Part shown: positions 1-64,000 of the stretch, piece by piece
How positions within the stretch are numbered: the first letter of the stretch is position 1
Layout of the letters: the number at the start of each line of letters is the position of its first letter
Origin: Puteibacter caeruleilacunae
GTDB taxonomy: Bacteria; Bacteroidota; Bacteroidia; Bacteroidales; Prolixibacteraceae
NCBI GenBank assembly: GCA_005217565.1
Contig: SJCO01000003.1
Location: 310,001 to 374,000, forward strand
DNA: 64,000 nucleotides
Direction: 5' to 3'
Translations under genes and position numbers: made by a program
The notes under the pieces: model-generated
What the model was told of the DNA's origin: nothing
What the model saw: only the letters and a program-made list of their open reading frames with translations
The model's database searches: none

Positions 1-224
1 CAATACTTTTTAATTCTCTGATTCCGTCCAACAAGAAAATACGCTACTGCCCCAAGAAAATTCATAAAGAGAACAATTAGTACCCACATTAGCTTATCAT
101 TAGGACCTCTAAAATGTCCTGACACAATATCAACAATAGCTAAAACCGGAAATAATCCAATAAACAGGGCACCAATTCCAAAGATTAACAATTCACTCGT
201 TCCAATGAAACCTAATAATGTCAT
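1..224 (-). CDS. PLDc_N domain membrane protein (3' end cut by window edge)
   Basis: Reading leftwards from an ATG at 224 gives an open frame of 74 codons that runs off the window. The protein has two hydrophobic segments separated by a short polar stretch with GPNDKLMW, and ends in FLVGRNQRIKKY. This is the pattern of the PLDc_N family (the N-terminal membrane domain of cardiolipin synthases, also found alone in small Bacteroidota membrane proteins). The C-terminus is missing, so an attached catalytic domain cannot be excluded, although stand-alone forms are about this size. A TAnnTTTG-type -7 box on the minus strand (276-283) lies about 50 bases upstream of the start. Confidence 0.7.
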   Translation of the reverse strand, partial: MTLLGFIGTSELLIFGIGALFIGLFPVLAIVDIVSGHFRGPNDKLMWVLIVLFMNFLGAVAYFLVGRNQRIKKY

Positions 225-389
225 AATTACTCTTTTTAGATCTTATGTAAATATAACCAATTATAAGACCAACCTCAAAAATAAATATGTAAAGCAACAA
301 GTATTCTGAGTAAATGGTCCTTTTTTATCAACAAATTATCAGTAATTATAAGCCTTTAGTAATATTTCACAACCAGATTAATTTACAAC

Positions 390-1733
390 TTATCCTTCCA
401 CATACTTTTTACTAACCTTCCTAAATCGAGTAATCATCAGCACTGCTGCCAGACCTAATCCCCCAACAAAACCAAACCAAATCCCTCGTGGACCAAATCC
501 AAGAACAAAGGCAAACAAATAACTAATACCCAAGCTAACTACGATATAACAACAAAATGCAAAATACATTGGTATTTTAACATCCGCCAATCCTCTCAGT
601 GCTCCAAGACTCACAACCTGAATACCATCGAAAACCTGAAATATGGCTGCGATTACAATCAGACTAGCAGCAACACTTATTACTTGCGGATCACTTGTAA
701 ATAGATAAGGAATTTGATCTTTGAGCAAAACGAAAGCAATCGCTGCGACACTCATTATAGCAATCACCATATGAATCGAAGCAAAAGCTGCGAATCGCAT
801 CTCCTCATAACTTTTTGCTCCAAATTGGTGTGCAACTCGAATCGTAGTTCCGGAGGAAATCCCGGAAATAATCATAAATGTCAGACTCGCCATACCCAAG
901 GCAATCTGATGTGCAGCCAAAGGAACTTCACCTAACCATCCCATCATCACTGAACCAAGACTAAAAGATAGCACCTCTATTAACATCTGTAAGCCAATAG
1001 GGATTCCTATTTTGGCTAATTTCCAAGCCTGCTTTGTATGTAGTACCGATTGATGAGCCAGACTCAAAAACTGTCGGAAAAAATCTTTTTTGATAAAGCT
1101 ATAGATAAAACATATTGGCATGATTATCCTTGCAATTAACGTAGCATAACCTGCCCCCATAAGCCCATAAGCAGGAAAGCCTAGCTTCCCATATATCAGA
1201 ACATAGTTCAGTCCAATATTAATAACGTTGGCAAATAAGGTGATATACATAGCTGTCTTTGTATTTCCTAGTCCTTCGGCAAATTGCTTAAAGGAGAAGA
1301 ATAACAAGAATGGCACCATTGAAGCCACCAATACTAAATAATAAGGGATTGCCTGTCTGACTACTTCCTCAGGTTGCCCCATTCGATCCATAAAGAATGA
1401 AACAGCAAACATTAACACGGTTAAAACAACTGCTAAAACCATATTACTAAATATACCATTCTTAAACAGTTTGCCAGCTTCTCCAAAATTATTTTTACCT
1501 ATGGCCTTTCCAACTAAAGGGGTTAGTCCAAATGTAAATCCCATTCCAAATATCAATCCATTGATAAAAACAGATCCTGCAAATGAAGCTGCAGCCAACT
1601 CCACTGTCCCCACATGACCAACCATCATATTATCAGCAAGCTGAACCATTACTTGTCCGGCTTGAGATAACATTACAGGTATTGCAATCGCCAAATTCCT
1701 TTTATAAAAAGGCAAATATGATTTAATATTCAT
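390..1733 (-). CDS. MATE family multidrug/cation antiporter
   Basis: The 447-residue protein has about twelve predicted membrane helices in two homologous halves, the normal size for MATE exporters. The N-terminal half carries the family signature around residues 19-40 (PVMLSQAGQVMVQLADNMMV) and G-rich helices such as GMGFTFGLTPLVGKAIG. MATE proteins expel drugs or metabolites in exchange for Na+ or H+ across the inner membrane; the substrate cannot be read from sequence. A TAnnTTTG-like -7 box on the minus strand (1763-1770) sits about 30 bases before the ATG. The first eight codons and the leader are duplicated 6.8 kb away (8532-8682). Confidence 0.93.
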   Translation of the reverse strand: MNIKSYLPFYKRNLAIAIPVMLSQAGQVMVQLADNMMVGHVGTVELAAASFAGSVFINGLIFGMGFTFGLTPLVGKAIGKNNFGEAGKLFKNGIFSNMVLAVVLTVLMFAVSFFMDRMGQPEEVVRQAIPYYLVLVASMVPFLLFFSFKQFAEGLGNTKTAMYITLFANVINIGLNYVLIYGKLGFPAYGLMGAGYATLIARIIMPICFIYSFIKKDFFRQFLSLAHQSVLHTKQAWKLAKIGIPIGLQMLIEVLSFSLGSVMMGWLGEVPLAAHQIALGMASLTFMIISGISSGTTIRVAHQFGAKSYEEMRFAAFASIHMVIAIMSVAAIAFVLLKDQIPYLFTSDPQVISVAASLIVIAAIFQVFDGIQVVSLGALRGLADVKIPMYFAFCCYIVVSLGISYLFAFVLGFGPRGIWFGFVGGLGLAAVLMITRFRKVSKKYVEG

Positions 1734-1859
1734 TCCTCTTCTGTGTCAATATTTTAGTGGCGCAAAGATAAGCTTACCTTGGAAAAAATAACACTATTTA
1801 ACACGAAACCAAGCAACCTTATTTCATTTCGTGTATCACTTTTAACAAAGATGGAATGC
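1709..1859. repeat. 151-bp direct repeat, copy A (MATE 5' end and promoter)
   Basis: This segment covers the first eight MATE codons, the leader with its -7 box, and about 90 bases further upstream. It recurs in the same orientation at 8532-8682 with a single mismatch seen by eye (the c of 'gtggcgcaaag' is t in the other copy). This copy is the original because it is joined to an intact gene. Both copies end in the decamer gatggaatgc. Confidence 0.95.
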
Positions 1860-1973
1860 TTTAGCACACAACAAAGATACAAACATCTGACTCTCAGTAA
1901 ATAAAACCTAGATATATTTAGATTAAACGTTGATTTTATGCGAATTAGAAGAGTAGATCCACTCATTTTTCTA

Positions 1974-2397
1974 ATGGAGAAAATCAACGTCGATAGTAAA
2001 AGTAGCGAATTCATTTCAATTCTGAATGATCAATTTCAAGGGAAAATTAATTTAGCCAGATTAAAGTTAATATCGATTTTTGTCATCACACTCTGTAAAG
2101 TTCAAACAGTAGGTTTTGAGAAACTTGCCAATGCATTTGATACTGAAGCCAAGGCAGAATCAAGTTTGCGGCGCATACAGCGTTTTATCGCCCCGTACGT
2201 ATTAGACTCTGATTTAATAGCTAAATTAATATTTAGTTTATTGCCTGAAAAAGAGAACCTAAAACTAAGTATTGAAAAGACTAATTGGCAGTTTGGGCAA
2301 ACCGACATTAATATATTCATGCTTGGAGCAGTTTATAAAGGGCTCGCTTTCCGTTGTTATTCAATATGCTTGAAAAACGGGGCATTTGCAGTCACGT
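1974..2397 (+). pseudogene. IS4-family transposase fragment
   Basis: The frame from the ATG at 1974 matches the N-terminal third of Bacteroidota IS4-type transposases, with hallmarks such as NLARLKLIS, LCKVQTV, SSLRRIQRF, LIAKLIFSLLP and TNWQFGQTDINIFMLG. Near 2350 the frame is lost: shifting by one base restores the expected AFPLLFNMLEKRG reading, which stops a few codons later. The catalytic DDE region is absent. The fragment abuts an unrelated AraC-type HTH remnant at about 2400. It is a dead relic; I found no terminal inverted repeats. Confidence 0.8.
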
Positions 2398-2400
2398 GTA

Positions 2401-2893
2401 AACCAACTACTGGAATCTCGCACCAAGATCTATGAAAAAGTGAAGCGAGATGAACAGTATCACCCCGGGAATTGGCGAGCAATGATGGTGATGAGAAATT
2501 CTTGAATGAATCCATAGAATTGGTGGAAAAGAACATGAGTGATTCGGATTATAGTGCTGCCGATTTTGTTGAAGATCTGAATATCAGTAAGACGGTGCTA
2601 TATAAGAAGTTTGCGTTGCTATTGGAACAGTCGCCGAAAGAGTTTATTCGTACCATTCGACTTAAAAAGGCAGCATCACTACTATAGCAGGGATCTATCC
2701 GTATCTCAGAGGTTGCTTTTGAGGTGGGCTTTGATGATGCCCAGTACTTCAGTAAAGTGTTTAAGCAACAGATGGGGTGTACACCGAAAGACTATGTAAA
2801 GGGGGGAACGAAATCGTTAGGACAGAACCATTGTCCTCCAGCAGGACAAGATCTTCATTTTTGCCTCTTAAGAAACAAGGCTGTTTATTTCTG
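2401..2893 (+). pseudogene. AraC-type HTH domain remnant, probably from a hybrid two-component regulator
   Basis: Conceptual translation gives the C-terminal end of an AraC-family DNA-binding domain: DEKFLNESIELVEKNMSD, then SKTVLYKKF, SPKEFIRTIRLKKAASLL, an in-frame TAG at about 2685, then ISEVAFEVGFDDAQYFSKVF and TPKDY. The preceding LLESRTKIYEKVKRDEQY is in another frame, implying a frameshift near 2467-2472. The linker-plus-HTH layout resembles the output end of Bacteroidota hybrid two-component sensors, but the receiver, kinase and sensor parts are gone. Two disabling lesions plus truncation make function unlikely. Confidence 0.78.
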
Positions 2894-2955
2894 ATATAGC
2901 ATTTGCTAAAATGTAGTGACTTGACGCAAAAACGAAGCAAAAAAGTCAAGACTAC

Positions 2956-3073
2956 TTGTAAAAAGCAATGGCTTTAATTGATTTTGCTAAGTAAGACTGG
3001 GTGATCTTCGAACAGAGTTCTCTACTTCCCAGTCTTACTTAGCAAAATCAATTAAAGCAATCACTTTTTACAA
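2956..3073. repeat. Long inverted repeat (MITE-like or strong hairpin)
   Basis: Arms at 2971-3001 and 3028-3058 are perfect 31-base reverse complements. Outside a 5-base mismatch bubble they continue with ten more paired bases (2956-2965 with 3064-3073). The loop is 26 bases. It lies downstream of the minus-strand lipoprotein gene and could terminate its transcript. It is far longer than an ordinary terminator and has no adjacent U-run, so a small non-autonomous mobile element is also possible. Confidence 0.85.
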
Positions 3074-3189
3074 AAGGCCATTCAAGGGGCGGAAATCCAG
3101 TCCTCTGAATTCTCAAAGGTTTCTCAAAAGGCCCATTCCCTGATTAATCCTACATTGTTCATGCAGGTTAGAGCAATAAGATGGCTATC

Positions 3190-4413
3190 TTAATACTTTT
3201 CCCCGAAATGGGTAAAGTCTCCTGGATATCCTGCAATTTTTAAAACTGCAGTAGTACTTGCTTCTCCCGTTTTGGTATCATATACATAAAATCCGGCATC
3301 TTGCTCCGTAACAAGGCCAAATATCATTTTGTCCTTATAACTTCCAACACTCATTCCGTAATTTGTGCTGCCAGGCAGGTTTAGCTTTTTTAGTGATTTG
3401 GTTTTTAAATCAACCTCCAGGCAAATAACTGTGCGGTCTTCAACATAATTTGGTTCAGGCACACTGTAGCGTTCGTTTATATTGCCCGTTGCATATACTT
3501 TATCATTACCAGCATACTGTACCTTTAAAAGGTACGCCGGACTAAATTCGTCGCCTTCTACATTGGTTTGTGTTACGTCAAAACTATATGATTTATCAAA
3601 ATCTGTTTCGCCGGCTTTAATACGTAAGAACCCGGATTTTTGGCCTAAAAATCCAAAGCCTGAGATACAATTGATATAAATGTCTTTATTCTCGTCCATG
3701 AAAATAGACTTACTATCAGCCTCTGGTTTGGTTGGCATCGACATACCAGAAGTGCTATCAGTGATCATTTTAACTGTTTGATCAGTTTCTGTGTCAACAA
3801 TTAAGATATCCACTTTTGCCCTTGCTGGATCGGGAGCATAACCACCAACCATCTGGTTAAGACCTACGTACAGCAATTTGTCACGAACAAGCATTATTGC
3901 AGGATCCGGGTTGTTATCACCAACTCCATATTCACTAATATCCAGCTCCCCTATTTTCTCCATGGTTTGATGGTTAATTATCAAAATTTTCCCAAGGAAA
4001 TTTAATGACACATATGCTTTGTCCCCTTTCGTTACAACATCAACAGCTCCTGAATTGGATGGTAACTCATACTCTCCTTTGTTTTCAATTTGTCCATTGT
4101 TCCAAGTGTATTTTTCCAGAGTACTACTTTGGTTTGACCATCCTGGCACGATAAAGATGTCGTTACCGATTACAATTGGGGGCACACTGTAGGACGAGGG
4201 CAATGCTTTGTGGTTATCATATTCGGCTGCATCAATGTTATTAATAACCTGCATATAAGCGCTACCCGAAACTCCGTCGGGATTAGGTAGCATGGAAGAA
4301 AGTAAAATATCTCCAAATTCGTCTTTAACTTCCGGTGCATCGTCGTCGTTATCGCACGACAAAAGGCTTATTCCCAGTAAGCCTATCATTAAGAAAAATA
4401 ATTTTTGTTTCAT
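3190..4413 (-). CDS. Surface lipoprotein, DUF4374/XusB-like beta-propeller
   Basis: The 407-residue protein has a lipoprotein signal with lipobox LLSC (Cys20). Acidic residues follow at once (CDNDDD), resembling the Bacteroidota lipoprotein export signal that places lipoproteins on the cell surface. The rest is a run of beta-strand repeats (IVIGNDIFIVPGW, KAYVSLNFLGKILII, DKVYATGNI, DKMIFGLV), as in a seven-bladed propeller of the DUF4374 type. It follows a TonB receptor gene (67 bp gap), the arrangement of the Bacteroides XusA/XusB xenosiderophore system. A siderophore-binding role is inferred; no ligand residues can be assigned. Confidence 0.7.
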   Translation of the reverse strand: MKQKLFFLMIGLLGISLLSCDNDDDAPEVKDEFGDILLSSMLPNPDGVSGSAYMQVINNIDAAEYDNHKALPSSYSVPPIVIGNDIFIVPGWSNQSSTLEKYTWNNGQIENKGEYELPSNSGAVDVVTKGDKAYVSLNFLGKILIINHQTMEKIGELDISEYGVGDNNPDPAIMLVRDKLLYVGLNQMVGGYAPDPARAKVDILIVDTETDQTVKMITDSTSGMSMPTKPEADSKSIFMDENKDIYINCISGFGFLGQKSGFLRIKAGETDFDKSYSFDVTQTNVEGDEFSPAYLLKVQYAGNDKVYATGNINERYSVPEPNYVEDRTVICLEVDLKTKSLKKLNLPGSTNYGMSVGSYKDKMIFGLVTEQDAGFYVYDTKTGEASTTAVLKIAGYPGDFTHFGEKY

Positions 4414-4480
4414 CTTTTTAAAGATTATTAGATTACTTGATTTTTGGATTATCAGATTTTATGTTCTCCGGATCTCAACA

Positions 4481-6835
4481 CTATTTCTCTCTCTTCCACA
4501 CGTACCTTATTTTTACACCGAAATTTCGACCTGGCAGAGGACGGTTAAACTCGGAGATAACCCGCTCATCGGTAATATTATTAGCTTGCAGACTCAAGAA
4601 AATACTTTGATTCTTTAAGCTGTGTTCTAAACCTGCATTAAATGTTACCGACTGAGGAATTCTGTTTTCCTGATAAATACTCTGCTGGAAATCGTAGAAA
4701 TATTCCTCCACAAAAGCACAGTCGCCAAAAAGACGCGTGTTTTGTCCTTTGCCTCCCAATAAATTTTGCCTGTGAAGTTCAATACCTATATTGGCAAACA
4801 AGTAAGGAATGTTGGGCATGCGGTCTTTATAGGTTGTATTTTTCTGTTTCGATCCAGGTTCATGCTTACGCATATCTCTTAAATTCTGGTAAGTAATATT
4901 TCCCCACAAATACAACCAGTTTGTAGCATCTGTTTTTACTTCGGCCTCAGCACCCAGAGAGCGCATTTTCCCAAAATTCTGGTAAATGCTTTGTAGTGGA
5001 CCACCGGTAAACCGGATCATATTTTCGAGGTACTGGTAAAATCCGTTTATCTCTATTTGTACACGGTTTAGCTGAGCATTGGTTTTATCGTACATGGCAC
5101 CAATATTAAAAGCCGTACTACGTTCTGGATCAAGATTCCCAGCGGGAGCAATTATAAAGCCGTCACCTAGTAGCTCTGTGTCAGAGGGTAATCGAACATC
5201 ATACGAAGCGGATGCTTTTATCAAAAAATCGGGAATAAAACGGTAGCGCATAGCATTGCTTAGTCCGTAATCGTTTTTAGTGTTATCAATATCTTCTGGA
5301 ATGCGATTAATGTCGGTTAGTTCGATAAGTCTGGTTTGCATCGAATAGTAGTAATACTTTAGCGATGCTGCATTGGTCAATTTCTTATTCTTAGAATTAT
5401 ATTCATGTGTAAGCCCCGCAGTCCAACTTTTCATGGTACTTTTAAAGTTGGTTTTGTATCCCAGCACTGCATCTTTTAAGGTATCAGAAGGTAAACCTTT
5501 GCTATAACTGAAACTAGAATTAAAGTTCAGAGAATTTATAGCATCGAAAACATAGTTCAGATTTGTTTTCTGGTAAAAAACATGTCGTTTGTTATTCACG
5601 GTATTCGGGTGTTGTCCTATTTCCCCCAAACCAATGCCATTGTCGGTTACTGCCTCAGTTATTTCACCAGCCCAACCATGTCTATACCTGGCTGTATCCG
5701 TTAATTTGTAAACCGAATAAGAGTAAGAGTTATCAAGATCCAAATCCAAACCTTCCATCAGGAAATTAGTTTTGTCGGCCAATAATGTAAGAACAAAGGC
5801 ATTGGATTTGCTTTCTGCATTCCGGATATTAAATTCCTCAATCCCTTGTATCTCTTTTGATGAGAACAGTATGGCAGGTTCAATTTCAATCTCATCAAAC
5901 CACCACTTGTAAGACTTTACACCTCCACCTAAAACAAACTTTTTGTACTGGTCGTGGTCGCGTGTTACTTCTTCCTTTCGCTTTGGAACACGCATTTTGT
6001 AATCATTATCTGAGTAAGTATAAAAGCCACCAAGCCCGGCTTCAATTCTGTTTTTATTGCGTTTAAAAACTCCTGTTACTTTATGTGTATTGAAGGATTG
6101 TAACGAATAGCTGGCATCCATATATTGTGGCGGATATTCTTTTAAAACAATATTGACTGCTCCACCAATTGCCGAACCTCCAAATTTTGGAGGAACAATA
6201 CCTTTGTAAATTTCAATACGGTCAATAAGATCAACAGGTATGTCGTTTATATCTACAAAATCCGAATTTTCGTTCATAGGACTCTCGTCGATATAAAACC
6301 CAATTCGTTTGCCTTCTAACCCCCGAACAGAAATACGAGAAGCACTCCCAACTCCGCCTGTCGAACGAATCGTTATTCCTGATGTTTTTGCAAGTACATC
6401 GTTAATATTACTTACTGTGCCCTGCAATTCGTCCATAGTAATTACTGAAATAGGCATGGCATTTTCGCGTAATTGACGCGCCTCCGATTTTGCTATTACA
6501 GCCACTTCTTTGAGCTGTTTTACAGATTTTTCAAGTGCCGCACTTACTTCAACTTTATCTTTATTACAGATAATGCGCTTTTCAACGGTTTTATAGTTCA
6601 TTGATAAAAATAAAATGGTATAAGTGCCGTGCGGAACGATAATACTATATTCGCCATCATCATTGGTAATGGTACCTTTTTGCAATTCTTTTATAATAAC
6701 ATTTTCACCTGCTATGGGCTTGTTGTTTTTGGCATCTACAACTTTCCCTGAAATCTGAGTTTGCGCCATTACTGCAAATGGTGTTACCAATAACAATATT
6801 ACGAGCAATATATTTCTAAAAACCTCTCTGGTCAT
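4481..6835 (-). CDS. TonB-dependent outer-membrane receptor, probably for a siderophore
   Basis: I start at 6835 (MTREVFRNILL) because it gives a compact signal peptide ending VMAQ; upstream ATGs at 6859 and 6883 would add up to 16 residues. The mature protein begins with a carboxypeptidase-regulatory-like domain (ISGKVVDAKNNKPIAGENV), then a plug (about residues 115-235, with SRISVRGLEGKRIGFYIDE and GGSAIGGAVNIV) and a 22-strand-type barrel. It lacks SusC features and no SusD partner is nearby, so siderophore or cofactor uptake is more likely than glycan uptake. It is cotranscribed with the lipoprotein at 3190-4413 and divergent from the AraC regulator at 7064. Confidence 0.88.
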   Translation of the reverse strand: MTREVFRNILLVILLLVTPFAVMAQTQISGKVVDAKNNKPIAGENVIIKELQKGTITNDDGEYSIIVPHGTYTILFLSMNYKTVEKRIICNKDKVEVSAALEKSVKQLKEVAVIAKSEARQLRENAMPISVITMDELQGTVSNINDVLAKTSGITIRSTGGVGSASRISVRGLEGKRIGFYIDESPMNENSDFVDINDIPVDLIDRIEIYKGIVPPKFGGSAIGGAVNIVLKEYPPQYMDASYSLQSFNTHKVTGVFKRNKNRIEAGLGGFYTYSDNDYKMRVPKRKEEVTRDHDQYKKFVLGGGVKSYKWWFDEIEIEPAILFSSKEIQGIEEFNIRNAESKSNAFVLTLLADKTNFLMEGLDLDLDNSYSYSVYKLTDTARYRHGWAGEITEAVTDNGIGLGEIGQHPNTVNNKRHVFYQKTNLNYVFDAINSLNFNSSFSYSKGLPSDTLKDAVLGYKTNFKSTMKSWTAGLTHEYNSKNKKLTNAASLKYYYYSMQTRLIELTDINRIPEDIDNTKNDYGLSNAMRYRFIPDFLIKASASYDVRLPSDTELLGDGFIIAPAGNLDPERSTAFNIGAMYDKTNAQLNRVQIEINGFYQYLENMIRFTGGPLQSIYQNFGKMRSLGAEAEVKTDATNWLYLWGNITYQNLRDMRKHEPGSKQKNTTYKDRMPNIPYLFANIGIELHRQNLLGGKGQNTRLFGDCAFVEEYFYDFQQSIYQENRIPQSVTFNAGLEHSLKNQSIFLSLQANNITDERVISEFNRPLPGRNFGVKIRYVWKREK

Positions 6836-6928
6836 ATTGAATAAATTTTGTGTGTTCATTTCCCGGAAAAATTCAAAAACCACAAATATTTGGTTGATCT
6901 GATCGCTCAGAATCCTAAGTTTTAGGGA

Positions 6929-6959
6929 TTGTCTGCCATACCTGATTCAGCTAATTTTG
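6929..6959 (+). promoter_or_regulatory. Bacteroidota-type promoter of the AraC regulator gene
   Basis: TTG at 6929-6931, a 20-base spacer and TAatTTTG at 6952-6959 match the Bacteroidota -33/-7 consensus. Transcription would start near 6966, leaving a leader of roughly 98 bases before the ATG at 7064. Confidence 0.6.
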
Positions 6960-7063
6960 TGGCGTTCTTTTCGGAAATATTTTAATCGTGGCAAATTTAG
7001 AGGGTTTGTCATCAGGATATTTATTCGAAAAAGCATAAGTTTTATTAGAAAAGACAAAGAGCG

Positions 7064-8047
7064 ATGAATTCCTATAACTTATTTAATTACGAACTGGAAC
7101 AGATAATAGAGGGCAATTATTTTGGAAATTCAGGAGTGGATCATGAATATAATAAAGTACGAAGAACCATTTCTGAAACTTTCGGTACTTTCCAATATTG
7201 CGTTTCAAATTACAATAAGGTTTGTGTAAGCGAGAATGTGTTCTCTATATCCGAGTGTATGAAACTCACAGGTGGTATTGAGGGGGAAGTACTTTGTCTT
7301 ACGTTTATGAATCAGGGGCGATCAAGCTTTAAATCCAGCACGGTCGACAAGCGATATTTAAACAATAATACTTACAACTTTTTTTATTTAAACGACGAAA
7401 AGAGCTGTGAGACGGAGTGCGGAAAGCTACAGCACAACCATTTAACTGAGATTTATATAGATAGAAGTTTTATTATTGATTTAACTGAAAAGCATCCGGA
7501 CATTTTTGAACAGATGTTTGCAAAAGTAGATCGTCATGAAAGTTTTGCTTTATTCGAGGATGGTCGGTCTATACTTTGGCAGATGCATGATGTGTTGGCG
7601 CAAATTAAAAATGCAAACCTTTTGGGAAATATTGCTCCTTTGATGGTTGAAGCCAAATTATTGGAACTGTTTTCAATGATGTTGATAAATGAGAGGCATT
7701 CTGCCAAAAACAAAATTAACGCTGCTTTACGTGATAAAATGCACGAAGCAAAGTATATCATAGAAAAACAATATTCTACCCCACCAAGCCTGTATGAGCT
7801 TTCCCGGCACTTGGGAATCAGTGTTACAGCCATGAAAGATGGATTCAAAAAAGTCTTCGATACCACACTTTACGGGCATTTACACGATTATCGAATGAAA
7901 AAAGCCGAAAATCTACTGATTACAAATTCTGATCTAAATATTTTTGATGTGGCTATGAAAGTTGGCTACGAGCATCAGGCAAATTTCAGTGCCGCCTTTA
8001 AGCGAAAGTTTGGTGTTACTCCCAGAGAGTTTAAGAAAAGGGGATAA
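7064..8047 (+). CDS. AraC family transcriptional regulator (PchR-like)
   Basis: The 327-residue protein has an N-terminal region of about 220 residues without a recognised domain. The C-terminal double HTH (about 225-327) includes LYELSRHLGISVTAMKDGFKK and VGYEHQANFSAAFKRKFG, ending TPREFKKRG. PchR-type regulators, which sense ferric siderophores and activate the adjacent receptor gene, have this architecture. The divergent placement from the TonB receptor (about 230 bp between starts) fits a local activator. The inducing ligand is not deducible. Confidence 0.88.
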   Translation: MNSYNLFNYELEQIIEGNYFGNSGVDHEYNKVRRTISETFGTFQYCVSNYNKVCVSENVFSISECMKLTGGIEGEVLCLTFMNQGRSSFKSSTVDKRYLNNNTYNFFYLNDEKSCETECGKLQHNHLTEIYIDRSFIIDLTEKHPDIFEQMFAKVDRHESFALFEDGRSILWQMHDVLAQIKNANLLGNIAPLMVEAKLLELFSMMLINERHSAKNKINAALRDKMHEAKYIIEKQYSTPPSLYELSRHLGISVTAMKDGFKKVFDTTLYGHLHDYRMKKAENLLITNSDLNIFDVAMKVGYEHQANFSAAFKRKFGVTPREFKKRG

Positions 8048-8082
8048 GTTATAGTAGCAGATTAGTGTGAACTAAAAAATAA

Positions 8083-8292
8083 CGATTCAGTGTTAGCAAT
8101 GATGATTTAAGTGCGGGACCGGCAACAAATACCATGCAGGTATTGGAAGGAAAAGTTACAGGATTAAACATTGTACGTACTCCTGGTTCTGATCCCAATG
8201 CAATTACGCAGACTAGAATACGAGGTATCACTATGGTAAGGGCCGGATCTCGCCCTTTGGTAATTGTAGATGGAATTCCGGGAGGTAGTTAA
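8083..8292 (+). pseudogene. SusC/RagA-type TonB receptor fragment (plug only)
   Basis: A 69-codon frame reads as the plug domain of SusC proteins: NDDLSAGPATNTMQVLEGK, GLNIVRTPGSDPNA, then RIRGI and PLVIVDGIPGGS followed by TAA. The N-terminal signal and beta-sandwich before it and the barrel after it are absent, and there is no start codon in frame. It is a 0.2-kb relic of a roughly 3-kb gene, sitting directly after the AraC gene and before another broken gene. Confidence 0.82.
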
Positions 8293-8356
8293 AATTCGGT
8301 TACTCCGATGGAACGCAATTTACATGAAACCAATTAACAACAAAAATTACATTAAT

Positions 8357-8537
8357 ATGAAGAAGATACTCTTCATTTCATTACGTTACTATCCACAATG
8401 CTGTACTTCCCCAATTATGCACAGCAATTCACCACAGAATCTGGTCCTACAATTGAAGTAACCGGTAAAGCTAAAAAGAAATTGCCCTCAATGAAATACA
8501 CCTTGATCTAACGCTTAATGGACAACAAAACAAGGCA
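8357..8537 (+). pseudogene. Truncated, frameshifted copy of the SIMPL-domain gene
   Basis: From the ATG at 8357 the DNA is clearly homologous to the start of the intact gene at 8721: MKKILF, then after a frameshift YFPNYAQQFTTES, PTIEVTGKA, and after another shift KEIALNEIHLDLTLNGQQNK. The leader is related too (gatggaacgcaattt at 8307-8321 versus gatggaatgcaattt at 8673-8687). The copy ends where the duplicated MATE 5' segment begins. Multiple frameshifts show it is not translated as one protein. Confidence 0.85.
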
Positions 8538-8682
8538 AATATGATTTAATATTCATTCCTCTTCTGTGTCAATATTTTAGTGGTGCAAAGATAAGCTTAC
8601 CTTGGAAAAAATAACACTATTTAACACGAAACCAAGCAACCTTATTTCATTTCGTGTATCACTTTTAACAAAGATGGAATGC
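8532..8682. repeat. 151-bp direct repeat, copy B (orphan MATE 5' end)
   Basis: This copy of 1709-1859 (one mismatch) sits between the broken and intact SIMPL genes. It retains the MATE -7 box, so a minus-strand transcript could start here but would run into the SIMPL pseudogene rather than a MATE gene. The decamer gatggaatgc at its right end also begins the SIMPL leader. Confidence 0.95.
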
Positions 8683-8720
8683 AATTTGCATTAATGTATT
8701 AACACAAAAAAGTCAATATT

Positions 8721-9419
8721 ATGAAGAAAATACTATTCATCACATTACTATTTACAACGTTGTATTTCTCCAATTACGCACAACAATTCACAACAGAATC
8801 GGTACCAACAATTGAGGTAACTGGTAAAACGGAGAAGGAAATTACCCCAAATGAAATTTACCTTGAAATAACACTAAATGAACAACAGAACAAATCTAGC
8901 ATCGAATCACTGGAACGAAAAATGACAAGTATATTCCGTAAGCTTAAGATTGACATAGAGAAGGATCTAAAAGTACTTGACTTTATGAGCAATTTTAAAT
9001 CCTATGTGTTAAAACGAAAAGATGTCATTAAAACAAAAAAATATCAATTAATCGTTCATGAATCGGCGATGGTTGGTAAGGTATTTTATGAACTCGAGCA
9101 AGTTGGGATCGCAAATGTCGACCTTGTGAAAGTCGATCACTCTGATATGGATTCTTTTGAAAAAGCATTGAAAATTGAAGCAATTAAGAAAGCTCAGCAA
9201 CAAGCTAAATACCTGGTCGAGGCCCTGGATCAAACTCTTGGTTCTCCAGTATATATCCGCGACAATTATATATATCCAATAAACCAACCAAGGCGCATGT
9301 TACGAAAATCAGCGTTTGTTGGAGAAAGTATGATGATGGATGCAGGAGCTCCTAACATCGAATTTGAGAAGATTAAAATAACGGCTGAAGTTTTCGTCAA
9401 GTTTAAGATTGAGAATTAA
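8721..9419 (+). CDS. SIMPL (DUF541/YggE-like) domain exported protein
   Basis: The 232-residue protein starts with a signal peptide (cleavage after SNYAQ). The SIMPL fold follows: PTIEVTGKTEKEITPNEIYL near the N-terminus, a central region with VGIANVDLVKVDHS, a lysine-rich helix (ALKIEAIKKAQQQAKYL) and a closing strand ITAEVFVKFKIEN. SIMPL proteins are periplasmic or envelope proteins of ill-defined function; E. coli YggE is linked to oxidative stress. A degraded copy of its 5' half lies just upstream. A strong terminator follows 15 bases after the stop. Confidence 0.85.
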   Translation: MKKILFITLLFTTLYFSNYAQQFTTESVPTIEVTGKTEKEITPNEIYLEITLNEQQNKSSIESLERKMTSIFRKLKIDIEKDLKVLDFMSNFKSYVLKRKDVIKTKKYQLIVHESAMVGKVFYELEQVGIANVDLVKVDHSDMDSFEKALKIEAIKKAQQQAKYLVEALDQTLGSPVYIRDNYIYPINQPRRMLRKSAFVGESMMMDAGAPNIEFEKIKITAEVFVKFKIEN

Positions 9420-9434
9420 GGTAACGATCAAATA

Positions 9435-9477
9435 AAGGTCCGCTATCAGAACTTATAGTAATCTGATAGCGGACCTT
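9435..9477 (+). terminator. Terminator hairpin after the SIMPL gene
   Basis: A perfect 15-base stem (9435-9449 with 9463-9477) has a 13-base loop and lies between converging genes. The U-run is poor on both strands. Confidence 0.7.
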
Positions 9478-9534
9478 ATATCATTTATATCAACACACTG
9501 TCGGAACTCTCAACGCCAACAATTGTTATAAATC

Positions 9535-10635
9535 TTATTCTTGATTAATCACTCTTTGAAATACTTCCCAATGCTCATCTGTCATACGACCAGGAGTAAA
9601 TAGACAAATCCCTGCGGCACCATTATCGATAGATTGACGGATAGCATCTTCTAACTCCTCTGGTAGTAATCCATGATTTTCAGGATCTTTCTCATTGGCT
9701 TTGTTCTCCGGTTTAGGACAAATAAACAAACCACTATATAATGGTTTTGATCCATTCAATGCTTCTACTCCCTCTTTGCACATGGCTCCAATCCAAGGAG
9801 TACCTTCAAGGTAGAAGTCGTTATAATTCATTGGATAAACTGCATCCAAATTCCATTTTTCCCATTCTTGTCTTGCAATTTGCTTTGCATGTGCATAAGG
9901 ACCTGGAAAAACAGCTGCAGTAATCTTTTTGCCTTTCCCATGAACAACATCACTCAAACGGTTCACAAGATTCGTAATTAAAGCATAGCGAAACTGCCTC
10001 CATTCTTTTACTTGAGAAGGATCTTCAACACTTCGAATATCAATCCCGGTTTTTTCTTTAAAGTCTGCCACACATTTATCACAATAGCAATAATCAAACT
10101 GAGGATATTCTTTATCTTGCACTAATCCATATTTCTCCCATAATCCGCGAGCAAGAATCACATCTGGAAACCGAATAAAATCTAAATGAATACCATCAAC
10201 ATCTTCGACCTCTGCTACCGAACCATATAGATCCGCAAGAAATTCAAAAACTTCTTCTCTATTCGGACATAAAAACTGATAATGAGGAACGTAAGCTGGT
10301 TTATCAAATGCCGACTCTCCTTTACCATTAATAGCATACCATTCTGGTTTAAGCTTAGGATTTGTTCTTTGGATCATTGTCGGTATCCAAGTATGAAACT
10401 CCAATCCAACTTCTTTTGCCAGTTTTCCAACACGCTTATAGGTTGCCGGATTATGATCTCCGTGATACATCAATCCATCGATTCCCTTACCTTTTAAATC
10501 GGTAAAATTGGCGACAATCATACTATCTGTAGCCTTACCCGGTCCTCCTACCCAGGCATAACATTTAATCTTTTTTGGGGCATTACTACAAGAGCACATA
10601 ATGCTTAATAGCATTATCCAAATCAGTTTGTTCAT
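9535..10635 (-). CDS. Lipoprotein of the GHL10-like glycoside hydrolase family
   Basis: The 366-residue protein begins with a lipoprotein signal (lipobox-like cysteines in SIMCSCSN). The body looks like a TIM barrel with family hallmarks: GIDGLMYHGD, EFHTWIPTM, the near-catalytic strand DGIHLDFIRFPDV, a CYCDKC pair, and LDAVYPMNYND. The DGIHLDxIRxP motif is typical of the glycosylhydrolase-like GHL10 (DUF187) family, thought to act on cell-wall or dietary polysaccharides. The substrate is not determinable. It stands alone, convergent with the SIMPL gene. Confidence 0.78.
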   Translation of the reverse strand: MNKLIWIMLLSIMCSCSNAPKKIKCYAWVGGPGKATDSMIVANFTDLKGKGIDGLMYHGDHNPATYKRVGKLAKEVGLEFHTWIPTMIQRTNPKLKPEWYAINGKGESAFDKPAYVPHYQFLCPNREEVFEFLADLYGSVAEVEDVDGIHLDFIRFPDVILARGLWEKYGLVQDKEYPQFDYCYCDKCVADFKEKTGIDIRSVEDPSQVKEWRQFRYALITNLVNRLSDVVHGKGKKITAAVFPGPYAHAKQIARQEWEKWNLDAVYPMNYNDFYLEGTPWIGAMCKEGVEALNGSKPLYSGLFICPKPENKANEKDPENHGLLPEELEDAIRQSIDNGAAGICLFTPGRMTDEHWEVFQRVINQE

Positions 10636-10773
10636 TTTTTTTTACGGTTTTTGTGGTTAACAATTTGATTCGCTGAAGTTACACAAAAGTTATTATATTC
10701 CAGATTTTTAGATTATAAGATTTCTGGATATTCAAATGAGAGCTACATCGAAAAGTTTAATCACAGAAATACA

Positions 10774-11136
10774 TTAATCTTCAACGAAGAAATCTGTCTT
10801 TGCCGCCATAATAAAGTCATTTTTATGCAATCCTTTGATTTTGTGTGTCCACCAAAAGATTGTCAATTTACCCCATTCTACAATTAATAATGGATGATGG
10901 TCCTCCTCCTCTGCTAGCTCACCGATTTCGTTAGCCAACTTCATCGCTTTCTCAAAATCCCTAACGATAACAATTCGACGAAGCTTCTCAACTCCTTCGT
11001 CATCAACAATATCCCATGCTGGCAGTTGGGCCAATAATTTTCTTGCCTCTGTGCCTGATATCATTGGGGCACCTATATGGCAAACTTCACACGACTTCTC
11101 TCTTAACTCTGTCATTACGTCATTTTTTTTGTACAT
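10774..11136 (-). CDS. 4a-hydroxytetrahydrobiopterin dehydratase (pterin carbinolamine dehydratase)
   Basis: The protein is 120 residues; initiation at the internal methionine (residue 8, MTELREKSC) would give the usual length. The family signature is clear: EEDHHPLLIVEW, then TIFWWTHKIKGLHKNDF, including the two active-site histidines and the later TH pair. The enzyme dehydrates 4a-hydroxytetrahydrobiopterin, recycling the cofactor of aromatic amino acid hydroxylases. No hydroxylase gene is in the window. The N-terminal CEVCH cysteines are seen in bacterial members. Confidence 0.9.
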   Translation of the reverse strand: MYKKNDVMTELREKSCEVCHIGAPMISGTEARKLLAQLPAWDIVDDEGVEKLRRIVIVRDFEKAMKLANEIGELAEEEDHHPLLIVEWGKLTIFWWTHKIKGLHKNDFIMAAKTDFFVED

Positions 11137-11233
11137 ACCTTTCTAATGAATACGGCAAGACAAATAAAAAGTTGACCATTAATGTACTTGACAAAACCAC
11201 ATGTCTGATAATCGAAAAATACCCCAAAAAAAA

Positions 11234-11262
11234 GTGCCTTACTCCATACGGATGTAAGACAC
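11234..11262 (-). terminator. Terminator of the Ni-SOD gene
   Basis: Nine-base arms (11234-11242 with 11254-11262, one mismatch) are followed on the minus strand by a run of eight U residues, as expected for an intrinsic terminator downstream of the gene ending at 11290. Confidence 0.7.
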
Positions 11263-11289
11263 TGTGATTATCCTCATAGCACTTTCGGA

Positions 11290-11766
11290 TCAATGTTTAT
11301 GTTTATGGCCTTTGCCAAAATATAAATGAGAAAAATCGTGTAACACTTTACGCATTTTCTCAATATAAACTAAATCTGTTGTTTGTTTTGCCTTCATTGC
11401 GTAAACACACAATTCGTGTAACTTTGCCAACAACTTTTGATTTTTTGCTTTCACAGCAGAATCATCAGTTAGTTTGATCCGCTGAAACATAAAATACTGT
11501 GTTGCAATCTCCTGAATTTTCTTTGCGTGTTCCTCTTTATTGCTTACCCATCTCACCAGTTGATTATAATCAACAGTTTTCTCTACGGACAATTCAGAAA
11601 TTTGTTTCATGCTTTTCTCTATTGTACCAATATGTTCTGCTATTAAAGCAACTCTAACTGAATCACCATATATTCCACAAGGAATTTCACAATGTGCAAA
11701 ACTACTGTTATTCAAACCAATAACGGAAAGTACTATTATAACCAATCCAATTCCTAACTTTCTCAT
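11290..11766 (-). CDS. sodN: Nickel superoxide dismutase with Sec signal peptide
   Basis: After a 24-residue signal peptide (ending NNSSFA) the predicted mature protein starts HCEIPCGIY. This is the nickel hook of Ni-SOD: His1, Cys2 and Cys6, with the conserved Pro5, Gly7 and Tyr9. The remaining roughly 130 residues form the four-helix bundle of the family (IAEHIGTIEKSM, NKEEHAKKIQEIATQYF, DLVYIEKMRKVLHDFSHLYF). Known SodN enzymes need their N-terminus exposed by proteolysis, often by the SodX peptidase. Here signal peptidase could do it, and no sodX is nearby. The C-terminus GKGHKHKH is His/Lys-rich. It would disproportionate superoxide in the periplasm. Confidence 0.9.
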   Translation of the reverse strand: MRKLGIGLVIIVLSVIGLNNSSFAHCEIPCGIYGDSVRVALIAEHIGTIEKSMKQISELSVEKTVDYNQLVRWVSNKEEHAKKIQEIATQYFMFQRIKLTDDSAVKAKNQKLLAKLHELCVYAMKAKQTTDLVYIEKMRKVLHDFSHLYFGKGHKHKH

Positions 11767-11954
11767 ATCTCATTATTTTTAAATTTTCTAAATACCTTAT
11801 ACCAAATAAATGTTTCATCACAACATGCCAAACTAGCAATTCATTTTTGCATTAATGCAAAATCAACACCTAATAAAGTCAAGGTTGTCTAAGAAAACAT
11901 TTGATCCAGTTTCAGAAAACAATAACAATGATTATAGAAAAAAGTTGAAAAAAA

Positions 11955-11975
11955 ATCCCCGGAAATTCCGGGGAT
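11955..11975 (-). terminator. Terminator of the cytosine permease operon
   Basis: A ten-base perfect stem (11955-11964 with 11966-11975) is followed on the minus strand by a U-rich tract. It lies 6 bases past the permease stop codon. Confidence 0.8.
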
Positions 11976-11981
11976 ATCATA

Positions 11982-13214
11982 TCATCGTTTAATTACGTAT
12001 TTTTCAAGAATGTAGTAAACAAGTATAGCACTTATCACACTATTTACAGGTGCAATACCTGGAATAAACTTAGCAGCTAAAACTCCCGCCCCCCAAGCGG
12101 CAATTGCGGTCCAACGAACCACATCAAAACTCGTTGCATCCAAAGTTTTATACGAACCTTTTCTAATAAGGTAATAGTCTGCAATCAAAACACCTCCAAT
12201 AGAAGGAAGCATTGTATTTAGGAACGACAACCAACTAACAAAGTTATTATATAAATACAATGCAAGAATGGTTCCTAAAATACCGTTAAAAATCACAATT
12301 CCTTTCTTTGGAAGTTTGGTGATATTTGAGAATCCTAGTCCCGATGCATAAAGCGCATTATCATTGGTAGTCCAAATATTCAATCCAAGAATGATCATTG
12401 CCCACACAATCATACCTTGTTGCAACAAAACATCTGATATGTCAGCCTGCTGATAAAATGCAGCACCAACAGCACCGAAGATAAACATCAAACTATTACC
12501 AAGGAAGAAAGCAATGATAGTCGTCCATACAGCCACCTTACTATTTTTTGAGAAACGAGTAAAGTCAGGTGTTAAAGTTCCTCCACTAATAAATGAGGCA
12601 ACACAAATACCAATGGCAGTAAATAGTGTCATTGGATTTTCTGGAATAATTTGAAACCATGCTTCCAATCCGCCATTATTGGTAAAAGCATTATTTACCG
12701 ATGTAAGTCCGAGAACCGTAATTGCAGGTACAGCAACAAAACTCAAAACAGTTAATGCTTTAATACCGAACCATGCAGTAAAGGTCATAATCACACCGGC
12801 AACAGCAATAATAAGGTTAATATCCCAACCTGTTGCCTTTTGTACTGGTAACGCAAACATTGCAACACCAACACCAAACCACCCCACCTGGGTTATTCCC
12901 AACAAAAATGAAGGAAGGAATGATCCCTTTTCACCAAAAGAATAACGTGCCAATAAGTGAGTTGACAGTCCTGTGCGAGATGCAATAAAAGCCAATAATC
13001 CAGTATACAATCCAAGGATTAGGTTTCCAGCTAAAACAGCCATTATAAAACGAGAAGCTGTTAGTCCGGCCCCTAAAGTGCCTCCTGACCACATACTTGC
13101 TGAGAAAAAAGTAAATCCCAACATCACTACCAACATAGACCAAAATCCCTTCTTACTGGAATCTGCTACATGACTTAAGGCAAAATCAATATCCTTATAT
13201 TTTTTCGTACTCAT
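11982..13214 (-). CDS. codB: Cytosine permease-like NCS1 transporter
   Basis: The 410-residue protein has about twelve membrane helices. NCS1/CodB features include FSASMWSGGTLGAGL in helix 1, STHLLARYSFGEKG after helix 2, GWFGVGVAMFA, SGGTLTPDFTRFSKN and NDNALYASGLGFSNI, all characteristic of CodB-type cytosine permeases. It would import cytosine or a related nucleobase with a cation. It follows the phosphoribosyltransferase-like gene by 29 bases, so the two are probably one transcript for nucleobase salvage. Confidence 0.88.
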   Translation of the reverse strand: MSTKKYKDIDFALSHVADSSKKGFWSMLVVMLGFTFFSASMWSGGTLGAGLTASRFIMAVLAGNLILGLYTGLLAFIASRTGLSTHLLARYSFGEKGSFLPSFLLGITQVGWFGVGVAMFALPVQKATGWDINLIIAVAGVIMTFTAWFGIKALTVLSFVAVPAITVLGLTSVNNAFTNNGGLEAWFQIIPENPMTLFTAIGICVASFISGGTLTPDFTRFSKNSKVAVWTTIIAFFLGNSLMFIFGAVGAAFYQQADISDVLLQQGMIVWAMIILGLNIWTTNDNALYASGLGFSNITKLPKKGIVIFNGILGTILALYLYNNFVSWLSFLNTMLPSIGGVLIADYYLIRKGSYKTLDATSFDVVRWTAIAAWGAGVLAAKFIPGIAPVNSVISAILVYYILEKYVIKR

Positions 13215-13243
13215 TGCTAGAAAAGTATATTAGTTAGTATCAA

Positions 13244-14230
13244 TTAGTTCTCGGTAAATTCTTCAACCATTTTATTTGAAATCTCCTCCAGATTGACATT
13301 TCCAAAACGAGAAGAATCAACATCTGGGAAGCGTTCCTGAAGTAACTCTTCATATGTCATTCCTTTCTCTGCTAATTCCACATTTTGTTGCCAGTAATGC
13401 TGAACATCATTTATATACTCAGGTAACCAAAAAGCTCTTGATCCTGCGTCATAAATCACACATCGCTCAATTGGATAGGTAGGATCTTCATATTGCGACT
13501 CAATAAACTCTGGCGCCATCAATGCATCTCGTCGAACCAAATCTGTTCCTGTCAACTTAATCGATAAGTCAGTATCTGGTGAAGGGACACCAAAACGTCC
13601 TTCTATATAGCATAAGGTAGTAGATTCATATTCAGGAAATTTACGTCTACACAACTGATCTACATCTTCTAATATTTGCTCTGTCACAGGACCACCAATG
13701 GTAAAAAACAAAATAGACTTCAAATGAGTATTATTAATTTCAGCTTGGTCTATCAGAGCTTTCAATCCATGCTTAAGACTCGTTCCTGTTGCTACCACAT
13801 CACCAATAACAATCTGAGTTACATCAGGCATATAAACCTTTTTGTACGCACTTTCAATGATATGCCAATCTTCAGAATCTTTGCTAACCCTGGCACGCTG
13901 TGCACTAATAAAAGAAGAACCATGTCGATTCCAATTGAAAGCCTCCCCTATTGCTTCTCGCAATCCGAAGTTCAATCCACCTCTCAAGATATTAAAAACA
14001 ATTGTTTCCTTCTCCTCCAGAGCAATCTCTTTCTGCTCTTGCAGCATCTGCATTACATTACCACAAGCCTTCTGTAATTTATTGGTGTAATCAATCCCCA
14101 TCACTCTAGGATCATTACAGATTGCTCTACTCTCTTCTGATGAAATAATAAACCGGTTTACTTTAGTTTTCTTACCATCTTCAACTCGATAGATGGCACA
14201 CCGATTGTCTTTTGCTATTTTATTCAGCAT
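13244..14230 (-). CDS. Phosphoribosyltransferase-like protein (type I PRTase fold)
   Basis: The 328-residue protein contains a type I PRTase core: an early RGGL (FNILRGGLNFGLREA) and the PRPP-binding loop IVIGDVVATGTSLKHGL near residues 140-156. The loop normally begins with two acidic residues; here it reads GD, so one is replaced by glycine. The C-terminal hundred residues (LLQERFPDVDSSRFGN and before) are not recognisable. Pairing with a cytosine permease suggests pyrimidine or other base salvage, but length and loop differ from standard Upp. The substrate is unknown. Confidence 0.72.
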   Translation of the reverse strand: MLNKIAKDNRCAIYRVEDGKKTKVNRFIISSEESRAICNDPRVMGIDYTNKLQKACGNVMQMLQEQKEIALEEKETIVFNILRGGLNFGLREAIGEAFNWNRHGSSFISAQRARVSKDSEDWHIIESAYKKVYMPDVTQIVIGDVVATGTSLKHGLKALIDQAEINNTHLKSILFFTIGGPVTEQILEDVDQLCRRKFPEYESTTLCYIEGRFGVPSPDTDLSIKLTGTDLVRRDALMAPEFIESQYEDPTYPIERCVIYDAGSRAFWLPEYINDVQHYWQQNVELAEKGMTYEELLQERFPDVDSSRFGNVNLEEISNKMVEEFTEN

Positions 14231-14733
14231 ATACTGTTACTAGAAATTTGAATGTTATTAGATAAACGGAAAGTCGATTGAATTTGAGCCTTGTTATAAC
14301 AGCCTCTGTTCTAATAAGAAATCTCCTCATTCCGAATAACCGTCAGTTCACATATTCGGAAATGCAAATTAGCATCTTATTAATGGATTCTCGAAATAAA
14401 TTGTACTATTTTCACAATGGGCAAGCTATTTTAAATTTAATCAAAATAATTTAGTTCCGATAACGCCACAATGTTGCAGGTTTAAAGTTCCAGCTTGGCT
14501 AACGCCTCGCAGTTTCAGGTTGTACGATAATGTTACTGTAGTGGGAATTTTCCATAGAAGATTCAATATGCTTGTTAATGTTCAAAGCACCAGCTCCTGG
14601 CATCCGAATTGACCTCATGAAAATACCCGTTCACAATCATTAACATTCCATTAACCACAATCAACCATCTATTAACCATGTATTTCAATAATATAATCTA
14701 CATTTGTTGTGTTAACTATAAAGACCCTTAAAA
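14231..14733. other. 503-bp intergenic region
   Basis: This is the upstream region for both the leftward PRTase gene and the rightward small peptide. I see no open frame of note. The right end carries phased ATTAACCA-like repeats and a TAnnTTTG box (listed separately). A stretch around 14465-14535 is less AT-rich than its surroundings and may be debris of a lost gene. Confidence 0.5.
14639..14706 (+). promoter_or_regulatory. Phased ATTAACCA-like repeats upstream of a TAcaTTTG -7 box
   Basis: ATTAACat (14639), ATTAACCA (14650), ATcAACCA (14660) and ATTAACCA (14671) are spaced 11, 10 and 11 bases, one helical turn each. They lie just upstream of TAcaTTTG at 14699-14706. No clear -33 TTG is present, which is compatible with an activator-dependent promoter. 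The small gene at 14734 starts 27 bases after the -7 box. Confidence 0.5.
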
Positions 14734-14868
14734 ATGAGAACGATATTTTTTATTGGCTGCCTGGTTGCCTCACTTATGCTAGGCTCCTCAAATTATTCAA
14801 AGGATGAATTATCAAAGAATAAAGATAATCAGGAACAAACAAAACCAACATGTTCAGAAGTTAGTTAA
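14734..14868 (+). CDS. Small exported or membrane peptide (44 aa), unknown
   Basis: A 44-codon frame begins MRTIFFIGCLVASLML, a clear hydrophobic signal sequence. A short, very polar tail rich in Lys, Asn, Asp and Gln with one Cys (PTCSEVS) follows. I do not recognise it. Support comes from the signal-like N-terminus and its position 27 bases after a good -7 promoter box and a phased repeat array. With GCLVASLMLGSS it could also be a badly conserved lipoprotein leader. It could be spurious. Confidence 0.45.
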   Translation: MRTIFFIGCLVASLMLGSSNYSKDELSKNKDNQEQTKPTCSEVS

Positions 14869-14913
14869 GCTCCATTTAATAATGGAATGCTTTACTCGTT
14901 AATCTTTTCTTTG

Positions 14914-14921
14914 TACATTTG
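14914..14921 (+). promoter_or_regulatory. -7 promoter box for the BatA-like gene
   Basis: TAcaTTTG at 14914-14921 lies 27 bases before the ATG at 14949. I see no convincing -33 TTG at the right distance, so this is a partial match. Confidence 0.35.
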
Positions 14922-14948
14922 GTCCACATAACCCAATTTACTTGAAGC

Positions 14949-17018
14949 ATGCAATTTTTACATCCTTCTTTCTTGTGGGCCTTAACGTTGACATTAATTC
15001 CCATCATAATACATTTTCTGGCATTCAGAAGATATAAAACTGTATACTTCAGTAATGTTAGATTTTTGCAATACATCAAACGCGAAAATCAACGCCAGTC
15101 AAGATTAAAACAGCTACTTATTCTTCTTTGCAGAATTCTTGCAATTAGCTTCATTGTATTGGCATTTGCCCGACCATTCATCCCAGGAAAACTGAATAAT
15201 AATGCATCTTCTCAAATCATAGGTATCTATTTAGACAATAGCTTTTCCATGCAATTAGCATCAGAAAATGGAACCAGTCTTGAAGAAGCGAGGCAAAAAG
15301 TTGTATCCTTGATTGATGCTAGTTCAGACGAAAGTCAGTTTATTATTTGTTCTAATAATAACTTTAACTCCAACAGGGGTGTCCTCAACAAACAAGAGGC
15401 ATTGCAACAAGTCAGCACTATCAATAGTTGCCCTTATACCCAAACAATTAATAGTGCTATAAATAATATAAAAGATAATATTCCTGAGAAGTATGTTTCG
15501 ACACCTAAAAACCTTTTCATCTTCTCTGATTTTCAAAAGAACACCTTCAGCAAATCATCAATCAACAATGATTCGCTAACGCATATCACATTAGTACCTG
15601 TCAACATAAACACCAGTCATAACCTTGTAATCGACACATGTTGGTTTGACTCACCAACGAGAAAAATGGGAGTCAAAGAGGAGTTATTTGTACGAATAAT
15701 TAACCATTCAAAGGATACTTATAAAGACCTCCCATTACAGTTACACATTAACGATACTCTAAGAGTAAAGCACCCCATTACATTATTACCCGACACAACT
15801 ATGGAGGTGTCATTAAAATTTAAAAACTTATCATCTGGAAATCAATTTTTAAAGGTTTCCATTGCAGATTATCCTGTCACATTCGACAATAACTATTATT
15901 TGGCCTTTCATGTTAAAGATAAATTACAGACATTAATTATTGCCGATAAAACAAAACTTGATCACACAAAAAAAGGGTATTATTTCCTTGAGACCTTATT
16001 CAATCGCGATGAAACAATACAGGCAAAAACTGTAGCGGTTAATCAGGTTCCCTACGGACAATTATCCAATTACAATACGATATTCATCACAAACTGTCAT
16101 TCCCTGAGTTCAGGATTAATCAATGAATTACAAACATTTGTAAACGATGGTGGAAGTCTGGTTTTATTTCCGTCACCCAAAGGAGATATTGCCAACTATA
16201 ATGACCTATTAAATACATTACAAGTAAGTAGAATTGCTACAGAGAACAAGCAAAAACTACAATTGGCTAATATCAACTACAAAGGGAAACTCTTTGAGAA
16301 TGTATTCACGGAAGAAATTAAAAATGTTAAACTTCCAACCATAAATTCATCAATCAGATATTACGACCAGTCTCAGTACCCTACAGAAACACTATTACAG
16401 TATACTAATCAATCTCCTGCTTTTATGGTAGCAGCCCTTCCTAAAGGGAAAGTTTATTTAAGCACATTTCCACTAGATGAGGAATATGGCAACTTTGCGA
16501 AGCATATTCTGTTTGTTCCAATAATCTACAATATTGTATTGAACAGTAGTGAAAATCAGATAATCTGCTATCAGCTAAAACAGAACAACAGCATTACATT
16601 CACTCCTGATAAAGAGAAAACAAACATCAACGACTTAAGACTAAAATCCTTGTCTGGCGAGCTTGAAGTCAGACCTCAAATTAGAATCTTACCCGGCAAT
16701 GAGGTGAAACTTGATTTTATAAATCAACCGGATGCTGATGGAACATATCTCCTAAAGACAGAACAACAAGATGTGACTCCAATAGCTTTCAACTATTCCC
16801 GTGAAGAGTCAACACCCGAGTTATTATCTTCAAGCGAAATAACGTCACTTTTGCAAAAACAACAGACAATCAATGTCGATTTAATGACAGGGTCACTACA
16901 AAGTTTTAAAGAGCAGGTTACGTCAATGAATAATAGTTTGGCCCTTTGGAAATTCTTATTAATTTTTGCGTTGATCATGTTATGTTGTGAGGCCGCACTT
17001 ATTCGTTTTTGGAAATAA
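14949..17018 (+). CDS. BatA-domain / VWA-like membrane protein
   Basis: The 689-residue protein opens with the aerotolerance regulator (BatA) N-terminal signature: FLHPSFLWALTLTLIPIIIHF, then RRYKTVYFSNVRFLQYI and a second membrane helix before ARPFIPG. A von Willebrand A-like segment follows (IGIYLDNSFSMQLAS, DNSFS in place of the usual DxSxS). A long periplasmic beta-rich region comes next, and a final membrane helix (LALWKFLLIFALIMLCCEAALI) closes it. Such proteins occur in Bacteroidota alongside MoxR/Bat genes, but none is adjacent here. The biochemical function is unknown. Confidence 0.82.
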   Translation: MQFLHPSFLWALTLTLIPIIIHFLAFRRYKTVYFSNVRFLQYIKRENQRQSRLKQLLILLCRILAISFIVLAFARPFIPGKLNNNASSQIIGIYLDNSFSMQLASENGTSLEEARQKVVSLIDASSDESQFIICSNNNFNSNRGVLNKQEALQQVSTINSCPYTQTINSAINNIKDNIPEKYVSTPKNLFIFSDFQKNTFSKSSINNDSLTHITLVPVNINTSHNLVIDTCWFDSPTRKMGVKEELFVRIINHSKDTYKDLPLQLHINDTLRVKHPITLLPDTTMEVSLKFKNLSSGNQFLKVSIADYPVTFDNNYYLAFHVKDKLQTLIIADKTKLDHTKKGYYFLETLFNRDETIQAKTVAVNQVPYGQLSNYNTIFITNCHSLSSGLINELQTFVNDGGSLVLFPSPKGDIANYNDLLNTLQVSRIATENKQKLQLANINYKGKLFENVFTEEIKNVKLPTINSSIRYYDQSQYPTETLLQYTNQSPAFMVAALPKGKVYLSTFPLDEEYGNFAKHILFVPIIYNIVLNSSENQIICYQLKQNNSITFTPDKEKTNINDLRLKSLSGELEVRPQIRILPGNEVKLDFINQPDADGTYLLKTEQQDVTPIAFNYSREESTPELLSSSEITSLLQKQQTINVDLMTGSLQSFKEQVTSMNNSLALWKFLLIFALIMLCCEAALIRFWK

Positions 17019-17139
17019 AACAAGGACTTAACTAGTCTATTTACCATATTCTTAAACACCTTATTTTATTTTGTTTTCCATCTAATTATCATTAATTCTG
17101 TGGCAATACAATGATTCTATTCATCCTTTAAATTAAAAA

Positions 17140-18372
17140 ATGATGACAACTATGACTAAGCTAAAAACACAGGATTATATTGACCGGGAAGATCAATATG
17201 GAGCACATAACTATCATCCACTTCCAGTAGTTTTAGAACGAGGAGAAGGTGTATATGTTTGGGATGTTGAAGGAAATAAATACTTCGATTTTTTATCTGC
17301 CTACTCTGCAGTAAACCAAGGACACTGTCATCCTAAAATTGTAGGAGCATTGACAGAACAAGCCCAAAAACTTACACTAACCTCAAGAGCATTTTATAAC
17401 AATACTCTGGGAGAGTATGAAGAATTTATCACAAAGTTCTTTGGCTACGACAAGGTGTTACCTATGAATACTGGAGCTGAAGCTGATGAAACAGCTATTA
17501 AGCTTTGTCGTAAGTGGGGTTATAAAAAGAAAGACATCCCTAAGAATCAAGCAAAAATTATTTGCTGCAATGAAAATTTCCACGGTCGTACTATTACCAT
17601 CGTATCCATGTCAACAGATCCTGATGCTTATAATGATTACGGTCCGTTTACCCCTGGTTTTGTAAAGATCCCATACAATGACCTTGAGGCACTGGAAAAA
17701 GAATTACAAGATCCAAACGTTGCAGGATTCCTTGTTGAGCCTATTCAGGGTGAGGCAGGTGTATATGTTCCTGGAGATGGCTATCTAAAAAAGGCCTTTG
17801 AATTGTGTAAAAAATACAATGTATTATTCATTGCCGACGAGGTACAAACAGGTATTGCACGCACAGGTAAATTGCTTGCTGTGAATCATGAAGATGTGCG
17901 CCCGGATGTCCTAATCCTTGGTAAAGCTCTATCTGGAGGAGTATTTCCAGTATCTGCAGTGCTTGCCGACGATGAGATTATGCTATGTATAAAACCTGGA
18001 GAACATGGCTCTACTTTTGGAGGAAATCCTATTGCCGGAAAAGTAGCAATGGCTGCACTTCAGGTTGTTGAAGAAGAAAAACTTGCTGAGAATGCTGAAC
18101 GTTTAGGAAAAATTTTCCGTGAAGAGTTCAAGAGTATCAAATCTGATATGATTGAATTAGTTAGAGGAAAAGGTCTTCTTAATGCAGTTGTAATAAAGCC
18201 TAAGGAAGATAAGACCGCATGGGATGTTTGTGTTGCAATGGCCAAGAACGGTATATTAGCAAAACCTACTCATGGACATATTATCCGCTTCGCACCACCA
18301 CTGGTGATAACCGAAGAGCAATTACGAGAAGCAATGGATAAGATAAAAGAAACATTTAAAGAATTTGAATAA
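17140..18372 (+). CDS. rocD: Ornithine--oxo-acid aminotransferase
   Basis: The 410-residue protein is a full-length class III PLP aminotransferase closest to ornithine delta-aminotransferase: [18 protein letters not shown] near the start, [56 protein letters not shown] with the cofactor Asp, and the PLP lysine in [10 protein letters not shown]. It transfers the delta-amino group of ornithine to 2-oxoglutarate, giving glutamate semialdehyde and linking arginine/ornithine to proline and glutamate. It is monocistronic, closed by a terminator at 18374-18403. Confidence 0.95.
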
Positions 18373-18373
18373 T

Positions 18374-18403
18374 AAAAAAAGGAGCTGAAAAGCTCCTTTT
18401 TTC
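18374..18403. terminator. Bidirectional terminator between rocD and the LysM gene
   Basis: Stem 18381-18386 with 18391-18396, a GAAA tetraloop, an A-run before it and a T-run after it. This symmetric layout serves both converging genes. Confidence 0.9.
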
Positions 18404-18409
18404 TTATCA

Positions 18410-20779
18410 TTAATATCCTAGAAGAGGAACATCCCCTGTACTTCCTACATTTTCAATTTTATAGTCTTCGGTATACCTTATTTTAAACAACGATTTATTC
18501 AGAAATCCTCCAACTTGATTTGTACGCTCAAAATGATAATCCGCCTGTAACAGTTCTGGTCTTACATGTGCTACTTGCTCAATAAAGGTCTTATCATACG
18601 TACTCAACGCAGTAAGAAAATAAGTGGCAACATCGTACCCTTGAAAACTATACTGATCGGGCTCATCAAAGTATACCTCTCGATAATGGCGAACAAAATC
18701 TATCACACATGTCTTTGTATAATCCACATAGAATGGCGACAAATACGTCAGCTTCAATTTATGATACGACTCAGTCTGAATACTTGTATAACGAGGATAT
18801 GATGAGGTCCCAACAAAAGTGATATTGTAATCCTCAGCAAGAGTCTTCAGGTCATTCACAGCAACACTTACGTCAACCTGTTTACTTGAAGGTAAGAAGA
18901 TAACATTCTCTCGTTCTTTACTCATAATAGCTCTTAAACCACTAAAACCTTCATCTGAGTAATCATACTCATGATAAAGAATAGCTTTATCCTCTCCATT
19001 GTATGAAGTAGAAAAGAACTTTTCGCGACAAGCTTTCACTAGATCTAATTCAGCATCCGAATAACTTCCTTTCAAGTTTAAAACAATCAAGTTCTTATTG
19101 AAAAACTCATCTACCATGAAATCTACCGTTTGATCAATCTGATATTGATTATCAGAGTTCACTTGAAAATAAAATGGATTTTTCTCAGTAAAAGATGAAT
19201 TTGGAGATAATGGAGAAATCATTGGAATTCGATTTTTAAATGAGAAAGCGGATAACTCAGCCTGACAACTCTCATAGATCGGTCCAACAATCAAATCAAG
19301 GTCATACAAATTCTCTACACGCATTAAAGAATCAATTTTCTGTGGATCTCTCGCTGTATCATATATCTTGTAGTTTACTTTAATACCTTTATTCTCCATC
19401 TTCTGGGCAGCAAGTAAAAATCCCTCATAGAACTTTAAAAAGTTTTGACTACGAGAATAAACAGTCCTATTCTGTTTTAATCTAAACGAATCGACAACAA
19501 AGTCTATAACATCGACATTAGCTTTATACAAACTATCGATTTCCTCTTCCGGAACTGCTTCGGTATTAATCTCATCATTTTTATCCAGGTAAAGCGGCAA
19601 GAATACGCCAACATTAAATTCACGAGCAACAATACTATCATCGACTTCTTCTTGAAGTCCATGTGGTAAGACCTTTTCATAAAATGATTCATACACCACA
19701 GTATCCGTCACAGCACTTTCAACTCCATCTTCAGTCTCTTCAACCTCTTCTACAGGTTCGACTCTTCCAACCACAATCTTCTCCCCTGCAATTAATCCTC
19801 GCACCTTTAAGTTTGGATTAAGCTCCTTCAGTCCATCTGCGCTTTTGTTATATTTTATTGCAAGCGCATAAATAGTTTCACCTTTTTGAACCTCATGATA
19901 GATTGCACGCTCATCATCTTCCGATTTTAAACGATAAGCATCAACACCTTGGGCTGGTATTTTGATTTTTAGTCCTGCGTTTAATCCATTTTCCAATGCA
20001 GGATTTAAACCAATCAACTCATCCTTTTCCAGTCCGAACCTTTGCTTCAACGAGAAGTAAGTATCTCCCGTTTCTACCAGGTAACTAAATGAGGTTCCAT
20101 CACTAATCAGTTCATCACCAACCTGAGATATCCCTTTCGGAATTCTTACAGTTGTTCCAAGACTAACTTCATCTCCCTGCTCTGGATTAGCTCTTTTTAG
20201 CACTGCAATTCGTTTATTGTATTTTTTTGATATCGAGTACCAGGTATCTCCTACAATTACTATATGTGAAAGATATTCATCATCTTCAACTGCTCTATCA
20301 ATCTCTATTAACTGTGCAGCCTCTCCTTCTGGAATAACCAAGCGCATACCTGCTGATATTCCCTGATCAATAAAAGGATTTTCCTTTCTTAATGCAAAGA
20401 AGGAAACACCATATTTCTTAGCAATTGCACTTGAAGTTTCTCCTTCCTTCACCAAATGAACTAAAATAGAACGATCCTTTTTTTCCAATTGCTTATTTCC
20501 CCTTGCGATTGATTGTACATACGGAATACTAATAATATCGCCAGGTCTGACACCAAGTAGCAATTGAGAATTAGCTTTGATCAACTTCTTTCTTTCAACA
20601 CCATATTTCTTAACCAAGCTATTAATGGTTTCCCCTTCTTCAACTGTATGAAGAATAAATTTTTTGCCTCTTATCAGTACAATTTCTTCTCCATCAGGAG
20701 TACGATTTTGTGCACCTACATGTTGATGAAACATCACCATAAAAAACAGAAAATTCAAAATTATAAGAAGCTTCCTCAT
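18410..20779 (-). CDS. LysM-repeat protein with periplasmic-binding-protein-like domain
   Basis: I start at 20779 (MRKLLIILNFLFFMV) because it begins a signal peptide and follows a good promoter; the longer frame adds 31 unlikely residues. The 789-residue protein has five LysM repeats at about 43-87, 107-150, 171-214, 233-275 and 294-337 (HTVEEGETINSLVKKYGV, HLVKEGETSSAIAKKYGV and similar). After an acidic linker comes a type 1 periplasmic-binding fold (about 400-780, with FNVGVFLPLYLD and IVGPIYESCQAELSAF), like the receptor of amino-acid ABC transporters. It is likely peptidoglycan-bound in the periplasm. The ligand is unknown. Confidence 0.85.
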   Translation of the reverse strand: MRKLLIILNFLFFMVMFHQHVGAQNRTPDGEEIVLIRGKKFILHTVEEGETINSLVKKYGVERKKLIKANSQLLLGVRPGDIISIPYVQSIARGNKQLEKKDRSILVHLVKEGETSSAIAKKYGVSFFALRKENPFIDQGISAGMRLVIPEGEAAQLIEIDRAVEDDEYLSHIVIVGDTWYSISKKYNKRIAVLKRANPEQGDEVSLGTTVRIPKGISQVGDELISDGTSFSYLVETGDTYFSLKQRFGLEKDELIGLNPALENGLNAGLKIKIPAQGVDAYRLKSEDDERAIYHEVQKGETIYALAIKYNKSADGLKELNPNLKVRGLIAGEKIVVGRVEPVEEVEETEDGVESAVTDTVVYESFYEKVLPHGLQEEVDDSIVAREFNVGVFLPLYLDKNDEINTEAVPEEEIDSLYKANVDVIDFVVDSFRLKQNRTVYSRSQNFLKFYEGFLLAAQKMENKGIKVNYKIYDTARDPQKIDSLMRVENLYDLDLIVGPIYESCQAELSAFSFKNRIPMISPLSPNSSFTEKNPFYFQVNSDNQYQIDQTVDFMVDEFFNKNLIVLNLKGSYSDAELDLVKACREKFFSTSYNGEDKAILYHEYDYSDEGFSGLRAIMSKERENVIFLPSSKQVDVSVAVNDLKTLAEDYNITFVGTSSYPRYTSIQTESYHKLKLTYLSPFYVDYTKTCVIDFVRHYREVYFDEPDQYSFQGYDVATYFLTALSTYDKTFIEQVAHVRPELLQADYHFERTNQVGGFLNKSLFKIRYTEDYKIENVGSTGDVPLLGY

Positions 20780-20808
20780 AAGAGTATATTTTTTAAGACT
20801 ATAGTATG

Positions 20809-20838
20809 CAAAAATAAAGTTTGTTGGACGATTAACAA
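20809..20838 (-). promoter_or_regulatory. Promoter of the LysM protein gene
   Basis: On the minus strand, TTG (20838-20836), a 19-base spacer and TAttTTTG (20816-20809) match the Bacteroidota consensus. The ATG at 20779 is about 30 bases away, which supports that start. Confidence 0.6.
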
Positions 20839-20862
20839 ACTGGTGAGCAAAAATGAAAAAAA

Positions 20863-20883
20863 AGAGACGCATTTAGCGTCTCT
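20863..20883 (-). terminator. Terminator of the nfn-like operon
   Basis: An eight-base stem (20863-20870 with 20876-20883) with a 5-base loop is followed on the minus strand by a U-rich stretch. It lies 10 bases after the dihydroorotate-dehydrogenase-like gene. Confidence 0.8.
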
Positions 20884-20893
20884 ATATTTTGTG

Positions 20894-21883
20894 TTATCCG
20901 TTATATTCTCCAAAATAGTTCATAAACTGAACTCGCTCATACCAACCGGGATTCTTTGCATTGGTAAAGCTCAACTTGCCTTTCATTTCTTCCACTGAAG
21001 CAAATCCTTTCTCATCCATCCACTTTTCCATCTCTGCCAAAAGTTCCTTGGCATAGGCTGGACCTTTATGATAGAAAATAGAAGCCAACTGAACAGCATC
21101 GGCGCCAGCAAGCAACATTTTAATCGCGGTATCTGCATCATGTATACCAGTTGTGGCTGCTAATTGACACTCTACACGTCCTGCTAAAAGTCCAATCCAA
21201 CGCAATGGCATAACATATTCTGATGGTGAACTCAATACATTGGCAGCTTTTAAGCTTAACGAATTCAGATCTACATCAGGACTATAAAAGCGGTTAAACA
21301 TTGTAACACCTGCCACACCTGCCTCGGCCAACTCTTTCACCATACCGCCCAAATTAGAGAAATAACTACTAATTTTAACCGACACAGGAATGTTTACTTT
21401 AGCCAATACAGCCTTCACCGTACTCAAATAGAATTCTGATGCCTCGCTAGCACTTTTATTCAGATCAGATGGTAAAATAAAAAGATTCAACTCAATAGCA
21501 TCTGCACCCGCCGCTTCAATTTTAGATGCAAACTGCACCCAGTCTCCTGAAGAAATACAATTAATACTACCAACAACAGGAATATCAACTGCCTCTTTTA
21601 CATCTGAGATAAAGCGAATGTAATCCTTTACATTCTCATCTTTGATTTGATAATCAAAATAATCGAGATGTTCATGAAAATGATGAGAACCTCCTTGCTT
21701 TCGCATCATCTCTTCATATTCAAAATAGACTTCTTCCTCAAATATTGATTTTAATACAACAGCTCCTGCTCCTGACTCTGCGAAGATCTTTATATTCTCC
21801 AAAGAGTTTGTTAAACCAGAGCTAGCTATAACCAATGGATTCTTTAATTCTAATCCAAAGAAACGGGTTGACAGATTAGCCAT
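20894..21883 (-). CDS. Dihydroorotate dehydrogenase-like flavoprotein
   Basis: The 329-residue protein resembles class 1 dihydroorotate dehydrogenases: STRFFGLELKNPLVIASSGLT at the N-terminus, GAGAVVLKSIFEEE, IPVVGSINC, GADAIELNLF, IPVSVKIS and ATTGIHDADTAIKMLLAGADAVQLAS. In true PyrD the catalytic Cys/Ser loop sits in the middle; I could not identify it here with confidence, and the annotation 'PyrD-like' is safer. It is the last gene of an operon with two Nfn-type subunits (18 bp gap), suggesting it takes or gives electrons through that pair. Confidence 0.8.
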   Translation of the reverse strand: MANLSTRFFGLELKNPLVIASSGLTNSLENIKIFAESGAGAVVLKSIFEEEVYFEYEEMMRKQGGSHHFHEHLDYFDYQIKDENVKDYIRFISDVKEAVDIPVVGSINCISSGDWVQFASKIEAAGADAIELNLFILPSDLNKSASEASEFYLSTVKAVLAKVNIPVSVKISSYFSNLGGMVKELAEAGVAGVTMFNRFYSPDVDLNSLSLKAANVLSSPSEYVMPLRWIGLLAGRVECQLAATTGIHDADTAIKMLLAGADAVQLASIFYHKGPAYAKELLAEMEKWMDEKGFASVEEMKGKLSFTNAKNPGWYERVQFMNYFGEYNG

Positions 21884-21901
21884 ATTTGTTCGTGTTTTTG
21901 T

Positions 21902-23386
21902 TTACAAGTTGTACTTTTCTTTTAAAAATCCATGCATTGATTCGGCAGCTTTACGCCCATCGCCCATGGCCAAAATAACAGTTGCTCCTCCACGCACAAT
22001 ATCACCCCCTGCAAATAACTGTGGTATTGATGTTTGCATTTTATCTTCATTAACTTCAATAGTACCCCAGCGACTAACTTCTAAGTCTGGCATACACGAT
22101 GGGATCAATGGATTAGGAGAAACTCCTACTGCAACAACAACCAAGTCAACATCTAGTTCAACATATTCATCAAGTGCTACCGGACGTCTTCTTCCTGAAG
22201 CATCAGGTTCACCTAATTCCATACGTTGTACCTTCATTTTATTTACACGACCGTTTTCATTCGCAAAATATTCAACAGGATTATGTAGGTTAATGAACTC
22301 AATACCCTCTTCCATCGCATGTTTTACTTCCTCAACACGAGCAGGCATCTCCTCCAGTGAACGACGGTAAATAATCATAGCACGTTCAGCTCCCAATCGC
22401 TTGGCTGTACGTACTGAATCCATTGCTGTATTACCTCCACCAATAACAGCAACATTCTTACCTTTCAATACCGGAGTATCGTAACTATCATCAGCTGCAT
22501 TCATCAAATTAACACGAGTTAAATACTCATTTGACGACATAATACCGTTGTAGTTCTCACCTGGAATATTCATGAAACGTGGCAAACCGGCACCACTTCC
22601 AACGAAAAATGCTTTGAATCCTTGTTCTTCAAGATCTTCAACCGAAGCAGTTCTTCCAACTACAAAGTTAGTCTCGAACTTTACTCCCATTTTTCGGAGA
22701 TTATCAAGCTCCACATCTACAATTGAGTTTGGCAGACGGAATTCAGGTATACCATATTTCAATACACCACCAATCTCATGCAGCGCTTCAAAAACAGTAA
22801 CATCATAACCCAACTTCACCATATCTCCAGCAAAGGATAGTGCAGCAGGTCCTGATCCAATTGTGGCTACCTTTACGCCATTAGCATCTTCAACATTCGG
22901 GATAGACATAGATCCAGACTCACGTTCGTAATCGGCAGCAAAACGCTCCAAATATCCAATCGCTACAGGATCTTTTTTCATCTTCTCAACATAAAAACAA
23001 CGAGCCTCACACTGTTTCTCCTGTGGACATACACGACCACACACAGCAGGCAAAGCACTTGTTTCCTTTAATGTTGATGCAGCATCAAGAATCTCTCCTC
23101 TTTCAATGTTTTTAACAAACTTAGGGATATTGATACTAACCGGACATCCTTCGATACAGGTAGGATTTGCACAATCCATACAGCGAGAAGCTTCGCGCAT
23201 AGCTGCATCAAGTGTCAATCCTAAGTTTACCTCTTTATCCTGATATTTGATACGCTCCATAGGATCCATCTCTGGCATTTTAACCCTCTCGATGGTCAAG
23301 CGATCTTTATTTTTTATTTTTTTACGCAGTTCAACTCTCCACTCTTGACCGCGTTGTTCCTTCAAGTAATCAGTATTAACTGTCAT
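21902..23386 (-). CDS. NfnB/GltD-like NADPH oxidoreductase, large subunit
   Basis: The 494-residue protein has an N-terminal double [4Fe-4S] region (CMDCANPTCIEGCPV and CGRVCPQEKQCEARC). Two nucleotide-binding folds follow: one for FAD (KVATIGSGPAALSFAGDMV) and one for NADPH (KNVAVIGGGNTAMDSVRTAKRLG). This is the glutamate-synthase small-subunit/NfnL family. Next to an NfnS-like gene (11 bp gap), the most likely function is NADH-dependent ferredoxin:NADP+ oxidoreductase, a flavin-based electron-bifurcating enzyme. No glutamate synthase large subunit is present here. Confidence 0.85.
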   Translation of the reverse strand: MTVNTDYLKEQRGQEWRVELRKKIKNKDRLTIERVKMPEMDPMERIKYQDKEVNLGLTLDAAMREASRCMDCANPTCIEGCPVSINIPKFVKNIERGEILDAASTLKETSALPAVCGRVCPQEKQCEARCFYVEKMKKDPVAIGYLERFAADYERESGSMSIPNVEDANGVKVATIGSGPAALSFAGDMVKLGYDVTVFEALHEIGGVLKYGIPEFRLPNSIVDVELDNLRKMGVKFETNFVVGRTASVEDLEEQGFKAFFVGSGAGLPRFMNIPGENYNGIMSSNEYLTRVNLMNAADDSYDTPVLKGKNVAVIGGGNTAMDSVRTAKRLGAERAMIIYRRSLEEMPARVEEVKHAMEEGIEFINLHNPVEYFANENGRVNKMKVQRMELGEPDASGRRRPVALDEYVELDVDLVVVAVGVSPNPLIPSCMPDLEVSRWGTIEVNEDKMQTSIPQLFAGGDIVRGGATVILAMGDGRKAAESMHGFLKEKYNL

Positions 23387-23397
23387 AAGTAAAAAGT

Positions 23398-24216
23398 TTA
23401 TTGTTGTTCAGCCTGAGCATCTTTCTCTTCCTTCACGTACGCCTGCAGTCTCATCAACATCTCATCAAAGTCAATCTCATGAGCATTGAACTCAGGACCA
23501 TCGATGCAGGTAAATTTCGTTTTTCCTCCAACTGTTACCCTGCATGCTCCGCACATACCTGTTCCGTCAACCATGATTGAATTTAAACTGGCTTGTGTAG
23601 GAATTTCATACTTTTTTGTAAGCATTGCAGCAAACTTCATCATCACTGCAGGACCGATAGCTATACACTCATCAATCTTCTCATTTTGAATTACGCGTTC
23701 TGCTCCAGCTGTTATTAATCCTTTTTCGCCATATGATCCATCATCAGTCATTACCACAACCTCATCAGACCATTCACGCATTTCATCTTCAAGAATCAAA
23801 AGATCCTTACTTCTAGCAGCTAAAACAGTAACAACACGATTACCTGCCTGTTTAAAAGCCTTTACAATCGGAAATAATGGAGCGATTCCTACTCCTCCAC
23901 CCATCGCCAGGATTGTTCCTACTTTATGAACATTGGTTGGTTTTCCAAGCGGTCCAACCAAATCAGTAACTTCATCCCCTATTTCAAGAGTACAAAGTTT
24001 TTTTGAGCTAACTCCAACATTTTGCACAATAATTGATATCGTACCGTTAGTGATATCAGAATCGGCAATTGTTAATGGTATACGTTCACCTTTTTCGCCA
24101 ATGCGAAGAATAATAAAATTCCCAGGTTTTCTGGAGCGAGCAATCAATGGAGCCTCTATTTCCATTCTTACTACATTCTCCGACAAATATTGTTTATTTA
24201 CAATCCTGTTCATCAA
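23398..24216 (-). CDS. NfnA/PyrK-like FAD-NAD binding subunit with [2Fe-2S] cluster
   Basis: The 272-residue protein has an FAD-binding barrel (PGNFIILRIGEKGERIPLTI), an NAD domain (MGGGVGIAPLFPIVKAF) and a C-terminal [2Fe-2S] site. The site reads VDGTGMCGACRVTVGG then FTCIDGPEF: Asp217 with Cys222, Cys225 and Cys237, the Asp-plus-three-Cys pattern known for NfnS. It is annotated in related genomes as sulfide/dihydroorotate dehydrogenase-like. Together with the next gene it probably forms an NfnAB transhydrogenase that balances NADH, NADPH and ferredoxin. Confidence 0.87.
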   Translation of the reverse strand: MMNRIVNKQYLSENVVRMEIEAPLIARSRKPGNFIILRIGEKGERIPLTIADSDITNGTISIIVQNVGVSSKKLCTLEIGDEVTDLVGPLGKPTNVHKVGTILAMGGGVGIAPLFPIVKAFKQAGNRVVTVLAARSKDLLILEDEMREWSDEVVVMTDDGSYGEKGLITAGAERVIQNEKIDECIAIGPAVMMKFAAMLTKKYEIPTQASLNSIMVDGTGMCGACRVTVGGKTKFTCIDGPEFNAHEIDFDEMLMRLQAYVKEEKDAQAEQQ

Positions 24217-24603
24217 ATATATAGCTATAGATTCATTTCAAAATTTCGACTTACAAAGGTAATAACGATTCGCTAAAAAAAGCATGTTTTAAATTTAGCC
24301 TTTGCATTCCATCATTCGAAATGACATAAATCATGCAAGATGAAGTAGTTACAAAATTTTAAATCAGTATTAAATTTACTATCCTACTTACGATTTATAA
24401 TTTTTAAAGCCTTTTTTGAAAGAATTTAGCATTCAAATGAGTCCTTTTTATATAGGAAGAAAGCATTTTATATCCCAGTCATAAGAAATCAGCATATTTT
24501 ATTGAACAGGGCATTTTGTTTACAACTACCGTACCCCCTCTGAAGAAATAACATATTTAAGATGTCTAAATTCAACATCAGCAACGGAAAGAGGTAATTT
24601 AAA
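24217..24603. other. 387-bp intergenic region upstream of the nfn-like operon
   Basis: A minus-strand TAccTTTG box at 24254-24261 lies 38 bases before the NfnA-like ATG and is a plausible -7 element; no matching -33 TTG is seen. The rest is very AT-rich. I find no gene, repeat or clear hairpin in it. Confidence 0.4.
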
Positions 24604-25188
24604 CTAGATAACCTCAAATGCCACGAACTCAATTTCTGTAGAATAAGAACCTTTTTTAAGGTTTTGCTCATATAATGATTTACGATTCATCAATCGCCCT
24701 TTAGTTCCCATTTCCCAATATACAGTAAACTTATTCTGCTCGTAAGTTCCAGCATTCATATCTTTTCCATTATGTCTTAACAGGTAATAATAGTGTGTAG
24801 GAGGAATAGTTCCATATGCACCATAATTAATCATCTTATTGGTGCCCTCAAATATCGCTGTTAGTCCAACATTATTCAAATTCATTTTGGTAACACCATC
24901 AGTATGCACAAAATGCTTAATAGCACGAAATCCTAATGACCAGTTAGTGGTTGACTCAACGGCTCCTTTTGTTGAATATTCACCTCCCTTTTTACCTATT
25001 CCATTCTTATAATCATCTAAAGTTACAAAGTCAAAAACGATATCGTTATCCTCCAACCTAAGTGCAATTGTAGTATTTAAATTAGCTGTTAAGTTAATCG
25101 TTTTTTCTTCTGATGATTCTTTTACCTGAGCGGATACTGAAGTTATGCTGATAACAATTATAATTAGTGCGATTAAATAAGTCTTCAT
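24604..25188 (-). CDS. Exported protein of unknown function
   Basis: The 194-residue protein has a classical signal peptide (MKTYLIALIIIVISITSVSAQ). It continues with a probably all-beta body: INLTANLNTTIALRLEDNDIVFDF, WSLGFRAIKHF, YYYLLRHNGKDMNAGTYEQNKFTVYW, ending FVAFEVI. I do not recognise the family; the pattern resembles secreted beta-sandwich (fimbrial or WxL-like) proteins, but that is only an impression. It has no obvious operon partner and sits between two long AT-rich gaps. Confidence 0.7.
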   Translation of the reverse strand: MKTYLIALIIIVISITSVSAQVKESSEEKTINLTANLNTTIALRLEDNDIVFDFVTLDDYKNGIGKKGGEYSTKGAVESTTNWSLGFRAIKHFVHTDGVTKMNLNNVGLTAIFEGTNKMINYGAYGTIPPTHYYYLLRHNGKDMNAGTYEQNKFTVYWEMGTKGRLMNRKSLYEQNLKKGSYSTEIEFVAFEVI

Positions 25189-25564
25189 TTCTCTTCTTTT
25201 TTGATCAATTCCATATTAGTTGTTCACTCCTTCCAATTGCAATGCACATGCCACAAACTACAACTATCTATATTTCAATACATAATACAATTCCACCATT
25301 CATTTCACTAATGAATATTTCTATCAAAACCGAAGAGTTTAGACCTTTTCTCGTCACAATATGCCTGACAAATAATTTTCCCAACACGCTATTATTTAAC
25401 AAAATACAGCCCTCTCTTCGAAAACGAACACACTTTTTCGAAAATGAAGAGTAAAAACCCACAAAAACTGTTTTGAAGAACCAAAATCTTTATATTTTTA
25501 AGGTTTATTTATTTGATAGGTGTATTTAAAAACAGAGTAATCGCAAACTTTTGATGTTCAGGCT
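25189..25564. other. 376-bp intergenic region
   Basis: This AT-rich spacer between divergent genes contains a short imperfect direct repeat (ttcgaaaacgaa and ttcgaaaatgaa, about 25417-25450). I see no exact TTG/TAnnTTTG promoter in it and no gene. Confidence 0.35.
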
Positions 25565-25897
25565 ATGACAACAGAAGAAAAAGAAGCATTCAGACAAACA
25601 ATTGAAAAGAAAATTGTCAGACTTAAGAAAGATATCACTGAGTTAAAAGAGTTGACACAACCTATAGCTCCTGATTCTGCCATAGGAAGGGTAAGTCGTA
25701 TGGATGCCATAAATAACAGAAGTATCAATGAAGCTGCCTTGAGAAAGAAAAAAATACAGCTTCGAAAACTGGAAGAGGCTTTTGCCAATATTGACACACC
25801 CGACTTTGGAAGATGTATCAAATGCAAGGCGCCAATACAGCCTGCAAGAATATTACTCATGCCAGAATCGAAAGTATGCGTTAAATGTGCACGATAA
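25565..25897 (+). CDS. TraR/DksA-type zinc-finger protein
   Basis: The 110-residue protein has a coiled-coil-prone N-terminal half (ETI/KKI heptads: IEKKIVRLKKDITELKELT). A C-terminal C4 zinc finger follows: FGRCIKCKAPIQPARILLMP then CVKCAR. This is the DksA/TraR fold, whose members bind the RNA polymerase secondary channel. The tip acidic residues of classic DksA are not obvious. It heads a tight cluster with a SUI1-like gene 10 bases on and an SNF2 helicase. Confidence 0.85.
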   Translation: MTTEEKEAFRQTIEKKIVRLKKDITELKELTQPIAPDSAIGRVSRMDAINNRSINEAALRKKKIQLRKLEEAFANIDTPDFGRCIKCKAPIQPARILLMPESKVCVKCAR

Positions 25898-25907
25898 AAT
25901 AAACGAT

Positions 25908-26252
25908 ATGGGAAAGAATAAAAAAGACCGCCTAGGAATAGTATATTCGACAAATAACGACTACGATTATTCCTACGAAGAAGAGGGCATGGAGGAAACT
26001 CTTCCCCCTCAACAGCAAAACCTTAAGGTAATGCTTGATAAAAAGCAACGCAAAGGGAAAGCTGTAACACTCATCACAGGTTTCATTGGAAATGATGATG
26101 ACTTAAAAGATTTGGGCAAACAACTGAAATCGAAATGTGGAGTAGGAGGCTCAGTGAAGGATGGAGAGATTTTGATCCAGGGAGACCATAGGGATAAAAT
26201 CATGAATTTACTGACCAGCCAAGGTTATAAAGTCAAAAGAGTAGGCGGATAA
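25908..26252 (+). CDS. SUI1/eIF1-like translation factor (YciH family)
   Basis: I start at the ATG at 25908 (MGKNKKDRLGIVYSTN), 10 bases after the DksA-like stop. A longer frame that begins inside the upstream gene is not credible. The 114-residue protein has an acidic linker and then the SUI1 fold: KVMLDKKQRKGKAVTLITGF, LGKQLKSKCGVGGSVKDGEILIQGDH and KVKRVGG. Bacterial YciH proteins resemble eukaryotic eIF1 and can affect start-codon fidelity in vitro; the physiological role is unclear. Confidence 0.88.
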   Translation: MGKNKKDRLGIVYSTNNDYDYSYEEEGMEETLPPQQQNLKVMLDKKQRKGKAVTLITGFIGNDDDLKDLGKQLKSKCGVGGSVKDGEILIQGDHRDKIMNLLTSQGYKVKRVGG

Positions 26253-26298
26253 CCTTCGTGAGAATAAAAATTTGAAGTAACTTATTGACATATCCCTG

Positions 26299-29226
26299 AT
26301 GAAACAGGAATTTATTATAGCATTAACTGAACACCGCGTGCTGGGCTATATCCTGGCACCATATCTCATCCGAAAAGTAGAGGATAGAAGCTTTTATACA
26401 ATTAATAAGCTTGTACGTGAACATGATATCAACAGCCTCGACTATGATTTCTCAAGTGAAGAACGTAAAATAATTCACTACATTGAGAATTATAGCGACG
26501 AAAGGCTGTCAAAGAAATTCTCACCAAAGAAAGGGTTGCAGAATTTCTTTCAAGATATTGATGACACTTACTTTCATACAACAATTACTCCATATATTGA
26601 GCAGCAAATATTTCAAGCCATACAATTAATTGGAGCCAATAACATTCGCTTATTTTTAAAGGCATCGAAATACATCAACCTCTATGATGAAGATCTGATC
26701 CAGATCATGTCAACCGAAGGAACAGCAACCTTTAATTTTCAACGTTTCTTCGATGGCATACGCTATAATTTACAGTTATTCCACAACAGCAAGGAGATCA
26801 ACTTCAAACAAAAAAAGGTGATCATGCTTACCAACAGTCCGTGTACACTGGTATCTAATGGTAAGTTATACACTTTTTCAAAACTTAAAGGGAAAAACCT
26901 ATTCCCATTTCTAACGAAACCTTTCATTACCATCCCTAAGAATGTTGAAGATAAATACTTCAGAACATTTGTTTTGAATACAATTAGAGATCACCAGGTA
27001 ACAGCCCAAGGTTTTAGTATTGAAGAAACAGTTCCTAGGAAAAAAACATTCTTAACCATCAATACTGTTGATGGTTACCCTGCGTTGCAATTGAAGTTTA
27101 GATATGGTAATCGAGAGTTCAATGCTTGTGAGCAAAGTGATGATTCGGTATACCTACAGGTTATACAAGATGACTATCGTTTTTTCAAATTCAAGAAAGA
27201 TCTAAAATGGGAGAAAACGACCATTGAATGGCTTGAGGAAAGAGGGATGACTTGTGGAGAACATACCCTTTGTCCAAAGAGTTCAGAGAAACTACCACCC
27301 GAAGAACTTTACTACCGTTCGATGGATTGGTTAAATGAACATCGAGAGGCACTTGAACAGAATGATATTCATATTTCGCATCGAACTACTGAAAGAAAAT
27401 ACTTCGTTGGTGAGCAAAAACTTACGTTGGAAGTTAAAAGTATTGACGATTGGTTTGATATCTATGCAAAGGTTCAGTTTGGTGAATTTTTCATACCATT
27501 CATTCGATTGAAGAAACACATATTAGCTGGCATTAGAGAGTTTGAACTTCCTAATGGTGAAATTGCAATTTTACCGGAAGAATGGTTTAAACGCTATAAG
27601 GACCTGCTTCCATTTAGTGAAGAACTAGGAGAAACGTTACGTTTCCAAAAGCATCATTTTAATCTTCTACAGGATAATTTAACAGGAATAGACAAAAAGT
27701 ATAAAGAGAAGTTTGAACAGCTAAGTAAAGAAAACGCCAAAGTTGAAGCCGAAGTTCCAGCAGGAATTAATGCATCACTAAGAAACTATCAGGCCGAAGG
27801 TTTCTCTTGGATGTATCAATTAAGAAATAATAATTTCGGCGGTTGTTTAGCGGATGACATGGGACTTGGAAAAACAATCCAAACCCTTACATTGCTGCAA
27901 AAAGTAAGCAGTCCCCGTGCTGAATTAGTTAGCAGTGATTCAAATGGTTCTACCTTATTTGCAGAAGAAGCACAGCAAGAGATACAACCAGCATCACTAG
28001 TAATTGTTCCTACTTCGTTAGTCCACAACTGGAATAACGAGATTGCCAAGTTCACACCTGAATTAAAATGTTACAAACATGTTGGGATCAACCGAAAGAA
28101 AGCCTTAAACATAGATGCTCTCATTAACGGTTACGATATCATTTTAACAACGTACGGCACAATCCGTAATGACTATCAGCTATTTGAGAATCATACTTTT
28201 CACTATATCATCCTAGATGAGAGTCAGTACATTAAAAATCCTACATCAAAAATATATCAGGCAGTAATTCGCTTACAATCGAACCATAGACTAGTACTAA
28301 CGGGCACACCTATTGAGAACTCTCTAAGTGATCTCTGGTCGCAGGTAAACTTCCTGAATAAAGATCTATTAGGTAGTCTGGCTTTCTTTAAACGTGAATT
28401 TATTGTTCCTATCGAGAAGAAGAACGATGAAGAAAAGCAACAACAACTGCAAAGTTTAATCCATCCATTCATTCTCAGAAGAACAAAAGAGGAGGTTGCC
28501 AAGGATCTCCCTCCTATCACACATCAAACAAGGCATTGTGTGATGACACCTGATCAGAAATCAAAATACGAAGAGGAGAAATCTCAGATCAGAAACTCAA
28601 TTCTTCAAAACATCGAAAGTCACGGTATCCAAAAATCAGCACTACTCGTTCTACAGGGCCTAACGAAGTTACGTCAGTTAGCGAATCACCCGATGATGAT
28701 TGACGCAGAAACGAACATGGATTCAGGAAAATTCAACGAGATTATCCGCGCCATGAGCAACCTAATGGCAGAAAACCACAAGGTATTGGTATTCTCTTCA
28801 TTTGTTAAGCACCTGGAAATACTCGAAAATGCATTTCAAAAGAAGAAATGGAAGACGGCCATATTAACAGGACAAACCAGAGACCGTGAAGAAGCCGTAA
28901 GAGATTTTCAGGAAAACGATGATACCAGAATCTTTTTGATTTCATTAAAAGCAGGAGGAGTAGGATTAAATCTAATATCGGCCGACTATGTATTTATTGT
29001 TGATCCTTGGTGGAATCCAGCTGCAGAAAATCAAGCCATCAATCGAGCACATCGTATAGGTCAGGATAAGAAAGTATTTGTATACCGCTTTATATCCAAG
29101 GATACCATTGAAGAAAAGATACAGGTGCTAAAAGAAAAGAAATCACAATTATCAGAGAAGTTCATTAATTCGAACAATCCATTTAATGCGATTGACAAGG
29201 ATGAATTAATTGGACTGTTTGAATAA
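26299..29226 (+). CDS. SNF2-family DEAD/DEAH-box ATPase
   Basis: The 975-residue protein has an N-terminal half of about 480 residues without a recognised domain. The SNF2 motor then starts near residue 485 (LRNYQAEGFSWMYQL): Walker A DDMGLGKTIQT near residue 517, Walker B DESQ near 638, then LTGTPIENSLSDLWSQVNFL, a C-terminal RecA lobe with LTGQTRDREEAVRDFQ, SLKAGGVGLNL and DPWWNPAAENQAINRAHRIGQ. Such bacterial Swi2/Snf2 ATPases translocate on DNA, often helping RNA polymerase recycling or repair. The 46-bp gap to the SUI1 gene suggests cotranscription. Confidence 0.92.
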   Translation: MKQEFIIALTEHRVLGYILAPYLIRKVEDRSFYTINKLVREHDINSLDYDFSSEERKIIHYIENYSDERLSKKFSPKKGLQNFFQDIDDTYFHTTITPYIEQQIFQAIQLIGANNIRLFLKASKYINLYDEDLIQIMSTEGTATFNFQRFFDGIRYNLQLFHNSKEINFKQKKVIMLTNSPCTLVSNGKLYTFSKLKGKNLFPFLTKPFITIPKNVEDKYFRTFVLNTIRDHQVTAQGFSIEETVPRKKTFLTINTVDGYPALQLKFRYGNREFNACEQSDDSVYLQVIQDDYRFFKFKKDLKWEKTTIEWLEERGMTCGEHTLCPKSSEKLPPEELYYRSMDWLNEHREALEQNDIHISHRTTERKYFVGEQKLTLEVKSIDDWFDIYAKVQFGEFFIPFIRLKKHILAGIREFELPNGEIAILPEEWFKRYKDLLPFSEELGETLRFQKHHFNLLQDNLTGIDKKYKEKFEQLSKENAKVEAEVPAGINASLRNYQAEGFSWMYQLRNNNFGGCLADDMGLGKTIQTLTLLQKVSSPRAELVSSDSNGSTLFAEEAQQEIQPASLVIVPTSLVHNWNNEIAKFTPELKCYKHVGINRKKALNIDALINGYDIILTTYGTIRNDYQLFENHTFHYIILDESQYIKNPTSKIYQAVIRLQSNHRLVLTGTPIENSLSDLWSQVNFLNKDLLGSLAFFKREFIVPIEKKNDEEKQQQLQSLIHPFILRRTKEEVAKDLPPITHQTRHCVMTPDQKSKYEEEKSQIRNSILQNIESHGIQKSALLVLQGLTKLRQLANHPMMIDAETNMDSGKFNEIIRAMSNLMAENHKVLVFSSFVKHLEILENAFQKKKWKTAILTGQTRDREEAVRDFQENDDTRIFLISLKAGGVGLNLISADYVFIVDPWWNPAAENQAINRAHRIGQDKKVFVYRFISKDTIEEKIQVLKEKKSQLSEKFINSNNPFNAIDKDELIGLFE

Positions 29227-29230
29227 AAAG

Positions 29231-29263
29231 ATCTCTTCCCTCTGCCTTCGGAAGGGAAGAGAT
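29231..29263. terminator. Hairpin after the SNF2 gene
   Basis: An eleven-base stem (29231-29241 with 29253-29263), five bases past the SNF2 stop codon. The better U-tract is on the minus strand, so it may act in both directions between converging transcripts. Confidence 0.65.
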
Positions 29264-29438
29264 AAAAGTCTGTTGAATGAGTCCCGTATAATTAACACAA
29301 CTTATTTATAAGCACGAGATGGTGGCAGGATCGATGGAAAAATCAAGGATTTATGTGGACGAATTGAGGGCATAGTAGTGTGAGTACCACACCTTGATTT
29401 TCCTTGATACTAGGGACCCATCCAACAGATAAAATTGT

Positions 29439-30959
29439 TTATATTTTAATGCCCCAAAATGGCATTTCTCCATCTGCAACAATCAATGAACGACCATTAT
29501 TGTCAACATCATTTTCATCATTTTCATCTAACGCGATTCTCTGTATATTTCTCTGCTCTGTTCCGGTATTATTGGTGTTCACAAAAATTATACTTCCTCC
29601 TGTCACTGAGAATCGAGGATTTATATCATTAGTGCCTAAAGGTTTCTGTGTAGATAAGTCCTCCTCCTCCGCAGTAGCTAACGTTTTAAGGAAAATATGT
29701 ACATCCAACTGCCTTCCATCTGTCGATTGTAGTTCACTCATATCTCTGGTATACAGAAGTTGCTTTCCATCGATTGAAAATGAAGGTTCTCCAATATGGC
29801 CAGGCAAATTATCCACTAGCATTTCAAAATTACTCCCATCACCATCCATCATATAAATCTCGGAGTCATAGGACTTCTCTCCAACAGTCTCCACTAAGAT
29901 CTTACCCGTATACTTATTCCAGTCACGTGCAATAAAGTGTCGACCTTCAGGAGCAGTCTTGATTAACTTCAAATCCGTTCCATCCTTCTTGATAGAATAC
30001 AACTTACTATATGACGAGAATAGTATCCGCTTCCCATCGGGTGACCAACAAATTCCCTCTCCATTGTTGAAATAGCCTTCATTCGGAAGATCCGTTACTC
30101 TCTGCACATTTTTACCATCTCTATCACATGTGTAAATATGATGATCCCCATCTGCATTTGAAGTATAAAGCAACTGATCAACATATTGAGGATTAATTAG
30201 AGGAAACCAGTTTCTATTGTTAGAAAACTTTGTCAATTGAGCTACCTGATCTCCATTTATATCTGTCGCCATTAACTGATAATTTCCATCTACTTTTCTC
30301 GCAAAAACTATTTCCAGACTCCGGGCACTTAACGTCCGAAAACTCCAGGTATCACTTTTCCATGTTTTATCATCTTTATTAGCTACCACATACCAGTGGT
30401 ATGTGGTATTCGAAAAAAGGCCCGACACCGTATATGTTGTATCCTCAAGATTCTCTACTATTAAGGTCTTATCAATAGCATCCTGATCAAACATAAATAC
30501 ATCATAGGTCACATTCTCAATTTTCTCAATTTCCGTGTGCCAGCTCAAATCTATTGCTACATCTGTATCCGCCATTCCATCTACCGGAGCAGGAATAGAA
30601 AAAATCACAGAACCTTGCAATTCTTCTTTCTCTAAAGTAAATTCAACTGTAGATGTCTCATCCTCCAGTACTTTTACTGAAATACTGGCTTGAATATAAT
30701 CCTTCAATGATGCAGCTACTGTAACATCTCCTAAAGGCACTTTATTCAATGTAAACATTCCCTCGGCATCAGTAAGTACTGCAGCACTAGCTGGTGTGGT
30801 AGATATACTCACTCCTTCCAACGGAGTATTATCGGAAGCACTCAGTACAACTCCCTGGATTGACCCAAAAAGCTCTACGTCAAGGGTACTATCTTCGCAT
30901 CCCCATAGACCGATCGACAATACCATCAATATGATTATTTTAAATTTAACGCGGTTCAT
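29439..30959 (-). CDS. Lipoprotein with CarboxypepD-like, Fn3-like and TolB-like propeller domains; last gene of the curli operon
   Basis: The 506-residue protein has a lipobox (LWGC, Cys21). A carboxypeptidase-regulatory-like domain follows (about 31-110, GSIQGVVLSASDNTPLEGVSI), then an Fn3-like segment (about 118-210, ending TTYHWYVVANKDDKTWKSD), then a six-bladed TolB-like propeller (about 212-506, with repeats such as QLLYTSNADGDHHIYTCDRDG and GICWSPDGKRILFSSYS). Its ATG overlaps the csgG stop by four bases (ATGA), indicating translational coupling. No counterpart exists in the E. coli csg operons. It may anchor, recognise or chaperone the fibre at the surface; that is inference. Confidence 0.8.
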   Translation of the reverse strand: MNRVKFKIIILMVLSIGLWGCEDSTLDVELFGSIQGVVLSASDNTPLEGVSISTTPASAAVLTDAEGMFTLNKVPLGDVTVAASLKDYIQASISVKVLEDETSTVEFTLEKEELQGSVIFSIPAPVDGMADTDVAIDLSWHTEIEKIENVTYDVFMFDQDAIDKTLIVENLEDTTYTVSGLFSNTTYHWYVVANKDDKTWKSDTWSFRTLSARSLEIVFARKVDGNYQLMATDINGDQVAQLTKFSNNRNWFPLINPQYVDQLLYTSNADGDHHIYTCDRDGKNVQRVTDLPNEGYFNNGEGICWSPDGKRILFSSYSKLYSIKKDGTDLKLIKTAPEGRHFIARDWNKYTGKILVETVGEKSYDSEIYMMDGDGSNFEMLVDNLPGHIGEPSFSIDGKQLLYTRDMSELQSTDGRQLDVHIFLKTLATAEEEDLSTQKPLGTNDINPRFSVTGGSIIFVNTNNTGTEQRNIQRIALDENDENDVDNNGRSLIVADGEMPFWGIKI

Positions 30960-32371
30960 TGCTCTGATTTTTTAGGATTATTTCTTTTTTTCTTACCTAG
31001 GTAAAAATTCACCCCTAGTTTTAACCCATAGTAGGTATCAAAGTACCGTCCCTGGTTTGCCGTATCATAGTTATCATCAAATAGTAAATTATAGTATCCA
31101 CTGAACTGAATACCTACTTTATTGCGAATCAAATATTCTACCCCCACTTCTGTATTCCCCTGGAAATAAACTGTTTTTGGTGGTGCATCTACCTTCTTAT
31201 TTTCGAGATTAATCATCGCACCTGCACCTACTGACAGATAGGGTGAGAAAGTGTATTTGGGTGTTAAAAAACACTTCATATTCAGGGTTGGAGCAATATA
31301 AGTATTCTCAAACAATTCTGGATATTGTAGCTTTCCGTAGGCACTCTGCAACTCCAACTGCCACGTATCAGTAAAACGATAACCAAACCGAAGTTCTCCC
31401 ATTGGCTGTACATCACCATAACCATAGTCTCCTCGATACTCTTGTCCTGCAACTCCAGCACCAATTACCCATTCAGGTTTACGATCGTTCTCAATTTTAC
31501 GACCAAATTGATCCATTGCCATATTGGCATCTTTCTCCAAATCATATTTTACAAAAGCCATTGCTGTAGAATCTGCAGGATTCTTCAGGCTCCACAACTT
31601 ACCTCTCACTCCTTCAAGAATCATACTTTCAACAGCCTTTTCAATAGCCTCAGTCACAGCCATCTCGGTTGGTTCATTATAGGTAAATCCTACTTCTGCT
31701 TCTAACAAGCGCTCAGTCTTTACATACTTAAAAATACCGGCTTTCATTTCTTGTGACAATAGCGACTTTGTACAATAAACTGTCTTTAGTACCTGTCCAT
31801 TGCTTGTAGACACAGCACGCAGATAAACAGTAACACGATCTTCCCTATACTGACCAGAACCTCCTACTCCAAAATACCTTAATCCTACTCCACCCGTTAG
31901 TATATTTGTCTCATATGAGATTATCCCTCCTTCCAAGATCACTCCAGCATAAAGTAAAGGAGGTATTCCTGGATCCTCTCCATTTGCATATTGCGTGCGA
32001 CTCGAACGAATGATCTTCCTCTCATTCAATAAATTACCTAAATTTTCTCGCTCTATTGGAATAAACCAATTTGATTCTTCCAAAGCTCGTATTAGGATCG
32101 TTGTTGCTCCTTGAGTAACTGCAGTCGACCAGTTAGATCCCATTTCTGACGGCTTATATTGCCCTGTTTGATCTCTAAATTTGTACACCGCAGCAACCAC
32201 TTTTTGTTGTGGTTCAGGCAGTGCCAGGAGTTCTTTTTTCACCGGTGTTTCAGGACCCAACCGAGCCCTTGAAGTCATCAAGGGTCGGTGCAAAGTGGGT
32301 CCACAACCGACCAAAAAAACACCTAAAGCTGCGATTGCAAGCAGCTTCCTGTTGGAAATTATGCTAATCAT
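30956..32371 (-). CDS. csgG: CsgG-type curli secretion channel fused to a C-terminal beta-barrel
   Basis: The 471-residue lipoprotein has lipobox LVGC (Cys23). Residues about 23-262 match CsgG: KVVAAVYKFRDQTGQYKPS, FIPIERENLGNLLNERKIIR, YAGVILEGGIISYETN, GGVGLRYFGVGGSGQYREDRVTVYLRAV written across about 160-187, and KTERLLEAEVGFT. E. coli CsgG is 277 residues and ends here. After a linker, about 299-471 is an outer-membrane barrel-like domain (amphipathic strands such as YLSVGAGAMINLENK and LKLGVNFYLGKKKR). CsgG assembles a nonameric pore for curlin export. The added barrel is a Bacteroidota-type extension of unknown purpose. Confidence 0.88.
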   Translation of the reverse strand: MISIISNRKLLAIAALGVFLVGCGPTLHRPLMTSRARLGPETPVKKELLALPEPQQKVVAAVYKFRDQTGQYKPSEMGSNWSTAVTQGATTILIRALEESNWFIPIERENLGNLLNERKIIRSSRTQYANGEDPGIPPLLYAGVILEGGIISYETNILTGGVGLRYFGVGGSGQYREDRVTVYLRAVSTSNGQVLKTVYCTKSLLSQEMKAGIFKYVKTERLLEAEVGFTYNEPTEMAVTEAIEKAVESMILEGVRGKLWSLKNPADSTAMAFVKYDLEKDANMAMDQFGRKIENDRKPEWVIGAGVAGQEYRGDYGYGDVQPMGELRFGYRFTDTWQLELQSAYGKLQYPELFENTYIAPTLNMKCFLTPKYTFSPYLSVGAGAMINLENKKVDAPPKTVYFQGNTEVGVEYLIRNKVGIQFSGYYNLLFDDNYDTANQGRYFDTYYGLKLGVNFYLGKKKRNNPKKSEQ

Positions 32372-32559
32372 TGGTGGTTTCTTTTTGAATTAATAAACAC
32401 AAAGAATTACATCTCAGTGATCCAAGATCCATTTTATCAGATCTAAAATCCTGATAGCTCATCAGTTCTTCAATATCAATATTCCATTATTTTATAATGG
32501 CCACCCTACTAGCTCGTATACAAAAACCATTGACCATTAATAAGCGAAGAGAGCAGGTA

Positions 32560-32991
32560 TTAAATCTCAGGAATTAATACCTGCGACGATGATCCTGTTT
32601 TTACATCTTTAATGTTGATATACACCCCCCGACTGGTTTCACCAACTTCTATCTGATAATCTCCCAACAAATAATTGCCTTTCTCTAATCCCTCTGAACC
32701 TAGCTGCTCGTCAATTATTCGCCTACGTAATTCATCCATTACAGCTCTATTCAAATCGTCTGCAAAAGCCGCAACAGGATCTTCTTCATCAAAGAAGCTA
32801 GAAGAAGATGTTTGCGTAGTATGATTATTCTGAGCGTTGGCTGATGCCATCAACCAGGAATGATTAAATGAATCTCCTCCGAACGCCGGATTTACAGGCT
32901 TGTAAACAAAATCCTGTGCATGAAGATCCACACCTAACAATCCAACCAGGCTTATCAATAAACCTGTTATAAATAATAATTTTACCCTCAT
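32560..32991 (-). CDS. csgF: CsgF-type curli assembly factor
   Basis: The 143-residue protein has a signal peptide ending DLHAQ. The mature start DFVYKPVNPAFGGDSFNHSW is the CsgF signature, the peptide that inserts into the CsgG pore and forms its second constriction. The C-terminal half (GNYLLGDYQIEVGETSRGV to LIPEI) matches the extracellular head of the family. It is placed between csgE and csgG as expected. CsgF couples the secretion pore to the surface nucleator. Confidence 0.9.
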   Translation of the reverse strand: MRVKLLFITGLLISLVGLLGVDLHAQDFVYKPVNPAFGGDSFNHSWLMASANAQNNHTTQTSSSSFFDEEDPVAAFADDLNRAVMDELRRRIIDEQLGSEGLEKGNYLLGDYQIEVGETSRGVYINIKDVKTGSSSQVLIPEI

Positions 32992-33002
32992 AACATTTTC
33001 TT

Positions 33003-33599
33003 TTAAAAGATTCCGTTACCTATTTGGTCTTCATTCCCCAACATCTTCATAATTGCATCATAATTGGCGATAAATTGTGCACATCGCCCCATAGCTTGCT
33101 GACATAATGCTTCAATAACTGCTGATCGAGATTGGAGCATTGATTCAAACACCTTGGTGTCATTAATTGTAATCTGCAATTGTGTAGTAGAGGCTCGATA
33201 TGGTTTCTCTGTGATTGTAATCGTATAACTACGCTCCTTATTAGGAGTAGACCAATCGGTAATAAATTTTTCATAAAAATCACGTCCTGCCTTAGTTTTC
33301 GTTTCATCAACTATCAACTCATTTATTTCCATCTCGATTTCGGCATCTGATTTTGTCTTTTTCTTACTGTTCATTAATTGCTCCACAATATTTTTCAGCG
33401 CCTCAGGAGCAGGTTTGAACTTTTTGATCGCCGTAGAATCATTCACAATTGAATCTTTAGTCTGTGCACTTGCTGTAACTATAATTCCAGCCATTAGCAC
33501 GACAACAAACAATACCTTTTTTGCTAAGGAAAATTTCTTTTCCACCAAGTACCATTTCCAACAGTGTCGGTGACTATTATGGGTGTTCAATTGATCCAT
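33003..33599 (-). CDS. csgE: CsgE-type periplasmic curli adaptor
   Basis: The protein is 198 residues from the ATG at 33599. The first 24 residues precede a hydrophobic signal (KKVLFVVVLMAGIIVTASAQ), so the real start could be a downstream GTG or TTG. The CsgE core is clear: ELIVDETKTKAGRDFYEKF, then YTITITEKPYRASTTQLQI and AVIEALCQQAMGRCAQFI. CsgE caps the CsgG pore and delivers curlin. It overlaps the upstream curlin-repeat gene by 23 bases and precedes csgF by 11. Confidence 0.87.
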   Translation of the reverse strand: MDQLNTHNSHRHCWKWYLVEKKFSLAKKVLFVVVLMAGIIVTASAQTKDSIVNDSTAIKKFKPAPEALKNIVEQLMNSKKKTKSDAEIEMEINELIVDETKTKAGRDFYEKFITDWSTPNKERSYTITITEKPYRASTTQLQITINDTKVFESMLQSRSAVIEALCQQAMGRCAQFIANYDAIMKMLGNEDQIGNGIF

Positions 33600-34095
33600 T
33601 GTTTATGATTAACTTCATACCTACCCCTTTCTGTGTAATCATCAGTTTTGGATAGTGGTTACCATTTTCATTAACCGTTACTTCGTGGAAACTTCCCTGC
33701 TGGAATATTGCATGCATTAAACTTCCAGAAAGATCTTGTTTTGCACGATTTTTATAGCCATCCTGAACAACATAGTTCTCAATTTGAGGTCCATGCATGT
33801 TGGTCAGAATCTCGTTCTCATCGCCATCCTGAATAGCGACCATCTCATTCCCTGAATTATATTGTTTTATTGAAATAGTGTTCTTGTTGCCATGTTGCAA
33901 TAAGAATAGTTTATTTCGACACTCAGTATGTTGATCTAATTGCAAATTCAAAGGTTCCAAATATTGCTGAGTCACCTCTTGAATAAATAGCTCTTTGCTC
34001 CAATCTGTTATTATTTCTTCTTCGCCATCTTGAGCCAAACAATTGAAACAACTAATTGAGGTCACAACTAGGAATAATGTCAATAATCTTTTCAT
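33577..34095 (-). CDS. Minor curlin-repeat protein (CsgB-like nucleator candidate)
   Basis: The 172-residue protein has a signal peptide ending FNCLAQ. After about 40 residues it shows four to five degenerate curlin repeats of the Q-x-G-x-x-N type: LFLLQHGNKNTISIKQYNSG, EMVAIQDGDENEILTN, YVVQDGYKNRAKQD, AIFQQGSFHEVTVNENGN. The C-terminal MITQKGVGMKLIINNGS resembles the ends of CsgB repeats. Short length and fewer repeats than the neighbouring curlin suggest the nucleator role, but CsgB identity is inferred from position and pattern only. Confidence 0.72.
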   Translation of the reverse strand: MKRLLTLFLVVTSISCFNCLAQDGEEEIITDWSKELFIQEVTQQYLEPLNLQLDQHTECRNKLFLLQHGNKNTISIKQYNSGNEMVAIQDGDENEILTNMHGPQIENYVVQDGYKNRAKQDLSGSLMHAIFQQGSFHEVTVNENGNHYPKLMITQKGVGMKLIINNGSIEHP

Positions 34096-34164
34096 CTACT
34101 ATTAAATTAATCCTATTAATCAAACAAGAATTCAATTCTTGATTCTTCAATATATCTATTACAT

Positions 34165-34202
34165 AAATAATCAGAGAAAAAAAAATTCTTCTCTGATTAT
34201 TT
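34165..34202 (-). terminator. AT-rich hairpin between the two curlin genes (possible attenuator)
   Basis: A perfect 14-base stem (34165-34178 with 34189-34202) and a 10-base loop lie 11 bases past the major curlin stop. No U-run follows on the minus strand. It could partially terminate transcription or protect the 3' end of the major curlin mRNA. Confidence 0.55.
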
Positions 34203-34213
34203 CATTATTTCTT

Positions 34214-35458
34214 CTAGTGCTGATGAATCCAACTCTTATTATCATGTCCTCGTTGCTGAACTCTAACAACGCCATAACCTTCACTTATTACATCAGATTC
34301 ATTATCTCTTCCCATCTGTAATACTTGTGCAAAATTGTGATCATCAAATTGCTTAATATCAACATCATTGTCACAACCAACTTGGAATACACCCCAAGTT
34401 ATTTCACCTCTCATCAATAATCTACAGCAGTCTGTTTCTACACAAGGCATACAACCAACAAAGTTGTCATCACCTTCCTGTAAAACAACAGCTTTATTAC
34501 CTTCTCCTCTTTTCTGATTGATAGTCGCCTGGTTATCATCCCCTATTTGAGTAGTTTTGGCATATTGATCCCTACTTGATTGAACAGTTAATGCTTTATT
34601 ATCATCTCCATCTTGAATTTGAGTTGCTTCATTATCTTCTGGATTAACAACTCCTCCGCGACCATGAACAGTTGTCTGAAGAATTACTGCAGTATTATCA
34701 TCACCATCCTGATCCTGTTTTGCAAAATTCTTATATCCGAAATCTTGTCTTATATACGCAATATTGTCATCACCATCTTGATATTGATAAGCTTTATTGT
34801 TATGATCACTTCCTTTCTCCATGCTATTAAATTGATGAACTATTGCCACATTATCATCACCAATTTGCTCTTGAAAAGCGTAATCGTTAATATCAACAAA
34901 ACCACCACATCTATATCCTCGTGGAGACATCTGCTTAATACAAGCAAAGTTATCCTCTCCATCTTGTGTTTGTTTTGCATAGTTTTCTGCACCTTGCTGT
35001 AAAATTAACGCAAGATTGTCATCACCTTTTTGCTCTTGATATGCATCATTCTCCTTACCTTTCTGCCAGATAATTGCTCTATTGTCATCACCTGAGCCTT
35101 CCTGATACTGCTTAGCATAGTTATCATGGCCTCTTTGCCAAACGATGGCCAGATTATGCTTTCCTCCAACTTGTTCTTGTTTTGCTTCATTTCCCATTCC
35201 TCGTTGCCATGCTGAGGCATAATTAAACTTAGACATGTCAAATTTACAAGGAGAGCAAGGTGGTTCCCAATAGAAGTCTTCCTCACAGAAGTTAGTAAAA
35301 CATGGAGGCATTTCTTCAAATTCTGGCATATACCAATAATTTTCCCATGGTGGAGGTACACATGGATCTCCTGGATCTTGTGGAGGACAACAATCACCAT
35401 TTGCATATACTGCAGCTCCTAGTGCCATAACCACGATTAACATTAATAATTTTTTCAT
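34214..35458 (-). CDS. Major curlin-type amyloid subunit with Cys/Pro-rich head (CsgA-like)
   Basis: The 414-residue protein has a signal peptide ending AAVYA. It is followed by a Cys/Pro-rich segment of about 60 residues (DCCPPQDPGDPCVPPPW, then CFTNFC and PPCSPCK). From residue about 80 come roughly 13 curlin repeats of 22 residues, consensus N-x-A-x-Q-x-Q-x-G-x-x-N-x-A-x-x-x-Q-x-G. Many turns read GDDN (QDGDDN). E. coli CsgA has five repeats and no cysteine; this one has 14 cysteines, including a GCMPCVETDCC insertion near the 11th repeat. It should be exported through CsgG and polymerise as surface amyloid. Confidence 0.88.
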   Translation of the reverse strand: MKKLLMLIVVMALGAAVYANGDCCPPQDPGDPCVPPPWENYWYMPEFEEMPPCFTNFCEEDFYWEPPCSPCKFDMSKFNYASAWQRGMGNEAKQEQVGGKHNLAIVWQRGHDNYAKQYQEGSGDDNRAIIWQKGKENDAYQEQKGDDNLALILQQGAENYAKQTQDGEDNFACIKQMSPRGYRCGGFVDINDYAFQEQIGDDNVAIVHQFNSMEKGSDHNNKAYQYQDGDDNIAYIRQDFGYKNFAKQDQDGDDNTAVILQTTVHGRGGVVNPEDNEATQIQDGDDNKALTVQSSRDQYAKTTQIGDDNQATINQKRGEGNKAVVLQEGDDNFVGCMPCVETDCCRLLMRGEITWGVFQVGCDNDVDIKQFDDHNFAQVLQMGRDNESDVISEGYGVVRVQQRGHDNKSWIHQH

Positions 35459-35555
35459 AACACGAATATTTTTGAATTAGAAATAAAAATTGAAAAATTG
35501 AATCTTTTTAGGGATTCATTTTAAGAGCAATCCGGATCGATTTATTTTCACAATT

Positions 35556-35586
35556 CAAAATTACAAATAACAGATTATCACCACAA
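35556..35586 (-). promoter_or_regulatory. Promoter of the curli operon
   Basis: On the minus strand TTG (35586-35584), a 20-base spacer and TAatTTTG (35563-35556) fit the Bacteroidota consensus exactly. No second promoter is evident further down the operon, so the six genes probably share it. Confidence 0.65.
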
Positions 35587-35791
35587 TACGTAAATACTTC
35601 CTTTCCTAAATCCGATAGAATATGGAAATCACCTACTAAACGATGTAACTACAACGAATTCTAAGCAAACAACATCAAAAAAAGAAAATACAATTTAAAA
35701 ATCAGTGACGGTTACACCTATTTTGATGAAATTGATGGGGGATTTCCGACAGGTAAAATTGGTCTTTTAAAGCGTCTTTTTTTCAATAAAA

Positions 35792-35818
35792 AATGGCACC
35801 TATTTAAAAGATGCCATT
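35792..35818 (-). terminator. Terminator of the DUF6266 gene
   Basis: Seven paired bases (35792-35798 with 35812-35818) are followed on the minus strand by a U-rich run. It isolates the curli promoter from upstream transcription. Confidence 0.65.
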
Positions 35819-35847
35819 AATTCTCCTAAAAAGATTAAAATATTCAA

Positions 35848-36504
35848 TTAATTCATCACAATTTTTGCATAAACATCATTGGTGAATTCTTGATTATCGG
35901 GTGATGCAAAGAACACATAAAGGTGAAGTAGTGTTCCTTTTTCAAAAGGTAGTTTTACAGAAGCAGACAACTCCTCACGCTCAAATTCAGTCTCTACAAT
36001 CACAAATTCATCATCTCCATTCTCCATCTCCTTTACTACTATTACATCCAGATGATCATTTGCCCTTTTCGGATTATCCTGACACCAACTTCTCCAGATA
36101 ATCCTCACTGCTCCTGCCTGATCAGAATCATTCTCCACCTTCAAGTCGAATGGCAATGGTAATGCGCCTACTACTGTTTTTAATAACGAATAATCGCCAA
36201 TGGTACCATTCAAATCATAAACCTGAGCATTCACGCTCATAAAATAGTTGCGACCAGTCATCGCAATCTTCTTTTTCTTTACAAAAGGTTTATATGTTGA
36301 ATCTACACACAAATCCTTCAGCTTTGTAGCCAAACTTGAAACATTGCCGAATCTTTTACGATACCCTTGCTGCTCAAGTGTATTCGCATCATGGTAATGA
36401 TCACTTTTAATTTTGAAGTAATTTATATCCATCCAACTACTTGCAATTAAATTTCCGATTTGACCGGATACCTTTCCAAATGGACCATCTACATATTTTC
36501 CCAT
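35848..36504 (-). CDS. DUF6266 family protein
   Basis: I start at 36504 because DUF6266 proteins begin MGKYVDGPFGKVSGQIGNL; the frame is open 18 codons further but those residues do not fit. The 218-residue protein has no signal peptide, a basic middle (YKPFVKKKKIAMTGRNYF) and a beta-rich C-terminal half. The family is of unknown function, common in Bacteroidota and often multi-copy. It has its own promoter and terminator and lies between the curli operon and a two-component pair. Confidence 0.8.
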   Translation of the reverse strand: MGKYVDGPFGKVSGQIGNLIASSWMDINYFKIKSDHYHDANTLEQQGYRKRFGNVSSLATKLKDLCVDSTYKPFVKKKKIAMTGRNYFMSVNAQVYDLNGTIGDYSLLKTVVGALPLPFDLKVENDSDQAGAVRIIWRSWCQDNPKRANDHLDVIVVKEMENGDDEFVIVETEFEREELSASVKLPFEKGTLLHLYVFFASPDNQEFTNDVYAKIVMN

Positions 36505-36572
36505 AGTGTTAAAAATTTTAAATGTTAAACAAAACAGGCTACACCCCACTGGTAACATTAACTCCCCTTCAT

Positions 36573-36601
36573 CAAAATTAGGCGTGCGCGGTTACCCACA
36601 A
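36573..36601 (-). promoter_or_regulatory. Promoter of the DUF6266 gene
   Basis: Minus-strand TTG (36601-36599), an 18-base spacer and TAatTTTG (36580-36573), about 70 bases before the chosen ATG at 36504. Confidence 0.5.
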
Positions 36602-36905
36602 TGCTATCATTGCGCCGGCCTGGTCACATTCGAAAGTTCCGGAAAAATTCGGATAGTAATCTTTGGTCTGCGTATCTGACTTTAAACTGTAAAGTGCAGT
36701 CTTAAATTGACAAAACAAATTTAACATGATTAAAGCAAAGTAGCAACCATAAGAAAGCTCATTATGTCGTATAAATTAGTCACTTGATAACTGGGTATCG
36801 CTTGATAGCATGAGATAGTGTATAACTTTTTCTCAAATATGACAAAAATCATAAACAAACTTCATCCCAGCCCCCAAATCACTTTAATGATACCCCTTTT
36901 CCTAC

Positions 36906-36987
36906 TCAAAGCCGCGACAGAGGCGCATTAAAGCCGCGTCAAAGCCGACATATATGCGAATCTGTCGCAGTTTTGTCGCGACTTTGA
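36906..36987. repeat. Imperfect inverted repeat built from GTCGCGACTTT / AAAGCCGCGAC units
   Basis: The 17-base arms 36906-36922 and 36971-36987 are reverse complements with three mismatches. Between and beyond them the same unit recurs in shortened form (aaagccgcgtc, aaagccgaca, tctgtcgcag, ttttgtcgggg). The block is clearly richer in GC than its surroundings. Confidence 0.6.
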
Positions 36988-37213
36988 TACGATTTTGTCG
37001 GGGCCAGAAGGTTGTATTGGAGTATAACATATTATAAAATTGTTGAATTTGATGCCTGGAAAACTGGCAAACGACTAACAAGAAAGTAATAAATATTCTG
37101 TGATGGGAAAGTAACCATATTTACCTATATAAACAAATCACAGCCGATAATAATTAACCAGCTGTGATTCATTTTAAATAGATCTATATGTAATTGATTG
37201 ATAGCAGTAATAC

Positions 37214-38320
37214 CTATAAGGTGATCAGTTGATTACGCAAAGCAAAAATAATCACTTCCACAATGCTCCTCGAACCTGTCTTGGCCATTAAACTTGCACG
37301 GTGCTTTTCAACGGTTCTGTTAGAGATGCATAACTTATCCGCGATTAATTTAATCGGTAATCCTTCGCACGATAACTCTAATACTTCACGCTCCCGATCC
37401 GACAGATCAATATCTATCGATAAATGTTCTACCTGACTTAAAACATTTTGTTCAGAGAACACCTGTTTCAAATTCTCAATTAATCGCGGAGAAGCCTCTA
37501 TATGCTCATCATCCAACACTCTAAGAACTTCGTCGAATTTTCCTTCACCGTGGTGCCCATTTCCTGTTTTATCAAGCTTTTTCCCTGGACATCTTTCCAT
37601 AATGATTAAAATAGCATTGGGAAACAGTGATGAGTTAATACCTGATCCAATAACATTGTAACATTGCTCGCCATGACCTTTTGTTCGTACATGACACCGA
37701 ACACCAAAGCGTCCCTGGTTATTATTCTTTACTCGTTGAATTTTCTCCGCGACCTCCAGTCGAGACTCCTCAGTCAACAGATCTGACAACTTCATATCCT
37801 CAACATCCTCGACCGTATAACCTGTTATTGTATAAAAACTCTTGTTAGGTTCAACAATCTGATCATTACATACCATGAAATAGGCGTCAGATGAAGATTC
37901 ACACATAATGCGATATTCCGAAACCTGCTCCATTACCAAACGTCTGTATTTACCTAATCTAACTTTCACTGAGGTTAGTAAATCATCGTTCTCAAATGGT
38001 TTCACAATATAATCATCCACACCTAATTCCATTCCTGTTCGGAAATCTTTTATTTCTGACTTTCCTGTTAGAAAAATAAATGGGATTTTATACGTGAGGC
38101 AACTCTCTTTTAAAACATTGAACACCTGATAACCATCGATTGGCTGCATTCGAATATCACAAATTATCAAATCTGGAAGCCATTCAAAGACAGCTTGAAT
38201 CCCCATAGCTCCTCCTATGGCCACGTGGACTTCATATCCATTCAGGGATAATAAATTTCGGATTGTTTTGGCTAAAGCCTCATCATCCTCTATGATCAAT
38301 ATTTTATTAAAATTTTTCAT
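37214..38320 (-). CDS. Response regulator, REC-PAS-LuxR HTH
   Basis: The 368-residue protein has a receiver domain (phospho-acceptor Asp55 in LIICDIRM, Thr85, Lys107). A PAS-like middle follows (about 135-245, YFMVCNDQIVEPNKSFYTITGY), then a linker and a LuxR-type HTH (about 305-368, LSDREREVLELSCEGLPIKLIADKLCISNRTVEKHR). It overlaps the upstream kinase gene by 14 bases, so the pair is coupled. The LuxR output is the same class as CsgD, the E. coli curli activator, and the pair lies about 1.8 kb upstream of the curlin start. Confidence 0.9.
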   Translation of the reverse strand: MKNFNKILIIEDDEALAKTIRNLLSLNGYEVHVAIGGAMGIQAVFEWLPDLIICDIRMQPIDGYQVFNVLKESCLTYKIPFIFLTGKSEIKDFRTGMELGVDDYIVKPFENDDLLTSVKVRLGKYRRLVMEQVSEYRIMCESSSDAYFMVCNDQIVEPNKSFYTITGYTVEDVEDMKLSDLLTEESRLEVAEKIQRVKNNNQGRFGVRCHVRTKGHGEQCYNVIGSGINSSLFPNAILIIMERCPGKKLDKTGNGHHGEGKFDEVLRVLDDEHIEASPRLIENLKQVFSEQNVLSQVEHLSIDIDLSDREREVLELSCEGLPIKLIADKLCISNRTVEKHRASLMAKTGSRSIVEVIIFALRNQLITL

Positions 38321-39023
38321 AAGGCAGAGACATAATTATTTCAGTTCCTTTGCCGACTTTTGAGTCAATATATATCTTACCTCCATGCAAATGCATGCAC
38401 TGTCTGACAATGGACATTCCCAACCCTGTCCCTGGTATCATACCAGTATTCTTCCCTCTATAAAATATTTCAAAAATTTTCCCTAAATCGTCTTTTGGAA
38501 TACCAATACCTGAATCTTTTACTTTAATACGCACTTCCCCGAAGCGATATTTTTCAACACTAACTATAATCTCCTCTTTGGAGAATTTGAGTGCATTGTT
38601 GATTAAATTCACCAATGCATACCTCATCAATTTAGTGTCAAAGTTCAATTTGATATCAGTATTTTCATTTCGGTAAATCAACCTCGACCGATTTGATTTA
38701 ATTGATCCTAGTTCTTTTACCAATTTTCGAATGAAAGGATCCAATGATTTAATTTCAGGGGTAAAGGGAACTATCCCTTTATTAATCTTATTTATTAGTC
38801 CAATGTCATCTAAGAAGACAGAAATCATCTTAATGGCATCGTGGCAATAACCAAATGATTCCGTCTGCATATCTTGTCCCATCATATCTTTCCCGTTCTC
38901 CAATAATTGTATATTAGAGTTGATGACAGACAAAGGTGTTCTAAGCTCATGTATAATGGTACTTATTACATGCAGCTTCTGAATATCAGCAACAGACATA
39001 TTCTTAGACTTTAACTTATACAT
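38307..39023 (-). CDS. Soluble histidine kinase without sensor domain
   Basis: The 238-residue protein is only a catalytic core: HisKA with phospho-acceptor His25 (IHELRTPLS) and an HATPase domain with N box NLINNALKFSKEE, G1 DSGIGIP and G2 PGTGLGMSI. There is no membrane helix and only 20 residues before the H box, so sensing must come from a partner protein or from the PAS domain of the coupled response regulator. The upstream region is rich in GTTACG-type repeats. Confidence 0.9.
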   Translation of the reverse strand: MYKLKSKNMSVADIQKLHVISTIIHELRTPLSVINSNIQLLENGKDMMGQDMQTESFGYCHDAIKMISVFLDDIGLINKINKGIVPFTPEIKSLDPFIRKLVKELGSIKSNRSRLIYRNENTDIKLNFDTKLMRYALVNLINNALKFSKEEIIVSVEKYRFGEVRIKVKDSGIGIPKDDLGKIFEIFYRGKNTGMIPGTGLGMSIVRQCMHLHGGKIYIDSKVGKGTEIIMSLPYEKF

Positions 39024-39083
39024 TACCCAATTAAGGTGAGAAACTAATTACCGTTTTGTGTTTTCTTGCGATCAGCGTATTCT

Positions 39084-39181
39084 GTTACGCACGTAAAATC
39101 AAAAAGTTATGTGTTAAACAATATTATTAGTAAACGTAACCTTTTAACGTGTAAATAACACTGTTACGCTAGTTAACGTAA
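39084..39181. promoter_or_regulatory. Cluster of GTTACG / AACGTAA motifs (possible operator)
   Basis: gttacgc (39084), aacgtaac (39133), taacgt (39145), gttacgc (39163) and gttaacgtaa (39172) occur in both orientations within 98 bases, about 60-160 bases before the kinase start. Repeated half-sites suggest a binding region, possibly autoregulation by the LuxR-type regulator. Confidence 0.4.
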
Positions 39182-39209
39182 GAAAAAGGTTCATCATTTT
39201 TGGTTTGCC

Positions 39210-39325
39210 CAAAAAACGAAGCAAATAAGTCAAGGCTGCCTGAAAAAAGTAATCGATTTATTACAGTTGGTAAGTTAGGTTTGAGGGACAAATGACTAAA
39301 AAGAGGAGTTCTCAGGACTTTAGAT
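39210..39325. repeat. Diverged copy of the repeat at about 2921-3025
   Basis: The block starting aaaaaacgaagcaaataagtc aligns by eye with aaaacgaagcaaaaaagtc at 2930-2948. Similarity continues through 'aagtcaaggctgcctg' versus 'aagtcaagactacttg' and weaker matches to 'gagttctc'. The long inverted arms of the 2.9-kb copy are not preserved. Confidence 0.4.
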
Positions 39326-39531
39326 TGGATTATTCATTCTTGCGAAATGACTGTAGCGGAGAATATTTTGCTTATTTTTTCTACCATGCGAAACGAAGAT
39401 TTTTCCTCTCATGACTTTTCCCCTATTATTAATACCCAATATTTATTTTCTTTGTATATCATTTTGGTATTGCTTTGAGAATGAATATTGTTTACGTTTT
39501 CTGTGCAAATACTTGTCTTTAATAAAAAGTT

Positions 39532-41676
39532 ATGAATAAAGTACTACTATTTTTTCTGATCCTGACAGCATTTGCAGGACAAACTATTGCACAAAGTCAT
39601 GTGATGACTCTGGAAGATGCACTAATCAACCGTTACTATCATTTATCTCCTGATGATATCTGGCAACTTCAATGGCGTAAAGGTTCGAATGAACAATACA
39701 CATATGCAGTAAAAGATTATATTATTCAAAAAACTGCAGGCAAGAAAGACAGCACAGCATTGGTTTGTCTTAAGGATGTTAATAATGCCCTACAAACAAA
39801 CAAGTTAAACACATTATCAACATGGAGACGATACCACTGGGAAGACAATAATACGTTGTCGTTTAATGTGAATAATAGTATTGTACTTTACAATGTTAGC
39901 ACAAAAACCATCGATCAGGTTATTTCCATGCCTGCAGAATCAAATAATACTGATTTTTCATATGTTGGAAAGATGGCTGCTTACACCATCGACAATAATC
40001 TTTATGTGGCCAATGCTGTTGACAAGAAGATAAAGATAGCTGCCGATGAAAACCAATACATCGTATACGGACAATCAGTTCACCGTAATGAATTTGGGAT
40101 AATGAAAGGAACATATTGGTCGCCTAAAGGAAATTTCCTTGCTTTTTACCGAAAAGATGAAACAATGGTGCACAGCTATCCTTTGGTTGATTATATGACA
40201 CGTGAAGCAGAACCTGCTCCGATCAAATATCCAATGGCAGGATTAACCAGTCACCAGGTAACTATCGGGATCTACGATGTTGATTCTAAGAAGACAATTT
40301 TTTTGAATACTGGTAATCCTGATGATCATTATCTAACCAATATCGCTTGGGGACCACAGGAAAAGTACCTGTACATTCAGGAATTAAACAGGGAGCAAAA
40401 TCATATGAAATTAAACAAGTATGATGCCCATTCAGGTGAATTTGTTGCTACACTGTTTGAAGAAACCAGAGATACTTATGTTGAACCTCAGCATCCGATT
40501 AAATTCTCGAAAGTAAATCCTGAAGAGTTCTATTACTGGTCGAGAAAAAACGATTATTACCATATTTACAAATTCAATACTTCAGGAAAATTGGTAAAAC
40601 AGTTGACCGATGGAAAATGGGAGGTAACATCAATGTTAGGATTCGACGCCAAAGAGCGCAATCTGTTTGTTACAACAACCAAAGATAGTCCGCTGGAAAG
40701 ACAACTATACAAAGTTGATACCCGCACAGGTAAAATGGCTAAATTAACCTCTGGGGAAGGAATTCATAATAGCATGTTAAGTCCACAAGCAGGTTACATT
40801 TTAGATAAATTTCAGGGGAGCAATATTCCTCGTATCATTGACCTGATCAAAGTAAAAAATCTTACCAGAGAAAACTTGTTAACAGCTAAAAATCCATTAG
40901 CAAACTATACCATCGGTGAGAATAAACTGGTAACATTAAAAAGTGATGACGGACAAGATCTTTATGGTCGATTAATTCTTCCAACTAATTTTGACGCTTC
41001 GAAAAAGTACCCTGTAATTGTTTATGTATATGGTGGGCCTCATTCTCAGTTGGTAAACAAAGGATGGCTTAACCAGGCAAGATGGTGGCAGTATTTCATG
41101 GCAGAAAAAGGTTATATTGCATTTACTTTAGATAACAGGGGAACAAACAATAGAGGTCAGAAGTTTGAGGATGCTATTCACCGGAATTTAGGAATTGCTG
41201 AAACATCAGATCAAATGAAAGGAGTTGAATACTTGAAATCACTTCCTTACGTTGATCAGGATCGCATTGGAGTACACGGCTGGAGTTATGGTGGTTTTAT
41301 GACACTTAATCTGGTATTACGCCATCCTGAAGTATTTAAAGTAGGTGTGGCAGGAGGGCCAGTTGTTGACTGGTCGATGTACGAGGTTATGTACGGAGAG
41401 CGATATATGGATATGCCAAAAGAGAATAATGATGGTTATAACCTGACGAATATGGCAAAGCTAACCAATAAGCTTGATTCAAAACTCATGTTAATTCATG
41501 GAGTACAGGATCCAACTGTTGTGATGCAACATTCATTCAAGTTCATCAGAAGTTGTATTGAAAATGGGAAACAAGTCGACTTCTTCCCTTATCCTACACA
41601 TGAGCACAATGTAAGAGGCACCGATCGCTTACATCTCATGCAAAAAGTATCAGATTATTTTGATGCAAATTTATAA
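39532..41676 (+). CDS. Dipeptidyl peptidase IV-like S9 serine peptidase
   Basis: The 714-residue protein has a signal peptide ending QTIAQ. An N-terminal propeller follows (about 40-470: YWSPKGNFLAFYRKDET, YLYIQELNREQNHMKLNKYD), then an alpha/beta-hydrolase domain. The catalytic Ser585 lies in GVHGWSYGGF, Asp in LIHGVQDPTV and His in YPTHEHNVRG. The GWSYGG motif and length fit DPP IV-type enzymes that release X-Pro dipeptides. Periplasmic or surface peptide degradation is likely. It is monocistronic, closed by a terminator at 41685-41710. Confidence 0.92.
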   Translation: MNKVLLFFLILTAFAGQTIAQSHVMTLEDALINRYYHLSPDDIWQLQWRKGSNEQYTYAVKDYIIQKTAGKKDSTALVCLKDVNNALQTNKLNTLSTWRRYHWEDNNTLSFNVNNSIVLYNVSTKTIDQVISMPAESNNTDFSYVGKMAAYTIDNNLYVANAVDKKIKIAADENQYIVYGQSVHRNEFGIMKGTYWSPKGNFLAFYRKDETMVHSYPLVDYMTREAEPAPIKYPMAGLTSHQVTIGIYDVDSKKTIFLNTGNPDDHYLTNIAWGPQEKYLYIQELNREQNHMKLNKYDAHSGEFVATLFEETRDTYVEPQHPIKFSKVNPEEFYYWSRKNDYYHIYKFNTSGKLVKQLTDGKWEVTSMLGFDAKERNLFVTTTKDSPLERQLYKVDTRTGKMAKLTSGEGIHNSMLSPQAGYILDKFQGSNIPRIIDLIKVKNLTRENLLTAKNPLANYTIGENKLVTLKSDDGQDLYGRLILPTNFDASKKYPVIVYVYGGPHSQLVNKGWLNQARWWQYFMAEKGYIAFTLDNRGTNNRGQKFEDAIHRNLGIAETSDQMKGVEYLKSLPYVDQDRIGVHGWSYGGFMTLNLVLRHPEVFKVGVAGGPVVDWSMYEVMYGERYMDMPKENNDGYNLTNMAKLTNKLDSKLMLIHGVQDPTVVMQHSFKFIRSCIENGKQVDFFPYPTHEHNVRGTDRLHLMQKVSDYFDANL

Positions 41677-41684
41677 TAGATTAC

Positions 41685-41710
41685 AGAGCCGGTTATCCGG
41701 CTCTTCTTTT
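41685..41710 (+). terminator. Terminator after the S9 peptidase gene
   Basis: An eight-base stem agagccgg/ccggctct (41685-41692 with 41697-41704) with a TTAT loop, then a U-rich tail. Confidence 0.85.
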
Positions 41711-41723
41711 ATAAAAAAATATC

Positions 41724-41731
41724 TACCTTTG
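41724..41731 (+). promoter_or_regulatory. -7 box for ruvX
   Basis: TAccTTTG lies 25 bases before the GTG start and just after the upstream terminator. No -33 TTG at the usual distance. Confidence 0.4.
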
Positions 41732-41756
41732 ACGTCAAATTAATTCATTTACAATT

Positions 41757-42179
41757 GTGAGCAGAATTCTGGCTATTGATTACGGAAAAAAGAGAGTGGG
41801 GCTAGCCGTTACTGACCCTTTACAGATTATTGCAAACGGACTAACTACTGTGGCTAGTCACGAAGTTTTCAACTACCTGCGTGAGTATTTCAAGCAGGAA
41901 GAGGTTGAATGTATCGTTGTAGGACTTCCTCGTCAACTCAACAATGAATATTCAGAATCTGTTAAATATATTGAACCATTCATTAATGGATTAAGGAATA
42001 AATTTCCGGATAAAAAGATTGAGCTTGTTGATGAACGATTTACATCAGTATTGGCTCATCAGGCTATGCGTGATGGAGGCTTGAAGAAAAAAGCCCGCCA
42101 GAACAAAGCATTGGTCGATGAAATTAGTGCAACGATCATTCTTAAAGATTATCTGGAAAGTAAACGATTTTTGAAGTAA
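41757..42179 (+). CDS. ruvX: RuvX/YqgF-type Holliday junction resolvase-like nuclease
   Basis: The frame starts at GTG 41757, giving [19 protein letters not shown], the invariant N-terminus of the family with its first acidic residue. Further hallmarks are [17 protein letters not shown] and [15 protein letters not shown], and a closing [15 protein letters not shown]. The 140-residue length is normal. YqgF homologues process pre-16S rRNA ends in E. coli and resolve Holliday junctions in some species. It is cotranscribed with def (8 bp gap). Confidence 0.93.
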
Positions 42180-42187
42180 TATTAGAT

Positions 42188-42745
42188 ATGATTTTACCTG
42201 TAACTATTTATGGAGATCCGGTATTGCGAAAAGTAGCAAAACCAATTGATAAGGATTATCCAAAGCTGGAAGAGTTTATCGCCAACATGTGGGATACCAT
42301 GTATCGCTCAGATGGTGTTGGTATAGCAGCACCTCAGGTTGGTCGTTCTGTTAGAGTGTTTGTAATTGATGCAACAACGCTGGCAGAGGAAGAACCAGAA
42401 CTTGCTGATTTTAAAAAAGTATTCATTAATGCTCAAATTCTTGAGCGATCTGGAGATGAAGAATCAATGAATGAGGGGTGCTTAAGTGTTCCTAATATTC
42501 GTGAAGATGTTTCCCGAAAAACGCATATCCGTATTAAATACATGGACGAGAACTTCGTTGAGCATGAAGAGGAATACGGAGGATTTGCAGCTCGTGTAAT
42601 TCAGCATGAATATGATCACCTGGAAGGGAAGTTATTTGTAGATCATCTTTCTATATTAAGAAAGAGATTAATCAAAAGTAAACTTACCGCCATCTCGAAA
42701 GGAAAAGTAAAAGTAGACTATAGAATTAAAGTTCCGGGAAAATAA
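42188..42745 (+). CDS. def: Peptide deformylase
   Basis: The 185-residue protein carries all three deformylase motifs: [10 protein letters not shown] (GxGxAAxQ), EGCLSVP (EGCxS, metal-binding Cys) and the metal-binding [12 protein letters not shown] (HEXXH). It removes the formyl group from nascent protein N-termini. It follows ruvX after 8 bases; the terminator hairpin overlaps its last codons. Confidence 0.97.
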
Positions 42746-42761
42746 TCCCGGAATTTTTTTT
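42732..42761 (+). terminator. Terminator of the ruvX-def operon
   Basis: Stem ttccggga/tcccggaa (42732-42739 with 42746-42753) followed by at least seven T. The stem begins within the last codons of def. Confidence 0.9.
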
Positions 42762-42842
42762 ATCTGGAAAAACAGCCTGACCTTTTATTTTGTAAATTTC
42801 GGATACATTAGAAACTAATATAGTCTCTCAACCTTAAGCCCA

Positions 42843-44930
42843 ATGTATTCGAACAACAACTTTATTGAAACAACACCGTTTCTTCGAATTCTCGTACCAT
42901 TTATTGTCGGGATTCTCATCTACAATCAAAGCTCTGTTAACATCAGTTTTTCAGTACTCATTCCAATCTTTACGTTATGCCTTATAAGTGCAATATTTTC
43001 ATATCGTATTAAACATCCTAATCAGGCAATCATATTTGGCATCTTTATTTCTTTCGTTTTTCTGATGATTGGATATTGCAATACTAAATGGTGTATTGAA
43101 TCAAATTCCCCTACACCAGCAGGAACATCCGAGAACTTCATTGGATACACACTCGACACTCCTCAAAAAAAGAAAAATTCATTCAAAGTTCGGTTACAGT
43201 TAGAATCCCCACAACACGAGAGAATTATTGCTTATTTACAAAACGACTCTTCTGGTCTGTCTCTACCAACTGGCAGTGTTATTGCATTTCAGCAATCACC
43301 ACAACCAATCGTTAATCAAGGTAATCCCGGAGAATTTAATTATGCAGCATATTGCCGGCAGCATTATATCAACCAACAAGTATTTTTATCTCCATCGCAA
43401 TGGATCAAGCTAAACAGACAAACGCATAGCTTAACCACGTTCGCTTCTCAACTTCAAAATAACATCAAGCACCATTTAACTCAGACAAATATTCACCCGA
43501 CTAATCAACAATTAATTCTCGCATTGATTGTGGGAAACAAAGACCAACTGGATCCAGAAATCAAACATCACTTCAAAGCGGCAGGAGCCATGCATTTAAT
43601 GGCTGTATCAGGATTACATGTTGGAATTGTTTATTTGATTTTATCATCAGGACTTTTTTTCCTCAAGTATAATAGGGTGACACGAGTAGTTCAAGGATTA
43701 CTAACATTGACAGGTCTATGGGGCTTTGCCCTATTAACCGGATTAACACCTTCTGTTACACGCGCGACTCTTCTTTTTACCTTAGTACTTCTCGCAAAGA
43801 CTATTCATCGAAATGCCAATCTTCTCAACACTCTTTTATTAACCGCCTTTTTAATTCTTCTCATCAATCCCATGAATTTATACGATGTTGGTTTTCAGCT
43901 CTCCTTCACAGCAGTATTCGGCATCATGCTCTTTTATAAACCGATCTATTCATTCGTCAAAACAAAGTATCTTATTTCCAATTACCTGTTAAAAATAATG
44001 GCCGTATCAATAGGTGCTCAATTAGGCACTTTACCTTTTACACTCTATTATTTTCATCAGTATCCCCCTTATTCTGTTATTTCAAGTATATTCCTAATCC
44101 CTTTTGTTGGCATTTTAATTCCTTGTGCAATCATTACAGTTGCTTTTAGTCTTACACCATTCTTTCATCCATTGATTGGACATACCATGAATATGTTGAT
44201 GAAGATATTTATAACGCCTATGCAATACATCGAATCACTCCCTTATGCATTAATTGAGCACATTAGACCAACACTCACTCAATGTGTGATACTAATCTTA
44301 CTTATATTATTCCTTGGACTTCTTTTCCATTCTGTTTCATTTGCCAACATCTCAGGGGTATTGCTTTGCACATTACTTCTGCTTTGCAGTTCAATCTACG
44401 TATCTTATAAACATCTCACACAACATACTTGTATTATATATAATAACTATCCGCTAATGCTTCACCTTATTGACAATAACAATCAACTTTATATCGACAA
44501 GCAAGATAGTGTCTCGAAATCTGACATTCCCTATTATGCACAAGCTGCGAACGAGCTATATTCAACACAATCTTCATTTACTCAGGTACAATCCTTCTCC
44601 GATCTTTCGAATGGTTATACATGCTGGCATGGCACAAGTATCAAGATATGGGATGACCAGGAATTAAAACATAAAATACCGGATAAACCACTAACTGTTA
44701 ATATCTTATTAATTAAATCAATTTATAATCTTGATCCCGGCCTGCTCCTTAAATACTATAATCCACAAACTGTTGTTTTCAGTTCTACTATTCATTCCAA
44801 AGGACATGAAAAACTCGAAAAATTCTTAAAATCACATTTTATTGTTTACCACAATGTTAAATCTTCAGGGGCATTTGTTCTAAATACAAACTGCAACAAA
44901 CTGAAACAGTTACCCTTAAAGAATCGTTAA
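42843..44930 (+). CDS. ComEC/Rec2 family DNA-uptake channel protein
   Basis: The 695-residue protein has N-terminal membrane helices, an OB-like extracytoplasmic segment (DUF4131, about 90-190) and the competence domain with MHLMAVSGLHVGIVYLILSS, GFALLTGLTPSVTRATLLF and NPMNLYDVGFQLSFTAVFG. ComEC transports single-stranded DNA across the inner membrane. The C-terminal 150 residues lack any HxHxDH metallo-beta-lactamase motif, so the nuclease domain found in Bacillus-type ComEC is absent or decayed. Confidence 0.9.
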   Translation: MYSNNNFIETTPFLRILVPFIVGILIYNQSSVNISFSVLIPIFTLCLISAIFSYRIKHPNQAIIFGIFISFVFLMIGYCNTKWCIESNSPTPAGTSENFIGYTLDTPQKKKNSFKVRLQLESPQHERIIAYLQNDSSGLSLPTGSVIAFQQSPQPIVNQGNPGEFNYAAYCRQHYINQQVFLSPSQWIKLNRQTHSLTTFASQLQNNIKHHLTQTNIHPTNQQLILALIVGNKDQLDPEIKHHFKAAGAMHLMAVSGLHVGIVYLILSSGLFFLKYNRVTRVVQGLLTLTGLWGFALLTGLTPSVTRATLLFTLVLLAKTIHRNANLLNTLLLTAFLILLINPMNLYDVGFQLSFTAVFGIMLFYKPIYSFVKTKYLISNYLLKIMAVSIGAQLGTLPFTLYYFHQYPPYSVISSIFLIPFVGILIPCAIITVAFSLTPFFHPLIGHTMNMLMKIFITPMQYIESLPYALIEHIRPTLTQCVILILLILFLGLLFHSVSFANISGVLLCTLLLLCSSIYVSYKHLTQHTCIIYNNYPLMLHLIDNNNQLYIDKQDSVSKSDIPYYAQAANELYSTQSSFTQVQSFSDLSNGYTCWHGTSIKIWDDQELKHKIPDKPLTVNILLIKSIYNLDPGLLLKYYNPQTVVFSSTIHSKGHEKLEKFLKSHFIVYHNVKSSGAFVLNTNCNKLKQLPLKNR

Positions 44931-45007
44931 AGTGAAAAAGTAATTATTTTTTTGCATATTTAGGTAGATAATATATTACTTTGCCAGCGATTTTAAGCGG
45001 ATAAGAA

Positions 45008-46345
45008 ATGAATATTGTTATAGTTGGTGCTGGAGAGGTTGGAACACACCTTGCCAAGATGTTGAGCGACGATAACCATGATATTGTGCTCCTTGATGAT
45101 AACGAAGAAAAGTTAAAGCATATTTCTTCGCATGTAGATGTATTAACTCAAAAAGGAGGAGCAAATTCCATTAATGATTTGAAGGAAGCTGGAGTTGCTA
45201 AGGCCGATTTGGTAATTGCTGTTACTCCTTTCGAAGAAAGAAACATTGTTACATGTATCCTTTCGAAAGACATCGGGGCAAAAAAGACGATTGCCAGAAT
45301 TGACAATTCGGAGTATCTTCAGAAAAACAATAAGGCTAAGTTTGAGCGGTTAGGGATTGACGAATTGATTTATCCTGAAAGTCTTGCTGCAAAAGAGATT
45401 TTTACATCACTGAAGCAGGTAGGTAGCCGTCAGCTTTTGGAGTTCTCAGGTGGCAAATTGATCATGAATGCTGTAAAAATTCGCGATAATGCTCCTATCG
45501 TAAATAAGACTCTTGAGGAAATTGGAAATATTTACAGTGAATTTAGAGCTGTTGCAATCACCCGTAAAAATGAAACTATAATCCCTCACGGAAAAGATAA
45601 AATTCTTCCTGAAGACATCGTTTATTTCGTAACCGATAGAGCAGGTGTGGATAAAGTGTTGGATAAATCAGGGAAAAAGAAATTTGCTGTTAAAAATGTG
45701 ATGATCCTTGGTGGTAGTCGCATCGGACAAAAAACAGCATTGAAACTTCAAGAGAAAGATTACAACATTAAGATCGTTGAGATAGACAGAGAACGGAGTA
45801 TAAAAGTAGCCGACCTACTTGTTAACTCATTAATCATTAATGCTGATGGTCGTAACCTTGCTATCCTTAAGGAAGAAGGTATTGATCAGATGGACGCTTT
45901 TGTTGCCGTAACAGGTAATTCTGAGACAAATATTCTTTCTTGTCAGTTAGCTAAAAGATTGGGAGTAAGAAGAACCGTAGCTGAGGTAGAGAACCTTGAT
46001 TACATGAACATTGCTCACGAGATTGGTATTGGAACACTGGTTAATAAAAAACTTATTGCCGCAAGTTACATTTACCGATTTACATTGCAAGCTGAGGTTT
46101 CTCACATGAAGTGTTTATCGGCAACCGATGCTGAAGTTCTTGAGTTTATTGCTAAACCAGATGCACTAATTACGAAAAAAGCGATTAGTGATGTATCATT
46201 CCCTTCTGAGGCCAATATTGGAGGAATTATCCGTAACAATAGAGGTTATATTGTAAAAGGAGATACACAGATTCAGGAAGGAGATAAGGTGGTAGTATTT
46301 GCACTTCCTTCAGTTGTAAAAAAATTAGAAAAGTACTTTAAGTAA
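45008..46345 (+). CDS. trkA: Trk potassium uptake system regulatory subunit TrkA
   Basis: The 445-residue protein has two RCK modules, each with an NAD(H)-binding Rossmann start: NIVIVGAGEVGTHLAKMLSD at residue 1 and NVMILGGSRIGQKTALKLQ near 232. Each is followed by a TrkA-C regulatory domain (the last ending KVVVFALPSVVKKLEKYF). It is the cytoplasmic gating ring of the TrkH channel. trkH follows after 26 bases in one operon. Confidence 0.95.
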   Translation: MNIVIVGAGEVGTHLAKMLSDDNHDIVLLDDNEEKLKHISSHVDVLTQKGGANSINDLKEAGVAKADLVIAVTPFEERNIVTCILSKDIGAKKTIARIDNSEYLQKNNKAKFERLGIDELIYPESLAAKEIFTSLKQVGSRQLLEFSGGKLIMNAVKIRDNAPIVNKTLEEIGNIYSEFRAVAITRKNETIIPHGKDKILPEDIVYFVTDRAGVDKVLDKSGKKKFAVKNVMILGGSRIGQKTALKLQEKDYNIKIVEIDRERSIKVADLLVNSLIINADGRNLAILKEEGIDQMDAFVAVTGNSETNILSCQLAKRLGVRRTVAEVENLDYMNIAHEIGIGTLVNKKLIAASYIYRFTLQAEVSHMKCLSATDAEVLEFIAKPDALITKKAISDVSFPSEANIGGIIRNNRGYIVKGDTQIQEGDKVVVFALPSVVKKLEKYFK

Positions 46346-46371
46346 TTCAGTTACTTAAAATATAAGATACG

Positions 46372-47829
46372 ATGCGCAGAATGATTAATTTTAAAGTTGT
46401 TGCCAGAACACTGGGAATCCTACTTCTGATTGAAGGGGTTGCTATGTTGACAGCACTTTTAATTTCATTAATATACGGAGAAAGCGATCTTCAAGCTTTC
46501 GGAATTGCTAGTTTAGTAACAATGGGTACAGGAGGTTTAACCTACCTGGCAACAAAAAATGCCTCGTTTGACATAGGGAAACGGGAAGGTTTTATCATTG
46601 TAAGTTTGGTTTGGGTAGTATTCTCCTTCTTTGGAGCGCTTCCTTATACGCTAAGTGAGGCCATACCAAATTTTACAGATGCCTTCTTTGAGACGATGTC
46701 TGGTTTTACCACCACAGGTTCTTCAGTTCTAAACAATATTGAAGAACTTCCTCATGGTATTTTGTTTTGGCGTAGTTTAACCCAATGGCTTGGTGGTATG
46801 GGTATTATTGTACTCTCACTGGCTATTCTACCGGTATTTGGTATCGGGGGAATGCAGCTGTTTGTTGCCGAAGTACCGGGACCTACACCTGATAAACTAA
46901 ATCCAAGAATCAGACAAACAGCAATGAGTTTGTGGGGAATCTATATGATCTTTACTGTACTGGAAACGATCTTATTGAAGCTTGGAGGCATGACTCTTTT
47001 TGATGCTATTAACCATTCGTTCACAACAATGGCAACAGGAGGATACTCAACCAAACAGGCCAGTGTAGCTCATTATGATTCAGCCTATATTCACTATGTG
47101 GTGATTATATTTATGTTCCTGGCAGGTACCAATTTTTCATTGTCTTATTGGGGTTTGAAGGGACAGCTAAACAAGGTATATAAGAACGAAGAATTTAGAG
47201 CGTACTCATTCTTTATTATCGCCTTTACCCTAATTATTACTGTAGGATTATATTTCTCTAATTGGGGAGGTGTTGAAAGATCATTCCGTGATTCATTATT
47301 TCAGGTAGTTTCGATAATCACAACTACTGGATACGCAACGGCAGATTACCTGGTATGGCCACCATTCCTGGCTGCTATCATATTCTTATTATTCTTCTTT
47401 GGAGGATCCGCAGGATCAACTGGTGGAGGAATTAAGATTGTACGAATCGTACTACTTCTTAAGAATAGTTACTTTGAGTTACGCCGACTAATTCACCCAA
47501 ATGCAATTATTCCTGTTAGATACAACAAGCGTTCTGTATCTGATCAGATTATTACCAATATTCTGGCATTCTTCATGTTTTACATCATTGTATTCGTACT
47601 CAGTGTATTGATTTTCACAATCATTGAGCCCGACATTAAAACATCTGTAGGTGCTGTAGCAACATCTCTTGGTAATATTGGACCTGGATTTGGGAAAGTT
47701 GGACCTGTAGAGAACTTCTGCAATGTGCATCCTTTTGGAAAATGGTTCTTATCATTCCTGATGTTATTAGGACGTCTTGAATTATTTACAGTATTGGTAC
47801 TGTTTAGTCCTGCATTCTGGAAGAAATAA
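46372..47829 (+). CDS. trkH: Trk potassium uptake channel TrkH
   Basis: The 485-residue protein has the four pore-loop repeats of TrkH/KtrB, each with a selectivity-filter glycine in a TTTGxS-like turn: MSGFTTTGSSVL, FTTMATGGYSTK, ITTTGYATADYLV and ATSLGNIGPGFGKVGP. The QWLGGMGIIVLSLAILP and GGSAGSTGGGIKIVR segments are family signatures. It is the K+-conducting subunit in the inner membrane, partnered with TrkA. Confidence 0.95.
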   Translation: MRRMINFKVVARTLGILLLIEGVAMLTALLISLIYGESDLQAFGIASLVTMGTGGLTYLATKNASFDIGKREGFIIVSLVWVVFSFFGALPYTLSEAIPNFTDAFFETMSGFTTTGSSVLNNIEELPHGILFWRSLTQWLGGMGIIVLSLAILPVFGIGGMQLFVAEVPGPTPDKLNPRIRQTAMSLWGIYMIFTVLETILLKLGGMTLFDAINHSFTTMATGGYSTKQASVAHYDSAYIHYVVIIFMFLAGTNFSLSYWGLKGQLNKVYKNEEFRAYSFFIIAFTLIITVGLYFSNWGGVERSFRDSLFQVVSIITTTGYATADYLVWPPFLAAIIFLLFFFGGSAGSTGGGIKIVRIVLLLKNSYFELRRLIHPNAIIPVRYNKRSVSDQIITNILAFFMFYIIVFVLSVLIFTIIEPDIKTSVGAVATSLGNIGPGFGKVGPVENFCNVHPFGKWFLSFLMLLGRLELFTVLVLFSPAFWKK

Positions 47830-47840
47830 AGATATTATAC

Positions 47841-47875
47841 ATTGAATCTGCGGATTTTTACTCCGCAGATTCAAT
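47841..47875. terminator. Terminator hairpin between trkH and the TsaC/YciO-type gene
   Basis: A perfect 14-base stem (47841-47854 with 47862-47875) and a 7-base loop between converging genes. U-runs are weak on both sides. Confidence 0.7.
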
Positions 47876-47881
47876 GCCTAT

Positions 47882-48496
47882 TTAATCAATAAATTCTCCT
47901 TTTCCTTCACGAACAACCTCAGCCACTCCTGAAGTACAATCAACAATTGTTGACGGAGTTAAATCTCCATAGCCACCATCAACAACCAAATCGACCAACG
48001 CACCATACTTTTCTTCGATCAACTCTGGATCGGTAGTATAATCAAGCACCTCATCATCATCATGAACAGATGTTGACATAATTGGATTACCCAATTCCTC
48101 TACGATTGCACGGATAATACTATTATCAGGCACACGAATTCCAACAGTCTTCTTCCTATTTTTAAATATTCTGGGGACATTATTGTTTGCCTCAAGGATA
48201 AAAGTAAACGGCCCTGGAAGATGACGCTTCATCAATTTGAAAATGTGGTTATCGATAGGTCGGGTAAAATCCGATAAATGACTTAAATCGGAACAAATAA
48301 ATGAAAAGTTTGATTTCTCTAGCTTAATATTTTTGATTCTTGCAACCCGCTCTACTGCTTTTGCATTTGTGATATCGCAACCTACTCCGTATACTGTATC
48401 GGTTGGATAAACAATCACTCCTCCTTTTCGCAATACATCAACAACTTGACGTACTTGCTTTGGATTTGGATTATCAGGATAGATCCGTACTAACAT
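47882..48496 (-). CDS. YrdC/TsaC/YciO-family protein (probable threonylcarbamoyl-AMP synthase)
   Basis: The 204-residue protein has the YrdC fold signatures: GGVIVYPTDTVYGVGCDITN, RIKNIKLEKSNFSFICSDLS, PGPFTFILEANNNVP, RVPDNSIIRAIVEELGNPIMSTSVH and PSTIVDC. The family makes threonylcarbamoyl-AMP for tRNA t6A37. The start sequence MLVRIYPDNPNPKQV and short length are closer to YciO than TsaC, and YciO activity is less certain. It has its own promoter at 48519-48550. Confidence 0.88.
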   Translation of the reverse strand: MLVRIYPDNPNPKQVRQVVDVLRKGGVIVYPTDTVYGVGCDITNAKAVERVARIKNIKLEKSNFSFICSDLSHLSDFTRPIDNHIFKLMKRHLPGPFTFILEANNNVPRIFKNRKKTVGIRVPDNSIIRAIVEELGNPIMSTSVHDDDEVLDYTTDPELIEEKYGALVDLVVDGGYGDLTPSTIVDCTSGVAEVVREGKGEFID

Positions 48497-48518
48497 GGTC
48501 TTTTATTTTTGGTTATCA

Positions 48519-48550
48519 AAGATATAAAATCATTCCGGATAAAACATCAA
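48519..48550 (-). promoter_or_regulatory. Promoter of the TsaC/YciO-type gene
   Basis: Minus-strand TTG (48550-48548), a 21-base spacer and TAtcTTTG (48526-48519), 23 bases before the ATG. Confidence 0.55.
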
Positions 48551-48572
48551 GTGAAAAATCACTTAACTAAGC

Positions 48573-48580
48573 TATATTTG
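48573..48580 (+). promoter_or_regulatory. Candidate -7 box for mnmD
   Basis: TAtaTTTG lies about 150 bases before the mnmD ATG, implying a long leader with small palindromes (agctttgcaagct, gaccttaggtc). No good -33 element. Confidence 0.3.
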
Positions 48581-48729
48581 CAGCGTATTATAAAACTGAA
48601 ACACGTTTCCAGGAGCTTTGCAAGCTGAAAGGTATTTCTGTATCACAGCCTGTCATTCACAGATCAATCAAGCGACCTTAGGTCCCGAGATCCTGACAGC
48701 GTATAAATAATCTAAAGATCTTTTATAAG

Positions 48730-49395
48730 ATGAAGCGAATATTACAACAAACCGAAGATGGTTCACATACACTGCATATACCTGAAATGGATGAGACTTA
48801 TCATTCCATTCATGGAGCTATACAAGAATCGAATCATGTATTCATCGAAGCCGGTTTAAAAAAGGTTACTATTCCTGTTGTTCATATCTTTGAAGTTGGT
48901 TTTGGAACAGGACTAAATGCATTACTAACTTGTCTCGAAGCATTAAAGAATAACACAAGGATTTATTATCACACGATTGAGTTGTATCCTCTTGATGAAG
49001 AACTATGGAGAAACCTCAATTACCCTGACCAGCTATCAGATCAAGCTCAAGATATTTTTAATAAGCTCCATGAAGCACCGTGGGAAGAAGAAGTTCAAAT
49101 TACGGATGGCTTTATTATACTGAAAACCAAGAATAGTTTGGTAGATTATAAATTCACTGGTGAATTAAAATATGATCTCATCTATTTTGATGCTTTCGCC
49201 CCTGGAAAACAGGAGGAGATGTGGAGCAAAGAAATATTCCAAAATATAACTGAAGTGATGAATGCGAAGTCTGTATTCGTAACCTATTGTGCAAAAGGAG
49301 CTGTAAGGAGAAATTTACAGGAAGCCGGACTGACAATGGAAAGAATTCCTGGCCCCCCAGGAAAAAGGCAAATGCTCAGAGGCACAAAAGAATAA
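48730..49395 (+). CDS. mnmD: tRNA 5-methylaminomethyl-2-thiouridine methyltransferase MnmD
   Basis: The 221-residue protein has a class I SAM-binding start VFEVGFGTGLNALLTCLEA, preceded by the typical DETYHSIHGAIQESNHVFI, and YDLIYFDAFAPGKQEEMWSK. This is the methyltransferase half of bifunctional MnmC, and Bacteroidota usually carry it alone as MnmD. It makes mnm5s2U34 in tRNA anticodons. The oxidase half MnmC1 is not present here. Confidence 0.9.
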   Translation: MKRILQQTEDGSHTLHIPEMDETYHSIHGAIQESNHVFIEAGLKKVTIPVVHIFEVGFGTGLNALLTCLEALKNNTRIYYHTIELYPLDEELWRNLNYPDQLSDQAQDIFNKLHEAPWEEEVQITDGFIILKTKNSLVDYKFTGELKYDLIYFDAFAPGKQEEMWSKEIFQNITEVMNAKSVFVTYCAKGAVRRNLQEAGLTMERIPGPPGKRQMLRGTKE

Positions 49396-49494
49396 ACCAG
49401 TAAAATCGACACAGATAACTTATACAGAACACCTAACAATCCGAATAAAAACATTATATTCGCATTCTTTAAATCAAAACAATAAGCGTCAAAA

Positions 49495-50103
49495 ATGGCA
49501 GATAATTTCAAAAGTCAAGCTGAGAAGTTCAGCTACGCATTGGGACTTAGTGTCGCAAGCAATTTAATCGGTAGTGGAGTAAAAAGTGTAGATGTAAATA
49601 CTTTCGCTGATGCATTGACTGATGCATATACTGGGAAATTACCAAAATTAAGTCCAGATGAAGCGAACAAAATCTTGCAAGAATATATGTCAAAATTGCA
49701 AGATGAGGAAGCAAACAAAAATAAAGAAGCTGGAATCAAATTTCTAGAAGAGAATAAAGGCAAAGAAGGAGTAATCACATTACCTAGTGGTCTTCAGTAT
49801 GAAGTGATTAGCGAAGGAGAAGGTGATTTCCCAAAAGAAACTGATCAGGTAAAATGTCACTATCACGGAACATTGATCGATGGAACAGTTTTCGATAGTT
49901 CAGTACAGCGTGGCGAGCCAGCTACATTCCCTGTAAATGGTGTAATTAAAGGTTGGGTTGAAGCTCTTCAACTGATGAGCGTTGGTTCAAAATGGAAATT
50001 GTATGTTCCTTCTGATCTTGCTTACGGTGATCGTGGAGCAGGTGGATCAATTGGACCTAACACTACATTGATCTTTGAAGTAGAACTATTGGAGATTGTA
50101 TAA
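49495..50103 (+). CDS. Cytoplasmic FKBP-type peptidyl-prolyl isomerase
   Basis: The 202-residue protein has an N-terminal dimerisation domain (FKBP_N, FSYALGLSVASNLIGSGV to about residue 85). A C-terminal FKBP domain follows: GLQYEVISEGEG, VKCHYHGTLIDGTVFDSS, PATFPVNGVIKGWVEAL, YVPSDLAYGDRGAGGSIGP and [11 protein letters not shown]. There is no signal peptide, so it acts in the cytoplasm. It is followed after 25 bases by a lipoprotein paralogue with the same architecture. Confidence 0.93.
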   Translation: MADNFKSQAEKFSYALGLSVASNLIGSGVKSVDVNTFADALTDAYTGKLPKLSPDEANKILQEYMSKLQDEEANKNKEAGIKFLEENKGKEGVITLPSGLQYEVISEGEGDFPKETDQVKCHYHGTLIDGTVFDSSVQRGEPATFPVNGVIKGWVEALQLMSVGSKWKLYVPSDLAYGDRGAGGSIGPNTTLIFEVELLEIV

Positions 50104-50128
50104 ATAAATCGAGTAAAATATTGACATT

Positions 50129-50872
50129 ATGAAACGAACATTATTTTCTGCAGTAGCTTTTGCTTCACTTTTTGCAATGGCTTCATGCGGACAAATGGGT
50201 GATGCTGGAAACAAAGAATTGACTACTAAAGTTGATTCTGTAAGTTATGCATTAGGAGTAGACATCGCAGTAAACATCGACAGAAGTTTACAGATGTTCG
50301 AAACTGAAGAAACTAAAATTGACAAAGATGTTTTGATCCACGCTTTCGCTAAAAAGCTAAAAGAAGAGGATACAAAAATCACAGCAGAGGAAACTACTGC
50401 AATTATCCGTTCTTTCATGGAAGAGCAGCGTTCTGTTCAAGAAAAAGAAAGACAAGAAAAAGCTGTTAAGAGCCTTGAAGAAGGAAAGAAATTCTTAGAA
50501 GAAAATGCTAAGAAAGACGGTATTCAAACTACAGCTAGTGGACTTCAATATCAGGTTTTGAAAGCTGGAGAAGGTGTTAAGCCTGCTGCTACTGACCGCG
50601 TAAAAGTACACTATACAGGTAAAACTATCGACGGAAAAGTATTCGACAGTTCTGTTGAGCGTGGTGAGCCTGCTACATTTGGTGTTAACCAGGTTATCAA
50701 AGGATGGACAGAAGCATTACAATTAATGCCTGTTGGATCTAAATATAAGCTATTCATTCCTTCTGAAATTGCTTACGGTGAAAGAGGTGCTGGTGCTGAC
50801 ATCGCTCCTAACAGCGTATTGATTTTTGAAGTTGAGCTTCTAGAAATAGTTAAGCCTGCAGCAGCAAAATAA
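50129..50872 (+). CDS. FKBP-type peptidyl-prolyl isomerase lipoprotein
   Basis: The 247-residue protein has lipobox MASC (Cys20). An FKBP_N domain ([19 protein letters not shown]) and an acidic/basic helix precede the FKBP domain with [30 protein letters not shown] and [19 protein letters not shown]. It resembles periplasmic FkpA/Mip foldases, here membrane-anchored. It clearly arose as a paralogue of the adjacent cytoplasmic enzyme. A terminator follows at 50896-50927. Confidence 0.93.
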
Positions 50873-50895
50873 GAAATTATTTATTTTAATGATAT

Positions 50896-50927
50896 AACCT
50901 CCGGGAATCATTCCGGAGGTTTTCTTT
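50896..50927 (+). terminator. Terminator of the FKBP gene pair
   Basis: Stem aacctccgg/ccggaggtt with one bulged base (50896-50904 with 50913-50921), followed by a U-rich tract. Confidence 0.85.
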
Positions 50928-50943
50928 ATAACAACTTACGATT

Positions 50944-51309
50944 ATGAGCTTAGAAATTAAAGGTCAAGTGATCGAAATTCTTCCACTACAATCTGGAACC
51001 AGTAAAGCTGGTAAAGAATGGCAGAAACAAGAATTTGTAATCGAAACAGATGAGCAATTCCCACGTAAAGTTTGCTTCACCCTTTTCGGTGACAAGATTA
51101 GCATCCTTCAAGGAATTGAAAATGGAACTGATGTAAACGTTGCTTTCAACCTTGAGTCAAGAGAATTTAACGGAAGATGGTATCATAACATCAATGCATG
51201 GAAAATTGACAAAGTAGAAGCGTCAATGCCTGAAGCACCTCCAGTACCTGAATTTGGTCCTGAAGATGTACCTCCTGCAAAAGATGATTTTAATGATCTA
51301 CCATTCTAA
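50944..51309 (+). CDS. DUF3127 OB-fold protein with SSB-like acidic tail
   Basis: The 121-residue protein begins LEIKGQVIEILPLQSGTS and has a compact OB-like core (FVIETDEQFPRKVCFTLFGDK, FNLESREFNGRWYHNINAW), the DUF3127 family of Bacteroidota. The C-terminus is a proline-rich linker ending DDFNDLPF, which copies the acidic, hydrophobic tip of single-stranded-DNA-binding proteins (DDDIPF). A role as an auxiliary SSB is inferred from that. Flanked by terminators, it is monocistronic. Confidence 0.85.
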   Translation: MSLEIKGQVIEILPLQSGTSKAGKEWQKQEFVIETDEQFPRKVCFTLFGDKISILQGIENGTDVNVAFNLESREFNGRWYHNINAWKIDKVEASMPEAPPVPEFGPEDVPPAKDDFNDLPF

Positions 51310-51313
51310 ATAG

Positions 51314-51347
51314 AAAAAGCCCTTGAAATAAATTCAAGGGCTTTTTT
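51314..51347. terminator. Bidirectional terminator after the DUF3127 gene
   Basis: A 14-base stem (51314-51327 with 51333-51346) starts with an A-run and ends in a T-run, so it serves both converging transcripts. Confidence 0.92.
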
Positions 51348-51374
51348 ATATCAGATTAAAAGATAAATCCTTTT

Positions 51375-51788
51375 TTAAACCGTATGATTGGCTTGTACTT
51401 TTTTTGCCCGACTACTTAATAGCCTATCAAATAACAATAAACCTGATAGTCCGAACAATATTCCAATCACACCTATAGGTGCACCTGAAACAACATCAAT
51501 CAACTGATTTGTTCCATGTCCTATAAAACCAAACATTCCCCCTACTCCTGTTGCGCCCTGACTATCTCCAAAAACTAGAAATAAACCTATCAATGTTGAT
51601 ATCAGAACAACAAGCAAAATAATCCAACCTTTTCTGGTTATTAGTGGCTCATATACATTTTTCATTGGCAATGGCTCCAATGCAATGCGATTCATCACAG
51701 AAGCTGAAAAGCTTTTGGGAGCTTTCTTCGGAGTATCATCTTTCATGATCTCCCTAATTAACTGCTCTTCTCTATTGTGCTTCTTCAT
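51375..51788 (-). CDS. Small membrane protein partnered with an ECF sigma factor (anti-sigma candidate)
   Basis: The 137-residue protein has a charged cytoplasmic N-terminus of about 50 residues (NREEQLIREIMKDDTPKKAP, a possible sigma-binding helix). Two membrane helices follow (WIILLVVLISTLIGLFLVF and IGVIGILFGLSGLLLFDRL), then a short basic tail. Its start overlaps the end of the sigma factor gene by four bases, so the two are coupled. That arrangement is typical of membrane anti-sigma factors, but no zinc-binding HxxxCxxC motif is present. Confidence 0.65.
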   Translation of the reverse strand: MKKHNREEQLIREIMKDDTPKKAPKSFSASVMNRIALEPLPMKNVYEPLITRKGWIILLVVLISTLIGLFLVFGDSQGATGVGGMFGFIGHGTNQLIDVVSGAPIGVIGILFGLSGLLLFDRLLSSRAKKVQANHTV

Positions 51789-52363
51789 AACAATGAATAT
51801 ATTTCCTGATTCAACAATACATATAACTCCTTAAACAATTTCTTTCTTGATCGATGTATTTTCACTTTTACATTCGATGTAGAAAGTCCAACCACCAGAG
51901 CGATCTCATCCATCGGTTCCTCATCGTAATAGAACATGGTCATCATCACCTGCTCTTCAGGAGACAACTTACTCATAGCGAGATCAAGATACTTTTTCCT
52001 TTCTTCAGCTTTCAGGTTAAAGAACTCTTGATGTACCCCCTGCTCCTCCTCGGGTTCAACCTCAATCCTCTCAACAGGTGTAGCATGTATTTTTTTCTTC
52101 CTTAACTCTGTAATTGCCGTATTATATACAATACTATAAAGATACGTTGAAAATTTCGAACTTCCTTTAAAAGTATGTATTGAGCGAAATGCCTTGACAA
52201 AGCTCTCCTGAGCGATCTCTTCTGCGGTGGATTCGTTCCGCATCATTTTATAGGCCAAACCATAGACCATATCCTGATAACGCTCGACAAGTACACCAAA
52301 GGCATTTCTATTTCCATTCTTTACTTCGTCGATATAATAAATGTCGTTCCTTTCATTCATCAT
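51785..52363 (-). CDS. ECF-type RNA polymerase sigma factor
   Basis: The 192-residue protein has sigma region 2 (NAFGVLVERYQDMVYGLAYKM, then AEEIAQESFVKAFRSIHTF and KFSTYLYSIVYNTAI) and region 4 (LSPEEQVMMTMFYYDEEPMDEIALVVGLSTSNVKVKIHRSRK across about 133-175). It would direct RNA polymerase to a regulon not visible here. The coupled downstream membrane protein probably holds it inactive until a signal arrives. Confidence 0.92.
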   Translation of the reverse strand: MMNERNDIYYIDEVKNGNRNAFGVLVERYQDMVYGLAYKMMRNESTAEEIAQESFVKAFRSIHTFKGSSKFSTYLYSIVYNTAITELRKKKIHATPVERIEVEPEEEQGVHQEFFNLKAEERKKYLDLAMSKLSPEEQVMMTMFYYDEEPMDEIALVVGLSTSNVKVKIHRSRKKLFKELYVLLNQEIYSLL

Positions 52364-52709
52364 TCAATTTGACGCACAACAAAGGTGCAGGTTACAAAAT
52401 TTTTCAAATAATTATTAGATTTTTGGTTTTTCTGATTTGGCTACGATTTTACAAAGAATTGATCTTCCTTTCAATGTATATTTTATTACATACCTAAAGG
52501 TGCTTTGGGCCAGAACCATTCTTCGATTTCCAGGCTCCTGCTCTCCAGTTTTAAGACGAAGCTGTATTTCCATTTTCCGGTTTCCTTGCGAAGCCATTTT
52601 CCGGTTTCCACGAAGTCTTCAATATTTTTTTCACTTTTTGTGTAACCTCAATAAACTTGATGCGTCAGAAGAGAGAATTAGGAAATAAAAACATAAAAAT
52701 TTAGGAATT
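52364..52709. other. 346-bp intergenic region with decayed purine/pyrimidine repeat
   Basis: It contains two tandem 24-base units starting ccattttccggtttcc (52570 and 52594) and nearby weaker versions, giving a strongly strand-biased (pyrimidine-rich) patch. I see no gene or clear promoter here. Confidence 0.5.
52570..52615. repeat. Tandem direct repeat, period 24
   Basis: ccattttccggtttcc is repeated exactly at 52570-52585 and 52594-52609, each followed by a gaag. Related ttccggtttcc and gtttccacttttcc pieces occur in the gap at 54670-54780. Confidence 0.75.
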
Positions 52710-53081
52710 ATGGATGAAAATTTAACTGGAGCAATTATCTCAATCTCATTTTTCGCATTAGTATTTTGTATCCTTTACATTTATTACTCAACTCGTAATA
52801 AAGAAAGATTGGCATTAATCGAAAAAGGAGCAGACGCCTCAATATTCCAAAATAATGCAGCTGACAAAAAATTTAATGTCCTAAAGTGGGGCCTATTGTT
52901 TGTTGGTGTTGCTATTGGAATCTTCTTAGGAGAACTAATTAGTACCACAACCAACATGAAGGAAGAAGCAGCTTACTTTTCAATGATATTCTTGTTTGGT
53001 GGTCTGGCATTAGTGTTAGCATACTTTATTAAATTAAAACAGGAGCAGGTAGAAGGGCACCATCTACCCAAAGGACAATAA
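52710..53081 (+). CDS. DUF6249 family membrane protein
   Basis: The 123-residue protein has three hydrophobic segments: IISISFFALVFCILYIYYST near the start, WGLLFVGVAIGIFLGELIS in the middle and FLFGGLALVLAYFIKL at the end. A cytoplasmic-looking RNKERLALIEKGADASIF lies after the first. This pattern marks the DUF6249 family, of unknown function and commonly found next to ECF sigma factor genes in Bacteroidota; here it is divergent from one. Confidence 0.75.
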   Translation: MDENLTGAIISISFFALVFCILYIYYSTRNKERLALIEKGADASIFQNNAADKKFNVLKWGLLFVGVAIGIFLGELISTTTNMKEEAAYFSMIFLFGGLALVLAYFIKLKQEQVEGHHLPKGQ

Positions 53082-53116
53082 AAGAATCTTGATCTAACAC
53101 AATAAATTAATCAAGC

Positions 53117-53148
53117 AAAAAGGCTACCTGGATCTGGTAGCCTTTTTT
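53117..53148. terminator. Bidirectional terminator between DUF6249 and the M64 peptidase
   Basis: Stem aaggctacc/ggtagcctt region (53120-53128 with 53136-53144), preceded by A and followed by T6. Confidence 0.9.
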
Positions 53149-53151
53149 ATT

Positions 53152-54420
53152 TTAGTTTGAATATCTTTCAATCATCTTAATTATTGCCTCAGAACAAACT
53201 GGACAGAAATTTTTGGGTCGGTTAGATTTCATTATACAATCCTGAAAAGGACTATAAATTCCTTTTGCCACATAACCTCCACCTTCAAATACTCCTACAG
53301 TCTTTGAATACTTAGTACTTCGTGGAGTAGGAACAGGAGTTTTTCGTTCAATCATATTCTTCCACTTTTTCTCAAAGTCAACCATTGTCGTAATGTTTGG
53401 CTCCCAAGGCTCAACCTTCAGGTTATAGAAGTCGCTATAAGAAGTAGACGAAGTATAATACTCATCAGCCAGACCTGCAAAACCATGTCCGAACTCATGT
53501 ACAAATACCTTCTCTGAAATCTCATGATCCACAGAAGTAAGGTTGATAAAATTATAAATTCCACCACCTCCATATTTATCTGAGTTCACCAACACATAAA
53601 CTTGATCGTATGGAACATTCGCTGCAGCATCAGCAACTGACTTCATATCAGAGGTAGTGAGATAGCGAGGAGAATCAAACGTATAAAACGAAGAATTCAG
53701 AACAGTGTTTCGGTATTGATGATCTCCTGGAATATCAGTATTACTTTCCTGAGATACAGCTTCAACACCATAGAAATTAAACCTATCCTTAAACTTATCG
53801 AAGGGAGAAACAGTAAATAAGTGATCAACCATTCTTTTGCAATCACTTCTAAATTTATTCATTTCATCCTTTGTATAACCTTCAGCAATTATTGCCACAT
53901 CAACTTTTTCTTCTGGCTTTCCACTATAAAGAATCTTTTCAACATGACAGTTAAGGGGGGCCTCTTCGCGAATGAAATAATCGTCGGGATTCACTTTACT
54001 TTCAAATACTAATTCATATTCCCCCTCCCAATTACGACGCTCGATTTTAATTACTACGGCTTTCTTTGGATAAGGTAGTTGCATCGCCTGATAGTACATT
54101 CTACTTTTTTCTTTTGCCTCGGCAGTAGTCTGCCACTCCTGAAATAGAGTATTGAATCCTTTAGAATAAATTAGTTGACCATCCTCGTGCATTAAAACTC
54201 GAAAATTACCGTAACCTAATTCATCTATCAATTGATCTTTTGGGCCAGCCCAATACTTCTCCGCTTTAAAATCAGCAACCATGCCATGAGTTTCGGTATT
54301 AGTACCCCATAAGTAGAAGTCAAAACGCAGACTTTTATCCTTAAAATGGTCTTTATATTGCTGCCCAAAAGAGGGAAGGCTCAAACTCAATAAAATACAA
54401 TAGATTATAATTATTCTCAT
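53152..54420 (-). CDS. M64 family (IgA peptidase-like) metallopeptidase
   Basis: The 422-residue protein has a signal peptide (ending LPSFGQ), an N-terminal beta domain of about 150 residues (LRFDFYLWGTNTETHGM), and a peptidase domain. The domain starts VDVAIIAEGYTKDEMNKF and carries the zinc motif VFVHEFGHGFAGLADEYY. C-terminal CIMKSNRPKNFCPVCSEAI has two Cys pairs likely forming disulfides. M64 enzymes include the Clostridium ramosum IgA peptidase; most Bacteroidota members have unknown substrates. Confidence 0.9.
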   Translation of the reverse strand: MRIIIIYCILLSLSLPSFGQQYKDHFKDKSLRFDFYLWGTNTETHGMVADFKAEKYWAGPKDQLIDELGYGNFRVLMHEDGQLIYSKGFNTLFQEWQTTAEAKEKSRMYYQAMQLPYPKKAVVIKIERRNWEGEYELVFESKVNPDDYFIREEAPLNCHVEKILYSGKPEEKVDVAIIAEGYTKDEMNKFRSDCKRMVDHLFTVSPFDKFKDRFNFYGVEAVSQESNTDIPGDHQYRNTVLNSSFYTFDSPRYLTTSDMKSVADAAANVPYDQVYVLVNSDKYGGGGIYNFINLTSVDHEISEKVFVHEFGHGFAGLADEYYTSSTSYSDFYNLKVEPWEPNITTMVDFEKKWKNMIERKTPVPTPRSTKYSKTVGVFEGGGYVAKGIYSPFQDCIMKSNRPKNFCPVCSEAIIKMIERYSN

Positions 54421-54890
54421 TAGATTATAGATTTATACATTATTCGTTTTCATTCTTCAATAGATATTACTGAACAAAAAGTCAGCAATATGTTGATGCA
54501 GTGGGCCTGTGTATGGATTGAGAATATTCCCTGACGCTACAAACATAAGCTGCCCAAAAAAAGCAGCACAATACAACAAACCTACACTATCTTCACATCA
54601 CTCTATACTTCGTACACTGCGCACTTTCTCGCTTCTAAGTCCTAACGAATGCTGGAAGGTACCCGTCCGTTCCGGTTTCCTGACTTCCTTTTTCCAGTCA
54701 TCCTTTTTCCAAACAAAGCCCCCTCCAGTTTTCCGACCTCCAGTATCCCGGCGAAACCGTTTCCACTTTTCCTGACGAAGCAATTCTCCTTTTTACGTTC
54801 TTCTATTTCAAAAGACCTAAGCTTTCCTTATTTTTGAAATATCATAAAAAGTAATAATTCTATTCAAAATAACGCAATTAATTATTTAAA
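54421..54890. other. 470-bp intergenic region with decayed repeat
   Basis: The stretch 54655-54790 is pyrimidine-rich with repeated ttccggtttcc, ttttccgacctcc and tttccacttttcc pieces, related to the repeat at 52570. Open frames through it are artefacts of the base bias. A minus-strand TAggTTTG box (54577-54584) could belong to the M64 gene but lies 157 bases away. Confidence 0.45.
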
Positions 54891-56210
54891 ATGAGAAACT
54901 TTTATCAGTATCTGATCGAATTTCTAAAACAGTTTGAACATCTTCAATCTGTTTCTAAATATTTGGCTGAGGGAATAACGTTTATTTCAATAATAATTAT
55001 CGCATTTATTGCAGCCTATATAACTCGCAAAATCTTACTTCGATTAGTAAACAAAATTGCCAAAAAGACAAAAACCAATTGGGATGATATTCTGGTGGAG
55101 AAAAAATTCTTTAGAGCATTGGTACATATTGTTCCAGCAATGATCATATATCACGCTCACAATTTTGCTTACCCTCCCACTCACATCCCCTATGATAAAC
55201 TAACCACTGATCAGATAGAAGCCTTTTCTGTTTATTATTCTTTTGGTTTGGGGGGATTTATCCTTAGGATGACCAGGATATACTTCACATCTATTATCCT
55301 ATATGCCTTTAATTCACTGGTTAATGCAAGTGTTGATATCTATAACACCATGCCTTACTCACATAACAGATCGATTAAAGGTTATGCGCAGTTGTTAAAG
55401 ATATTCGTATTCTTCTTAGGAGGTATTGTCATTGTAGCAGCATTATTAGATAGAGATCCAACCTGGTTAATAACCGGACTTGGAGCAATGGCTGCAGTAT
55501 TATTGTTAATATTTAAAGATACAATTCTTGGTTTTGTTGCTTCAATTCAGCTATCGGCAAATGACATGTTAAAGATAGGAGATTGGATTGAAATGCCTGG
55601 TCATCGTGCCGACGGAACAGTTCTTGATATCACTTTAAACACCGTAAAAGTCCAAAACTGGGATATGACAATTACAACAATCCCAACTTATGCATTGGTT
55701 TCGGAATCTTTCAACAACTGGAAAGGGATGGAAGAATCTGGTGGTAGACGAATAAAACGCTCCATCAATATTGATATGAAGAGTGTCAAATTTTGCACTC
55801 CGGATATGCTGGATCGATTTCACAAGTTTAGTCTGATTAAAGATTACGTTATTGAAAAAGAACAGGAATTAGAGGAGTACAATAGAAAGAATAACTATAA
55901 TCAGGAAGATTCTATAAGCCGTAAACAACAAACAAACCTTGGTATTTTTAGAAAATATCTGGAAACATATCTTGAAAAACATCCACAAATTCATGATGAC
56001 ATGACATTTTTGGTGCGACATCTTCAACCTTCAGACAAAGGTCTACCTATTGAAATCTATGTGTTCAGTAAGGATCAGCGTTGGGCAAATTATGAAGCAA
56101 TTCAAGCCGACATTATGGATCATATTGTGGCTGTTATTCCAGAGTTTGAACTCAATGTATTTCAAGCACCTTCGGGTTCTGATTTTCAAAATTTATTGGT
56201 CAAGAACTAA
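54891..56210 (+). CDS. MscS-family mechanosensitive channel (YbdG-like)
   Basis: The 439-residue protein has about five membrane helices and the MscS pore helix and beta domain: IVIVAALLDRDPTWLITGLG, AVLLLIFKDTILGFVASIQLSANDMLKIGDWIEMP across about 203-236, and GTVLDITLNTVKVQNWDMTITTIPTY. The long C-terminal domain with an inserted segment (about 285-345) and total length resemble E. coli YbdG. It would release solutes under membrane tension. It is monocistronic. Confidence 0.9.
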   Translation: MRNFYQYLIEFLKQFEHLQSVSKYLAEGITFISIIIIAFIAAYITRKILLRLVNKIAKKTKTNWDDILVEKKFFRALVHIVPAMIIYHAHNFAYPPTHIPYDKLTTDQIEAFSVYYSFGLGGFILRMTRIYFTSIILYAFNSLVNASVDIYNTMPYSHNRSIKGYAQLLKIFVFFLGGIVIVAALLDRDPTWLITGLGAMAAVLLLIFKDTILGFVASIQLSANDMLKIGDWIEMPGHRADGTVLDITLNTVKVQNWDMTITTIPTYALVSESFNNWKGMEESGGRRIKRSINIDMKSVKFCTPDMLDRFHKFSLIKDYVIEKEQELEEYNRKNNYNQEDSISRKQQTNLGIFRKYLETYLEKHPQIHDDMTFLVRHLQPSDKGLPIEIYVFSKDQRWANYEAIQADIMDHIVAVIPEFELNVFQAPSGSDFQNLLVKN

Positions 56211-56378
56211 AATTGTTACAGAAAACGTTTTCGGAATGACAATTCTTAGTAATTCGCTTAATATTTCAAGAAAATGTAATATATTTGGCTTCTTACAAAT
56301 TGTAATTTTGTAAGCCGATATTTATTCAAATTAAAACGTAACATTGCAAAGTTTCTGTTATTATTTAATGTTTTTGAG

Positions 56379-56386
56379 TAAATTTG
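56379..56386 (+). promoter_or_regulatory. -7 box for the first Lrp/AsnC gene
   Basis: TAaaTTTG lies 40 bases before the ATG at 56427. The -33 position reads ttctg rather than TTG. Confidence 0.35.
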
Positions 56387-56426
56387 ACTTACATTTTCGT
56401 TTTACGGATAACTAAATATTTAAGAT

Positions 56427-56909
56427 ATGAACGAGGACTATATGGTTAATCAAAATGTTCAACTTGATGAATTAGATGAGAAAATTCTTCAACTGATCAC
56501 TAAAAACGCCCGGATTCCGTTTCTTGAAGTTGCACGGGCATGTGGAGTTTCCGGAGCTGCCATTCACCAGAGAGTTCAACGCTTGCTAAATATGGAGGTC
56601 ATTACTGGCTCCGAATTCATTGTAAATCCTCAGAAGCTAGGATACAATACATGTGCTTATATGGGCATATATCTTGACAAGCAAAGCAACGACAAGGAGG
56701 TAGTTGCTAAATTAGATGAAATTCCTGAGATTGTAGAATGTCACCACACAACGGGACAATATGCAATATTCATCAAGATTCAGGCAAAGACCAATAAGCA
56801 CTTGAAAAAAGTGATTGATACCGACTTGCAAAATATTGATGGAATTGCTCGTACTGAAACATTCATCTCCTTAGAGATGGTTTTCAAACGTCAGGTACCT
56901 GTAAGATAA
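56427..56909 (+). CDS. Lrp/AsnC family transcriptional regulator (first of two)
   Basis: The 160-residue protein has an N-terminal winged HTH (LDELDEKILQLITKNARIPF, ACGVSGAAIHQRVQRLL) and a C-terminal RAM ligand-binding domain (NTCAYMGIYLDKQS, PEIVECHHTTGQYAIFIKI). These proteins sense amino acids and bind DNA as octamers. About half its residues match the next gene at 57087, which has its own promoter, so this is a diverged tandem duplication. Confidence 0.93.
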   Translation: MNEDYMVNQNVQLDELDEKILQLITKNARIPFLEVARACGVSGAAIHQRVQRLLNMEVITGSEFIVNPQKLGYNTCAYMGIYLDKQSNDKEVVAKLDEIPEIVECHHTTGQYAIFIKIQAKTNKHLKKVIDTDLQNIDGIARTETFISLEMVFKRQVPVR

Positions 56910-56929
56910 TTAAACATTTACACCATATC

Positions 56930-56964
56930 AAAGCTTCATCACATTGTTGATGAAGCTTTTTTTT
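56930..56964 (+). terminator. Terminator of the first Lrp/AsnC gene
   Basis: A perfect 12-base stem (56930-56941 with 56948-56959) and 6-base loop run into eight T residues. Confidence 0.93.
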
Positions 56965-57026
56965 GCAATAAACTGAAACAAAACGAAACTATTTACCATC
57001 CTTTTCACCTAAAACTATACACAATG

Positions 57027-57057
57027 TTGTCATATTGTTCTAATTTCGCTACTTTTG
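57027..57057 (+). promoter_or_regulatory. Promoter of the second Lrp/AsnC gene
   Basis: TTG at 57027-57029, a 20-base spacer and TActTTTG at 57050-57057 match the consensus; the ATG is 29 bases further. Confidence 0.6.
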
Positions 57058-57086
57058 CTGACAGGAAGAAATAAAAATAGATTTAT

Positions 57087-57557
57087 ATGACTATTAGGCA
57101 AACACTTGATTCTATTGATCATAGCATACTGGATATAATTACCAAAAATGCAAGAACACCTTTTAAGGATGTTGCAGAAGTATGTGGAGTTTCCAGGGCT
57201 GCTGTTCATCAACGTGTAAACAGGATGATTGAAATGGGGGTAATTACTGGATCTGGATATCATATCAATCCTAAGAAAATAGAATTCAGGACTTGCACCT
57301 ATATGGGAATATTCCTCGACAAAGCTGCACTGTATACCTCTGTATCGGAAAGACTACGAGCAATACCAGAAGTTGTAGAATGTCATTATACAACTGGACA
57401 ATATTCAATGTTCATTAAATTGTATGCGAGAGACAATGAACACCTCAAGGAAATTCTAAATGAGAAATTACAAAAAATAAAGGGAATAGTAAGAACTGAT
57501 ACTATTATCTCCCTGGAGGAAACCTTTAAAAGAGAGGTTCCCATCCCTGAAGATTAA
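57087..57557 (+). CDS. Lrp/AsnC family transcriptional regulator (second of two)
   Basis: The 156-residue protein has the same layout as its neighbour: HTH (LDIITKNARTPFKDVAEVCG, RAAVHQRVNRMIEMGVITGS) and RAM domain (FRTCTYMGIFLDKAA, PEVVECHYTTGQYSMFIKL). The recognition helix differs moderately (SRAAVHQRVN versus SGAAIHQRVQ), so the two may bind related sites. A terminator and separate promoter lie between them, allowing independent regulation. Confidence 0.93.
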   Translation: MTIRQTLDSIDHSILDIITKNARTPFKDVAEVCGVSRAAVHQRVNRMIEMGVITGSGYHINPKKIEFRTCTYMGIFLDKAALYTSVSERLRAIPEVVECHYTTGQYSMFIKLYARDNEHLKEILNEKLQKIKGIVRTDTIISLEETFKREVPIPED

Positions 57558-57568
57558 AATATTTTAAT

Positions 57569-57594
57569 GGAGAAAATAGTTAGCTATTTTCTCC
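57569..57594. terminator. Hairpin between the second Lrp gene and rlmB
   Basis: A perfect 11-base stem (57569-57579 with 57584-57594) and 4-base loop, overlapping the last codons of rlmB. Confidence 0.65.
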
Positions 57595-58338
57595 GCCCAT
57601 AATACCTCGCTGTCTCACAGCTTCATAGATCATTATTGAAGCTGCAACAGAAACATTTAGCGAATCTATTTTTCCAAGAATTGGAATCTTAACAAGTTGA
57701 TTAGACATTTTTAATAATCTCTTCTCAACACCTTTTCCTTCTGATCCCATTATTATTGCTGAAGGACCTTTAAAATCAGCTTCGGTATAGTATTCATGCC
57801 CTTTCTCAGTTGCCGCCACAACACTGAATCCACTTTGTTGCAGAAGCATCATTACATCAACCAAGTTCTTTTCTTTACAAACTTTCATATGATGTAAAGC
57901 TCCAGCTGAAGTTTTAATTGCATCTGCAGTAATACGAGCTCCTCCTTGTTCAGGAATCACAATAGCATCTACACCTGCACACTCGGCAGTTCGTGCAATA
58001 GCTCCGAAATTGCGAACATCAGTAATTCTATCCAAGACTAAAATCAATGGAGTTTTCTTTTCTTCTAAAAGAGAAAATACCACCTGATCAAGACTGTGAT
58101 AAGTAATAGGAGAAACATAAGCAATCACTCCCTGATGATTTTTATCTGTTATCTTATTCAACTTTTCAGATGGAACATACTGAAATGTAAGCTCATGCTG
58201 ACGCACCAATGCAAAAAACTCATTGAAGAGATCCCCCTGAAGGCTTTTTCTGATCAATATTTTATCAATCTCTTTTCCTGATTCAATGGCTTCCATTACT
58301 GCACGGATACCAAAAATAAAATTCTCTTCTTTTTTCAT
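57580..58338 (-). CDS. rlmB: 23S rRNA 2'-O-methyltransferase RlmB (TrmH/SpoU family)
   Basis: The 252-residue protein has the N-terminal L30e-like substrate domain (FIFGIRAVMEAIESGKEI). The SPOUT knot follows: LVLDRITDVRNFGAIARTAEC, AIIMGSEGKGVEKRLL and IPILGKIDSLNVSVAASIMIYEA across about 216-238. These are the three SpoU motifs. RlmB methylates G2251 of 23S rRNA; assignment within the TrmH family rests on overall similarity. It lies 37 bases downstream of the ABC-F gene and may share its transcript. Confidence 0.88.
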   Translation of the reverse strand: MKKEENFIFGIRAVMEAIESGKEIDKILIRKSLQGDLFNEFFALVRQHELTFQYVPSEKLNKITDKNHQGVIAYVSPITYHSLDQVVFSLLEEKKTPLILVLDRITDVRNFGAIARTAECAGVDAIVIPEQGGARITADAIKTSAGALHHMKVCKEKNLVDVMMLLQQSGFSVVAATEKGHEYYTEADFKGPSAIIMGSEGKGVEKRLLKMSNQLVKIPILGKIDSLNVSVAASIMIYEAVRQRGIMGGENS

Positions 58339-58375
58339 CTGTATGCTAATGTATTAATGCTTCCTAAATATATAA

Positions 58376-60322
58376 TTACCAACTTTTCTTTGCGATACAT
58401 TCTTCTAATTCTTCCTGCAGCTGTTCCCACAGTTCCATTTGCTCTTCAATCTCTTTCTTCACTTCTTCGTATCGCGAAAATAGCGAATGATCTTCTATAT
58501 TTTCAGGTTTTGACAACAACTCATCTAACTTCTCTGTCTCACCTTCTAACTCACTTATCTTCTCTTCACAATTAGCAATTGCACGCTCTGCCTTGCTAAT
58601 ATTCCTATTAATCTCTTTCTTCTCTTCGTAACTAAGCTTATTGGTTGAAGTCGATTCCTCTTCAACTTTTACCTCTTGCTTGATATTCTTGTTACGTTCA
58701 AGCTCCTTTAATGATTCAAGATTCTTTCGTCTCAGGAAATCATAGATTCCACCAAGATGCTGTTTCACCTTTTTATTGGTAAACTCATAAACAGTATCCA
58801 CTAATCCATCAAGAAATTCACGGTCGTGAGAAACAACCAACAAAGTTCCTCCAAAATCTCTCAATGCTTCCTTTAATATTTCTTTGGAACGAATATCAAG
58901 ATGGTTCGTCGGCTCATCAAGCACCAAAAAGTTCACTGGTTCAAGAAGTAATCGGATCATCGCTAAACGCGTACGTTCTCCTCCGGACAGCACTTTTACT
59001 TTTTTCTCAACAGCTTCTCCAGAGAACATGAAAGCTCCTAAAATATCACGTATTTTAGTTCTTATATCGCCAACAGCTATCTGATCAATTGTATCGAATA
59101 CGGTAATATTCTCATCCAAAAGATCTGCTTGATTTTGGGCGAAATAACCAATTTTCACATTATGCCCCAGCTTGGCAATACCTGAATACTCAAGTTGCCC
59201 CAAAATAACCTTTGCAAGCGTTGTCTTTCCTTCACCATTCTTTCCAACAAAAGCCACACGATTTCCTCGTTCGATGTTCAGGCTAATTTCATCCAAAACC
59301 ACCAGATCATCATAAGCTTTTGTTAGCTCCTTAACCTCTGCTACAACTGTTCCTGAGCGCGGAGCTGGTGGAAACTTCATATTTAATCGAGCATAATCCT
59401 CTTCATCAACTTCAATACGCTCCAGTTTCTCAAGTTGCTTGATACGCGACTGAACCTGAACCGCTTTTGTTGCTTTGTAACGAAAACGTTCTATAAAATC
59501 TTCGGTCTCCTGAATTTGTTTTTGCTGATTACGATATGCAGCTAACTGCTGCTCTCTTCTTTCAGCTCTTAGCTCAACATATTTCGAGTAATTCGCTTTG
59601 TAATCATAAATGCGCCCCAATGATATTTCCACTGTACGATTTGTAACAGCATCCAAAAAGGCTTTATCGTGAGAAACCAATACAACGGCTCCAGAATATT
59701 CTTTAAGAAAGTTCTCCAGCCATTGTATTGATTCTATATCCAGATGGTTTGTCGGCTCATCAAGTAAGAAAACACTAGGTCTTCTTAAAAGCAATTTAGC
59801 CAACTCAATTCGCATTCTCCAACCACCACTAAACTCTGTTGTTTGTCGCTCAAAATCGCTTCTAACGAATCCTAAACCTTGTAAGGTCTTTTCAATATCA
59901 GCATGAAAATTAGCTCCACCCTTTACCTGAAATTGATCATTTAATTCAGTAACCTTATTGATCAACATTAGGTATTCTTCGGAATCGTAATCTTCTCGTT
60001 GAGCAAGTTCTCCATTGATACGTTCAAGTTCTTTCTCTAGCTTAAGAATATCATCAAACGCAGAAAGTGTTTCTTCGAAAACAGTTTTACCACTCCCCAA
60101 TTTCATCACCTGAGGAAGATATCCGATAGTACAATCGCGTGGAATTACAACTATTCCACTTGAAGGCGATTGTTCTTGTGCAAACATCTTTAGCAAGGTT
60201 GATTTTCCTGCCCCATTCTTTCCTACAAGACCTATCCTATCTTTGGGATTAACTATAAACGATATATCTTTCAATAAATCGAATCCTCCAAAACTAACTG
60301 TCAACTGATCAACTGATATCAT
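58376..60322 (-). CDS. ABC-F family ATPase (ribosome-associated type)
   Basis: The 648-residue protein has two ABC domains without membrane parts. Walker A motifs are GLVGKNGAGKSTLLK (residue about 33) and AFVGKNGEGKTTLAK (about 357). Signatures are EFSGGWRMRIELAKLLL and VLSGGERTRLAMIRLLL, with Walker B LLDEPTNHLD in both. A charged interdomain linker and a C-terminal coiled coil (about 560-640) complete the Uup/ABC-F layout. Such proteins act at the ribosome E site. A -7 box TAtcTTTG lies at 60343-60350 on the minus strand. Confidence 0.93.
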   Translation of the reverse strand: MISVDQLTVSFGGFDLLKDISFIVNPKDRIGLVGKNGAGKSTLLKMFAQEQSPSSGIVVIPRDCTIGYLPQVMKLGSGKTVFEETLSAFDDILKLEKELERINGELAQREDYDSEEYLMLINKVTELNDQFQVKGGANFHADIEKTLQGLGFVRSDFERQTTEFSGGWRMRIELAKLLLRRPSVFLLDEPTNHLDIESIQWLENFLKEYSGAVVLVSHDKAFLDAVTNRTVEISLGRIYDYKANYSKYVELRAERREQQLAAYRNQQKQIQETEDFIERFRYKATKAVQVQSRIKQLEKLERIEVDEEDYARLNMKFPPAPRSGTVVAEVKELTKAYDDLVVLDEISLNIERGNRVAFVGKNGEGKTTLAKVILGQLEYSGIAKLGHNVKIGYFAQNQADLLDENITVFDTIDQIAVGDIRTKIRDILGAFMFSGEAVEKKVKVLSGGERTRLAMIRLLLEPVNFLVLDEPTNHLDIRSKEILKEALRDFGGTLLVVSHDREFLDGLVDTVYEFTNKKVKQHLGGIYDFLRRKNLESLKELERNKNIKQEVKVEEESTSTNKLSYEEKKEINRNISKAERAIANCEEKISELEGETEKLDELLSKPENIEDHSLFSRYEEVKKEIEEQMELWEQLQEELEECIAKKSW

Positions 60323-60397
60323 GCTTCTTTCTTTTGAGCCAACAAAGATAACAGAATTTATCCCCCATTAGTAATTAACAATATCGGATTATATCAA

Positions 60398-62947
60398 CTA
60401 AAGGTTCTTCTCAGGATACAATTCATTCCAATGTTTATCCTGACCTTTAAGTTTTTTATCAAACCACGACATAATGGTATTATGCCACTTCAATCTCTTC
60501 GCATAATCTATTACCCAGTGATCTTCTCCTGATATTAATACCAACTCAGCATCCTTGCCTAATAATTTTAATGCCAGGTAATATTGCTTACTCTCTCCAA
60601 CTGGCACATTTGTATCTGAGGTTCCATGCAATAACAGGATTGAGTTCTGAAATTTATCAGCATTAAATAACGGACTGTTATCGACATAGATATCCTTTCT
60701 GTTCCATGGATAGCTATTGGTTGTTGCTGTTGAGCTATAGGTATACCCCCAATAACCTTCTCCCCAATAACTTGTTATATCACTAATACCAGCATGCGAT
60801 ACAGCTGTTTTAAAGATATCTGTTCTGGTTTGCAATAACATTGTTGTAAAACCACCATAAGAAGCTCCAATACAACCAACATTATCAGCGTCTGCCTGAG
60901 GATGAGCTTTAAGGAAACCTTTTGTTCCATCAATGATATCATCGATCGCTTCGCGTCCCCATCCATTTACATGTAAAGCTGAAAATTTCTGACCAAATCC
61001 TGTTGCTCCACTAGGTTGCACGACATATACAATATATCCATTGGCTGCCCAGATATTTTTAGGATAGCGTCCATCAAAAGCACGACTTGTTGGAGATGTT
61101 CCTCCATAGTAATATACAATAACTGGATACTTCTTTGATTTGTCATAGCCCGGAGGATAATATACCCTACCTTTTATGGTTGTTCCATTTTTATTGACAA
61201 AGTTCCAGTCTTCATTATCTCCGAATACAACATCTGCAAATTGCTGTTCTGCTGGGTACGCCAATTGTATGCTTTTTCCATTTTTAAGGTTCAACTGATA
61301 AATCTTCTCTGGTGTAGATATGCTGTTTCCGCTATATACAGCCTTCAATCCGTCATTAGAAATACTAAGCGACTGCAAAACATCAACATCAAGATCTACT
61401 TTCTTAAATTTTTTCTGTTTTACAAGGTAACGATACATATTAGTATAATCCTCTTCCTCAACCTTTAAGAAGATCTCATTCTCGTTAACCCAGTAAGATC
61501 CACTAATTGCAGGATTAAATTCTTTGGTTATTGGATCAACTTTAGAAGTTTCAAGATTATAGATATACAACTGAGTATCATAGTTGTTTGGAATCTGGCC
61601 CTCTTCAACATTCACTCCGATATTTTCAAAGCACTGAGGAGATCCACTCACCAACAACTTACTTCCATCAGGAGAGTAGCTAACACTTCCTCCAAAACGC
61701 TTATCTTTCCACAATGTATCAACAGTAAATGTTTTAAGATCCATCACATACATATTCTGTTTGCGGAATGGAACCTCAAGGTAATCCATTCTTGATGTAG
61801 AGAAAACGATCTTATCTTCTGTTGGATGAATATCCTGTAAACTAGTAGTAGCATTTCCATAAGTTAACTGTACAGAACTTCCTGATGCTACGTCTACCAT
61901 ATGAATATAGTATCGATTTCTGAAGTAAGGTAAACGGTCATCCGCTCCATAGATTCGCTTTAAATCACCAGGTTTACCTCCATCTATTTTGGTTTGATAG
62001 ATAACATATTTCTCAGTTGGAGCCCAACTATAACCAGTGAAATCTTTCATATTAGAAGCAATCAACTTTTCAGTATGATTTGCGACATTAAATGTAAATA
62101 GGTTTACTTTTCCATCGATTCTTGCAGTATAAGAGATTACATCCGACTTAGGAAGCCACCCTACCTGGCCAATTTCTTTCGTACGCCAACTAGCAACCTG
62201 GTTACCACCCTCTAGTTCTTTAATTTCGTAAACACCTGTACTCTTACCATCTTTCTTAATGTATCTCTTCCAAAGAACATATTTACCTGAAGGAGAAATT
62301 TGTAGGTTGGAAATAGAATTCCGATTCATCACATCCATAACATTCACCGGACGTGAAGCATCAGTTGTGAAACTCCATTCAAGATCTTCTCCTGCTGTTG
62401 ATTTCTCAACCTGTGTATGAAACTTAGCAATGCTATCTGGTGTTAAAACTTTAAAAAAGACCTGGTGTTTTCCCATATCCAACTTAAGTTCGATACTCTC
62501 AGTAGACGTTTTAAAATTACTTTTAGTCTTCACTTGTTTTCCATCTACCCAACACTGAAACATTGAATTAGTATATACTTTCAACGATGACTTCACCCAT
62601 TGATTGGCTTCTAAATATCCCGTCAACATCATTACGTCACCTTCTTTTGCATCTCTTAGTAAGATACTATCACTTGAAAAATCCACCTTTACAACTTCCT
62701 TTTCAACACCATTAAATGGAATTGCATCCCCCTCTTTAAATCCAAGGGTAGCCCAGTCGTATTGTATCGATTCCAACCAGCATTTATCGGAATACGTATC
62801 CCCATTAATATTTTTTGTTTCTGAAAAAACAGGTTTGTGCACATTTACGGGACCTGCCTTAAGCCATAACTTCATCTGCAATGTATCACTTGCTTTTACG
62901 CTAAGAATAATACAAAACACACTCATTAGAAGTAATAATCTCTTCAT
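60398..62947 (-). CDS. S9 family prolyl oligopeptidase-like serine peptidase
   Basis: I start at 62947 (MKRLLLLMSVFCIILSVKAS) because it begins a signal peptide; the longer frame adds 23 residues before it. The 849-residue protein has a unique N-terminal region of about 180 residues, a propeller (SPSGKYVLWKRYIKKDGKS, YSPDGSKLLVSGSPQC), and a hydrolase domain with the nucleophile elbow GCIGASYGGFTTML, Asp in LLLHGTSDTNVP and His in SGEDHWV. Typical S9 enzymes are about 100-150 residues shorter, the excess being the N-terminal region. Probably periplasmic. Confidence 0.9.
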   Translation of the reverse strand: MKRLLLLMSVFCIILSVKASDTLQMKLWLKAGPVNVHKPVFSETKNINGDTYSDKCWLESIQYDWATLGFKEGDAIPFNGVEKEVVKVDFSSDSILLRDAKEGDVMMLTGYLEANQWVKSSLKVYTNSMFQCWVDGKQVKTKSNFKTSTESIELKLDMGKHQVFFKVLTPDSIAKFHTQVEKSTAGEDLEWSFTTDASRPVNVMDVMNRNSISNLQISPSGKYVLWKRYIKKDGKSTGVYEIKELEGGNQVASWRTKEIGQVGWLPKSDVISYTARIDGKVNLFTFNVANHTEKLIASNMKDFTGYSWAPTEKYVIYQTKIDGGKPGDLKRIYGADDRLPYFRNRYYIHMVDVASGSSVQLTYGNATTSLQDIHPTEDKIVFSTSRMDYLEVPFRKQNMYVMDLKTFTVDTLWKDKRFGGSVSYSPDGSKLLVSGSPQCFENIGVNVEEGQIPNNYDTQLYIYNLETSKVDPITKEFNPAISGSYWVNENEIFLKVEEEDYTNMYRYLVKQKKFKKVDLDVDVLQSLSISNDGLKAVYSGNSISTPEKIYQLNLKNGKSIQLAYPAEQQFADVVFGDNEDWNFVNKNGTTIKGRVYYPPGYDKSKKYPVIVYYYGGTSPTSRAFDGRYPKNIWAANGYIVYVVQPSGATGFGQKFSALHVNGWGREAIDDIIDGTKGFLKAHPQADADNVGCIGASYGGFTTMLLQTRTDIFKTAVSHAGISDITSYWGEGYWGYTYSSTATTNSYPWNRKDIYVDNSPLFNADKFQNSILLLHGTSDTNVPVGESKQYYLALKLLGKDAELVLISGEDHWVIDYAKRLKWHNTIMSWFDKKLKGQDKHWNELYPEKNL

Positions 62948-63160
62948 TTTAAATAGTTTTATTGATATTACATGTGATTTCAACATACCATGAATGCCCT
63001 TTAGGAACAAAAACATGTACAGTACGAATGTAATTTACCCGTAAAAAATATTTCTGCTCGAAAGAAGGGATGGCATTTTTAATTAAACCAATGCAAGTAT
63101 AATATTTTACATGTTATGAAAACATGATTTTATCCACCTTAACTCATACAAATCAAAACA

Positions 63161-63619
63161 TTAACGCTTCATCATCCTATCAATATCCCGCTTAGCGTCT
63201 TTTTGTTTTAAGGTTTCCCGCTTATCATATTCTTTCTTTCCTCGGGCTATTGCAATTTCCATCTTTGCCAAACCTCTTTCATTGATAAATAAGCGTAAAG
63301 GCACAATAGTCAAACCAGTCTCTTTGGTCTTACGTATAAGCTTTTCAATTTCCTTTTTATTCAGAAGGAGCTTACGTTCGCGTCGAACTTCATGGTTATT
63401 GTGAGTTCCAAAGTCATATTCTGCAATATGCATATTCTTCACATACACCTGTCCACCGACAACGTAACAATATGCCTCAACCAGACTTGCTTTGCCATTT
63501 CTGATTGATTTGATTTCAGTTCCTAATAATTGGACTCCTGCAACAAAGCGTTCGATCAGTTCATAGTTGAAAAACGCTTTTTTATTCTTTATATTAATAT
63601 TTGCTTGCTTATGTGCCAT
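63161..63619 (-). CDS. smpB: SsrA-binding protein SmpB
   Basis: The 152-residue protein has all SmpB signatures: [80 protein letters not shown] and a basic C-terminal tail [18 protein letters not shown]. It binds tmRNA to rescue stalled ribosomes. The gene begins 12 bases after the Yip1-like gene ends, so they are probably cotranscribed. No tmRNA gene was seen in the window. Confidence 0.97.
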
Positions 63620-63631
63620 GATATAACTGTT

Positions 63632-64000
63632 CTATAGACTAACAAAGAAAAAGTGTAAAACATTCCAAAGAATGTAGTTAATGAAAGAATAAACTAAAAA
63701 CATCATTAATAAGGAAACCAATTGAAACCCTCTCTTCTTTTGTTCTGGGATAGTGTAAAAAAATGGTACCCCTGTATACAATAGATAGAACGAATAAAGG
63801 TGTGCCAAATTTAGAATATACACTCCTGGCAATATAGCTTCCAGTATGGTTGCAATAAAGGAAGGAACCAAAGTAAATCCAATCAACACTTGTGCCTTCG
63901 ACTTTATTTTCTTACCATCAAAAGCAGGAGTTACTTGTTCTAAGACCCAAGCCGTTAATCGAAACAGAATAAAAGCAGCTAAAAAGTCTCTTACTCCCTT
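63632..64000 (-). CDS. Yip1-like membrane protein (5' end cut by window edge)
   Basis: The open frame continues upstream of the apparent GTG at 63889 to the right window edge without a stop, so the gene is partial (123 codons visible). It reads GVRDFLAAFILFRLTAWVLE, then FTLVPSFIATILEAILPGVY, NLAHLYSFYLLYTGVPFFY and VYSFINYILWNVLHFFF: four hydrophobic segments with the conserved YSFYLLYTGVP region of Yip1/DUF1282 proteins. The function is unknown. It precedes smpB in the same orientation. Confidence 0.78.
   Translation of the reverse strand, partial: KGVRDFLAAFILFRLTAWVLEQVTPAFDGKKIKSKAQVLIGFTLVPSFIATILEAILPGVYILNLAHLYSFYLLYTGVPFFYTIPEQKKRGFQLVSLLMMFLVYSFINYILWNVLHFFFVSL

Follow-up and report, generated by a model that had tools for sequence, protein, structure and literature searches.

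What holds curli together is hydrogen bonding and packing; the locus described here raises the question of what role 14 cysteines and a ladder of acidic turns could play in a curli subunit. The gene lies in a window (the whole stretch of DNA that was analysed) of 64,000 nucleotides from Puteibacter caeruleilacunae. The protein and its parts are encoded as follows.

34214..35458, minus strand: main curlin (CsgA-like), 414 residues with 14 cysteines; ORF with an ATG start, assigned by Pfam PF07012
35402..35458, minus strand: predicted signal peptide, residues 1–19 (MKKLLMLIVVMALGAAVYA), read by eye, no lipobox seen
35225..35401, minus strand: head, residues 20–78, delimited by composition and by a model confidence (pLDDT) below 50 over mature residues 1–56
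34217..35224, minus strand: 13.5 curlin repeats, residues 79–414, ending in a strand-a half repeat (repeat parse; 26 strands in the model)
34466..35095, minus strand: acidic arc-2 ladder of R2–R10, reading EGSGDD, KGDD, DGED, IGDD, DGDD (three times), IGDD and EGDD (repeat parse)
34883..34930, minus strand: arc-1 insertion of R5, residues 177–192, holding C184 (repeat parse)
34370..34465, minus strand: degenerate repeat R11, residues 332–363, with C336, C339, C344, C345 and C362 (repeat parse)

The curlin identity of the product is settled. The 414-residue ORF matches the Curlin_rpt family (PF07012) with an E-value of 4.8e-30 and 103.6 bits against a cut-off of 20.7. This is its sole Pfam match at E 1 or better, and no metal-site family was matched. 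The protein contains 15 QxGxxN motifs in tandem curlin repeats (X6QXGX2NX10), and scores 67 bits, against a curated cut-off of 160, with the E. coli-type CsgA equivalog NF007470, to which it is thus not assigned. The RTX class is defined by RTX nonapeptide repeats; the repeat here is the curlin 22-mer, according to both Pfam and the repeat parse, and the protein is not an RTX or Ca2+ beta-roll protein. A PHROGs search gave no match, and PDB matches to poxvirus envelope proteins (E 0.037–0.059) were taken for chance. The signal peptide is predicted to be cleaved after residue 19. A search of the whole genome with PF07012 listed four matches, all inside this ORF; that search omitted the small curlin described below and may likewise have passed over further curlins that are weak or short. 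In protein searches of the same genome, the large curlin and the small one were each located at a single site. The product is supported as the main fibre candidate, since the genome yielded no second large curlin, and any fibre that is made should be built from it.

The gene heads a csg operon, predicted from gene order, with five further genes downstream on the same strand.

33577..34095, minus strand: small curlin in the CsgB position, 172 residues, one cysteine after the signal peptide (PF07012, 1.1e-4; single copy)
33003..33599, minus strand: CsgE (PF10627, 4.8e-18)
32560..32991, minus strand: CsgF (PF10614, 1.1e-32)
30956..32371, minus strand: CsgG, 471 residues (PF03783, 1.6e-67)
29439..30959, minus strand: CarboxypepD_reg/PD40 protein (Pfam), putative lipoprotein by eye

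The C-terminal part of this CsgG weakly resembles an outer-membrane beta-barrel (OMP_b-brl, 1.2e-4, below the cut-off). A csgG tblastn match of more than 1200 bases is found in 130 of 138 csgG loci, which makes the longer form of CsgG the rule in these Bacteroidota. Among the 133 Bacteroidota csgG loci with more than 2.5 kb downstream of csgG, 108 carry a CarboxypepD_reg/PD40 gene within 1.5 kb after csgG on the same strand; this gene is apparently a standing, unnamed component of Bacteroidota curli operons.

Each repeat was split into strand a, arc 1, strand b and arc 2, as in PMC10192328. A preliminary description, made from the DNA alone, counted about 13 repeats of 22 residues. The count stands, while the length applies in part, nine repeats having 21–24 residues and four having 29–33. 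Insertions occur in R5, R6, R8 and R11, all of them at arc 1, and R11 is degenerate in strand a too. The contrast drawn with the five repeats of E. coli CsgA loses its force against published curlins, for which PMC10192328 gives a range of 4–62 repeats with maxima at 5, 7–8, 15 and 22.

Most turns had been described as (Q)DGDDN. GDDN is present in eight of the 13 arc-2 turns (three of them reading DGDDN) and in no arc-1 turn. Arc 2 is acidic at 27 of 55 residues and arc 1 at 18 of 93, with the arc-1 side charge-balanced (18 acidic residues and 18 K/R/H). If the solenoid is regular, the subunit would thus have one acidic edge and one insertion-bearing edge. When compared with 231 curlin ORFs that have at least seven motifs, the main curlin exceeds the maximum in its share of GDD turns (0.44 vs 0.23), its share of acid-acid turns (0.50 vs 0.405) and its acids per turn (1.75 vs 1.64). 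In total Asp+Glu it ranks high, though 4 of the 231 have as much or more; its net charge per residue is unremarkable (50 of the 231 are as negative or more), and Lys/Arg in its turns is above the median (17 of the 231 have as much). Recent tandem duplication as the source of the GDDN turns was rejected: the 11 in-register units share a mean base identity of 52% (maximum 74%), a comparison of 13 units, two of which are out of register, gives a mean of 49%, and TRF finds no array with the period of the curlin repeat. With unit identity as low as this, the acidic turns look kept rather than freshly copied.

The best match of the main curlin, in sequence and in structure, is the solved curlin R15.5 of Pontibacter korlensis (PDB 8c50; sequence match 6.3e-20). 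An AF2 model based on 30 aligned rows contains 26 strands and is of moderate quality (mean pLDDT 61.6, pTM 0.53); a model from the single sequence (pLDDT 33.3) was useless. Foldseek with the former returned nothing at E 0.001 or better, 8c50 being at rank 30 with E 1.3. In a second structural look over the Foldseek candidates, 8c50 was placed first (Z 31.1, 284 residues, 35% identity, rmsd 8.3), followed by a Ca2+-dependent antifreeze solenoid, 3p4g (Z 20.4, rmsd 2.9, 249 aligned residues, 10% identity). Because AF2 predicts solenoids too readily when given perfect repeats (PMC11795689), the model is taken as agreeing with the family fold and no more. Homology to 8c50 together with the model supports the stacked beta-solenoid that had been expected of the monomer. 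The pLDDT falls below 50 at mature residues 1–56 (the head) and 319–333 (the greater part of the R11 insertion), and the model is therefore uninformative on the cysteine clusters.

The 14 cysteines are at residues 23, 24, 33, 53, 58, 68, 71, 173, 184, 336, 339, 344, 345 and 362, and include CSPC, CMPC and CC clusters. Residue positions and composition confirm that seven lie in a Pro-rich head directly after the signal peptide. This head of 59 residues contains 13 Pro, 7 Cys, 12 aromatic, 12 acidic and 2 basic residues, and is probably flexible, as its low model confidence suggests. The other seven had been assigned to three insertions, which needs correction: only two of the four insertions hold cysteines, while C173 is in strand a of R5, just before the R5 insertion, and C362 is in arc 2 of R11 (the turn after it). 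The head (seven) and R11 (five) together account for 12 of the 14 (binomial 1.3e-6, with the regions picked post hoc).

To place these features, curlins were surveyed at 154 Bacteroidota loci, 74 from whole genomes and 80 from named genomes, with ORFs obtained from 150. ORFs with at least four Q.G..[ND] motifs were kept and those with fewer left out, a simple rule decided the start of each, and identical ORFs were counted once. The sample is uneven: the loci, a part of the matches listed for the phylum, were chosen for the best match to PF07012, a curlin or CsgF, Chryseobacterium accounts for 49 of the 80 named loci, and some named loci repeat whole-genome ones. The view that curlins normally lack cysteines is mostly right, as 241 of the 292 distinct ORFs have none in the mature part; the remainder have some, eight have at least four, the maximum is nine (in a partial ORF), and none reaches 14. 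At the mean rate of the compared curlins, about 0.44 cysteines would be expected in 394 residues. Among heads of at least 25 residues, only one other, at locus L097, was called with at least two cysteines; inspection by eye indicates a miscalled start there, its three cysteines being in and before the signal region. When the whole curlin was searched against the named genomes, no relative turned up. Literature searches, judged partly from titles and the starts of abstracts, gave no recognisable description of natural Cys-rich curlins: the main text of PMC10192328 has 'cystein' twice, both times for engineered mutants, and that of PMC3521004 is without the term. In an order-level relative (f149), curlins at three loci (L098, L099, L100) have CC and CxxC motifs, and several f149 curlins end near a CxxC (YCAGCQQ, YCGGCQ), recalling the CxxC of FapC. 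The cysteine load and turn acidity of the main curlin are extremes of a known kind, and a repeat number of this size is not new.

R15.5 is the closest guide to how such a subunit could assemble. Like the main curlin, it is long, ends in a half repeat, has surface acidic residues and forms a beta-solenoid (PMC10192328); it differs in having 15.5 repeats and no cysteine in the aligned stretches (chain 8–112 and 104–338). Its subunits stack by a two-fold screw and it has an Asp/Glu grid (PMC10192328). We tentatively favour, as plausible though short of probable, a reading in which the product is the main curli subunit, is exported reduced, stacks by a screw, is joined between head and R11 by a cross-link or a metal, and holds cations on its acidic edge. 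In this model, the subunit would be secreted via CsgG, CsgE and CsgF with its cysteines reduced, and stacked as a beta-solenoid into the main curli fibre. The terminal half repeat suggests a two-fold screw, as in R15.5. The first strand of the next subunit would then enter from the arc-1 edge of the preceding one, putting its head on the same edge as the R11 cysteine cluster of its neighbour, 2.5–3 repeats or ~12–14 Å away. With a rise of 4.8 Å per repeat, the subunit rise would be ~65 Å, and R1 and R11 within one subunit would be 48 Å apart. Outside the cell, disulfides or shared metal ions may join the clusters, giving a covalent chain or sideways links between fibres. Both the head (seven) and R11 (five) hold odd numbers of cysteines, and R5 holds two; all 14 could be paired by three bonds within the head, two within R11 and one within R5, plus one bridge, so a bond between head and R11 would be the simplest solution.

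The acidic arc-2 edge may hold divalent cations. The Ca2+ idea is not new in this respect, since a cation-bridged acidic grid was already put forward, as a hypothesis on packing, for R15.5, the Pontibacter curlin (PMC10192328). According to the same paper, R15.5 with 30 mM CaCl2 and phosphate formed no sheets, and single fibrils became encrusted, hypothetically with calcium phosphate; simple Ca2+ bridging is therefore not favoured. Both the stapling and the ion binding of the main curlin are inferred.

CsgG takes unfolded substrates. A cystine-locked curlin probably would not pass or polymerise, and for this reason export is placed in the reduced state. The engineered two-cysteine variant CsgA-CC illustrates the difficulty: its oxidised form stayed in solution for about three months, and colonies of E. 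coli that made it were white and had no curli (PMC7264389). CsgA-CC resembles the main curlin in having a cysteine pair and a redox state that controls fibre formation; unlike it, CsgA-CC is man-made and has two cysteines. Among single-cysteine variants, A63C gave white colonies and no curli, and V140C gave red colonies and curli (PMC7264389), so a cysteine can harm curli even without a partner. CsgA fusions that are secreted include those with single-domain antibodies, whereas fusions with mCherry, Bla and alkaline phosphatase are not (PMC6302416).

The redox context leaves room for a different use of the same thiols. DsbB was not found in any of the 12 genomes searched, including the one studied here; among control genomes, 6 of 14 gave a match. 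This fits export in the reduced state without proving it, and keeps metal binding as a serious rival. In an anoxic or sulfidic habitat the thiols would then remain in the reduced form, with CC and CxxC binding soft metals and the Asp ladder binding Ca2+, and the fibres would form a metal-holding matrix, not a disulfide network. We regard this as possible, if somewhat unlikely. It draws on the CSPC, CMPC and CC clusters, the acidic ladder, the second place of the Ca2+-dependent solenoid 3p4g in the structural comparison and the finding of VKOR solely in a fusion protein; the lack of any matched metal-site family speaks against it, odd cysteine counts in a flexible, Pro-rich context define no site, and similarity of fold shows no function. 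VKOR itself was rejected as a partner of the curlin: the copy in this genome is a C39–VKOR–thioredoxin fusion, and among the 22 other curli genomes VKOR occurs in 5, of which 2 belong to the 7 that have Cys-bearing main curlins and 3 to the remaining 15, so that no clear association with such curlins is seen. The gene for the C39 peptidase–VKOR–thioredoxin fusion (L183 976–2595) adjoins a glycosyltransferase-like ORF, as seen by eye. DsbD-like proteins are present, as in 10 of the 14 control genomes.

The head could also act independently of the other cysteines, as a Pro/Cys/aromatic/acidic sticky surface tail present once per subunit, with those in the repeats being incidental. Its low model confidence, its 12 aromatic and 12 acidic residues and its position before the amyloid core all suit such a tail. 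E. coli CsgA shares with the main curlin the curlin repeat and export by CsgG, CsgE and CsgF, and differs in its five repeats, the absence of cysteines (PMC7264389) and the N22 targeting sequence that stands where the main curlin has its head (PMC10192328). An adhesive tail leaves the five cysteines of R11 unexplained, and no homologous sequence was found in the family. The main curlin has a protein match in 17 of 140 family genomes, its own included, and no relative of the same genus was found among the 140. Searches of these genomes with the head alone gave matches at E 1 or better in 44, its own included (best other 9.4e-4), and no credible second copy; translation of three of the weak matches (L185, L186, L188) gave no reading rich in both Cys and Pro. 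The adhesive explanation is judged unlikely. The proposed search of Bacteroidota curlins for the same head thus ended without a relative carrying a multi-Cys head, in the survey and in the 140 family genomes. Relatives that lack the Cys head and form normal fibres had been named as evidence against a stapled amyloid; as regards the head, the other family curlins that were read do lack a multi-Cys one.

The nearest relative by CsgG is genome G103, from the same family (54% identity; sister with 99/96 support). Of its curlin copies, one carries a Pro-rich head with a single cysteine, in CPP, and the other, cut at its start, has nine cysteines, six of them in the last 66 residues. These curlins thus resemble the main curlin in the Pro-rich CPP head, the C-terminal cysteines of the other copy and the sister CsgG, and differ in having one head cysteine instead of seven. 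The two copies (L034 2–832 and L035 13055–13867) lie at contig ends, each cut at the opposite end, and are identical at 594 of 656 aligned bases; they are perhaps tandem paralogues or strain variants broken by the assembly. Elsewhere, main curlins with six, four and two cysteines occur in G112, G113 and G115, respectively, curlins with eight and seven in G720 and G804 (from another family of the order), and a 90-residue curlin piece with four in G621. The family is probably Prolixibacteraceae (Bacteroidota), as the curlin ORF of G112 is identical to one of Prolixibacter bellariivorans (L044, L148) and, of about 273 60-mers sampled from the G043 locus, 228 are also present in Draconibacterium sediminis.

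This distribution bears on neutral drift, by which a fast-evolving curlin would have gained functionless cysteines in a head and insertions free of constraint. Cysteine positions differ between relatives, and curlin length and insertions vary greatly (PMC10192328), both of which are expected under drift; against it, 14 cysteines far exceed the expected number, and Cys-bearing curlins cluster on the CsgG tree. That tree has 43 rows, namely 42 of 53 chosen loci (11 were dropped for no hit, a stop or short length) and the locus studied here. The label, at least two cysteines in the main curlin, was set by hand; the small curlin of G670, with two cysteines, is in the tree unlabelled, and G755 (with the five-cysteine ORF of L097) and G061 (with one two-cysteine curlin among four) are absent. 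The eight labelled rows require three changes, as few as in none of 500 shuffles, although near-copies alone make the label clustered, and one origin followed by losses would also be possible. Cys-bearing curlins appear to recur in three separate CsgG clades, with the present one the extreme of those read, and drift is considered distinctly unlikely. Least probable is a redox gate, with periplasmic disulfides keeping the subunit soluble so that it polymerises only where reduced: CsgA-CC provides an in vitro precedent (PMC7264389), yet it gave no curli in E. coli, and no DsbB was found.

Returning to the screw-stacked, cross-linked or metal-joined subunit that we favour, a functional amyloid with cysteines has a parallel outside the curlin family. 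FapC of Pseudomonas has a conserved CxxC outside its core, which is anticipated to aid polymerisation and inter-fibre stability (PMC6173800); it belongs to a different family and uses a different secretion system.

If the favoured reading is correct, this would be a natural amyloid fibre whose subunits are cross-linked or bind metal ions. A more far-reaching version, which we hold to be doubtful, is that each fibre is one cross-linked chain, with the head joined, once exported with reduced thiols, to the preceding R11 by disulfide or metal and the acidic edge mineralised or bridged by cations, and that Cys-rich curlins had more than one origin in Bacteroidota, as a way of hardening biofilm amyloid. 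The earlier work on engineered CsgA-CC gives a direct route to testing the question. If a natural curlin polymerises while carrying 14 cysteines, it would reveal how thiol-rich amyloid leaves a cell through CsgG, and would offer a ready-made covalent or metal-binding curli scaffold.
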